A stretch of 36,548 bases of DNA, taken from positions 1 to 36,548 of the IMG/VR virus record IMGVR_UViG_3300042988_001111; one strand, written 5' to 3'. A program made the position numbers and the translations under genes. This DNA is from a virus. Below, one piece after another: positions 1-36,548 of the stretch. Position 1 is the stretch's first letter. Every line of letters begins with the position of its first letter. Under the pieces are notes generated by a model. That model was not told where the DNA came from, did not search any database, and saw nothing but the letters and a program-made list of their open reading frames with translations.

Positions 1-71
1 AGATTGCTTTAAGAAAGGCTATCGCAATTCTCACACTTATCCATTTGCGATAGCCTTTCTTAAAGCAATCT
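1..71. repeat. 26-bp perfect inverted repeat, probable assembly fold-back
   Basis: Bases 1-26 are the exact reverse complement of 46-71, with a 19-base spacer. The second copy of this region, at 36423-36548, is preceded by different sequence that continues the reading frame of the 36190-36444 gene. Bases 1-22 therefore do not belong to the molecule at this point. They look like a polymerase or assembler fold-back at the contig end. A real hairpin telomere would look similar but should not leave an intact gene junction at the other end. Confidence 0.8.
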
Positions 72-148
72 CATCTTGGATTTCTTTAAGCAGTCTTTTT
101 AGAGGTACAATTTGATCTATTAAGTTTGCCTCGTCAGTTAAAAGTGTA
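23..148. repeat. Terminal direct repeat, left copy (126 bp)
   Basis: This stretch is identical to 36423-36548 at a constant offset of 36400. It carries the 3' part of the thioredoxin-like gene and the first codons of the Zn-ribbon gene. Such an overlap usually means that a circular or circularly permuted genome was assembled past its starting point, giving a unique length near 36.4 kb. A true short direct terminal repeat is possible but less likely, because the repeat lies inside coding sequence. Confidence 0.9.
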
Positions 149-489
149 AGTAGTGGCGCTTCTTTTACTGAAAGCTTTTTAGGAGCAATGGCTTCAGGAT
201 TAAAAGTGTTATCAAGCTGCTCTGGAGATAAAACGCCTTCTTGTTTTGCGATTATCTCGCCATAAGCATATGCAACAAACGTAGGGAAACGCTCTACAAG
301 CCCACCAGTTATCGAGTCAGGCATTGCACCCAAAGCGTATTTAGCTTTTATGTAAGGCGCATTGTGTGATTCGAAAACAGGCTTCATCTTATCGCAGAAT
401 GAACAACCTTTTTCGCGGTAGAAAAACACTAGCGCTTGCGGGTGTTTTGAAAGTTCTTCTTTAAAGTTTTTTTCGTTTAGCTCTAACAT
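37..489 (-). CDS. Thioredoxin-like protein
   Basis: This 150-residue protein has a thioredoxin fold in its first ~95 residues. It has a C-S-F-C redox motif at residues 29-32 after a strand (ALVFFYREKG), and a cis-proline context (RFPTFVAY) near residue 70. The remaining ~50 residues are a helical, charged tail not found in minimal thioredoxins. It probably reduces or isomerises disulfides. It lies directly downstream of the Cys-rich fibre operon, so a role in handling those cysteines is a reasonable inference. The ATG start has an AGGAGG-like site just upstream. The stop overlaps the first codons of the Zn-ribbon gene across the circle (36444), so the two are probably translationally coupled. 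Fold call fairly sure; substrate unknown. Confidence 0.8.
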   Translation of the reverse strand: MLELNEKNFKEELSKHPQALVFFYREKGCSFCDKMKPVFESHNAPYIKAKYALGAMPDSITGGLVERFPTFVAYAYGEIIAKQEGVLSPEQLDNTFNPEAIAPKKLSVKEAPLLTLLTDEANLIDQIVPLKRLLKEIQDEIALRKAIANG

Positions 490-498
490 AGGTTCCTC

Positions 499-1044
499 CT
501 AGTTCAGCCCTTCCACTGTGAAGTAAGCCAATGATATCGAGTTGGATGCTGAAGCTTGTCCCCATTCTACAGTGACAGAGATGGCATTACTAGCAGTTGT
601 ATCTATGGTTGTTGTTGCAGTGTTCACTAATTGGTAAGCGTCGTGCGCGCTAGGTGTACCAGTAAATTCCTTGTACTCACCTTGAGCCATAACAGTGCCG
701 CTGGCTCCTGTAGTTCTACAAGTTATATTGGCCGAGATAATAAATCCATCATTTGTTGATGCACCACTAGATTGCGCGCCCGTATCTAATAAAGTAACAG
801 AGCCGAGCTTTACTCTTATTCGTAAAGTATTTCCGTTAGCGTTTGAGTGAAACCCATTACCAAATAATCTAAAAGATCTACCAGCAATTAAATAGTTAGC
901 AGGTAAAGTTAATGAGCCCACACCGCCGCCTGTTATTGCTGTTTCAGTTACAGTATTTGCCACTGTTACAGTTGAGGTCTGAGTAAACAGAACAGTTCCG
1001 GTTGCCTGTTTTCTTTTTCCGATAAAGTTAATTAAGTAACTCAC
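499..1044 (-). CDS. Virion-associated beta-rich protein, function unknown
   Basis: About 181 residues, Thr/Ser/Ala/Gly-rich and strongly beta-predicted, with no cysteine motif or recognised enzyme domain. This composition is typical of receptor-binding or fibre-tip proteins. It sits immediately downstream of the Cys-rich fibre. I choose the GTG at 1044, which overlaps the fibre stop as GTGA. An upstream TTG at 1056 would add four residues and overlap more. It may be a fibre partner, chaperone or carbohydrate-binding tip; the sequence alone does not decide. Confidence 0.55.
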   Translation of the reverse strand: MSYLINFIGKRKQATGTVLFTQTSTVTVANTVTETAITGGGVGSLTLPANYLIAGRSFRLFGNGFHSNANGNTLRIRVKLGSVTLLDTGAQSSGASTNDGFIISANITCRTTGASGTVMAQGEYKEFTGTPSAHDAYQLVNTATTTIDTTASNAISVTVEWGQASASNSISLAYFTVEGLN

Positions 1045-3200
1045 ACTATCACCCAATTGGAATTGTTGGACACAACCGTCATAGATTCACTGGTATTAAG
1101 AGTGAGCGCCCCACTCGCGTTGCCATCAATTGTCTGTGAGCTTGTGGTATTCAAAGTAATTACTCCGCTTCCAGTATTTTTTAATATGTATTGTTTGCCG
1201 TTATTTAGGGACGCGCTCGGAAGTGTCAGCGTAAAAGTTCCGCTTGTGCAATCAACTATGTCATCAATATCTGTGAGTGTGTAGTTAGCAGTCTTAGCTT
1301 GATAGTTTAGTCCTCGCTCTAAACTATGAGCAAACCATCTATCAGATGTTGTGTAATTTCCAGAACAAAACGCTGTAGCGTTTCCGGCCCCAGAACAAGT
1401 GCTGTCCTCACTATTCCAAGAACAATAACTAGCCACTGGAGAAGTCTCACATCCACTTTGATCTCCATTGTAAGATGAACATGTAATAACAGGTATCCAA
1501 GAACAGCCGCTCTGTGCGCTACACGGTGTGGACGATGAAAATACAGAGCAAGGATAAGAGATGTTTTGATTATGTAATAAAACCTTATCGCCCTTTTTAA
1601 AGAGCGTCATATTACCATATTGGAAAATATTCTCACCAGTCTGACCTTGAATAGAGCATGTTCCAGTAGATCCAACGTGAACGATTGAATAAATTCTACC
1701 TGTAGTGGTTCTTAAAGCGTTTGAAGTTAATGGTAACGTTACAGTGATACCGACTGTCCACGTACAGCCCGACTCTGCATTACACGCAGTTTGTCCGTCA
1801 TCACTTAGGTTTGAACAAGCTGCCGTACCTTGGCATGTTGCCCCGAAAGTGCCTGTGCAATCTCCGGTGTTGTAATCGCCGTTACAAAGATTTCCTGAGC
1901 AATCTATGAAATAGCTTCCTGAGCATACAGAAGATTCATCATAGACACCGTTACAAACATTGCTACCGCCGTCCCAAGTACAGCCAGTATGCGAGGTCTC
2001 GCAGGTTGATTGATCCGTTCCATCAAAAGCGTGGCAATCCGCTCCTGTCCAAGCACATCCTGTATTTCCTTCACAAGTGCCTTGAGAGCCACCATTAAAC
2101 GTTGAGCAATCATTAGTATTAGCTGTGCAGCCAGCCTCGGCCTGACATGTCGCGGTTGAAGTGTATGATGGGCAAGTCGATGTATCCCAAGAGCAAGATC
2201 CGCCATAGGAATCATCTTGCGCTTCGCATGTAGATTGATCTGTGTTATCGGCACCAGAGCAGCTAGCAGATCCCCACGTACATCCGGCACCCTGAGATTC
2301 ACAGGTCGATTGATCCGTGCCTGTAGCCCCGCTACAAGATGTACCAGCAAACCAAGAGCATCCGACAGCCGATTTCGCGTTACATGTTCCCTCTGAGCTT
2401 AGCGAACTACATACTGTAGTCGGAGTGCCTGTACAGAAATTGGCGTTACTCGGATCACAATATACAAAAGTTTCAGTGTCGGCCAACGTATATGAAGATG
2501 AATTAACTAAAACACCTTTAACGGCAAAAGAGCCATAAGCACTCAATGTTGTTTGAACAGATAGATCTGTGCTTCCGGCTGTAACTTTTTGACCGAAATA
2601 ACCAGAGTAGGATGAATAAACCCCACCGCTATAAAGCTGCATCACCATCGTTTGAGATGTTATGCTTGAGCCAATGTAGAAACTATGTGTTGGGCTACCA
2701 CCAGCGGTTTTCCATTCAGTAGATCCGCTTGAATTTGATGACCACGCACTTCTAATTGTCGTCCCATAAGTGTGGCCTATATGGTTTGTGCTGCCACTAG
2801 AGTTAATATCTAAAGTTAGAAGAGTATCTACGGTAGACGCATTATCACTGGCTACTTTTGCATAACCCGTCATCGTAAATAATGACTTAGATCCTGCGCC
2901 AGCACCTTTCGCGTCCCAAGTTAGCGCGTCTGCATAAGCAGAATTATTTAAAGAGTATTGAACTTTCCAGCGCCCATATCCGGGGTTGGCGGACACGCCT
3001 TGTGTAAACGCTTTGTACGCCACAGGAATAGAAACAGATGTTCCAGAACTCCACGCACTACCTTCCCAAATTTGCGAAGCTGAAGTTTGAACAGTGGCAG
3101 CAGAGATTGCCTTTCTTTGAGTAGTATAAGTCTGGTCGGCCAACCACGAATTAGCTACTGTGAGCAGATTCTTAACGGCAGGCCTTATCTGTCCAAACAT
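1041..3200 (-). CDS. Tail fibre or spike with a Cys-rich repeat domain
   Basis: About 719 residues. The first ~250 are a beta-rich, Ser/Thr/Tyr-rich fibre-like region. A Cys-rich array follows, built on units like GC(S/T)W-x(3-5)-C-x(4-9)-DQSTCE, with nearly 30 cysteines in ~220 residues. After a short spacer there is a second, smaller Cys-rich stretch. The C-terminus is a beta-helix-like segment (YTLTDIDDIVDC... then LTLNTSESMTVVSNNSNWVIV-type repeats). I choose the ATG at 3200, which follows GGAG at good spacing and comes just after the preceding stop. The GTG at 3218 would overlap that gene. The protein probably sits at the virion surface and binds the host; disulfide-stabilised repeats are unusual for a phage fibre. 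A cytoplasmically assembled disulfide protein would need oxidation, which may relate to the nearby thioredoxin-like gene. Confidence 0.7.
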   Translation of the reverse strand: MFGQIRPAVKNLLTVANSWLADQTYTTQRKAISAATVQTSASQIWEGSAWSSGTSVSIPVAYKAFTQGVSANPGYGRWKVQYSLNNSAYADALTWDAKGAGAGSKSLFTMTGYAKVASDNASTVDTLLTLDINSSGSTNHIGHTYGTTIRSAWSSNSSGSTEWKTAGGSPTHSFYIGSSITSQTMVMQLYSGGVYSSYSGYFGQKVTAGSTDLSVQTTLSAYGSFAVKGVLVNSSSYTLADTETFVYCDPSNANFCTGTPTTVCSSLSSEGTCNAKSAVGCSWFAGTSCSGATGTDQSTCESQGAGCTWGSASCSGADNTDQSTCEAQDDSYGGSCSWDTSTCPSYTSTATCQAEAGCTANTNDCSTFNGGSQGTCEGNTGCAWTGADCHAFDGTDQSTCETSHTGCTWDGGSNVCNGVYDESSVCSGSYFIDCSGNLCNGDYNTGDCTGTFGATCQGTAACSNLSDDGQTACNAESGCTWTVGITVTLPLTSNALRTTTGRIYSIVHVGSTGTCSIQGQTGENIFQYGNMTLFKKGDKVLLHNQNISYPCSVFSSSTPCSAQSGCSWIPVITCSSYNGDQSGCETSPVASYCSWNSEDSTCSGAGNATAFCSGNYTTSDRWFAHSLERGLNYQAKTANYTLTDIDDIVDCTSGTFTLTLPSASLNNGKQYILKNTGSGVITLNTTSSQTIDGNASGALTLNTSESMTVVSNNSNWVIV
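1340..2450 (-). repeat. Degenerate DNA repeats encoding Cys-rich units
   Basis: Inside the fibre gene, degenerate units of roughly 60-75 bases recur. The plus-strand word gattgatc(c/t)gt appears three times (near 2007, 2232 and 2308), encoding the T-D-Q-S-T-C core. The similarity at DNA level suggests recent unit duplication or recombination, so repeat number may vary between relatives. Confidence 0.65.
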
Positions 3201-3202
3201 TC

Positions 3203-3622
3203 TTAGAAGTCTCCACACTGAGCGATCACATTAATCGCCTTTGCTGTCGTAACAGTTGAGAGAGCTTTTACTTTTAAAACCGCACCCGCTGAAAGGTAGA
3301 GCGCTTTATTACCATTCACATCCACGAGCATGTTTGCAAATTGAGTTGACGCAAATACAGCGAGCATTGGAACAGCATTCGTGAAACCAGCGTTAAGCGC
3401 ACATTGCACAGTGCTTAGTAGATAATCTGTCCCACTGATTGTGATATAAAATTGAAGATCTTTATTTGCAGTATCAGTTGATCCGCAAAAAATTCCCATT
3501 ACTAATCCGCCATTAGCTCCGGCAGTGTAGATAGTTTTTAAACTTGTAGTATCGGCTGGAAGTATTTGAACAACAGGCGATAAAATTGTTTGTGGAAAAA
3601 TTGGCGTTGCTGTGACGGCCAT
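3203..3622 (-). CDS. Probable virion structural protein
   Basis: This 139-residue beta-rich protein has little charge (for example VVQILPADTTSLKTIYTAGANGG) and no enzymatic motif. Small proteins of this composition are common in phage head or fibre clusters, where they act as decoration or adaptor proteins. Its last codons (GGAGAC...) carry the Shine-Dalgarno site of the fibre gene that follows. The upstream gene ends one base before, so the set 4107-to-499 reads as one translational unit. Exact role unknown. Confidence 0.55.
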   Translation of the reverse strand: MAVTATPIFPQTILSPVVQILPADTTSLKTIYTAGANGGLVMGIFCGSTDTANKDLQFYITISGTDYLLSTVQCALNAGFTNAVPMLAVFASTQFANMLVDVNGNKALYLSAGAVLKVKALSTVTTAKAINVIAQCGDF

Positions 3623-3850
3623 TTAAAAACCCCCATACTGAGTAAAAGAAACTAAATCAACTTGTGGGCCGATTAGTTTCCACGTAGATGTTGCACTATC
3701 AAAAACATATAGTTTATCAGTATCTAAAGTTATAGCTAGAGCACCGTCTGATGCGGATCCGGGCAACGATGCATAACTCGCATAAGTAGTAACGCCAGTT
3801 CCGTCAACTACATCTAATGTGCCCGTGAATGGATTAAACTTGAAACCCAT
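3623..3850 (-). CDS. Small fibre-associated protein
   Basis: 75 residues starting KFNPFTGTLDVVDGTG. This wording is familiar from the N-terminal segments of phage fibre or tail-appendage proteins. The second half (LYVFDSATSTWKLIG) also resembles fibre modules in which Trp closes a beta-hairpin. It abuts its neighbours without gaps. It may be a separately encoded fibre domain or an adaptor. No other domain is visible. Confidence 0.55.
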   Translation of the reverse strand: MGFKFNPFTGTLDVVDGTGVTTYASYASLPGSASDGALAITLDTDKLYVFDSATSTWKLIGPQVDLVSFTQYGGF

Positions 3851-4107
3851 TACGTCTTAGCCACCGATGATAAATCTGTTTTAGCTGAGCTTGTATATGT
3901 CACGACGACAGTGGCGACAGTAGTGCCACCAACACCGCCTGTTTTAAAAACATATTGCTCACTTGATGAAGTTGGATAAGTAACGGCTATATAATCATAA
4001 GCCTCTGTAACCATACCACTGACAGACTTGGTATTTACAGCGACTTGGGAACCTACTTCGATGAATTTCTGGTATTCTCTCGTATTTAAATGTTCGGGCA
4101 ATGCCAT
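3850..4107 (-). CDS. Small virion-cluster protein, unknown
   Basis: 85 residues, beta-rich, Val/Thr-rich, with a motif-free central part (YDYIAVTYPTSSSEQYVFKTGG). It is the first gene after the terminator at 4131-4182, so its transcription requires read-through or an unseen start site. A Shine-Dalgarno-like run (GGGGGAGC, minus strand) precedes the ATG. I do not recognise a family; the context suggests a capsid or fibre accessory protein. Confidence 0.5.
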   Translation of the reverse strand: MALPEHLNTREYQKFIEVGSQVAVNTKSVSGMVTEAYDYIAVTYPTSSSEQYVFKTGGVGGTTVATVVVTYTSSAKTDLSSVAKT

Positions 4108-4130
4108 TTAAAAGCTCCCCCAATATATAA

Positions 4131-4182
4131 AATAAAAGTGTGCCCTCGATTACACGGATGAGGCTTAACCGAGGGCGTACAC
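4131..4182 (-). terminator. Rho-independent terminator after the capsid genes
   Basis: A GC-rich stem pairs 4142-4148 with 4170-4176, extended by 4138-4141 with 4179-4182 (two-base bulge). Read on the minus strand it is followed directly by a T-rich run (TTTTATTTTAT). It lies in the gap between the decoration-like gene and the fibre-side genes. It probably lowers fibre-gene expression relative to capsid. Confidence 0.75.
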
Positions 4183-4196
4183 TATTCTACCTGCTA

Positions 4197-4586
4197 TTAA
4201 ACAGGTTGAATTCCGCTGAAAATGAAATGGATCTTACCTGCAGTGTATGCAGTAGATGCAATTGTAACTTGTACGCCATCTTTAGCAGCCGCAACAATGT
4301 GAGGCTGAGAAGCTACAAGAAGAGCACCGTTACCGCTAACGCCTGTAGAAACAGAAGCAGCATCAAGATCTGTCCAGTAACCGTCAGCATCGCCTGATCC
4401 GTCTTCGCCAACTACGAATGTTCCACCGCCAACTAGAGCAGTTTCAACATACGCGTTTGCGTGGTGAACTAAGAAGCCATCAGGAAGATTCCCGAGAGCG
4501 ATAGTTCCAGTAGCGCCACCGTGTACTGAATAGTCATAAGTTAATTTAATTGCTTTGAGCTCTGGGCTCCAGCCTTTTGCACTCAT
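4197..4586 (-). CDS. Putative capsid decoration or head protein
   Basis: 129 residues, Gly/Ala-rich, low-charge and beta-rich, with no Cys. It sits two genes downstream of the major capsid protein and just before a strong terminator, a usual place for an abundant decoration or cement protein. Its ATG overlaps the upstream stop (ATGA) and follows a good AAGGAG site. No family is recognised, so the assignment rests on position and composition. Confidence 0.5.
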   Translation of the reverse strand: MSAKGWSPELKAIKLTYDYSVHGGATGTIALGNLPDGFLVHHANAYVETALVGGGTFVVGEDGSGDADGYWTDLDAASVSTGVSGNGALLVASQPHIVAAAKDGVQVTIASTAYTAGKIHFIFSGIQPV

Positions 4587-4801
4587 TTTAATTTCTCCTT
4601 TTTAGTCTTTGTGAGACTAGGCAAGCCTAATTCTTGTTTGACTTGCATATTATCCGAAAAGGTATCTTGCACCACAAAGTGAATGAACCAATTTCCCCCG
4701 ACATTATTCACGCCGAGAATAACTATAGCGTTGTTCACACTTTCAAGTGTGCGCTCTAGCTCTTTAAGATTGGCTCCGACGATGTGGCGCAATTTTACCA
4801 T
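4583..4801 (-). CDS. Small protein in head operon, unknown
   Basis: 72 residues: a short helical start (LKELERTLESVNNAIVILGV), a beta stretch with aromatic residues (NWFIHFVVQ) and a Lys-rich tail. It starts 4 bases after the capsid stop and ends overlapping the next start, so it is coupled to capsid translation. Such genes often encode head assembly helpers, but nothing in this sequence proves it. Confidence 0.5.
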   Translation of the reverse strand: MVKLRHIVGANLKELERTLESVNNAIVILGVNNVGGNWFIHFVVQDTFSDNMQVKQELGLPSLTKTKKEKLK

Positions 4802-4805
4802 TTAA

Positions 4806-5639
4806 TTAACCGCTAATTTTCACTAGACGTTTGTTGTCAGCAAGAGTGTATCCGTACACTAAGTCTGCTGATAACAAATATCCGTATTTATTTTGGCTGT
4901 GAAGGTCAGAGATTTTCACTCTAACTTCTTGTTGCATAACCAACTGAAGAGCAGATGGGTGGATAGCATATCCAACATCTGTACCTAAGAGATTATGCTC
5001 CATAATTTGGAAGCCCATAAAGCTAGCAACAACGCCGCTTTGAGCAGAGTTACCGCTAACGAAGTCCATAGAAGTAACTGTAGTAGCATTGAGCAAGTCA
5101 CCGTAGTAGCTAGGGCTCAAAAGAAGTGAGCGATTGCTGACGGGAACTTTTGCAGTGCTAAGAAGAGTTCTCATAGAACCGAGGTCAACTGCTGCAAGGA
5201 CGCCAGCCGCTGCAGGGCTAATGTCGTGGTCAGGAGCAGAAGTGCTAGGAAGAAGTCCTGCAATGATATCGCTTTCCATTTTTAAACGGATTGCATACAC
5301 GAGAGCTTCTTGAGCTTGTTGTTGAAAGCTTAAAGATTGAAGTTGAGCAAGATCTGTGAACTCAAAAGCAGCAGATGCGCGCTTGTTAGCAACGATGCTG
5401 AATTGAGAAACAGTCAAAGCGCTAGAAGCGAATTGTTGTTTGTCATCAGTCAAAATTTCAGCACTTGGTGCTTGAATTTGTTGCACCTTAACAGTGTCCC
5501 CAACATTTTTGATCTCGCCTTCATATTGACGAGAGAAAAGGTTAGCAAACATGATGCTGTTTCGGAGCTCATCATACATTTGAGCCGACCAGATTTCTGG
5601 TATGAGGTAATCTAATTCTACTTTGCCATTTACTGACAT
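4806..5639 (-). CDS. Major capsid protein, HK97 fold (P22-coat-like group)
   Basis: 277 residues. The start ELDYLIPEIWSAQMYDELRNSIMFANL matches the N-arm of P22-coat-like capsid proteins. There is a beta hinge (GDTVKVQQIQAPS), a long spine helix (FQQQAQEALVYAIRLKMESDI) and an A-domain with the N-R-S-L-L-L-S-P strand. It ends in VKISDLHSQNKYGYLLSADLVYG, as in many capsid proteins of this fold. A separate scaffold gene directly upstream agrees with the absence of a long N-terminal delta domain. AAGGAG lies upstream of the ATG. It forms the icosahedral shell. Confidence 0.88.
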   Translation of the reverse strand: MSVNGKVELDYLIPEIWSAQMYDELRNSIMFANLFSRQYEGEIKNVGDTVKVQQIQAPSAEILTDDKQQFASSALTVSQFSIVANKRASAAFEFTDLAQLQSLSFQQQAQEALVYAIRLKMESDIIAGLLPSTSAPDHDISPAAAGVLAAVDLGSMRTLLSTAKVPVSNRSLLLSPSYYGDLLNATTVTSMDFVSGNSAQSGVVASFMGFQIMEHNLLGTDVGYAIHPSALQLVMQQEVRVKISDLHSQNKYGYLLSADLVYGYTLADNKRLVKISG

Positions 5640-5702
5640 AAAATAATCTCCTTAAGATCTAAAATTTATAATGTTTTGATTATTAGTCTCGTGCGCAGCA
5701 AC

Positions 5703-5738
5703 TGAGACTTGAGACACCGCAGGTTATCTCAAGCCTCA
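5703..5738. promoter_or_regulatory. Hairpin between scaffold and capsid genes
   Basis: An inverted repeat pairs 5703-5714 with 5727-5738 (11 of 12 pairs) around a 12-base loop in the 123-base gap between scaffold and capsid genes. No T-run follows on the minus strand, so a simple terminator is unlikely. It may be an mRNA processing or stability element that raises capsid expression relative to scaffold. Confidence 0.5.
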
Positions 5739-5762
5739 TTGTAAACAGGTTGAATTAGAAAA

Positions 5763-6380
5763 TCAAGGCTTCAAATTTATGCCCTGAGATTTATATAACT
5801 CAGCCATATTCTTTTTCTTATCGGCTAAAGACATAGACTTAAAGGACTCAAGAGTTAAAGACTTAGCCTCTAATTCTGGAGCGCCGTGGCTTGCGCCAGC
5901 TTGAGATTTACCAAATACTTGCGGAACGAATTCTTTAATACGCTTAGCCTCATCCTCAGCACCTAAGACAACTTTATGATCTTCATCGTATTTAAGGGCG
6001 GCTATGTTCACGTTCTTAATTAAGAAGTCTAGCGTCTTAGAGTCAGCGCCCATTTTCTCAAATTCTTTTTTAACTGCTGTGAGTTTATAGTTAGTCACAG
6101 TCTCGCTCTTAACGCCGTCTAATTGTTGGCGAAGTGTGAGTAATTCTTTTTCACGAGTTTCGGCGAGAGTTTTCCAATCTTCTTTAATCTTTAGATTGTT
6201 CTCTTCGGCTTCTTTGAGCTTAGCTTCATAGGCAGCTATTTTTAGTTTAGCTTCCTCAATGCCTAGCATAGCATTTTTCTTTTCCTTTAAAGCTTTCTCA
6301 TAGGCTTCTCGGGATACGATATCGCCCTTATCGTTTTTAGGTTCTTCTTTAGGTGTCTCATCCGTTTTAATATCGCTCAT
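5763..6380 (-). CDS. Capsid scaffolding protein
   Basis: 205 residues, highly charged and helical, with a long coiled coil (about residues 20-95: repeated EEAKLKIAAYEAKLKEAEE-type heptads) and a basic C-terminal helix (LADKKKNMAELYKSQG). It lies immediately upstream of the major capsid gene, the classic scaffold position. It would direct procapsid assembly and be expelled or degraded during packaging. The start overlaps the preceding stop as ATGA. Confidence 0.82.
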   Translation of the reverse strand: MSDIKTDETPKEEPKNDKGDIVSREAYEKALKEKKNAMLGIEEAKLKIAAYEAKLKEAEENNLKIKEDWKTLAETREKELLTLRQQLDGVKSETVTNYKLTAVKKEFEKMGADSKTLDFLIKNVNIAALKYDEDHKVVLGAEDEAKRIKEFVPQVFGKSQAGASHGAPELEAKSLTLESFKSMSLADKKKNMAELYKSQGINLKP

Positions 6381-6892
6381 AATTTCCTTTGTCTCCTTAA
6401 CTTATCTCGAACAAGCCTATTAATGAAGGCGTCGAGAATTCGTTCATCCTTTGTAGTCAGGCCCATAAACAGCCTATTTTTTTTAGTGGCGAGAATCTCT
6501 GCTAATTGTTTATTAGTTAAATCCCCATCCGCTCTATTATCATTTGGCACATAAACTATACCTTGTTTATTGGATATTACTCTATATGTAACAGATTCCA
6601 ATAACTCACCGGATAATGTTATGTTAGATAATGTTGGCTTACCGAATGGGCCAAGTATTTTTCCTCTACGAAACTCAATATATTTATCATTTAAATCAGG
6701 AAACTTGATCTCGGATCCATTTTTTTCAGATGTAATTCCTTTACCAGACTTTGATCTTCTATAGATAATGTCGCGAGCTTTAACTAAAATAGCTTCCATA
6801 TCATCGCGAGTTAAAATTCCTTCAACTAAAGATTTTAAATCTCTCTTAAGTTTATCAAGATTCTTTACTCTAACTTGAAACTTATTAGCCAT
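6377..6892 (-). CDS. Virion morphogenesis protein, Mu gpG-like
   Basis: 171 residues. It is basic, with a segment PTLSNITLSGELLESVTY, which resembles the conserved core of Mu gpG-type morphogenesis proteins (a strand, then L-x-L-T/S-G-x-L), and ends in a basic helix. The upstream gene (6885-7421) has the equivalent core LTLTGDMLSSL, so the two may be diverged paralogues. Expected role: head-to-tail joining or tail completion. It overlaps both neighbours by a few bases. Confidence 0.6.
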   Translation of the reverse strand: MANKFQVRVKNLDKLKRDLKSLVEGILTRDDMEAILVKARDIIYRRSKSGKGITSEKNGSEIKFPDLNDKYIEFRRGKILGPFGKPTLSNITLSGELLESVTYRVISNKQGIVYVPNDNRADGDLTNKQLAEILATKKNRLFMGLTTKDERILDAFINRLVRDKLRRQRKL

Positions 6893-7421
6893 TTGAGAAA
6901 CCTGCTTCAGTCTCAGTCAGTTTATTATCTTTTATATAATCTTTAATAGTTTGCTTAAGTAGCTTTTCTTCAATATTTGGAGGTATTCCTAAAAAATCAC
7001 GAGGGTCTGAACGCCCTTTTTTACCGTAACGCCCAGTTATATGACCTTGAGCTTTGCCGCGATTATCATCACCGTCTAGATTAATAATTATAGAGTTTCG
7101 TTTAGACTTAGATCTAAGACTTGAAAGCATGTCACCAGTGAGAGTTAGATTAACTCTAGTCTCGCCACCTTTATATATCTCAAAAACTAATGAGTTTTTA
7201 TATGTTGCAGAATATCTACCAAGAGATTTACCGTTCTTATCAATATGGCTTTGTGTTCGGTCAACTATCTCGTCAATAACACGCTGACCATATGTTACTT
7301 TAACTGTATTATTACTTATCAGCGGTCGTATCTTATCTTGTAACTCTTGATCTTCATCTGAATAGGCTCGACCGAATATCTCTACAAGATCGAGCTCATA
7401 TTTAGGATTCCACTTAGCCAA
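6885..7421 (-). CDS. Virion morphogenesis protein, Mu gpG-like (second copy)
   Basis: 178 residues. Core: YSATYKNSLVFEIYKGG, then NLTLTGDMLSSL, then a loop ending GRYGKKGRSDPRDFLGIPP. This last element is very typical of the gpG-like family, in which the R-x-F-L/F-G motif comes near the C-terminal helix. It begins 8 bases inside the portal gene's end. Two genes of this type side by side suggest the two connector or completion roles are split here. Family assignment likely, exact position in the particle unknown. Confidence 0.65.
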   Translation of the reverse strand: MAKWNPKYELDLVEIFGRAYSDEDQELQDKIRPLISNNTVKVTYGQRVIDEIVDRTQSHIDKNGKSLGRYSATYKNSLVFEIYKGGETRVNLTLTGDMLSSLRSKSKRNSIIINLDGDDNRGKAQGHITGRYGKKGRSDPRDFLGIPPNIEEKLLKQTIKDYIKDNKLTETEAGFSNG

Positions 7422-8862
7422 TATTGTCCTCTGATGAAGAGCTATCTATCTCGCTGCCACCACTGAACTCTAGGGCTTGCATCTGTAGATTGCCTTGTTT
7501 CTCTTGAGTAATCTCTAGCTCTAATTCTGCAATCTCATCTTTCGTCATAGAGGGGTATAAGAAGGCTAATTCTCGCTCTAGTGTAGAAAATCCAGCCTCA
7601 AGTCTTTTCTTAGCTAGATCAACTTTTTCAGAGTCTGTAATTAAAACTTTTGGTTCTTGATAAATAACTTGTACTTCAAAAGTTGGTGAAAACTCACGAT
7701 TAAATTCATCAGCTAACATATTATTGGCGCGCCAATATGGAATTAAATTATTTTTAATTAAATACCATAATTCATCTTCAGCCTGTGCAAAGAATGCTTG
7801 TTGATCTTTTTTATCTTCAACACTCTCAGCAGAATCTAACATTTTAGAAACACCAGAAGCGACATCTTGTGAATTAAGATCGAATTTAATAGATCCAACT
7901 GAAAGATTTTTAGTTGAAAGTAAAATAGCAATTAATGTTTTAACTAAGGTTAAAACTTTTTCTGTATCTACTTCTGGCTTGATAGTTCCAATTTCTGGCT
8001 TATTGCCATCTTGATCGTAGTTTAATGAAATGACGGAATTTGGATTAATAGGGACATCACCAACATCTCCTATTGTAAATAAAACCCCCCAACTCATATA
8101 TTTTTGAGCAAAACATAAGTCAGTTAAAATAACAGGAATAGTTATACTAAGTTTGACTAAGTCGTCGTCCTGAATCGGGTCACAACTTAAAGATGATTCA
8201 TTAATGTAGACGAATGGCATTTTTCCATACGGATTAACAAGCTCTACATTATTCATATCTTGCATAGCTTGTGTATCTATATTGCCTTTGCCGTTCACGA
8301 TAACGTGATTTTCATCAGTCCATATAGCGTAAAGACATTTGTCTTCATCCGCAACTTCTTTAATAATTTTAACTATTAATTGAGGTATATTGGGTGATAT
8401 TTTAGAAAATGAATAAACTTCATAACAATGTTTAGGAAGATTTCTAATTTGAGGATAACCAGTTTCATCAACAAATATTTCCATTAAAGAGCGTTTAAAT
8501 AATTTAAAATATTTATTGGCTTCTTTCATGCGGATATTTAACTGCATGTCGTCGACGTATTCCTCGAGTAACTCCTCGTCGCTCGTATTCTTATCGAGAG
8601 TGTATCTCGCGGGGGCTTCGGTATAGACGCCAGCTAACTTTGTTATTATTTTTTGAAGTACGTTAATAGGAACTAAACGGGCTTGAAGCTCTTCGACTGT
8701 CTCGGGTTTTTTAAACTCACGAGAGATGGCTTCTTTAATAATTTCATGAGTCTTGCCGTTAAGCATTAGCCATTTTTTGTAGTCTTGCATCCGCACATCT
8801 TTGCGGGCATTAGATCGAACGTCTTTAATTACATAATCAAGTATGTCTTTTGTGAGAATCAT
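7414..8862 (-). CDS. Portal protein
   Basis: 482 residues. Features of long-form portals: an N-terminal helical region with repeated basic segments, an NVLQKIITKLAGVYTEAPARY segment, the central beta wing (CYEVYSFSKISPNIPQLIVKIIKE), a long tunnel-helix region (VASGVSKMLDSAESVEDKKDQQAFFAQAEDELWYLIKNN) and an acidic Ser-rich tail. It lies between large terminase and the morphogenesis genes as expected. The dodecameric portal forms the packaging vertex. The ATG follows an AGGGGG run. Confidence 0.85.
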   Translation of the reverse strand: MILTKDILDYVIKDVRSNARKDVRMQDYKKWLMLNGKTHEIIKEAISREFKKPETVEELQARLVPINVLQKIITKLAGVYTEAPARYTLDKNTSDEELLEEYVDDMQLNIRMKEANKYFKLFKRSLMEIFVDETGYPQIRNLPKHCYEVYSFSKISPNIPQLIVKIIKEVADEDKCLYAIWTDENHVIVNGKGNIDTQAMQDMNNVELVNPYGKMPFVYINESSLSCDPIQDDDLVKLSITIPVILTDLCFAQKYMSWGVLFTIGDVGDVPINPNSVISLNYDQDGNKPEIGTIKPEVDTEKVLTLVKTLIAILLSTKNLSVGSIKFDLNSQDVASGVSKMLDSAESVEDKKDQQAFFAQAEDELWYLIKNNLIPYWRANNMLADEFNREFSPTFEVQVIYQEPKVLITDSEKVDLAKKRLEAGFSTLERELAFLYPSMTKDEIAELELEITQEKQGNLQMQALEFSGGSEIDSSSSEDNIG

Positions 8863-8888
8863 TTAAGGTTATGTCCCCCTGTAGAATT

Positions 8889-10163
8889 TTAGAACAAAGT
8901 TGTCACGTTACGCTTAACCACAGGTTTAAGCGCAGGATAGGCATAGTGTACCATATTTTTTGTAGAGTCGAGCCAGTGAGTACGCATAGAATTTGTTTTA
9001 TCAAACTCAAACCCGTTATCTTTCCACTTAACTTGCTCAAGATCATCAATAAGATCCTTACACTTAGAATGAATAAGTATTTCTCCTTTTTCAAACATAG
9101 CCTCTAGAGAATTAATGCAATCCTTGACGCTGCGAATTGATTTCGTATAGCGCAGGTCTGTGAAGCCGTGATCGCGAAGTATGTGCATGTCTGTCTTTGA
9201 GGCGTTAACTGTTTTTCGAGCAGCGCCGGCTGGGTCGGGGAATAGTGAAACATCTTTAGGCTCAAGTCCGTACTCATAAACTTTTTGCTGTAGCAATCGA
9301 GCTAAGTCAGGAGTGTCTGAGTCTTTTAGGCTTATAGACTCTAGTGCTTTAAGTTTGACGGTCTCATTTTGATTATGTCCCCATATAACCGCAGACATTG
9401 GGGTGACGTTGAAGTCGATGCTGATCCAGAGTTGGTCTTTTGTTCTATCAAAGTAGAGTGAGTCTGTGACTTGTCGTGATCTATCGAACTTCTTGATAAC
9501 AGCTTTTCCCAACCTCCGAACAGGAAGTCCGTCAATGTATTGTTTCTGCATGTCTGAGTCGTAAGTTGACTCAAGCATTTTGACGTAAGAGTCGGGCAGG
9601 TGAGTATTTTCTCTGGTGCTCCCGTAAAAGATATCAAATTCGTTGTCGTTAGTAATAAGGTCATAAACTCCACCAAAATCCTCAAATGTTCCAGACATAG
9701 CCAATTGTCGAAACTTAGCTTTAGGGTCTCTTATTCTAGCAATGGCCGCAAGATATGTTGGCTCATTAATTAAAGTAAACTCGTTAACTAAGACAGCCGC
9801 CAAGTTCGGCCCTCGAATAGATTGCCCATCATCCTCGCCGTGTAGAATCCAAGTCTTAGTTTTTGTTTGCGGCAAATAGATTGAGAAATCTGATTTATTG
9901 TAATCATGTAAGATTTTATTTTGTCGACAGATTTCTTGAAACGTCGGCATCACATCTCGCTTAGCCATCTTTAAAGTCGGGCAAAGCAGACCAAGTTGGC
10001 AGCCACGGTTCATATTTGCTAATTTAAAATGATGCATGACAAGGGAGTGTGTTTTCCCGAATCCATACCCCGCTATGAGAGCAACTTTAGATTTTTTTGA
10101 TTGGTGAAACTTGCTTTGAGTTTCAAGAGGGCTATACTTTATTTTGATTGGTGAGGATGACAT
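8889..10163 (-). CDS. terL: Terminase large subunit
   Basis: About 424 residues from the ATG at 10163 (a TTG at 10184 is also open). Walker A is GYGFGKT (residues 32-38). The Walker B-like strand is LAAVLVNEF with the catalytic Glu at 128, and MSGT at ~156 is the coupling motif. The RNase H-like nuclease has Asp at ISID (250), Asp in FPDP (310) and a late Asp in HWLDST (~408). The ATPase pumps DNA into the procapsid and the nuclease cuts concatemers. The start lies inside the end of the 10132-10377 gene. Portal follows after a 26-base gap. Confidence 0.92.
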   Translation of the reverse strand: MSSSPIKIKYSPLETQSKFHQSKKSKVALIAGYGFGKTHSLVMHHFKLANMNRGCQLGLLCPTLKMAKRDVMPTFQEICRQNKILHDYNKSDFSIYLPQTKTKTWILHGEDDGQSIRGPNLAAVLVNEFTLINEPTYLAAIARIRDPKAKFRQLAMSGTFEDFGGVYDLITNDNEFDIFYGSTRENTHLPDSYVKMLESTYDSDMQKQYIDGLPVRRLGKAVIKKFDRSRQVTDSLYFDRTKDQLWISIDFNVTPMSAVIWGHNQNETVKLKALESISLKDSDTPDLARLLQQKVYEYGLEPKDVSLFPDPAGAARKTVNASKTDMHILRDHGFTDLRYTKSIRSVKDCINSLEAMFEKGEILIHSKCKDLIDDLEQVKWKDNGFEFDKTNSMRTHWLDSTKNMVHYAYPALKPVVKRNVTTLF

Positions 10164-10377
10164 TGAATTTCTTGGCACTATCAATTATTTGACTAGCCCT
10201 TTTTTTTGCATTTAAAAATTCTATTTCAAATTCTATTTCTCTCTCAATTTTATCTATTTCTAATTTAGCAGCTTTCTCGGATATTTCTTTGTTTTTACGT
10301 TCCCGTTTTAAATTATTGATAGAGATTTCAAGTCTTTTTTCCGTGGTTAAATTATGCATGTTTCTTTTCCAGTTCAT
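10132..10377 (-). CDS. Small coiled-coil protein between the terminase genes
   Basis: 81 residues, almost entirely charged helix (NNLKRERKNKEISEKAAKLE and IEREIEFEIEFLNAKKRASQ). The start overlaps the small terminase stop as ATGA after an AAGGAAAAGG ribosome site. The end overlaps the large terminase start. It may be a detached oligomerisation or large-subunit-binding segment of the small terminase, since that protein here is only 115 residues. Unproven. Confidence 0.6.
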   Translation of the reverse strand: MNWKRNMHNLTTEKRLEISINNLKRERKNKEISEKAAKLEIDKIEREIEFEIEFLNAKKRASQIIDSAKKFNVILTNQNKV

Positions 10378-10721
10378 ACCTTTTCCTTATCGGTGAACTC
10401 AAAACCGTCATCCTCGGAGAAATCTATTTTATCTTTTTGACCGAGATATTGTTTACCTAACCAAATGGCCATTGTTGTATTTCCTGCCATAGCCATTTCA
10501 AATTGCTTTCTTCTTAAAGATACTTTTCCTTTAGACATTTTCTTTTTATAGATCTCCGCAAATGTTTCATTATAATGACGTTTGCAGGCGCGCTCTATAG
10601 TGTCGGCAGAACAATCAAACCAAGAAGCGATTTCTTCTAGAGTGCAAAATATTGCGCAAAGTTTTTCAAACTGAACCCAATCTATTTCGATAATTGGTCG
10701 ACCCATTTTAGAGCGTGCCAA
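10374..10721 (-). CDS. terS: Terminase small subunit
   Basis: 115 residues. The N-terminal helix-turn-helix (FEKLCAIFCTLEEIASWFD, then CSADTIERACKRHY) is the DNA-recognition domain of many small terminases. It is followed by SLRRKQFEMAMAGNTTMAIWLGKQYLGQKDK, the usual link to the oligomerisation part. It recognises phage DNA and recruits TerL. The start is TTG at 10721, directly after the methyltransferase stop. ATG at codon 6 is a possible alternative; neither has a clear ribosome site. Confidence 0.8.
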   Translation of the reverse strand: MARSKMGRPIIEIDWVQFEKLCAIFCTLEEIASWFDCSADTIERACKRHYNETFAEIYKKKMSKGKVSLRRKQFEMAMAGNTTMAIWLGKQYLGQKDKIDFSEDDGFEFTDKEKV

Positions 10722-11849
10722 TTAAATTACCCACTCAATTTCTTCGCCGTTACGAATGACTTTGTTAGTTTTAGTATATTTGCAGAATCTGCTTACTATG
10801 ACATCGCAGTAGTGTGGATCGAGCTCCATCATGAAGCATTTACGGTTGGTCTTCTCGCAGGCGATGAGCGTTGAGCCTGAGCCACCGAATAAATCAATGA
10901 CTTGTCCAGCCTCCCAACGCTCAAAACACCATTGAATTAGTTCAACTGGCTTTTGAGTTGGATGCACTCTGTTTGATTTTTCCGATGCTTTTGTAAATTG
11001 CCTTGTCACTCCTTTAAAGTTTGTCCAAGCAAGTTCGCAATCCATTTGATCTGACTGACCATTGTTTTTATCCCAAACAAGCCAGCATGTTGCGTCGGGA
11101 AGCGCGGAACTATAGTAATTGGCACCCCAAAAAACTAATTTTTCAATTCCCAATCCAGCGCATAATCGATATGCGTCCTTTGCGACGTTTACATTGTCGT
11201 CATTCATTATGTCTGAATGGTAGTTTTTTGAAAGCACACCGCTTTTTGATACCGCACTCATCCCATAAGGCGGATCGGTAAAAACCATATCAGCCTTGTT
11301 CCCGTCCATAAGCTTCTCAACGGCATCAATGGCGGTCGAGTCACCACACATAAGGCGGTGATTGCCTAAAATGTAGATATCACCCAGCACTGACTTAGCT
11401 TCTTTGGGTGTTGGGACTTCATCCTCATCGCAACCCGGGTCTTTGTCGGCTACGTCTATGGTGAAGTCTTTGATTCCTAGTAAGTCGATGTCGAAGTCAG
11501 GGCCTAGGTCACCTAGGTCTGAATTGATGCCTGATAAGTCCAACTCACTCCAAGAAGCTATTGCATTGTCAGATTGAACAAATGCGTACTCCTGTTCTTC
11601 ACTATTAAATTCTTGATAAACAACAGGAGCTTTTAGCCAAGAGTTTTTTTTAATTGCCTCTAAAGTACCGTGACCTTTTACAATACAGTTTGAAAGTTTA
11701 GAAACAACGATTGGTGCTCTTATTCCTTGAAAAATTAAAATTTGAGCTAATCGTTCAATTTGTTCTTTAGAATGTTTATTTCTATTTTTAGGATAAGGCT
11801 TAAGATCATCTACATTAATAAGCTGATCGTATTTACATTGAATTATCAT
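10722..11849 (-). CDS. ParB-like domain fused to DNA (N6-A/N4-C) methyltransferase
   Basis: 375 residues in two parts. Residues ~10-105 are a ParB/sulfiredoxin-like domain (LKPYPKNRNKHSKEQIERLA, then IVKGHGTLEAIKK). Residues ~155-375 are a beta-type amino-methyltransferase: DPPY (192-195, motif IV), HPTQKP (296-301), and FGGSGST (321-327, motif I), then CFMMELDPHYC. Order IV before I is normal for this group. Fusions of this type are common beside phage terminases. Roles proposed for them include protection from host restriction and marking DNA for packaging. There is no cognate restriction gene nearby, so it is an orphan methylase. The ATG follows AGGGGAAG. Confidence 0.9.
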   Translation of the reverse strand: MIIQCKYDQLINVDDLKPYPKNRNKHSKEQIERLAQILIFQGIRAPIVVSKLSNCIVKGHGTLEAIKKNSWLKAPVVYQEFNSEEQEYAFVQSDNAIASWSELDLSGINSDLGDLGPDFDIDLLGIKDFTIDVADKDPGCDEDEVPTPKEAKSVLGDIYILGNHRLMCGDSTAIDAVEKLMDGNKADMVFTDPPYGMSAVSKSGVLSKNYHSDIMNDDNVNVAKDAYRLCAGLGIEKLVFWGANYYSSALPDATCWLVWDKNNGQSDQMDCELAWTNFKGVTRQFTKASEKSNRVHPTQKPVELIQWCFERWEAGQVIDLFGGSGSTLIACEKTNRKCFMMELDPHYCDVIVSRFCKYTKTNKVIRNGEEIEWVI

Positions 11850-11873
11850 CCGTGATGCTTCCCCTCTGGTGGA

Positions 11874-11911
11874 ATTACAAAGGCTAATTGCCTTATTTAA
11901 AGTATTGTAAT
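11874..11911. promoter_or_regulatory. Hairpin in methyltransferase leader
   Basis: Two nested stems, 11874-11879 with 11906-11911 and 11880-11884 with 11890-11894, lie in the 101-base gap upstream of the methyltransferase start. There is no T-run, so it is not an obvious terminator. It may influence mRNA stability or translation. Confidence 0.35.
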
Positions 11912-11950
11912 TGATATTGACTTTTATGTATTTACGCTAGGTGTTAATAT

Positions 11951-12418
11951 TTATAAAAGATTCCATTTATTAATATATTTATTTTTAAAGTCTGAGAACG
12001 TTCTCATATCAGAGTCTTTATGTGGTTTTCCTTTTTTCCCGGGTGTGTTTAGCCAGATACGGTGTTGTTTACGTATATAATTAGCAATTACTTTACTGGG
12101 TACTATATGGAATTCTGGATAATTGTTAATCGTATTTAAATTTACTAAAATATAAAAAAAGTTTTTGGCAATTAATTTTTCTGATTTTTTATTTAGTATC
12201 CAATATTTTCTGTATTTTTGGTTAGTTTTAACTTGAATTGTAATTGTTTTACTAGATTTTTTATTTGTTACAAGAATATCAAACCCTTCAGTATTTCTTA
12301 TTGTGAGAGAGGCTATAAATCCACGTCTAGATAATTCAGCAGCTACAAAATACTCTCCAGATATTCCTATTAAATTTGATGGTATTTTTTTATTCATAAA
12401 AATTAAAGATTCCCACAC
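11951..12418 (-). CDS. PD-(D/E)XK-like nuclease domain protein
   Basis: About 148-155 residues. The order G-E-Y-F-V-A-A-E-L-S-R-R-G, G-F-D-I-L-V, then I-Q-V-K-T fits a PD-(D/E)XK fold: an early Glu in the first helix, Asp on strand 2 and Q-x-K on strand 3, although the usual E-x-K is Q-x-K here. Families with this arrangement include restriction-like and homing-type endonucleases. Function here is unknown. GTG at 12418 or ATG at 12397 could be the start; neither has a clear ribosome site. The GTG start falls inside hairpin arm 12412-12420. Composition is AT-richer than the terminase genes, hinting at a separate origin. Confidence 0.6.
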   Translation of the reverse strand: MWESLIFMNKKIPSNLIGISGEYFVAAELSRRGFIASLTIRNTEGFDILVTNKKSSKTITIQVKTNQKYRKYWILNKKSEKLIAKNFFYILVNLNTINNYPEFHIVPSKVIANYIRKQHRIWLNTPGKKGKPHKDSDMRTFSDFKNKYINKWNLL

Positions 12419-12502
12419 CTAATACCCAATTTTTAAAAGGTGTGGGCAATTCCTTTAAAACTAAGTACTGCATAAATTGGGTCAGATCGTTTTACTTAGT
12501 TT
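12412..12502 (-). ncRNA. Kissing-loop RNA element (two hairpins with paired loops)
   Basis: Hairpin A pairs 12412-12420 with 12438-12446 (9 bp). Hairpin C pairs 12458-12467 with 12493-12502 (10 bp). The loop of A contains ACCCAATTT (12424-12432) and the loop of C contains AAATTGGGT (12474-12482), which are exact complements, giving 9 bp between loops. Read on the minus strand it lies about 240 bases downstream of the late promoter, between the Pmp3 gene (overlapping its stop) and the nuclease-like gene. It could act in antitermination, termination, mRNA stability or translation. Strand inferred from the promoter. Confidence 0.6.
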
Positions 12503-12698
12503 AGCGAGGTGATCTCATGAGTTCTCTCATACGTTCAAAGTCACGTTCTTTTTGTTCTGAATGAACAATACAAAAGGCATGAATTACAGCAGGAAACCAG
12601 AGTAAAAAACATAGTGCGATATTGAAAATTGCGTGAAAAATTTTACCTTCAATAATTAGAGCTAATGGTGGGCAAAATATAGCTAAAAAGTATTTCAT
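12501..12698 (-). CDS. Pmp3/YqaE-family small membrane protein
   Basis: 65 residues. The first ~45 match the Pmp3/UPF0057 pattern: FLAIFCPPLALIIEG, a short loop, then NIALCFLLWFPAVIHAF, two membrane helices with the Pro-Pro near the start and W-x-P-x-x-I-H-A in the second. A charged 20-residue tail follows. The family is found in bacteria and eukaryotes and is linked to membrane potential and stress. It is the first gene of the minus-strand block, with a GAGG site before the ATG. Its role in a phage is not known to me; superinfection control or membrane energetics are possible. Confidence 0.8.
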   Translation of the reverse strand: MKYFLAIFCPPLALIIEGKIFHAIFNIALCFLLWFPAVIHAFCIVHSEQKERDFERMRELMRSPR

Positions 12699-12745
12699 TA
12701 TAACCTCGCTTTTTGTTACCCAAACGACTGGGCTTTATATCTATT

Positions 12746-12774
12746 ATTATACGCTGTGTCATATAATAAGTAAA
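12746..12774 (-). promoter_or_regulatory. Sigma-70-like promoter for the minus-strand block
   Basis: On the minus strand, -35 TTTACT (12769-12774) and -10 TATAAT (12746-12751) are 17 bases apart. A start site near 12739 would give a ~40-base leader to the Pmp3 gene. The -10 is a perfect consensus. This is the best promoter I can see upstream of the long late-type block. Confidence 0.65.
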
Positions 12775-12832
12775 CAAGATTGATGCGTGTAAGTGTATGA
12801 ATTTACATGTGTTAAATATTATTTTTAGGTTA

Positions 12833-12857
12833 AGCTTTTAAAAGCTCAAACTATTAT
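12833..12857 (+). promoter_or_regulatory. Palindrome and -10 element of the rightward transcript
   Basis: A perfect 14-base palindrome (12833-12846, centred on TTTTAAAA) is followed by TATTAT (12852-12857), a fair -10 for the plus strand. No good -35 is present. The palindrome may be an operator in place of the -35, so a transcript starting near 12864 would need an activator. The next bases fold as a hairpin (12870-12875 with 12883-12888). Confidence 0.4.
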
Positions 12858-12863
12858 ATATAA

Positions 12864-13510
12864 ATGAATTGGGCAGGTAGATTGCCCATTCTAGACTCCT
12901 CAAGGGTTAGCGCCCTTAGTAGTCATGAACAACGGGTGTAATTGAATCACCGTCGTTATCTAAAAAATAACTACAAATTCATTACACGTAAAGAGAAAAA
13001 GGAACTGAAATCCCCTTTTTTGGTCCACCGCCTTGATTTCCTGATGCAGGATTCAATGAGACGGAGTTGATTGGAATTGTGAGGGGGCACTTAGTCTAGA
13101 GGTTCGGCTCTAGCGGCTCAAGTGAGCTGGCAGACGAGGACATTTTGCGAAGGCTCGGTTTAAATTAATTGGATTTAAACATAAGGGCTAGCTTAACGGA
13201 AACGGTTAAGCCTTATTCGTCTTAGGTCTCTATGGGCACTAGGGTTCGGACGCAGAACTAAAGTTTTGGGTGAAAGTCCCAACTGGTTATAAAGTAACTT
13301 AGCCAGAGCTTCGAGAGTCCCTCGAAGTATACGAGTAAAGCCTCATGAGTACGAGGTAGCGTTGGGTATATGGAATTGGCGAAGCATTAAGTAGCGCCCC
13401 CATATTCTCTTATGGTGCTAGAGAACTCTAATGCAGTTCTTTGTCTAAGCACTATAAGGGATTGTTACGCCCGCAAATTGGATGCGGGCGCTATATTTAG
13501 GATTCTAGGA
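12864..13510 (+). ncRNA. Large structured non-coding RNA, candidate ornate phage RNA
   Basis: No credible reading frame covers this ~620-base stretch. It holds at least a dozen perfect local hairpins: 12870-12888, 12902-12917, 12931-12957, 13039-13051, 13096-13113, 13116-13127, 13158-13180, 13191-13211 (GAAA loop), 13266-13282, 13283-13306, 13309-13327, 13400-13415, 13422-13440 and 13468-13490. A long-range stem, 12891-12900 with 13499-13508 (9 of 10 pairs), could close the domain. The GAAA loop of the 13191 hairpin fits plus-strand transcription. It lies between divergent promoters, ahead of the early genes. Size, phage location and density of structure recall the GOLLD and ROOL classes; I cannot confirm membership. 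The 3' closing arm ends at the ribosome site of the 13522 gene. Confidence 0.7.
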
Positions 13511-13521
13511 GAGAATCGATT

Positions 13522-13791
13522 GTGGCTAAAATGAATTGGAACAAAGTGAAACCGCGACATGCTAGTTTTGAAAGTAAAAGGCAATTAGATTTAAAATTAA
13601 AAAGAAAATCTGAAATATCTGCTACAGAAAAGCAGTTATCTTTTATGAGAATTCTAAAAATAGAATTTCCAGATAAAATAACTAAAGTTGATGCTTCATT
13701 TTTAATTTCTAAAACTTTGAAAGAAAACGATAAAGCTAAGAGATTAAATGAAACTATGGATAATGAAGTAAAAAATATTTGTAGATATTAA
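13522..13791 (+). CDS. Small basic protein, first early gene
   Basis: 89 residues, GTG start with AGGAGAG at good spacing. Lys-rich and helical; residues ~35-65 (ATEKQLSFMRILKIEFP, then DASFLISKTLKEN) resemble the short helical motif that follows nuclease or exonuclease domains in some phage proteins and carries the pattern A-T-x-K-Q-x-x-x-x-x-x-L. No catalytic motif is visible. It directly follows the structured RNA, and its ribosome site overlaps the proposed closing stem, so RNA folding could affect translation. Function unknown. Confidence 0.6.
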   Translation: MAKMNWNKVKPRHASFESKRQLDLKLKRKSEISATEKQLSFMRILKIEFPDKITKVDASFLISKTLKENDKAKRLNETMDNEVKNICRY

Positions 13792-13829
13792 ATAGTTTAC
13801 TTTATAAAACCTAGAGTCTATAAGTTCTT

Positions 13830-13948
13830 TATGTTTTGGGAAATTAAAATTATAATTTAGATTTTACCTCGGTAGCTCGGAGCTATCTTAAACCCAAAAC
13901 ATATCTTAGTTTTGAGTTACTGAGGTAAAGCTTTGTGAAGGAGTCACT
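13830..13948 (+). promoter_or_regulatory. Leader RNA with two mutually exclusive folds
   Basis: Fold 1 is a compact three-way junction: 13862-13870 with 13922-13930, hairpin 13871-13887, and hairpin 13891-13893/13895-13900 with 13909-13914/13916-13918. Fold 2 is an 11-bp stem, 13830-13840 with 13893-13903, which uses the strand needed by the last hairpin. Downstream, GTGA (13935-13938) and TCAC (13944-13947) can pair so that the ribosome site AGGAG sits in the loop, five bases from the ATG. A switch between folds fits a cis-regulator such as a riboswitch or protein-sensing leader. Confidence 0.55.
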
Positions 13949-14158
13949 ATGAGTAAAAATATAATTCCATTTAAAAAGAAAGAAACTAAGAAAAATAAAG
14001 ATGTTAAAAATTCTCTACAAAAAGCTATGGTATTTTCTAGGGAAATAGTTGAGTTTTCAATAAAAAATAAAGTTGATGGTTCAACGCTTGCCTTATCTGT
14101 AGCTTTATTAGACCAAACCTTTAATAAAATATTTGGTGATTTAGATGTTACAAAGTGA
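13949..14158 (+). CDS. Small protein ahead of ERF, unknown
   Basis: 69 residues: a Lys-rich start (PFKKKETKKNKDVKN) and a helical second half (QKAMVFSREIVEFSIKN, ALLDQTFNKIFGDLD). ATG with GAAGGAG five bases upstream. It sits behind an elaborate leader, suggesting its level, or that of the coupled ERF gene, is controlled. The stop lies 14 bases inside the ERF gene. No family recognised. Confidence 0.6.
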   Translation: MSKNIIPFKKKETKKNKDVKNSLQKAMVFSREIVEFSIKNKVDGSTLALSVALLDQTFNKIFGDLDVTK

Positions 14159-14867
14159 AGATATAAAAGAACTAGCCTCAGCCTTAAGTAAAGCTCAAGC
14201 TGAAATTGAAGGCGCTGTTAAGGATTCTAAAAACCCATTCTTTAAATCAAACTATGCAGATTTAAGTTCAGTTATTAGTGCCATAAAAGAACCGTTAGCT
14301 AAATATGGTCTAAGCGTATCTCAAATGACTGACTTTAATGACGATGGGATTGAATTTGTTGAAACACAGATCATGCATAGTTCAGGTCAATGGCTTCGTG
14401 GTCGACTCCCAATTAAAGCTAAAGACAATAGCCCTCAAGCTCAAGGCTCGGGTATATCCTACGTAAGACGATATGCTCTTCAAGCCGCACTTTGTGTTTC
14501 TAGTCTTGATGACGATGGTCAAAGTGCTCAACATAACCAAACTCCTAAATACATTGTTCCAGAGTCAAAACCCATACAATACGCACCAGTTAAAGAACCA
14601 CAAAAAGCTATAGTTTCAGATAAACCAAAAGATATCGTTAAACCTAGCCCATCTTTGAGCGTTCTAGAGTATCCTACAACTGCTCAGAAGGGGAAAGTCC
14701 AACACCTAATCGTTAAATTAGGTAAAGACAAAGATCCTACCTATCTACGCTCTAAATCAATCGAGCTCTTTAACTGTGAACCTACTAAAATGAGCTCCAA
14801 ACAAGCTGACGACCTTATTAAAAATCTAGAACAAACTTTTAGAGACTTAGCCAAAACCAATGCTTAA
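14145..14867 (+). CDS. erf: ERF-family single-strand annealing protein
   Basis: 240 residues. The ERF core is residues 5-130: ALSKAQAEIEGAVKDSKNPFF, KSNYADLSSVISAIKEPLAKYGLS, then G-S-G-I-S-Y-V-R-R-Y-A-L-Q-A, followed by DDDGQSA. These are the hallmark segments of the family. A Pro/Lys-rich linker and a C-terminal helical domain (TAQKGKVQHLIVKLGKD...) follow. ERF proteins bind single strands and promote annealing for phage recombination or genome circularisation. No paired exonuclease is evident, but the nuclease-like protein at 15595 and RusA are in the same operon. Confidence 0.92.
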   Translation: MLQSEDIKELASALSKAQAEIEGAVKDSKNPFFKSNYADLSSVISAIKEPLAKYGLSVSQMTDFNDDGIEFVETQIMHSSGQWLRGRLPIKAKDNSPQAQGSGISYVRRYALQAALCVSSLDDDGQSAQHNQTPKYIVPESKPIQYAPVKEPQKAIVSDKPKDIVKPSPSLSVLEYPTTAQKGKVQHLIVKLGKDKDPTYLRSKSIELFNCEPTKMSSKQADDLIKNLEQTFRDLAKTNA

Positions 14868-15102
14868 AACTAAAGATATATCCCTCTTTACTCAGCTAGA
14901 AGATGCAGATGGATCAACCGTCAACATTCAAACTAAAAAACAAAGAGAAAATAGATATATGACAACCATCGAAGGTGGCTTTAGGGGTGGAACAGTCCAT
15001 TACTCAACTGGTATTTACAAAGCCAGACACGCCCATAATCAAGCCGTTAGATGGGCTTCGAAAGGTTATCCACCCGTATGGCAAAAAACAACTGGGACAT
15101 AG
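14860..15102 (+). CDS. Small early protein, unknown
   Basis: 80 residues. Beta-rich start (SLFTQLEDADGSTVNIQTKKQ), then GGFRGGTVHYSTGIYKARHAHNQAVRWASKG, giving a polar, aromatic-rich sequence that could form a small nucleic-acid-binding domain. It overlaps the ERF stop by 8 bases and the next gene by 25, so it is translated as part of the recombination module. I do not recognise it. Confidence 0.55.
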   Translation: MLKTKDISLFTQLEDADGSTVNIQTKKQRENRYMTTIEGGFRGGTVHYSTGIYKARHAHNQAVRWASKGYPPVWQKTTGT

Positions 15103-15305
15103 ACGATCCTATGAATATCCTTAGTCTTAAATCTTTAGGAAAATTAAACCCCACTTCTGAAGCAAGAAAAGAAAAAACACCTAAACAAAAAAGATTTATT
15201 GAACTTATGAATCAAAAACCTATCGCTGAAAGCTACTCAGAAGCAGCACAACAATTATTAGACATTATTAAAATTATAGAAAAAGAATTTAAAAATGAAA
15301 CGTAA
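15078..15305 (+). CDS. Small early protein, unknown
   Basis: 75 residues from the ATG at 15078 (AAKNNWDIDDPMNILSLKSLG-like start). I prefer this to the ATG at 15051 because it shortens the overlap with the previous gene and has AAAGG upstream. The C-terminal half is helical (KRFIELMNQKP, EAAQQLLDIIKIIEKEFK). Possibly a coiled-coil partner protein. No family recognised. Confidence 0.5.
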   Translation: MAKNNWDIDDPMNILSLKSLGKLNPTSEARKEKTPKQKRFIELMNQKPIAESYSEAAQQLLDIIKIIEKEFKNET

Positions 15306-15414
15306 ACTTATTGAACGTATCCACAACGAAGATGAAATTGAATTCTATAGCGGATTCTTTTTATTCCTCGGTTTTTGTTTTGTTTTCTACGCCGTTGTAT
15401 TATTGGCGAGATAG
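15295..15414 (+). CDS. 39-residue membrane peptide
   Basis: A short gene in a separate frame, overlapping the previous stop. Product: a charged N-terminus (MKRKLIERIHNEDEIEF), then one hydrophobic helix (FFLFLGFCFVFYAVVLLA) ending in R. The ATG is preceded by AAAGAATTTAAAA (weak AG-rich). Its stop overlaps the AGGAGAG ribosome site of the next gene, which argues that it is translated. Orientation suggests N-in. A small holin- or inhibitor-like role is possible but unsupported. Confidence 0.55.
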   Translation: MKRKLIERIHNEDEIEFYSGFFLFLGFCFVFYAVVLLAR

Positions 15415-15427
15415 GAGAGAAATAGAT

Positions 15428-15589
15428 ATGGGTGAGGCTGATCTATTAGAGTTCATAAAGAAACAAACTGCTGATTTAAACAGAGCGCGTGAAATGAACG
15501 CCTTTTATGGTGGAATGATTGTTCTTGCCACCTTTGAAATCGTTATCGCTGCTTTATTCTTATTAGCTAAATATATTTTAGGTTTTTAA
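15428..15589 (+). CDS. 53-residue membrane protein
   Basis: I place the start at ATG 15428, which follows AGGAGAG. A longer reading from 15311 overlaps the 39-residue gene in another frame and has no ribosome site. The product is an acidic amphipathic N-terminus (GEADLLEFIKKQTADLNRAR) and a C-terminal membrane helix (GGMIVLATFEIVIAALFLLA). This is a small bitopic protein paired with the preceding one. It could modify the host membrane or act as an antiholin; function unknown. Confidence 0.6.
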   Translation: MGEADLLEFIKKQTADLNRAREMNAFYGGMIVLATFEIVIAALFLLAKYILGF

Positions 15590-15594
15590 TATCT

Positions 15595-16026
15595 ATGAGA
15601 ACTCAATACGAAAAACCTTTAGATATTGAAAATGAAAATTATTTCAAAAAAAGATATGAAAAATTCTATTCAAATAGAGTTCTTTTAAAAGTATCTAAAG
15701 CCTATGGTGTTGATTTCTTTATTTTTGAAAACAATAAATACATTGGTATTTTAGAATATAAAAAAAGAAATATGACTTGGGGTATGTATGATAGTCTTTA
15801 TCTACCTCTACAAAAACTTATTAGTATGAAAAACATAATTAGCTCTATTGGTGGCACAGCTATATTCGCAATTGATGACAGTAACAATACTCCAAAATAT
15901 ACTGATAATTTTGATAATTGTTCTATTCAGTGGGCTGGTAGAACTAACAGTCCAAGAGATAATTTTGATATTGAACCAATAGTACATATACCTTTAACTA
16001 GGTTTGTGAGTTTTAAAAAGGAATGA
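15595..16026 (+). CDS. PD-(D/E)XK-like nuclease or resolvase
   Basis: 143 residues. An N-terminal helix with Glu (NENYFKKRYEKFY) is followed by G-V-D-F-F-I-F-E-N (Asp on strand 2) and G-I-L-E-Y-K-K-R-N (E-x-K on strand 3), the PD-(D/E)XK signature. Next comes a helix carrying conserved-looking aromatics (MYDSLYLPLQKLISM). Such proteins act as phage exonucleases or junction enzymes. Placement in the ERF operon suggests recombination: it may be the exonuclease partner of ERF or a structure-specific nuclease. No cleavage specificity can be read. Confidence 0.65.
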   Translation: MRTQYEKPLDIENENYFKKRYEKFYSNRVLLKVSKAYGVDFFIFENNKYIGILEYKKRNMTWGMYDSLYLPLQKLISMKNIISSIGGTAIFAIDDSNNTPKYTDNFDNCSIQWAGRTNSPRDNFDIEPIVHIPLTRFVSFKKE

Positions 16027-16030
16027 CAAT

Positions 16031-16117
16031 TTCACCCTGCGGAATTCGCGCGGCTTTCTCGGATGCAATTTTTGGAAACTACTTCATAACAATGTCGCGA
16101 GAGGTGGGCAGGGTGAA
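16031..16117 (+). promoter_or_regulatory. Structured leader enclosing the next gene's ribosome site
   Basis: In the 97-base gap before the 16124 gene, 16031-16040 and 16108-16117 are perfect complements (TTCACCCTGC and GCAGGGTGAA). The interior has further complementary CG-rich pieces (TTCGCG and CGCGA; CTCG and CGAG). The 3' arm ends only 6 bases before the ATG and includes GGGTGA, the likely ribosome site, so closing the stem should reduce translation. Confidence 0.55.
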
Positions 16118-16123
16118 TCTTTT

Positions 16124-16348
16124 ATGAAGATTGAAAAAAATATTCCTATCCCAAAAGTAGCTCATCACGATTCTGCGTGGCGATTAATTGTTGCTGAAAT
16201 GGAGATCGGCGATTCAATTCATTTTGAAGATAGAAACGACGCGCACAGTTTATGTAATTCTATTAAGAGATATGAACCACAAAACAGAGGTACAATGCGC
16301 AGAGAGAAGAAAGGTTACCGAGTATGGAAGTTAAAGAGATCAATATAA
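16124..16348 (+). CDS. Small conserved phage-type protein
   Basis: 74 residues: K-I-E-K-N-I-P-I-P at the start, a central E-M-E-I-G-D-S-I-H-F, and a basic end with Y-R-V-W. This layout (KIEKGIP, MxxGDS, R-x-W) is familiar in small proteins of many phages, but its function is unknown to me. Its ATG lies directly under the preceding stem, so it is probably translationally controlled. The end overlaps the following gene by 25 bases. Confidence 0.65.
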   Translation: MKIEKNIPIPKVAHHDSAWRLIVAEMEIGDSIHFEDRNDAHSLCNSIKRYEPQNRGTMRREKKGYRVWKLKRSI

Positions 16349-16542
16349 ACACGAAATGCGCCATACTTGTTTATCCACTACCAGAAGAACAAGATGACTT
16401 TAATGCAGCTAGGACTGGTATGACTTTACGGTGCGCGATAGGTGAATTCTATAATCAAAGTATTAGACGTAGAATTAAATATGACAACACACTCTCTGAG
16501 CCAACGATTAAACTTTTAGAAGAAATTAAAAAAGTTTTTTGA
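16324..16542 (+). CDS. Small early protein, unknown
   Basis: 72 residues, ATG inside the end of the previous gene after GAAAGG. Contains a beta start (INTKCAILVYPLPEEQD) and a mixed remainder with basic patch (SIRRRIKYDN). No domain recognised. It may be translated by coupling to the 16124 gene. Confidence 0.5.
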   Translation: MEVKEININTKCAILVYPLPEEQDDFNAARTGMTLRCAIGEFYNQSIRRRIKYDNTLSEPTIKLLEEIKKVF

Positions 16543-16610
16543 TATTTTAAAGGAGTACGATTGCGGTGACGTAGTTTAATGCTACAATCCAAAATTGAGG
16601 GTGATTTTAT

Positions 16611-16748
16611 ATGCCATTAAAAAAAGGCTATTCGGCTAAAACAATTTCTAAGAATATAAAGACGGAAATGAAGCACGGTAAGTCTCAAAAACAAGCCGTA
16701 GCCATTGCCCTTAGTGTTGCTAAAAAAGCAAAGAAAGGTAAAAAATAA
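16611..16748 (+). CDS. 45-residue basic phage protein
   Basis: A 45-residue protein starting MPLKKGYSAKTISKNIKTEM and continuing with KHGKSQKQAVAIALSVAKKA. Very similar short proteins occur in many phages, but I know no established function. GAGGGTGAT precedes the ATG. The stop shares its last base with the next ATG (TAATG). Strong positive charge suggests nucleic-acid or membrane binding. Confidence 0.75.
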   Translation: MPLKKGYSAKTISKNIKTEMKHGKSQKQAVAIALSVAKKAKKGKK

Positions 16749-16816
16749 TGAAAGCAAAAGCTAAAAAAGGCGCTAAACCAGCTCCTAAACCTGCACCTAA
16801 GAAAAAGAAAAAGTAA
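16748..16816 (+). CDS. 22-residue Lys/Pro/Ala peptide
   Basis: A 22-residue peptide of Lys, Ala and Pro only apart from a Met start and one Gly, ending in five Lys. It is coupled by TAATG to the upstream 45-residue gene and shares its composition. It resembles a histone-H1-like tail. It could be a separately encoded nucleic-acid-binding tail. Short, but the coupling and absence of stop suggest it is real. Confidence 0.45.
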   Translation: MKAKAKKGAKPAPKPAPKKKKK

Positions 16817-16825
16817 TTAAATGTT

Positions 16826-16909
16826 GGGGCGCGGTCTGGGTTTCCCTATTGCCATTTTCTTTTCTTAGTGACTCCTAAGTTTTTTATGGCAATTAACCCT
16901 CCGCGCCTC
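16826..16909 (+). ncRNA. 84-nt extended hairpin RNA
   Basis: One long interrupted rod: 16826-16834 with 16901-16909 (9 bp, one G-U), 16838-16842 with 16895-16899, 16848-16855 with 16886-16893 (8 bp) and 16864-16868 with 16875-16879, with a 6-base loop. No T-run follows, so it is not a classical terminator. It fills the 129-base gap before RusA. Possible roles are an sRNA, an RNase III site or an mRNA stabiliser. Confidence 0.6.
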
Positions 16910-16945
16910 GACTCTTTCCACACCCACAACTAATCTCCAATTTAA

Positions 16946-17344
16946 GTGAGTCACAATCAAAAACTAGGTTCATATATTCTACATTTCCCTATAGCTGCAG
17001 TTCCATATACTAGGGTCGGGACAAGTAAATTTGGTTTTAAATTTATACCTAAAAAAGAAAATGAATATAGAAATACTCTTAGAAAGTTAGCCCTACCTCA
17101 ATGGCGAGTTAAACCACTTACGGCTCCACTTAAAGTCGACATCATATTCTCATTCGTAAAAGCGAAGACATCTAAACTATCTCACCACATTAAGCGACCC
17201 GATACGTCGAACTTGATTAAGTCCATAGAGGATACGTTTAATAAAATTCTATGGGAAGATGACTGCCAAATAATTGAGCTTCACGCCCGAAAGATATTTG
17301 GCCCCGAAGACTCAATAACTCTACAAATAACGGAGATCATATGA
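16946..17344 (+). CDS. rusA: RusA-family Holliday junction resolvase
   Basis: 132 residues from a GTG. The signature region is KRPDTSNLIKSIEDTFNKIL, followed by WEDDCQI: the Asp residues of RusA (D in RPD, D before TFN, DD in WEDD) coordinate Mg2+. The N-terminal strand (HFPIAAVPYTRVGTSKFGFK) also fits. RusA dimers resolve four-way junctions made during recombination. It is part of the ERF module and precedes the modification genes. No strong ribosome site is seen upstream. Confidence 0.88.
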   Translation: MSHNQKLGSYILHFPIAAVPYTRVGTSKFGFKFIPKKENEYRNTLRKLALPQWRVKPLTAPLKVDIIFSFVKAKTSKLSHHIKRPDTSNLIKSIEDTFNKILWEDDCQIIELHARKIFGPEDSITLQITEII

Positions 17345-18066
17345 CTAAAAAGAAAAAAGAATTTGTCGACACATTATACAACGGAAAAGACCCATTCCAA
17401 GGCGCTGATGAGTGGTATCTATCCGAGGTTGAAGATTATGAGCTCTACACGTGGGGCAGTAAACACCCATTCATTCGTGACTCTTTAGAAAAAACAAATG
17501 CCTCAATGTATATCGAAAGTGGATCTTGGAAAGGTGGATCTGCCATTAATGCTGCCCTATGGATGAAAGAGAATAACGTAGACGGCGTTGTAGTTTGCAT
17601 TGATACTTGGTTAGGCTGTCATCTTCTTTTTAAACACGCAGCAGTTCAGAGCGCACTTAAAAGAGAGTTCGGTAGAGCCAACTTGTGGAAGAGTTTTTAT
17701 GCCAATTGCATCAAGCACGGAGTTAAAGACTATATCGTACCAATTCATTTAGACTCCCAAAGTGGATATAAATTAATTAATGGCAAACATAGAAACGGCT
17801 TTTCTTGGGCATCCCAGTTCGACGTTGCTTATGTTGATAGCTCACATATCTCGCCAATGGTTAAACTAGACATCGAAGAAGCTTGGCAGTGCTTAAGAGT
17901 TGGCGGCCATTTAATTGGTGACGATTATATTCCCGATCAGAACACTATTGATTATGATGCCTCAGATTTCAGAGGTGTTTATAAAGATTTTCAAGAATTC
18001 TCAAAAGAGAAAAATATTGAGATAGAACACAATCCAGCTAAAGCGAGACTAATTAAAAATGTATAA
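17341..18066 (+). CDS. Class I SAM-dependent methyltransferase
   Basis: 241 residues. Motif I is E-S-G-S-W-K-G-G-S-A (~60-69), followed by a VVCIDTW strand with acidic Asp, then F-D-V-A-Y-V-D-S-S-H (~160), and G-G-H-L-I-G-D-D-Y. This order fits the class I, sugar- or small-molecule-methylating group often found beside glycosyltransferases. It starts at the RusA stop (ATGA) and overlaps the first glycosyltransferase, so it is part of a four-gene modification cassette. Likely methylates a glycan; substrate unknown. Confidence 0.75.
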   Translation: MTKKKKEFVDTLYNGKDPFQGADEWYLSEVEDYELYTWGSKHPFIRDSLEKTNASMYIESGSWKGGSAINAALWMKENNVDGVVVCIDTWLGCHLLFKHAAVQSALKREFGRANLWKSFYANCIKHGVKDYIVPIHLDSQSGYKLINGKHRNGFSWASQFDVAYVDSSHISPMVKLDIEEAWQCLRVGGHLIGDDYIPDQNTIDYDASDFRGVYKDFQEFSKEKNIEIEHNPAKARLIKNV

Positions 18067-18874
18067 TTTAATAGCCTGCGCTGTTAGTAAACACGAAGGC
18101 CGCTACATAAAAGATTGGATAGAGTGGCATAAAAGACTCGGCGTTGAGAAGTTTGTTATATATGACGAGGGCTCTCAACACCAAACTCTAGAGGTTCTTC
18201 AACGTGATTGTTGGAGTGGGCTAGTCGAGTACATGCCCGCTACAACTCATCCAGTTCAATATCAGGCCTACACAAATTGCATAGCTAGATATATCGGTAA
18301 GACTGATTGGATTTTATTCCTAGACATAGACGAATTCATAAACCCATTCGGACTAGATAATTATGATCTAAGAAATCTACTATTAAAGTTTAATCATCCT
18401 AATATTGGTGGCGTTGCTTTCCCTTGGCATTGTTTCGGCACTTCTAGCTCAAATAAATATGAGGATAGAGCCGTCTGGAAGCGCATCACAAAACGAGTTC
18501 ATTATGAAGACCCCAATTGCGGTCACTCTAAACATATTAAATCTATTATGCGCCCACAATGTATTCATAACGTAGACGACCCTCACTGGCTCAAGACAAA
18601 GCCCGGGTTTCACACAGTTGATATGCTTTATAGACCTATCACGATAAGTGAGCACAGAAATAATTATCTCCCTATGGATAAGGTAGTTATTAATCACTAC
18701 ATAACAAAGACAGAGGAAGAGTGGGTCGGCAAAGTAGCTCGCGGATCGGCTGACTACACTCAAGAATCACCTAGAGCTAAACGTCTAGAACAATTCGCCA
18801 CACATGTTAAAGCTTGCACGTATGAAGACACCACTATTTTAAACGTGGCTAAGAAATTAGGTTTCGATGTCTAA
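18059..18874 (+). CDS. Glycosyltransferase, GT92/GT2-like
   Basis: 271 residues. The start M-Y-N-L-I-A-C-A-V-S-K-H-E-G-R-Y-I-K-D-W, then W-H-K-R-L-G-V-E-K-F-V-I-Y-D-E-G, is typical of the GT92-like (DUF23) group. The catalytic D-x-D is LFLDIDEF (~residues 90-97), and HW-type histidines follow (FHTVDM, NHYITKTEEEW). Transfers a sugar from a nucleotide donor. Its ATG overlaps the methyltransferase stop by 8 bases, so the cassette is translated as a unit. Confidence 0.8.
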   Translation: MYNLIACAVSKHEGRYIKDWIEWHKRLGVEKFVIYDEGSQHQTLEVLQRDCWSGLVEYMPATTHPVQYQAYTNCIARYIGKTDWILFLDIDEFINPFGLDNYDLRNLLLKFNHPNIGGVAFPWHCFGTSSSNKYEDRAVWKRITKRVHYEDPNCGHSKHIKSIMRPQCIHNVDDPHWLKTKPGFHTVDMLYRPITISEHRNNYLPMDKVVINHYITKTEEEWVGKVARGSADYTQESPRAKRLEQFATHVKACTYEDTTILNVAKKLGFDV

Positions 18875-19664
18875 AACTTTAATCGTCACTTTAAATTATA
18901 ACTCTATAGATCTTATACCGCCGCTCTATGATTCGATTAATAAACTTTTACCTAAAGATGGTTGGGACTGGCTCATTCGAGATAACTCAGACTCAAGACC
19001 GCTGCTGGATATAAACGATAATAGAGTTAAAATAATAGCTCGTAAAAATGAAGGCACATTCGCAAGTCAACACAACGATCTAATGAAAGAAAAACTATTC
19101 GATAAGTACGAATACCTAATTCTTTTAAACAATGACATGATTGCGATTAATGATTTTCTCACACCAATGATTAAAATCTTAAAAGATGATGACACCGTTG
19201 GGGCCGTAGGTGCGCAGTTATTTTATCCGAATGGACAACTTCAACACGCTGGAATTTGTATAACTCCAGATAAAATGCCGTTTAATATAAATCAAGCTAC
19301 ATTCAAGAAAGCTAGTATCTGGCCAACTATTCCAACTAAAAATAGAATTTTTCAAGCCGTCACGGGTGCATGTTTAGCTATGAGAGTTTCAGATTATAAA
19401 AAACTTGGAGGTATGGATGAGAATTTTCATTGGTGTTTTGACGATGTTGATCTTTGTCTCAGAGTTACTCAAGAACTTAGCAAACTTTGCATCTATTGTG
19501 TTGATGCTAAGCTTGTCCATATTGAGAACTATTCAACTCTTAAGAATCCAACTAACTTAAAACCTAATTTTCATTCTGCCTTCGACAGATTAAAAAATAA
19601 ATTTCAACACAATCTTCGCGGAGATATTCAGTTCTACCAAGGCGAGTATGGTGAATATAAATGA
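18867..19664 (+). CDS. Glycosyltransferase family 2 (rhamnosyltransferase-like)
   Basis: 265 residues. GT-A fold: L-I-V-T-L-N-Y-N-S at the start, donor-site LLNNDMI (near residue 90), G-A-V-G-A-Q-L-F-Y-P-N-G, G-A-V-T-G-A-C-L-A-M-R and the catalytic W-C-F-D-D-V-D-L-C-L-R near 193. This matches GT2 enzymes of O-antigen or rhamnan synthesis. Start overlaps the previous stop by 8 bases. The acceptor cannot be read from the sequence. Confidence 0.85.
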   Translation: MSKTLIVTLNYNSIDLIPPLYDSINKLLPKDGWDWLIRDNSDSRPLLDINDNRVKIIARKNEGTFASQHNDLMKEKLFDKYEYLILLNNDMIAINDFLTPMIKILKDDDTVGAVGAQLFYPNGQLQHAGICITPDKMPFNINQATFKKASIWPTIPTKNRIFQAVTGACLAMRVSDYKKLGGMDENFHWCFDDVDLCLRVTQELSKLCIYCVDAKLVHIENYSTLKNPTNLKPNFHSAFDRLKNKFQHNLRGDIQFYQGEYGEYK

Positions 19665-20692
19665 GCAAAATAACTTTAGGGCTTCACACACCTAATCCAA
19701 AAGACGCCACTTCTTTCTATAGAGCCTATGGGCCTTGGAGTGCCGTTAAAAATCAAATTGATATTTTGCCTATAGAAATTGGACCTATGGATTGGTCTAA
19801 GACTTGCTTCATAGATGTTTTATTTTTACACAGACCATTTTCACCTGCTCATTTAGATATGATTCTCTCAGCCAAGCGACAAGACATTCCAGTTTGGGTA
19901 GACTTTGACGATGATCTTTTTAATGTGCATCTTTCTAACTCTAATCATGATCTATATGACAGGCCCCAAACGAAAGACACGTTAACTAAAATACTTTCCC
20001 TATCCGATCTAGTAACTGTCTCGACTCAACATTTAAAATTAATTTACGAGCCACACTTATCTAGTCTGTCTAAAATTGAAGTTATACCCAATGCTCTACC
20101 GTCTAATATTATCGGCGATATAATTAATAGAGAAGTAAAAACAGCACCGAAGAAAATAGTTCTCTGGCGCGGAACTCCTCATCACGAAATGAATCTTCAT
20201 TTTTATCAAGATTGTTTTATCGAGCTGATGAGAAATAATACTGACTGGCACTTTATGTTCTATGGATATCGCCCTTGGTATATTATTGAGAAAGGTAATC
20301 CCGGACAAAGCGCTCATAGTGCAGCCCCCAATATCTTAGAATATTTTAACGATCTTCAAGGAATGCAAGCCGCTATACAAGTCGTCCCTTTAGTCGATCA
20401 TCAATTTAATCGCTCTAAGTCTAACATCGCCTACTTAGAAGGGTCAGGCATTGGTGGTTCTGTTTGCGTAGTTCCCGATATGCAAGAATGGAGAGATTTA
20501 AATTATTGCTCTCAATATAAAGCTAACGATAAAAAATCTTTTGTTGAAAGTGTTCAGAGAGTTATTGATATGAAGTTTGATGCTAGGTGGAAGTTAGCAG
20601 AGAAAGCTCGTGCTGAAGTTTTATCTAAGTTTGTATTAAGGCCATCACTTAGAATTGACTTGCTCAGGGAGCTCCTTCCAAGTTTCGATTAA
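19661..20692 (+). CDS. Glycosyltransferase, GT4/GT-B-like
   Basis: 343 residues, no DxD but Rossmann-like two-domain layout: DVLFLHRPF, W-V-D-F-D-D-D-L-F, S-D-L-V-T-V-S-T-Q-H-L and V-I-P-N-A-L-P in the first half. The second half has K-I-V-L-W-R-G-T-P-H-H-E and an acidic patch (KSNIAYLEGSGIGG) where GT-B enzymes bind nucleotide sugar. Start overlaps the previous stop as ATGA. It is the last cassette gene. Its 3' end overlaps the minus-strand 20645 gene by 48 bases. Confidence 0.75.
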   Translation: MSKITLGLHTPNPKDATSFYRAYGPWSAVKNQIDILPIEIGPMDWSKTCFIDVLFLHRPFSPAHLDMILSAKRQDIPVWVDFDDDLFNVHLSNSNHDLYDRPQTKDTLTKILSLSDLVTVSTQHLKLIYEPHLSSLSKIEVIPNALPSNIIGDIINREVKTAPKKIVLWRGTPHHEMNLHFYQDCFIELMRNNTDWHFMFYGYRPWYIIEKGNPGQSAHSAAPNILEYFNDLQGMQAAIQVVPLVDHQFNRSKSNIAYLEGSGIGGSVCVVPDMQEWRDLNYCSQYKANDKKSFVESVQRVIDMKFDARWKLAEKARAEVLSKFVLRPSLRIDLLRELLPSFD

Positions 20693-20908
20693 TAACCTAG
20701 TTAGTATTGTGCTTTTAACTATGGTGACAATCTCGTCATTAAGAGCGTCGTCGGCTGGCTCATCGTCTAACTCACTTAGAGTTGTCCAATACCTAATATT
20801 TAAATAAAGATTGTTCTCAAAAGTTACTTCGCCAATAACTTCACAGATAGCCGGTTTATTTGAGCCGTCATGATGATCTAAGAAAGTTATTATTTGATAA
20901 TTTCTCAA
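20645..20908 (-). CDS. Small protein at end of minus block, unknown
   Basis: 87 residues. Beta-rich start (NYQIITFLDHHDGSNKPAIC), acidic middle (SELDDEPADDALNDE), helical end. A TTG start overlaps the phosphoesterase stop as TTGA, with AGGA upstream. It converges on the glycosyltransferase, its last 48 bases being antisense to that gene. No family recognised. Confidence 0.55.
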   Translation of the reverse strand: MRNYQIITFLDHHDGSNKPAICEVIGEVTFENNLYLNIRYWTTLSELDDEPADDALNDEIVTIVKSTILTRLLIETWKELPEQVNSK

Positions 20909-21573
20909 TCTGGCATCCTAAGAAAGTGGGCTAACTTTCCGTCTATAACTAACCCAAGACCTATGGTTGGTTTATTACGATATTTCTCGGCATACAAAAA
21001 TGCGGGTGATTTTAGATCAATTAAACAGCCAGTGTTTAAGGCAAAGTGTTCTCCAAATGGTGTGGCTGAATACTGAACACCTCCGAAGGAGTGGATATGT
21101 CCGATTACTGTCGACATGCGGTTAGCTTGCATAGCTACAAAAGCGGCGTTTCTACCACTCCCCCCACCGTCTCCGTGTTCATATATTACGTTCTCAAAGT
21201 TTATTCTTCCGAACCAATTGTAAGTCGAAGGCGCATCCCATAGTTCACGATATGCCTTCACCATTGCTTCGGGTATTCCATTCGTGAAAGCCCTACGATA
21301 AAGCCGTGAGCCGTGATTAGACACACAGATATCCATCTCTGGAAATATTTTATAGAGAGTCTTCATGCACGCGAGCGCGTACTTGTATTCATCTCCAGCA
21401 GAGGGCATCATAGGGTTCTTGTCATGAAAGCCCATTGCGGCCATTTCGACCTCATCCCCCAAGCAAATTATTTTATCGGGATTAAATTCTTTCTTTAATT
21501 GAGCAAGCCAGTCGAATGCGTGTGGGTGTTGATACGGGAAATGAAGGTCAGAAATTGCGAGTACAACCGCCAA
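20905..21573 (-). CDS. Calcineurin-like metallophosphoesterase
   Basis: About 222 residues from a TTG at 21573 that has AGGGGAG eight bases upstream; an upstream TTG (21609) is possible. Motifs: A-I-S-D-L-H (D-x-H), I-I-C-L-G-D-E, C-V-S-N-H-G-S-R (N-H in place of G-N-H-D), Y-E-H-G-D and V-I-G-H-I-H-S. Together these bind two metals. Phage members cleave phosphodiesters in nucleic acid or small molecules; the target here is unknown. It ends the minus-strand block after the lysis genes. Confidence 0.85.
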   Translation of the reverse strand: MAVVLAISDLHFPYQHPHAFDWLAQLKKEFNPDKIICLGDEVEMAAMGFHDKNPMMPSAGDEYKYALACMKTLYKIFPEMDICVSNHGSRLYRRAFTNGIPEAMVKAYRELWDAPSTYNWFGRINFENVIYEHGDGGGSGRNAAFVAMQANRMSTVIGHIHSFGGVQYSATPFGEHFALNTGCLIDLKSPAFLYAEKYRNKPTIGLGLVIDGKLAHFLRMPD

Positions 21574-21657
21574 GTCAACGTCTCCCCTATTTATTATTGT
21601 GACAGTCAAAAAACCTATTGCAAGTGCTCTGAGTCAACCCGCAAAATAATCTTTAAC

Positions 21658-21942
21658 ATGAGCGATGATGACAGAGAAGAAATGAGTTTCGAGATGAAAG
21701 CAGCGGGTGAACTCATTGATCTCGCTCTTGATATAGTTGAAGAATTTGAAGAAGATGAAAAAGACGATATCATTTTAGATATTCTCACCGAGGCCGTATC
21801 AGGCATTCTCGTAGCGCAAAAGATTATGCACCCTAACTTTAGAGATGAACTACTTCTTAGTCAGGCCTTTGATAAAATAAGAATGAAATATAAAAGTAAA
21901 AACTGTCACGTAGTTTTACTTAGCCCAGAAGATATCAATTAG
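21658..21942 (+). CDS. Acidic protein encoded on the opposite strand
   Basis: 94 residues from the ATG at 21658: M-S-D-D-D-R-E-E, then long acidic helices (ELIDLALDIVEEFEEDEKDDI). The frame stays open upstream to ATGs at 21541 and 21499 and passes through a Cys-rich stretch (IYYCDSQKTYCKC), but that part lies antisense to the phosphoesterase 5' end and has no ribosome site. The start is therefore uncertain. It is a lone plus-strand gene inside a minus-strand block. Function unknown. Confidence 0.5.
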   Translation: MSDDDREEMSFEMKAAGELIDLALDIVEEFEEDEKDDIILDILTEAVSGILVAQKIMHPNFRDELLLSQAFDKIRMKYKSKNCHVVLLSPEDIN

Positions 21943-22237
21943 TTTCGCAAGCTTTAAGTCGTGCCTTGTATTCTTCAAGATCTCTCATTGCTTTGAAAAA
22001 TTCACTTGAGAACATAATCACACAAGGACTTTTATTTTTCTTAGTAGGTATACATTCTGTTAGATCTAGATCTTTAGACGGATCTTTAGCTAGCATTTGT
22101 CCTTTAGCAAGTTCTGATTTTTCTACTGCGCTAACATTAAGACCATAATATGTATAACCGTCAGAAGCACAAGCGTAGAGCACACCCATAAGCACAACGA
22201 AACATATAATTTTAACTCTCGCATTTATTTTTTTCAT
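21935..22237 (-). CDS. Lipoprotein, candidate outer-membrane spanin
   Basis: 100 residues. A lipoprotein signal peptide: basic start (KKINARVK), hydrophobic core (IICFVVLMGVLY) and lipobox L-Y-A-C with Cys at 23. The mature part is short and ends in a charged helix (MRDLEEYKARLKACE). An acylated small protein overlapping a small membrane protein next to an endolysin is the usual arrangement of an outer-membrane spanin (Rz1-like) of a diderm phage. The mature part lacks the typical Pro-rich stretch, so this remains a candidate. Confidence 0.7.
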   Translation of the reverse strand: MKKINARVKIICFVVLMGVLYACASDGYTYYGLNVSAVEKSELAKGQMLAKDPSKDLDLTECIPTKKNKSPCVIMFSSEFFKAMRDLEEYKARLKACETN

Positions 22238-22392
22238 TGTGGACGCCCAGTCTCCTCAAACTTCTTTTCTTTTTCGTCAAGATCCTGTTTTTGTTTCTCT
22301 ACTTTTTCAGTAGCAGATTTTTTAAATAATTTAATTATTTCTGGAATTGCTGCAAAGAAATTAGAAATTAAAGCTAGAATTGACGCCCACAT
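22234..22392 (-). CDS. 52-residue membrane protein, candidate inner spanin or holin
   Basis: A short gene without a long frame. An N-terminal membrane helix (WASILALISNFFAAIPEIIK) is followed by a charged coiled-coil (KKSATEKVEKQKQDLDEKEKKF). Its stop overlaps the lipoprotein start. An N-terminal anchor followed by a coiled coil and coupling to a lipoprotein match an inner-membrane spanin, though at 52 residues it is very short; a pinholin-like role is possible. The ATG follows the holin-like gene by 7 bases. Confidence 0.6.
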   Translation of the reverse strand: MWASILALISNFFAAIPEIIKLFKKSATEKVEKQKQDLDEKEKKFEETGRPQ

Positions 22393-22399
22393 AATTTAA

Positions 22400-22588
22400 T
22401 TATGCCAGAGTAATTTCTTTTTTGGTAACAGCGCGAAGAATTGCGTTTAATACAGCCCAGCCGATACCAACTTCACTGAAATATTCTTTTAAAAAAGCAT
22501 CCAATGCAGGTACTTTTGAACCTACCAAAATAGAAACAACACCGATAATTTGAAGCCAAAGTGTTTTAGATTGCCACCAACTTTTCAT
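22400..22588 (-). CDS. Holin-like small membrane protein
   Basis: About 62 residues from ATG 22588, chosen because AGGAGGAG lies just upstream; the reading can extend to 22612 but without a ribosome site. A first hydrophobic stretch (LWLQIIGVVSILVG) and a second (GIGWAVLNAILRAV) could make two membrane helices, with a basic end. It sits directly after the endolysin gene, as holins do. It would form the membrane lesion that releases endolysin. Confidence 0.65.
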   Translation of the reverse strand: MKSWWQSKTLWLQIIGVVSILVGSKVPALDAFLKEYFSEVGIGWAVLNAILRAVTKKEITLA

Positions 22589-22632
22589 GAATAAACTCCT
22601 CCTATATAACACACCTAATATTATGCCACAGC

Positions 22633-23379
22633 TTAACTTAAAATCGACTGCGACTTAGCCCACTTGACGCACCCATCAAGTAAACATTTAGCGTATTGAT
22701 CCATTCTATCTAGAGCTAGCTTAGCTTCTGTAGCGTTATCCCCAAAGAAAGGCTCAACTAAGCAATTAGCCGATCCGGGCATAGCATAAATATTACCGCC
22801 GCCCCTATCACCACGAGATAGAATTTTGACACCCCTTGATTGGCCATTACGGCTAAGAGCTTGGCATATTTCATTATGAATAATCTGAGCAAACAATTTG
22901 TCTTGAGAATCGACCGTAGTCAGCGTTTCAGATCCAGATGCTTTAGTATCATAAGCATTATAATGAAGCTCAATGCAACAATCACATCCCCATTCTTTTG
23001 CAACATTGTAAGCGCCGCTAATACCAATCCCATCTCTAAATATTATTTTAAGCTGTATATTGGCATAGGCGCCAGAGCTAATAAATGTTTGGCATAGATT
23101 GGCAATCGCCGTATTATATGTGTACTCATCTTTATAGGCAGATTTAATAGCGAAGTCAGCCCCACCAGCACGCTTCTCATGACCTACGATAATGGCTAGT
23201 TTCATTTTTCTTTTATCATCAGGGTCAAGTGTTTCTCTCTCGTTCGTAGGCGCTTTGTCTTTCTCACCTAAAAGATCACTTAACAGACGTAAAATTTCAC
23301 TCTTATCTTCTCCGTCTGGAATAAGTTTATTTACGTGCCATCTGATTGTATATAATTTTTCTTTATCGATGTTTGCCAT
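22633..23379 (-). CDS. Endolysin: N-acetylmuramoyl-L-alanine amidase (Amidase_3)
   Basis: 248 residues. Zn ligands of the Amidase_3 family: H67 in I-V-G-H-E, E85 and H139 in E-L-H-Y-N-A, with catalytic E209 in V-E-P-F-F. An N-terminal ~55-residue helical extension (LYTIRWHVNKLIPDGED, EILRLLSDLLGEKD) may be a cell-wall-binding or regulatory part. It cuts the amide bond between muramic acid and the stem peptide. No signal peptide, so it needs the holin. Start overlaps the CsrA-like gene end, preceded by GGGGAG. Confidence 0.9.
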   Translation of the reverse strand: MANIDKEKLYTIRWHVNKLIPDGEDKSEILRLLSDLLGEKDKAPTNERETLDPDDKRKMKLAIIVGHEKRAGGADFAIKSAYKDEYTYNTAIANLCQTFISSGAYANIQLKIIFRDGIGISGAYNVAKEWGCDCCIELHYNAYDTKASGSETLTTVDSQDKLFAQIIHNEICQALSRNGQSRGVKILSRGDRGGGNIYAMPGSANCLVEPFFGDNATEAKLALDRMDQYAKCLLDGCVKWAKSQSILS

Positions 23380-23551
23380 CTTTACTCCCCAACTCTAACT
23401 TTATAGTCTCTGGAACTGATAAGACTAAGACACAGTTTGATTGACCGATCTTGTGAACTATTATTTCTACAACTCCGTTTATAGTTTCTAGAATAATTTT
23501 ATCGCCAACTCTTTTTCTTGTGACGATAACTTTATTCTTTTGAGATTCCAA
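23363..23551 (-). CDS. CsrA-like RNA-binding protein (divergent)
   Basis: About 62 residues. V-I-V-T-R-K-R-V-G-D-K-I-I-L at the start and V-L-V-L-S-V-P-E-T-I aligned with the R-I-G-V-N-A-P-x-x-V strand of CsrA, with the expected beta spacing, support a CsrA fold. One residue is inserted in the T-R-x-V-G motif, and the Arg equivalent to R44, central to RNA binding in CsrA, is not present. It might dimerise or compete with host CsrA rather than bind the usual GGA sites. Start: TTG 23551 with GAAGGG upstream (TTG 23563 also open). Confidence 0.7.
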   Translation of the reverse strand: MESQKNKVIVTRKRVGDKIILETINGVVEIIVHKIGQSNCVLVLSVPETIKLELGSKDGKHR

Positions 23552-23729
23552 GTTGCCCTTCAATTCGAGCTAAGGATTCTCTTATTGCGCCTATCTTTTC
23601 CTCTAAGTGAAAAAGTTTATCTACTTTTTGTTCAGTAAATTGAACTTTCCCCTCTAGACGAATTGCCCAGACTATTAGAGCGACGAAGCCCCCAACTATA
23701 AACTCAATGTGTAGAACTACCTCGCTCAT
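23532..23729 (-). CDS. Small anchored coiled-coil protein
   Basis: 65 residues. N-terminal membrane helix (VVLHIEFIVGGFVALIVWAI) followed by coiled coil (KVQFTEQKVDKLFHLEEK). This matches the layout of hemolysin XhlA-like or holin-associated phage proteins and could be a second holin-type element. It starts as ATGA overlapping the fibre stop, and leads into the CsrA-like gene and endolysin. Confidence 0.6.
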   Translation of the reverse strand: MSEVVLHIEFIVGGFVALIVWAIRLEGKVQFTEQKVDKLFHLEEKIGAIRESLARIEGQLGISKE

Positions 23730-26320
23730 GTTTTAATAACCCCTGCCCTTAAAATATAAGGATTAACCCCTGAAGTGCTTCTATTTAATTTTGACTTCAT
23801 AGATATTTTCTGTCCTGATTGTGCTGTTGCCACATATTCATTTCTTAGAAGTGCAGGATTGTAGCCAAAGAATTGTGGATTGCCCGCATTGTATAAGTAA
23901 TTAACCTCGGCTTGACCCATTTGAGGCGCTCCATTCCAGACGATGAGATCGGCAAATTTCAATCCACTTCCAACACTAGATAATGTTGAATCAATTGAAG
24001 TGCTATCTGATCTCACTCCAACATAAGAAGCTTGAGCTGTTGGTATTGATCCAGCGATAGCTCCAGCAGTTGTTGAATTAAGAACTCCGTTCAAATACAT
24101 TGTATGGACAGATGAACCTTTAACTTGGCAAAACAAATGATTCCAAGTTCCGCTTGTTAAAACGGCTGAAGATACGTTTGATGATGCAGTTGCGGAGCTG
24201 TTATGAACTGGAAAACTAAATTTATTATCAGAAGCAACAATAAAAACTTTCCATCCACGATAATCCGTTGCACCGTGATATGACCAAGCATTAAATATTT
24301 CTCGATCTGAACCTGATGTTCCATTGTAATAAACCCAAATAGAAAACTGGACTAAAGATGATGAGGAAGTTGCGTTGAGTGCGCTTGCACTGCCTGCTGG
24401 TAGTCTTACATAATCAGTTGTGGCTCCAGTTGAATAAGAAAACTTTCCAGCTTTAAAAGTATCGGCCAAGTTTGGTGATCCAATCTTACTCATTCCCCTA
24501 TTATTTCCAGATTGATCTCTTAGCGCGATTGACTCACTTGCAGCACCCAACCAGTTATGTGAATAAACAAAACTAGGATATGGGTAAGATCGTGATCCAA
24601 TTAATTGTGCGCCATTAGGGCTTGTATCATAGCTTAAATTTGTAAAATTCTCGTTTGCTGTAGTCGACACCACACTTAAAGAAGTTGTTAGATGTTGCTT
24701 AGCTACATAATCACCAACAGATATATTAGTCGGGTCAAGAGTTAATGTAGTTATTCCACCAGTTGCAGAACTATTTGCAGTTATTGTTCTAGTAGCTAAG
24801 TGACTAAAATCTTTTTCACCACCAGAGTTATAAGTTTTAAATATATGAAATTCATTACCGCTTAAACAGTTTCCGCTTGTATTTTCTGAGTCCTCTACAC
24901 CAATTGAAGATCCTGAAACACCAGCAACTCTATAAAGTTGTGGAGTGTACATATCTACATAAGCAGCATAGTTTGATGAAGATGATTCTCTAAGGATTCT
25001 GGTTAATCGTAATTCTTGTTCTGTATTAACAGTTCCTGATGACATAGCAGAGTTAAACCCAATTAACCCGCTTTGTGACCAACTTAGTGTTGATCTTAAC
25101 ACTTTTGCAGCAGATGCCGAAGATAACCCAGCAGTATAGTTTTGCGCAATTGTTGAACCTAATTTAACATATCCGTCTTGTCTTGAATTTGACGAATCGA
25201 TTATTAAGTCATTTTTGTTTGAAGTGTCGGCAATAGTAAATTCTAAATATTTTGGTCCCCAAGATTCTATGTCACCTAAAGAAAACCAAAGTCCGTCAAA
25301 GGCTATTGCAGTGTATGTTTGACCTGCGCTTGATGTTGTCACACCGACTTCAACATATCTAGCTAGCTGAGTTGTTGTCCAAGCAGTGCCGCCAGTTGAG
25401 GATGCCGTTGTATTTTTAATATCTACAAAAAATAATTGCCAACCAGTAGTTAAAGATGCGCCTGAATAACTTGTTGTTAAATTCCATCTAGAAAAATCAG
25501 TTGTCGCAGCTCCCATTATTTTTAAAAAAACACTAGATAAGTTTGTAGTTGAAGGGATATTTAACCAAAAATAAACTCTATAATTACCTGCAACATTTAA
25601 TGTTTGTGCGGCAAGGGTATGTCTTATAGATGCATCCACTGCAGAGCCGTCTTTATTGAAAGTAAACTTATTTGATCCTACTTTATTTGATCCAGCAGAA
25701 GCCGAAAGAGTTGTTCCTGCGCCAACTGCGGCCCAATTTGTAGTTGAATCATAATCCTTATCAGAATCATAAATAACGATTGGGTTCCAAACTATGTTTC
25801 CTGAGACGTCACCTGAGGTATAATTTTCTATTAGATTTCCTGTTACATAAGAATGAGCAGGTACATCTAGTCCACTAGTTCTTAAACTGTCGTCTAATTT
25901 ATTTGAATAATAACCCTGAGAAAAAAGTTCATTAGAGGTTTCAAGACTTTCAAGATTAGAAGCTGTCCCGCTAGATCCGCTTCCTCCACCAGAAACAATC
26001 AACCAGCGTCCAGTTCCAGAAGTAGGGGCTAAAATTGTAGACCCATCTTCAGTTGAAGAGCTTGCAGAGTCAAAGCGCCAGATTTCTCCAGTACCAGTAA
26101 CCAACCGAGTCTGCCCATCATATCTTTGATTATCACCAGTAGTTCCGATTGCTTTTAGGGCAGTGTAGTCAGCAGCGGTGAAACCCCAATCACGGCGACG
26201 AGCGTATGTTGTATCGGCATAGCCGAGTGTCATTATATCGCCAGTAGCCGAAGGCGCTGCACCCGTAGGAGCATCGCTAGTTTCGATTCCGGTAGTAAAT
26301 GTATATGTTCTGGTTGCCAT
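23726..26320 (-). CDS. Tail fibre or spike with C-terminal LamG-like domain
   Basis: 864 residues. The N-terminal module has an ADTTYARRRDWGFTAADYTA segment and a T-G-T-G-E-I-W-R-F-D-S strand familiar from phage appendage proteins. The central ~400 residues are beta-rich, Ser/Thr/Asn-rich. Residues ~625-790 form a laminin-G/concanavalin-like domain (F-S-I-W-V-Y-Y-N, G-T-W-N-H-L-F, M-Y-L-N-G-V-L-N), which usually binds glycans. Probably the receptor-binding appendage at the tail tip. It abuts the hub gene. Possible trimeric fibre. Confidence 0.8.
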   Translation of the reverse strand: MATRTYTFTTGIETSDAPTGAAPSATGDIMTLGYADTTYARRRDWGFTAADYTALKAIGTTGDNQRYDGQTRLVTGTGEIWRFDSASSSTEDGSTILAPTSGTGRWLIVSGGGSGSSGTASNLESLETSNELFSQGYYSNKLDDSLRTSGLDVPAHSYVTGNLIENYTSGDVSGNIVWNPIVIYDSDKDYDSTTNWAAVGAGTTLSASAGSNKVGSNKFTFNKDGSAVDASIRHTLAAQTLNVAGNYRVYFWLNIPSTTNLSSVFLKIMGAATTDFSRWNLTTSYSGASLTTGWQLFFVDIKNTTASSTGGTAWTTTQLARYVEVGVTTSSAGQTYTAIAFDGLWFSLGDIESWGPKYLEFTIADTSNKNDLIIDSSNSRQDGYVKLGSTIAQNYTAGLSSASAAKVLRSTLSWSQSGLIGFNSAMSSGTVNTEQELRLTRILRESSSSNYAAYVDMYTPQLYRVAGVSGSSIGVEDSENTSGNCLSGNEFHIFKTYNSGGEKDFSHLATRTITANSSATGGITTLTLDPTNISVGDYVAKQHLTTSLSVVSTTANENFTNLSYDTSPNGAQLIGSRSYPYPSFVYSHNWLGAASESIALRDQSGNNRGMSKIGSPNLADTFKAGKFSYSTGATTDYVRLPAGSASALNATSSSSLVQFSIWVYYNGTSGSDREIFNAWSYHGATDYRGWKVFIVASDNKFSFPVHNSSATASSNVSSAVLTSGTWNHLFCQVKGSSVHTMYLNGVLNSTTAGAIAGSIPTAQASYVGVRSDSTSIDSTLSSVGSGLKFADLIVWNGAPQMGQAEVNYLYNAGNPQFFGYNPALLRNEYVATAQSGQKISMKSKLNRSTSGVNPYILRAGVIKT

Positions 26321-26323
26321 AGA

Positions 26324-28411
26324 TTAAAAGTCTCCTACGTTATCTGTGACGCCTTTAAGATCATTGAGGACAAGTTTAACACGCCTTAATGATTTTTCAG
26401 TCTGTCGTATGTTTGCATTTTGAATATTCAATGTCTCACCGTCCCACTCTGAACCGGGTAGTGATTTTCGACTAATTTGAATAATTTGGTCAACTGTAAA
26501 TCCAAAGAATCTATTCTTAGAATCTAACTCAATAACACCTTGTCGATCTCCATAAAGATCTGACATTCTTAACGCCAATCGAGCCGCGTGCGTCCGATCG
26601 TAATGAAGTGAGTCGACATCTAATGTTCTATTTATTTTGTGCAAGTATCTTGCTGTCTGAGAGCTAGCTCTTTCAAGAGAATAACCTTCAGAGCTACCAG
26701 TGTCTTGAGCTTTTTCTTCTCGTCCAAATTGGACAACAACATCTGAATAGATGTCGGAGTAATCGAAGTCGTAGTTGATTGATCCTTCAAGTATTTCATC
26801 GTCCTCAATAGTCCCACTAGCAGCGCCCATAGAGGTTAGGCGAGTTGCTTTCCATTTTAAATCGTCATCTAAGAATAAAGCTATAAGTCCAGTCTGAGAA
26901 ATCTCATTTAATATAGAACGTATTTTAGGGAATTTACTCGAGGACTTATCGGGTATAGCGAAGCCAAGTCTATCATCTGAAGTCGAAGATAACGTTGTGA
27001 ACGAGCTTGTGTTTATTTGAGACTCAGGAATGCCAGCGAAACGCTTAAGTATATCCAACAAAATACTAGGTAAGAGTAAAAGATTGCCTGTCTCAGAGTC
27101 ATTGCTACCATATGCTGGCCCACCTAAAGTTACATTGTTTTGCTTGCCGTAAACTTTGCAGATCACGGAGTCAGTTGGACTTAATGTGGAAGGGAGCGAT
27201 AAATTAGTTTCAAGGCCTGAAACAAATGTGAACTTTACCGCTCCATTAGCGTCAACGGTCTCTGAATAGTCTCGACCATACAAAGCCGTATATTTTTTAC
27301 CTTGTTGAAAGATATCAACTCTTGCAGTTGTTGCACGTGAAACAGTGTCGCCATTAGCAGCCGCGCCACTACTTAAAGCAGCGTGTTCAATATAATCACT
27401 ACCTGTGTAATTAACAGCAGTTACTAAACGAGACTCATCTGTGGATTTATTAATATAAACAGTATCACCAACCGTAATGCCTTGGGCATTATCAAGATAA
27501 GTTCTTGTCGTTGTGCTCGAAGGGCTCGCTGGCACGGTAGCTGTTTTTTGATATTGATTTAATCCGTCTGAGCAAACTGCCCAAACTCTGTTATTCCCCG
27601 TTGTCGGAGCGTCAGAATTATAATCAATATTCACAGGCACAAAGCCATTCACAACGCCATAGACGTAGCGTATAGGTTTGCCCTCAAACTGTGGATCTAG
27701 ATTCGGATATAAATCTGTAGAGTAAAACGACTCCCCTTGTGGCGGTCTAAACTCTGTCTCGAAAATATCAAATGAGTCAAAAACTTTTATAGAAACTGTA
27801 GAATCTGCCCAACTAATTGAGTCCATTCTACCGCGCATGACTAATTTGATATTGTCGACATCTAAATTGTCTAGCCAATGATAAACCAATATTTCTCGGC
27901 CCCTAAAGCTAGAATCATATAAGAATTTATTAAGTATCTTATCAGCATTGTTTAGGTTAATTCCTGTCGATTGCACAGGCACGACACCGAAAGCTAGATC
28001 TTTAACTGTAGTTTTTATCGCCGGCACTCTCGATATTAGCGGCTCAAAATAAACTACACTAGTTGTTGTATCAGTCGGAACTCTATTCCAGTGAGCATCA
28101 TAAGTGGCCACATAGATCTCGAAAACAGCCACAACATATTTACTTGAAGGATTGGCCGAATCACTAGTGCGTATATAGAGAACTTGATTGTCGTTATCCC
28201 AATAAAAATATCCAGCCGATAAAGAAGTTGAACTACCTTCTGTCAAAGCAACACCGTCCACTTCGACGCTAGACACATAACCGTAATCAAAAGATTTTGA
28301 GTAAACCGATCCACTAAAAAGAGTGAATGAGGTAACTTTACGCGCAGGTTTTAACACCGCCAAGTATTGCGCCTTGATGCCTTCCTCTAATAGTAGATCG
28401 GCGTAGGCCAT
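26324..28411 (-). CDS. Tail tip or baseplate hub protein
   Basis: 695 residues. Starts with a helix, then beta domains (FTLFSGSVYSKSFDYGYVSS), and segments with F-D-S-F-D-I-F-E-T-E and R-G-R-M-D-S-I-S-W resemble siphovirus hub or tail-lysin-type proteins. No peptidase or hydrolase motif is evident. Position between distal tail protein and fibre is right for the central tip that links tail tube and fibres. Coupled to the preceding gene (start overlaps the stop). Confidence 0.65.
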   Translation of the reverse strand: MAYADLLLEEGIKAQYLAVLKPARKVTSFTLFSGSVYSKSFDYGYVSSVEVDGVALTEGSSTSLSAGYFYWDNDNQVLYIRTSDSANPSSKYVVAVFEIYVATYDAHWNRVPTDTTTSVVYFEPLISRVPAIKTTVKDLAFGVVPVQSTGINLNNADKILNKFLYDSSFRGREILVYHWLDNLDVDNIKLVMRGRMDSISWADSTVSIKVFDSFDIFETEFRPPQGESFYSTDLYPNLDPQFEGKPIRYVYGVVNGFVPVNIDYNSDAPTTGNNRVWAVCSDGLNQYQKTATVPASPSSTTTRTYLDNAQGITVGDTVYINKSTDESRLVTAVNYTGSDYIEHAALSSGAAANGDTVSRATTARVDIFQQGKKYTALYGRDYSETVDANGAVKFTFVSGLETNLSLPSTLSPTDSVICKVYGKQNNVTLGGPAYGSNDSETGNLLLLPSILLDILKRFAGIPESQINTSSFTTLSSTSDDRLGFAIPDKSSSKFPKIRSILNEISQTGLIALFLDDDLKWKATRLTSMGAASGTIEDDEILEGSINYDFDYSDIYSDVVVQFGREEKAQDTGSSEGYSLERASSQTARYLHKINRTLDVDSLHYDRTHAARLALRMSDLYGDRQGVIELDSKNRFFGFTVDQIIQISRKSLPGSEWDGETLNIQNANIRQTEKSLRRVKLVLNDLKGVTDNVGDF

Positions 28412-28836
28412 TATAGATCAGCTCCAATTAAAGAGAACATATAATGTGATCTCAATAGAGAATTAAAAGTAGCGTCACCGTAAACAGGATCAGGCCAAGC
28501 CTTTCTCCAAGCTATGTGTGATTCTTGAGCGTATGTATAGCCAGTAGAACTAAGCACAAAGTGATAATAAATATTAGCGTTAAGAGATATAGTGGGATCG
28601 AACTCGAAATATATTTCTTTAGTTCCATAGTTCTGTGTTGTTAACAGCTCGGTCTTGTCCCACATAGTTGTAGACGAGGCTATCAAACCGCCGGGTAAGC
28701 CGAGATTATCTGCATAAAGTTTACAAGTTAAATCAGTAAAGTTTGGAGGATTATATAGAATAACCCAAGTGCGCATAGCTTTAAGAACAATGTTTCTATC
28801 AGGTGAGAATCTGAGATATCGACTTTTAGTCGTCAT
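28411..28836 (-). CDS. Tail protein, possibly 5'-truncated by HNH insertion
   Basis: 141 residues, beta-sandwich-like with aromatic pairs (LYNPPNFTDLTCKLY). The ATG at 28836 has no clear ribosome site. The same frame stays open 12 codons further upstream (W-R-Q-Y-G-D-E-F-S-T-S-D), ending beside the HNH gene's stop. The original start may therefore lie before the insertion point and have been lost. Otherwise the gene may use a noncanonical start (ATT) just after GGGGGTGA. Likely a tail or carbohydrate-binding component. Confidence 0.6.
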   Translation of the reverse strand: MTTKSRYLRFSPDRNIVLKAMRTWVILYNPPNFTDLTCKLYADNLGLPGGLIASSTTMWDKTELLTTQNYGTKEIYFEFDPTISLNANIYYHFVLSSTGYTYAQESHIAWRKAWPDPVYGDATFNSLLRSHYMFSLIGADL

Positions 28837-28873
28837 GTCTGAGGTCGAGAACTCATCTCCGTATTGGCGCCAG

Positions 28874-29458
28874 CTAATAAATCACCCCCGACTTCTTATT
28901 TCTTTGACTTGGTTTAGTAATGGCATCTTTTAAATTTAGACCTTTTTTAAGTCTGTGCTTTAACATTTGAGAATTAATTCCTGTCATTTTAGCAATCTCA
29001 TAAGCACTTCTTTTCTTTCCTTTGAAAAAGTATAGTTGCTTAGCTCTACAGTCTTTTATGTATTTTTTTTCTAGAACTTTTTCTATTGAATACCCTAAAT
29101 TATATCGGGAGATGGCAGTTTCTCTTTTTACTCCAGATTTTCTTATTAAGTCTATTAAGTATTCTTTTTTACCTTTGTACTCAACAATTATTGTTGTTCT
29201 TCTATTAAGATGCTGAGTTTTTTTATCCGCCCATCTACAATTTTCTTTGTAGTAGCCTTTTGTATTATCTATTCTATCGAGGGTCATATTTTTAGGGATT
29301 AAACCCATATCTTCAATAAAATTTTCAAAATTATTCCAACGATCACAAACTTTTACGTCTCTATAACATTTGTTTTTTTCTAAATAAGACCTGTTACACC
29401 TGTCATGCATTCTTTGGAAGGATCTATAAGTATCTGTTCTTTCTTTATTTATCATCAC
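28874..29458 (-). CDS. HNH homing endonuclease
   Basis: 194 residues. Core: F-E-N-F-I-E-D-M-G-L-I-P, L-D-R-I-D-N-T-K-G-Y, E-N-C-R-W-A and H-L-N-R-R, the usual layout of phage HNH homing enzymes. The C-terminal half has two helix-turn-helix-like repeats for DNA binding (YLIDLIRKSGVKRETAISRY, then AYEIAKMTGINSQMLKHRLK). It is inserted between two tail genes in a compact operon and is more AT-rich and Lys-rich than its neighbours, so it probably spreads by cutting HNH-less relatives at this site. Confidence 0.85.
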   Translation of the reverse strand: MMINKERTDTYRSFQRMHDRCNRSYLEKNKCYRDVKVCDRWNNFENFIEDMGLIPKNMTLDRIDNTKGYYKENCRWADKKTQHLNRRTTIIVEYKGKKEYLIDLIRKSGVKRETAISRYNLGYSIEKVLEKKYIKDCRAKQLYFFKGKKRSAYEIAKMTGINSQMLKHRLKKGLNLKDAITKPSQRNKKSGVIY

Positions 29459-29467
29459 AACGCTATA

Positions 29468-30625
29468 TCACAATTCCTCTCTCAGATTAAATGTAACTTC
29501 CCAATTATTTGGACTCACCAATTGATATCTAGGCTCGGCTGCGAATTTACAAAATAAAAGTCTTCGTTGTGAACTAGAGCTAAAAACTGAATCACTATCT
29601 AGACCAACAAAAAATGGAGTGTGTGTCCCGTATACTTGAAATTGATTTTCCATTTCTTCGATGGCTTCTTTTTTCAAACCCTTCCACTCAATAGTATATG
29701 TGGCAGTTGATTCTTTTATGTCAGCGTATGATTGTCCGCCTTCTGAGAATATAGTGTCCGATCGATCTACTAAATCAACTTGTAATGGAAATTGTGCTCG
29801 GCCTCTAACGGGATCAAAGTAATCCCCAAGACAGAATGCTCCGACTTCTACATATCCATTAGGATTTTGATCTTGAATTAAGAATCTCCAAAATCTTAAG
29901 TACGTCGACGCCAACCCATCCTCATCCGTGACATATAAAGCGTTATCATTATAGGTTAACGTCGACTCGTACACAGGACTTGTCCAAGTTGATGTGTGAT
30001 TGCCTTGAAGTTTATAAGTTCCACCGGGAGATAATTTTAGTGGTGAATTTCTTGATCCGATAACAGCGAAACCTTTTGGATTAGAGCTAAGACCAAGATC
30101 CCACTCTATAAATTCAGAGCCGCCATTACATCTTATATAATCGCCAACTCTAGTTAGAGAGGCACTTGTTTGGTCAGTATCAGTAGCGACACCTAGTAAA
30201 GATGCTGCTGTAAAATTCACATCAGTGGCCATTAAATGAAACACGCCAGAGCCACCAGCTCCGTTAGATACGATATTAAATTTATAACCAGTCGATGAAG
30301 AATTAGTCACTGTATAGGTAGAGTCACCAGCGGCGTCGAGCGCAGTTTTAATTGCTGTTACGAAACTAGCTAAAGTAGAATATTCCGCCACTGCTATACT
30401 GGCTGTTAAATCAGGGCCGCCAGAAGTCTCTCTGAAAATAATCTGATTAGTTGAGGCCGTAACATTAAAGTATCCATTTGAGCGCCACACCTTAGATCTT
30501 CTCTGTGTGTTATAGGCATTAGTGACTGGGAAAGCAGTTTGTTCACTACTAACATCTGAGTGAGCTAATAAATCTAGATCTATAAAGTTATCCCAGAATA
30601 TTCTTAAACAAGTTGTGTGACTCAT
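29468..30625 (-). CDS. Distal tail (Dit-like) protein
   Basis: 385 residues. N-terminal I-F-W-D-N-F segment, beta-rich middle with FWRFLIQDQNPNGYVEVG and C-terminal strand S-P-N-N-W-E-V-T-F-N-L-R-E-E. A terminal strand forming E-V-T-F-N-L is common in Dit and related tail ring proteins. Between tape measure and the tip proteins, this is the expected Dit position. It overlaps the tape measure stop (ATGA). The ring would connect tail tube and tip. Confidence 0.65.
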   Translation of the reverse strand: MSHTTCLRIFWDNFIDLDLLAHSDVSSEQTAFPVTNAYNTQRRSKVWRSNGYFNVTASTNQIIFRETSGGPDLTASIAVAEYSTLASFVTAIKTALDAAGDSTYTVTNSSSTGYKFNIVSNGAGGSGVFHLMATDVNFTAASLLGVATDTDQTSASLTRVGDYIRCNGGSEFIEWDLGLSSNPKGFAVIGSRNSPLKLSPGGTYKLQGNHTSTWTSPVYESTLTYNDNALYVTDEDGLASTYLRFWRFLIQDQNPNGYVEVGAFCLGDYFDPVRGRAQFPLQVDLVDRSDTIFSEGGQSYADIKESTATYTIEWKGLKKEAIEEMENQFQVYGTHTPFFVGLDSDSVFSSSSQRRLLFCKFAAEPRYQLVSPNNWEVTFNLREEL

Positions 30626-32484
30626 GAAAGTCTAAACCCCTGTCTGTTTAAATTTAAAATTACATTGGCAAGTTCTTGCTCACCAACCATTAAGTTAATT
30701 GTCATTGGTCTATCACTTCCGCCAGAGGCAGATGCGCGTTCTTGTTGAACTTCTCTAACTTGATCGCGAGATAGTACAACTTCACCCGGAGTTAACATTG
30801 CTGGCACTCTATCTGTGAATGGAGCTCCACCGGGTACAACTCCACCTTCAGCAAATTTTAATTTCTTAAGTGCACCACCTACTGAACCAATTGGCCCGCC
30901 AACAATACCGCCAATTAAACTCCCGCTTAGAGCGCCTTTAACTCCGCCTCCACCTGCAAAACCAGCAGCACTCTTAATGGCTTCTTTAACTCCGTCAGCG
31001 ATGCTTTGAATTAATCTTCCACTCTCAGATATTAAACTTTGAATGAAAGCCTTGGCGATATTCGGAGATTCAGCAATTAAACTTGTGGCCAATTTTATAC
31101 CGACTAATGGCATTTGGTTAGCTAATGAAATCGCCACTATTGGGGCAGCATTTGCCAGCGCCTCAATAACAGCGGGAATACTATCTATTATTGCCTGAAT
31201 AACTTCTGGTAAAGCGTCGATAAACGCTTGTATTTGTGCTTTTACAGCCTCGGGCCCTTGAGCTAAAAATCCAACTAATCCGCTAACAACCCCACCAAGT
31301 CCCGGAATAATAGAGTCAGCAATAAATCCGCTAACATTTTGAAATGCAGCAGCAGCTCCTTGAGCTCCCTGTGAAATATTTGTAATTAATGAACTAGTTA
31401 TATTGAATTGTCGCTGTCTTTCCTGTGCTTCTTTATCAGATTTTTCTTTGACTAATTTTAATTCATATCTTTCTCTAGCTTTTTCGGCATCTTCTCTTAT
31501 TTTTTTTAAACTATCTTCTGCTTTTTTTATCCCTTCTAAATCAGGTCTAGGCGCACCAGAAAATAATCCCGAACTAGATACTGCCTTTGTAGGAGTTCTT
31601 TTAACTAATAAATCTTGAGCTGCAGGATTAGCATCTTTTAATCCGTCATGAATAGCCTGAAGCTCTTCATTAAGCCCGCTACCTTTAATTGATCTAGCTA
31701 GAAAATTAAATGCTTTTGCTGTAGCATTTCCAAAAGTTACCATTAAAGGAACTAATTCAATTAATGATTTTGTTAAATCTTTAATGGATTGTATGAACTC
31801 ATCATTTTGAATAATGCTAAGTCCATATGTTTTTAAAACATCGTCAAATACGTTTTTTAACTGATCAATTGCTCCAGCATAAGTATTTGTAGCAGCTACT
31901 GCACTACCGCCGAATCTAGAATTTAAAGTATCTAATGTATTAGAAAAAGTTTCAGCATCATTACTACCTTTTCGAATTTCAATTCCGTATCTTTTAAAAG
32001 CTTCAACATTTCCCTCAGCAGCTTTTCCAACTAATCTAGTTGCTGATTCTAAATCAATTCTCAAAGCAGCACTTAAATCAATTGCTGCTTGGGTTCCTTT
32101 TTTAAGGCCATCTTCTGAAAGTCTAGCGATTGATTGAAGTAAAGAAGCTGCTGATAAAACAGCATCGTCACTTAATCTTGTAGTGTTTTGTATTTCTGAA
32201 GCAAAAGCAACAATACCATCAACTGCTGATTGAGATTCAATCCCAGTTAATTTAAAAGCTGTGGCTAAATTATTAACTGCATCTTCATATTGAGCAGCTT
32301 GATCGATTGCACTTTTAAAAGACAATCCGACACCAATTGCGGCTGCTAAACCAGCAAGAGTTGTTGTAAGTCCATTAAATGCTGAAGATATTGCTGAAAT
32401 TTGTTTATCTACAGATTTACTGAGGCCAGCTATTTCTTTAGTAGCGCCACTAATATCCGCAAGAAACTCTAAGGTAACTGCCAC
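30622..32484 (-). CDS. Tail tape measure protein
   Basis: 620 residues, helical throughout, with N-terminal heptads (SKSVDKQISAISSAFNG), two hydrophobic stretches in the middle to end (VVSGLVGFLAQ, then GGGVKGALSGSLIGGIVGG) and a Gly/Pro-rich G-V-V-P-G-G-A-P end. This is the standard tape measure layout. Length sets tail length; at about 1.5 angstrom per residue it predicts a tail near 90-95 nm. It follows the chaperone genes G and T. Confidence 0.9.
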   Translation of the reverse strand: MAVTLEFLADISGATKEIAGLSKSVDKQISAISSAFNGLTTTLAGLAAAIGVGLSFKSAIDQAAQYEDAVNNLATAFKLTGIESQSAVDGIVAFASEIQNTTRLSDDAVLSAASLLQSIARLSEDGLKKGTQAAIDLSAALRIDLESATRLVGKAAEGNVEAFKRYGIEIRKGSNDAETFSNTLDTLNSRFGGSAVAATNTYAGAIDQLKNVFDDVLKTYGLSIIQNDEFIQSIKDLTKSLIELVPLMVTFGNATAKAFNFLARSIKGSGLNEELQAIHDGLKDANPAAQDLLVKRTPTKAVSSSGLFSGAPRPDLEGIKKAEDSLKKIREDAEKARERYELKLVKEKSDKEAQERQRQFNITSSLITNISQGAQGAAAAFQNVSGFIADSIIPGLGGVVSGLVGFLAQGPEAVKAQIQAFIDALPEVIQAIIDSIPAVIEALANAAPIVAISLANQMPLVGIKLATSLIAESPNIAKAFIQSLISESGRLIQSIADGVKEAIKSAAGFAGGGGVKGALSGSLIGGIVGGPIGSVGGALKKLKFAEGGVVPGGAPFTDRVPAMLTPGEVVLSRDQVREVQQERASASGGSDRPMTINLMVGEQELANVILNLNRQGFRLS

Positions 32485-32703
32485 TTATTTTCTCCCCTTT
32501 TTCATAGCCTTTTCCTCAGCTTCACGTTTTATTTTATCTAGTTCATTAGATATAATCAAAAAATGTAGAGCTTTATCTGAATCTAATTCTTTCAAGTCAG
32601 CGGCAGTGAATCCAATTTTAGCAAGACGTTGGCGCATGAAATACTCAGAGACTACGTGATACATCTCATTTTGATGATTCGATCCAGCCCCTAAGAGTCT
32701 CAC
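32485..32703 (-). CDS. Tail assembly chaperone, T part (frameshift product)
   Basis: 72 residues from a GTG, though it is probably read mainly as the C-terminal part of a G-T fusion. Contents: V-R-L-L-G-A-G-S-N-H-Q-N-E-M-Y-H-V-V-S-E-Y, A-D-L-K-E-L-D-S-D-K-A-L-H-F-L, and a basic end. The frame is open without a stop from the slippery site (32748-32754) into this gene. T segments bind the tail tube or tape measure and are needed for tail polymerisation. Ends one base before the tape measure start. Confidence 0.75.
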   Translation of the reverse strand: MRLLGAGSNHQNEMYHVVSEYFMRQRLAKIGFTAADLKELDSDKALHFLIISNELDKIKREAEEKAMKKGRK

Positions 32704-32711
32704 TTGCTTTA

Positions 32712-33059
32712 TTACTTGCCTTTCTTCGGTGTCAGTGCCGTCATTAACTTTTTTTTATTAAGCCCTGTTACTAAAGCTACTGCTACTTCTTGTAGAACTG
32801 CTAAACATTCAGCATCTTCCATTAACTCATCAAAGGATTGGTATTTAGATCCGTCTACAGATTCTATTGCTACTTCTTTATAGAATTTCTTAGACCAACT
32901 AAGTAGGTCTTTAGTCGATCCTAATTCATCTGATTCAGATTTCTTAGCAATAGCAGATCCGTCAAATAAATCATTTACTGACGGCTTGATAAGAACGAGG
33001 TGTCCTGTAAACACCCCGTCCTTGACACATTCAGGTACAAATTTAATTTCTTTGTTCAT
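32712..33059 (-). CDS. Tail assembly chaperone, G part
   Basis: 115 residues: V-L-I-K-P-S-V-N-D-L-F-D-G and helical L-L-S-W-S-K-K-F-Y-K-E-V, F-D-E-L-M-E-D-A-E-C-L-A. These are features of lambda G-like chaperones. Near the end it has N-K-K-K (codons 101-104) encoded by eight A and a G. Here a -1 shift yields the ~191-residue G-T fusion. Position between tail tube and tape measure is canonical. AGGAGG upstream. Confidence 0.8.
   Translation of the reverse strand: MNKEIKFVPECVKDGVFTGHLVLIKPSVNDLFDGSAIAKKSESDELGSTKDLLSWSKKFYKEVAIESVDGSKYQSFDELMEDAECLAVLQEVAVALVTGLNKKKLMTALTPKKGK
32748..32754 (-). promoter_or_regulatory. -1 ribosomal frameshift site (A AAA AAG)
   Basis: On the minus strand the zero frame reads AAT AAA AAA AAG. 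The heptamer A AAA AAG permits both tRNAs to slip back one base. The -1 frame then reads GTT AAT GAC GGC ... and runs 15 codons into the GTG of the T gene without a stop. Same arrangement as lambda G/GT. Confidence 0.82.
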
Positions 33060-33083
33060 AAGTCCTCCTGACTTATTTGTTTA

Positions 33084-34622
33084 TTACAACAAGTTTACGA
33101 AAATGATTCCTTCACCACTAGAGTTAGCAACACCTTGAAGTGTTACACTCAAAGTTACAACGTCATCAGTATCTGTTACGGCAAATTCTGTGATTCGAGC
33201 TTCGATTAAAGACACGTTCACACATTTACCAGCGACCCAGTTACCGCCAGACTTAGTTCCACCGTTGTAAGCAAAGCTAACAGTGTCACCTAATCTGAAT
33301 TGTTCGAAAGCCTTAGCGTCGTGTTTCTTAAGAGTCATTAGCAACTCTACAGTCACAGTTCTTTGAGCGAGAAGTTTCTCACCAACACCAGACTCAGAGC
33401 AAATGTCTCTAACGTCTTGAAGTGTATTCTCAACGTTAACTGTCATTTCTTGAACTTCAGTGCAGATTGTGCGCTCAAATGTTCCGAATAAAACTTCGTT
33501 ATTTTTAACAATCAAAGGATTAACGTTGCTATCAGCAGTGTTGCTATAAGGAGCAGCCCAGCTCATTGCAGTATCAGAGAAGTAACCAGTAGCGCCAGTA
33601 TCGTTAGCAGCTAAAGAGAATCCGATCGCATCTCCGATTGAGTTAGCAGTATTTGTTCCGCTATTCCAAAGAAGATTTAAAGTACCACCACTGTGAGCGA
33701 TATAATATTTTCCAGAAGCCGCGCCGTAATCTTTATAGTCAACGATGAAAGAACCAGTTGCGCCAGTAGCTTCCATAGCAGTTTTTAAAGAAGATGCTAA
33801 CTCGTGAGGAGATTTATATAGTTTAGCGTTTACTGTAGCGGCTAAAGCTCCTGCGCCAAGATTAAAATCTAAGTATCTATCATCGCTATCAACACGGACT
33901 GGATCGAAATAGTAACCAGTTCCGTTAAGTGAGAACTCCATATTAAGAGCTTCACCAACGTTAGCTGTGATCGCCATTGAAGCAACTCGTGAACCAGTCA
34001 TCGCCTCAGATGCAGTTCCGTTAGCGCGATAAATCCAATGAGTCAGAGCAGGCAATTCATCATTTGATTTATAAAGAAGATTTCTTCCGCAAGCCACGCC
34101 AGAGCTAGGAGCAGCTTGAGATAAGTTGAATTGAAGACTTAAATCATTTCCACTAACAGAGTAAACGTTTCTAATAGCGTAACCGTTAGATGAATCTTTT
34201 AAAAGAATAGCATCGCCACGCTCATAGTCAGATCCGCCAGCGCCAAGTTTAATAACTGCGCGAGCGTTAATGTCACCACTAGTTGAACCAGTAGTTGTTG
34301 TCTTCTCTGAAGGTGCAGCAACTTTAGAGCCGAGTGCTGCTTTAATTAAAATATCATAGTTAGGAGCAGTAGCTTCAACTCCGCTATGACGGAAGTAGTG
34401 ACCGATTGTAGACTCAGGTGATTCGAGCCCAAGAATAGGCGCTTTAGTATCTACGCTTGGGGATAACTCTACGTTATCGATTGTCTCGAAGTTAGGAGTC
34501 ATGTCAAAGCCTTCTTGCAAAGGCAATACTTGTGTTCCGCTTGTTGGATCGACTGGCGTACCTGCTGTGGTTTCTTCAACGATAGCTTGTACGGATTTTC
34601 TTGTTGATGTTGCTCCGCTCAT
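33084..34622 (-). CDS. Major tail tube protein
   Basis: 512 residues, longer than many tube proteins. Start T-R-K-S-V-Q-A-I-V-E-E-T-T-A-G-T-P, then N-F-E-T-I-D-N-V-E-L-S-P, as in long siphovirus tube proteins. The middle has an inserted domain with G-S-F-I-V-D-Y-K-D-Y and a repeated beta hairpin. The C-terminal part (VTVELLMTLKKHD, then VTLSVTLQGVAN) closes the beta sandwich. It forms the stacked hexamer rings around DNA. The insertion may form a surface domain on the tail. Confidence 0.75.
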   Translation of the reverse strand: MSGATSTRKSVQAIVEETTAGTPVDPTSGTQVLPLQEGFDMTPNFETIDNVELSPSVDTKAPILGLESPESTIGHYFRHSGVEATAPNYDILIKAALGSKVAAPSEKTTTTGSTSGDINARAVIKLGAGGSDYERGDAILLKDSSNGYAIRNVYSVSGNDLSLQFNLSQAAPSSGVACGRNLLYKSNDELPALTHWIYRANGTASEAMTGSRVASMAITANVGEALNMEFSLNGTGYYFDPVRVDSDDRYLDFNLGAGALAATVNAKLYKSPHELASSLKTAMEATGATGSFIVDYKDYGAASGKYYIAHSGGTLNLLWNSGTNTANSIGDAIGFSLAANDTGATGYFSDTAMSWAAPYSNTADSNVNPLIVKNNEVLFGTFERTICTEVQEMTVNVENTLQDVRDICSESGVGEKLLAQRTVTVELLMTLKKHDAKAFEQFRLGDTVSFAYNGGTKSGGNWVAGKCVNVSLIEARITEFAVTDTDDVVTLSVTLQGVANSSGEGIIFVNLL

Positions 34623-34632
34623 AAATTCTCCT

Positions 34633-35082
34633 CTAGCACTCCTCGCTATATCGCAAGCGATAGAGGCTTCTTATGCTTAAAAAGTTTTGTTTCTCAGTAA
34701 AGATAAACTCTATACCGCCATCCGATTCCCAATTTAAATCCCAAGCGTCGCTTAAGATAGTTTGGTGAAATGAATCAATGGCTAAGAATTGATCTTCAAG
34801 TAATGTTTTCTCAGCCGTCTCACGAATAGTCACATCTCGGTCAGTGCCTCGATTAACTATGGTGTTGACGATTGTAACTTCACGTTCAAACGTTACAACA
34901 TCGCCAATTAATTTTTTAGTATTAAGTCCGGGGCCCATAAAAAAAGCATACCCGCGATTAAGTGAAAGTGTATCATTTAACTCTAAAATATATGGGTTAA
35001 CTAATTTCTTATATGTTGGTGTAGCGTAGATAGTAGTTAGCCGTGTATTGATATTGTCAAACACAGTCGTGATTAAACTCAC
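34633..35082 (-). CDS. Tail completion or terminator-like protein
   Basis: 149 residues: T-T-V-F-D-N-I-N-T-R-L-T-T-I at the start, a Y-A-F-F-M-G-P-G motif in the middle and a long helix (EKTLLEDQFLAIDSFHQ). Located just before the tail tube gene, which is where minor tail or terminator proteins occur. The ATG overlaps the next gene's stop. Could be tail-terminator (gpU-like) or head-tail joining. Confidence 0.55.
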   Translation of the reverse strand: MSLITTVFDNINTRLTTIYATPTYKKLVNPYILELNDTLSLNRGYAFFMGPGLNTKKLIGDVVTFEREVTIVNTIVNRGTDRDVTIRETAEKTLLEDQFLAIDSFHQTILSDAWDLNWESDGGIEFIFTEKQNFLSIRSLYRLRYSEEC

Positions 35083-35918
35083 CTAACTAATCTCCTCACC
35101 TGCCCAGCTATTTCGCGCTTCTCTAGTTTACCATCAGCATTTGAATCGAAGGTATATCGACGAATATTTAATGCGTCTTTATACATTTTTTCGACTGCGG
35201 CGCGTTTGTCATTATAACTAGGGCCTAGATTAAAATAGATTAAAGATAATGTTTTATATGTGGCTGGTAGCCAAACGTCATCAAGTTCAATGATCTGTCC
35301 TTGATGAACGACTAAGCCTAAACGCTTAAGATCTGTGACCATTTGTTTAGAGGCGGTCATAATCTCAGGAATCCAATCAGTCTTACCGTTCTCAAAACTA
35401 TTTAAATAACCATCGATTTCAATATCTACTGATTTAAGTTGTGAACTAGTTGTGAAAGCGTAGCCGATTTCTTTAGCGTCGCAAGAACCAGAGACGGCGC
35501 TATTAACACTTAATCGAGTCCAATATGTATCGTAAAGATAAACTCCAGCTAGACCCGAGGGAGCACTAGAATCAGTGGTGTCATTTACAATCTGCCAATT
35601 ATAATCCTGATTTACACCCCACGACAGATTCCCCGACTTAGCTAGAGGAATTGTGCTCGATTTCGTCCCATCAAGAACGTCAACACCAGCCCTCCATTGT
35701 GTCCCATCCCAATAATCAACCGTTATAGAACCAGTGGCTCCGTTAACAGTATCCATTTGAAAAAATAAATTAGTAAAAGGGAATCTCTGACCGATATATA
35801 AAAACTCATCAGTGTCTAAGTTTAAAGGTAGTGTTGATGAGTCATCTTGATTTAATAAAGATTGATCGCTAAGAGTTGAGCCGTCGAATTTAAATATACG
35901 AATGTAATCAAGTAACAT
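35079..35918 (-). CDS. Virion protein with EF-hand-like Ca2+ loop
   Basis: 279 residues. A beta-rich main part (ITVDYWDGTQWRAGVDV; Y-L-Y-D-T-Y-W-T-R-L) ends in a helical segment. At the very C-terminus is a textbook EF-hand loop: D258-x-N260-x-D262-G263-x-L-E266-x-x-E269, followed by a basic end. One loop alone gives dockerin-like or calcium-dependent anchoring. Likely a head-tail or tail protein stabilised by Ca2+. No family recognised. Confidence 0.6.
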   Translation of the reverse strand: MLLDYIRIFKFDGSTLSDQSLLNQDDSSTLPLNLDTDEFLYIGQRFPFTNLFFQMDTVNGATGSITVDYWDGTQWRAGVDVLDGTKSSTIPLAKSGNLSWGVNQDYNWQIVNDTTDSSAPSGLAGVYLYDTYWTRLSVNSAVSGSCDAKEIGYAFTTSSQLKSVDIEIDGYLNSFENGKTDWIPEIMTASKQMVTDLKRLGLVVHQGQIIELDDVWLPATYKTLSLIYFNLGPSYNDKRAAVEKMYKDALNIRRYTFDSNADGKLEKREIAGQVRRLVR

Positions 35919-36189
35919 CTTCTGAGCCCTCGAATTCTGGTAACGCTCTCACGTAACCTAATAAGAATGCTTTCCCAGCAGCGGCTAATTGTGGCTGCGT
36001 GCCTTCTGGAATTTCAAAGAATTTAGAAATCACTGGTTGCTTGCCAGCTTCATAGGCGGCTTGATCTACATAGCCATTTACTGTGAAAACCACAAAGCCA
36101 GATTTCATGTTGTAAACAAGCTCTGCCTCATGCCAATAGCCAGCAATCACGTTTGTTTCTTCTAGGGTAATGTCACATAAAAAAGGCAT
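35908..36189 (-). CDS. Small tail-region protein
   Basis: 93 residues, mixed: FLCDITLEETNVIAGYWHEA, F-V-V-F-T-V-N-G-Y-V-D-Q-A-A-Y-E-A-G-K-Q-P, then a hydrophobic helix. The pattern N-G-Y-x-x-x-x-A-Y-x-x-G-x-x-P is common in small proteins of phage tail regions, perhaps a tail-tube accessory. No Cys. Starts right after the Zn-ribbon gene and overlaps the next gene. Confidence 0.55.
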   Translation of the reverse strand: MPFLCDITLEETNVIAGYWHEAELVYNMKSGFVVFTVNGYVDQAAYEAGKQPVISKFFEIPEGTQPQLAAAGKAFLLGYVRALPEFEGSEDVT

Positions 36190-36444
36190 TTACCACTTTC
36201 CTTTCGGGCAGCTCTCAGCATGAAGCCCAGTTTTATAAGTCAGATAACAGCCACATTCTACGCAGCGATTATCTCTATAAAATTCACAGCCAACACAGGC
36301 GGCCATTCTTTTTTGAATGACTTCTTTTGTGGCCATAACTTTTCCAGTTTTAAAAGCCTCACCAACGACGTTCACAAAAGAGAATGCAACATTTTTCACT
36401 TGCTTTGTGGCGGAGGGAAAAGCGCAATTCTCACACTTATCCAT
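36190..36444 (-). CDS. Zn-ribbon-like Cys-rich protein
   Basis: 84 residues. Cys pairs C4-x2-C7 near the start, C50-x2-C53 in C-V-G-C-E-F-Y, then C-V-E-C-G-C-Y-L-T-Y-K and a final C-P-K-G-K-W. The last four fit a Zn ribbon that is common in phage genomes (C-x2-C-G-C, C-P-x-x-K-W end). Probably a DNA- or protein-binding zinc module. Its 5' end lies within the terminal repeat and overlaps the thioredoxin-like gene stop across the circle. Confidence 0.75.
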   Translation of the reverse strand: MDKCENCAFPSATKQVKNVAFSFVNVVGEAFKTGKVMATKEVIQKRMAACVGCEFYRDNRCVECGCYLTYKTGLHAESCPKGKW

Positions 36445-36548
36445 TTGCGATAGCCTTTCTTAAAGCAATCTCATCTTGGATTTCTTTAAGCAGTCTTTTT
36501 AGAGGTACAATTTGATCTATTAAGTTTGCCTCGTCAGTTAAAAGTGTA
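36423..36548. repeat. Terminal direct repeat, right copy (126 bp)
   Basis: Second copy of 23-148. It also contains the C-terminal end of the thioredoxin-like gene again (36437-36548, minus strand, running off the end). That fragment is the same gene as 37-489 seen twice, not a paralogue. Confidence 0.9.

Follow-up and report, generated by a model that had tools for sequence, protein, structure and literature searches.

The divergent junction of the phage genome IMGVR_UViG_3300042988_001111 raises the question of what kind of element separates its two gene blocks and, if that element is an RNA, whether it belongs to a described family. The window, that is, the whole stretch of 36,548 nt that was analyzed, represents a complete circular phage genome of ∼36.4 kb, since bases 36425–36548 repeat bases 24–147 (a 124-bp terminal direct repeat); bases 1–23 are the reverse complement of nearby bases, a snap-back assembly artefact. 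The leftward (packaging) block carries a ParB-like/methyltransferase fusion, TerL and the head genes, and the rightward (early) block carries Erf and RusA. The fusion gene, in which a ParB-like domain is joined to a DNA methyltransferase (10722–11849, minus strand), lies beside the terminase genes, and its homologues occupy the equivalent position in L107 and L126. Directly left of the junction, a phage-borne Pmp3-family proteolipid gene was found at 12501–12698 (minus strand). The protein encoded at 1041–3218 (minus strand), 725 aa long, contains numerous cysteine-rich repeats of the CxxxxGTDQSTCESQGAGCTW type; it had no match in PHROG and is likely a tail-fibre or adhesin-like protein. As judged by protein comparison, the phage is isolated: when close kin were sought through TerL, Erf and the presumed portal, no TerL identity exceeded 32% (the best in IMG/VR; about 29% among GenBank phages), no Erf identity exceeded 58%, and the presumed portal gave no match in the GenBank search.

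The gap at 12699–13521 is the sole ORF-free gap longer than 350 nt genome-wide, and no ORF of at least 50 aa was found in it on either strand, which bears out the view in the preliminary description that no reading frame fits here. Within 12864–13515, stop-free runs reach at most 49 codons in any frame; all of 104 other same-size stretches of the genome hold a run of at least 63 codons, and a run as short as 49 codons occurred in 9 of 500 shuffles. The base composition also sets the region apart: G+C amounts to 44% in 12864–13515, 27% in the spacer to the left and 25% in the gene to the right. That A+T-rich spacer (12699–12863) separates the leftward (packaging) block from the rightward (early) one and contains a promoter-like site on the minus strand (12774–12746). 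A rightward promoter is presumed near 12840–12860, and no convincing plus-strand promoter for 12864–13515 was found.

The region was also described as highly structured, and this was upheld by two measures. The minimum free energy of 12864–13515 is −222.8 kcal/mol, versus −184.6 ± 7.2 kcal/mol expected (z −5.3), a value to be read with the unreliability of energy models at an RNA length of 650 nt. Perfect Watson–Crick hairpins, which can be counted independently of energy models, gave nine hairpins of at least 6 bp versus 1.3 ± 1.1 in shuffles, and five of at least 7 bp versus 0.3 expected; neither count was reached in any of 200 shuffles. Other 657-nt stretches of the genome hold 1.4 hairpins of at least 6 bp on average and six at most, and among 4,923 same-length stretches from other phage DNA a single one, which is A+T-rich coding DNA, reached nine. 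The hairpin excess is real and unusual, well above chance. Hairpin-dense stretches of L096 and L098 were rejected, being A+T-rich coding DNA. The minus strand folds with a larger z (−8.2) than the plus strand (−5.3), so the strand is not settled by folding; the rightward reading is based on the gene orientation and on a strand-specific group II-like match discussed below.

Several elements can be placed on the plus strand of 12864–13515, which is annotated as a structured, hairpin-dense non-coding RNA region. A first hairpin of 7 bp (12870–12888) marks the presumed 5′ end of the RNA. The central domain (13186–13342) consists of a GAAA-loop hairpin at 13191–13211, followed by a multi-branched domain at 13214–13337 that is closed by the pairing of UAUUCGU with ACGAGUA. 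The GAAA-capped hairpin had been singled out before, and it is real, with 7 bp and the loop GGAAACG. Downstream, a long hairpin at 13406–13461 has an outer helix of 14 bp that includes G-U pairs on the plus strand (z −5.7), and an 8-bp G+C-rich hairpin at 13468–13490 is followed by CTATATTTAG; the latter is a weak terminator-like site with a poor T tract, at the putative 3′ end of the RNA. The first gene after the RNA (13522–13791, plus strand) encodes a protein of 89 aa with no homologue in the collections searched. The region heads the rightward Erf/RusA block, in keeping with its earlier placement in front of the early genes. A second strongly structured intergenic element was observed at 13827–13932, before the gene at 13949 (z −5.8); it contains a long hairpin (UUUUACCUCGGUAGCU../..UACUGAGGUAAAG) and a crossing 10-bp complement (ATGTTTTGGG/CCCAAAACAT), a possible pseudoknot or switch. 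A weak match to the c-di-GMP-I-UAU riboswitch at 13987–14062 (plus strand; 21 bits, E 0.14) lies in a reading frame and is probably due to chance.

The two ends of the region can pair in different ways. The preliminary description proposed that a long-range stem between 12891–12900 and 13499–13508 closes the domain; nine of its ten pairs indeed exist (11 of 12 in an extended form), and its duplex energy was matched by 15 of 1000 shuffles. When the fold was computed by partition function with the ribosome site included, however, this stem was a minor conformer in silico (∼10%), because 13501–13517 forms a hairpin of its own (∼87%). In this alternative local hairpin, GATTCT-AGGAG-AGAATC, the loop holds the Shine–Dalgarno sequence of gene 13522. 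The 5′ arm of the possible long-range stem spans 12889–12900, and its partner, 13499–13510, includes and covers the AGGA of the ribosome site, so that the 3′ arm does meet the ribosome site of gene 13522 as had been noted. The long-range stem and the hairpin at 13501–13517 are mutually exclusive, and as modeled these two pairings suggest control of gene 13522.

Membership in a known RNA family was examined with covariance models. No Rfam family matched the window at gathering thresholds, and GOLLD, ROOL, OLE, HEARO and intact introns were absent up to E 10 with lax filters (12750–13560 and 12700–14200); an assignment to any of these is therefore not supported. Large ornate phage RNAs of which few are known, ROOL and GOLLD form RNA cages of unknown purpose and often lie near tRNA islands (PMC12286853). 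The region shares with them a large size (about 500–900 nt), an ornate and non-coding character, a phage or prophage origin and a poorly known function. Unlike them, it has no covariance-model match, heads an early operon, has no tRNA island (tRNA and tmRNA genes number zero across the 36.5-kb genome) and has no relatives that were found. The suggestion that it is a member of the GOLLD/ROOL class was accordingly not sustained. OLE RNA is similarly about 600 nt long and highly structured, but the region does not match the OLE model, and the known OLE RNAs come from Bacillota extremophiles and not from phages (PMC12054373).

A resemblance to group II introns was seen in the central domain. Among weak Rfam matches the single informative one was the model of group II intron domains 1–4 (RF02003; clan CL00102), which aligned to 13264–13389 with 16.2 bits against a cut-off of 49; the E value is 0.004 for RF02003 alone in this genome and 0.37 over all 4227 Rfam families, which is within chance. 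Profiles were built from group II introns that had been collected across 199 genomes from the phylum to which G001, a Bacillus, belongs. With the profile of intron 5′ ends, the best match in the whole window was 13267–13342 (E 0.007). The covariance model R1 scored 20.2 bits (E 6.8e-5 for the window) over two abutting hairpins at 13266–13306, UUGGG-UGAAAGU-CCCAA and CUGGUUA..UAGCCAG, and matched, through the loop UGAAAGU and the next hairpin, on the plus strand only. Across 1.47 Mb of other phage DNA, R1 scored 8.8 bits at best, although ten loci there carry an identical first hairpin and lack the second, which indicates that part of the signal comes from the second hairpin. R1 includes the intron L177, which was retrieved by a window-derived pattern; the model R2, which excludes L177, scored 19.1 bits (E 0.00045), and in its alignment the first hairpin of the intron was unmatched, with five of six pairs broken. 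A plain Smith–Waterman comparison with a group II intron (p about 0.0003–0.002) was set aside as evidence, since the intron had been picked for containing the pattern and an equally high score was reached elsewhere in the genome.

Like the B and C hairpins of group II domain I, those at 13266–13306 abut each other, with UGAAAGU as the first loop and CUGG..CCAG in the second hairpin, and are followed by AGC. Because thousands of families had effectively been examined first, this resemblance is suggestive and not established. In other respects the region is unlike a group II intron. No GUGYG 5′ end was present at the expected 30–35 nt upstream of 13266, RF00029 (domains V/VI) had no match anywhere in the genome up to E 10, and an ad hoc scan whose positive controls were uninformative detected no domain-V-shaped hairpin near the region. 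Lacking a GUGYG start and a domain V, it is not a splicing group II intron; there is likewise no intron-encoded protein and no interrupted gene, and the match is embedded in the middle of the RNA.

Relatives of the RNA were searched for in several ways. A blastn search of phages and plasmids returned none, and exact DNA patterns taken from the RNA detected no relative either. The pattern TTGGGTGAAAGTCCCAA had ten IMG/VR matches, about the number expected by chance and seven of them inside reading frames, and was discarded as a source of relatives. Multi-segment scans, in which part of the RNA was translated so as to try several degenerate patterns at once, yielded no relative. Together, the probes of these searches covered GenBank phages, plasmids, IMG/VR contigs and GTDB species genomes. 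When 149 Bacillota genomes and phage loci totalling 1.47 Mb were scanned with a 157-nt covariance model of the central domain, nothing else was detected. A new class would need relatives, and none was found in the collections searched. In L098, L101 and L104, where TerL and Erf-like genes occupy opposite arms of a similar divergent layout, the junction gaps measure about 110–155 nt; given these short gaps, the RNA looks like an accessory element. In L091 (IMGVR_UViG_3300017988_000959), two Y-RNA-like/tRNA-like modules (YrlA, below the cut-off with E 7e-7 and 1e-6) come ahead of a structured, largely ORF-poor region of ∼600 nt (10990–11750, minus strand; z −4.9); this region was rejected as a relative, having a single hairpin in common with the window RNA. 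L082 contains a Type II hammerhead ribozyme (14441–14508, minus strand) and, elsewhere (around 1408), a tRNA-Leu-like sequence that was not called by ARAGORN.

Taken together, the non-coding character, the hairpin excess, the lack of a known family and the group II-like piece point to a probably new large phage RNA. We give a probability of about one half to the reading that the region encodes a large (∼650 nt) structured RNA heading the rightward early (Erf/RusA) operon, accessory and outside the described families. Such an RNA would be transcribed rightward from the A+T-rich spacer, as a plus-strand RNA, and would fold around the central multi-branched domain as a structural scaffold. It may then act as a discrete RNA that terminates or is processed close to the hairpin at 13468–13490, or it may serve as a leader for the early transcript; in that case its 3′ end would present the ribosome site of gene 13522 (hairpin 13501–13517) or hide it (stem to 12889–12900).

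Whether a separate RNA is needed at all depends on how this 3′ end is viewed. A purely cis-acting 5′ leader, through which gene 13522 and the early operon would be controlled at the level of translation or transcription, would agree with the position of the region abutting the ribosome site, with AGGAG either exposed in the 13501–13517 loop or paired with 12889–12892, with the poor T tract of the terminator-like hairpin, and with the second strong structure in the next intergenic space. Structured leaders that gate a ribosome site likewise have a 3′ end overlapping the Shine–Dalgarno sequence of the next gene and two exclusive pairings. The region, however, is several-fold longer than known bacterial leaders of this type: its 650 nt far exceed what a switch requires, no ligand family was recognized, the long-range stem is sparsely populated in silico, and gene 13522 has neither a known function nor a homologue; we regard a leader of this kind as possible, though on the unlikely side. 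The hairpins might instead act in DNA, as a replication origin or as a packaging or control region, which would suit their place between divergent blocks; Watson–Crick hairpins are by construction equal on both strands, and the z of the minus strand is even larger. Against this, the 14-bp helix at 13406–13461 is uninterrupted only with plus-strand G-U pairs, the UGAAAGU loop and the following hairpin match the RNA model on the plus strand only, the hairpins are diverse and not iterated, and the cumulative G-C skew has no extreme at 12864–13515, so a function in DNA appears improbable.

The group II resemblance allows two further readings. A decayed ORF-less group II intron, in which part of domain I was kept and the catalytic 3′ end was lost, would account for the RF02003 match and for the profile and covariance scores obtained here, and ORF-less introns have a similar size of about 600 nt (PMC12350094). 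But besides the missing 5′ end, the unpaired first hairpin, the absent domains V/VI and the chance-level E value over all of Rfam, the match sits about 400 nt into the RNA, and decay should cost structure, yet this is the most hairpin-dense stretch of the genome; such a relic seems just as improbable as an element acting in DNA. The region could also belong to a new class of large phage RNAs in which part of group II domain I provides the scaffold for folding but catalysis plays no part; the intron fold would then have been domesticated, no longer splicing, for a structural or regulatory role. We consider this doubtful. A very divergent GOLLD, ROOL or OLE RNA would agree with the similar size, ornateness and phage setting (PMC12286853) and with structure beyond chance, but the models stayed silent even at E = 10 with lax filters, and the lack of any tRNA gene contrasts with the tRNA-island setting common for GOLLD and ROOL (PMC12286853); this is highly improbable.

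If the region is a large RNA outside the described families, it would be another, unrelated large RNA heading an early operon and would offer a second genomic setting in which to study the role of such RNAs. If, in addition, the domain-I-like module is truly homologous to that of group II introns, it may represent an intron fold that has been turned to a non-splicing use.
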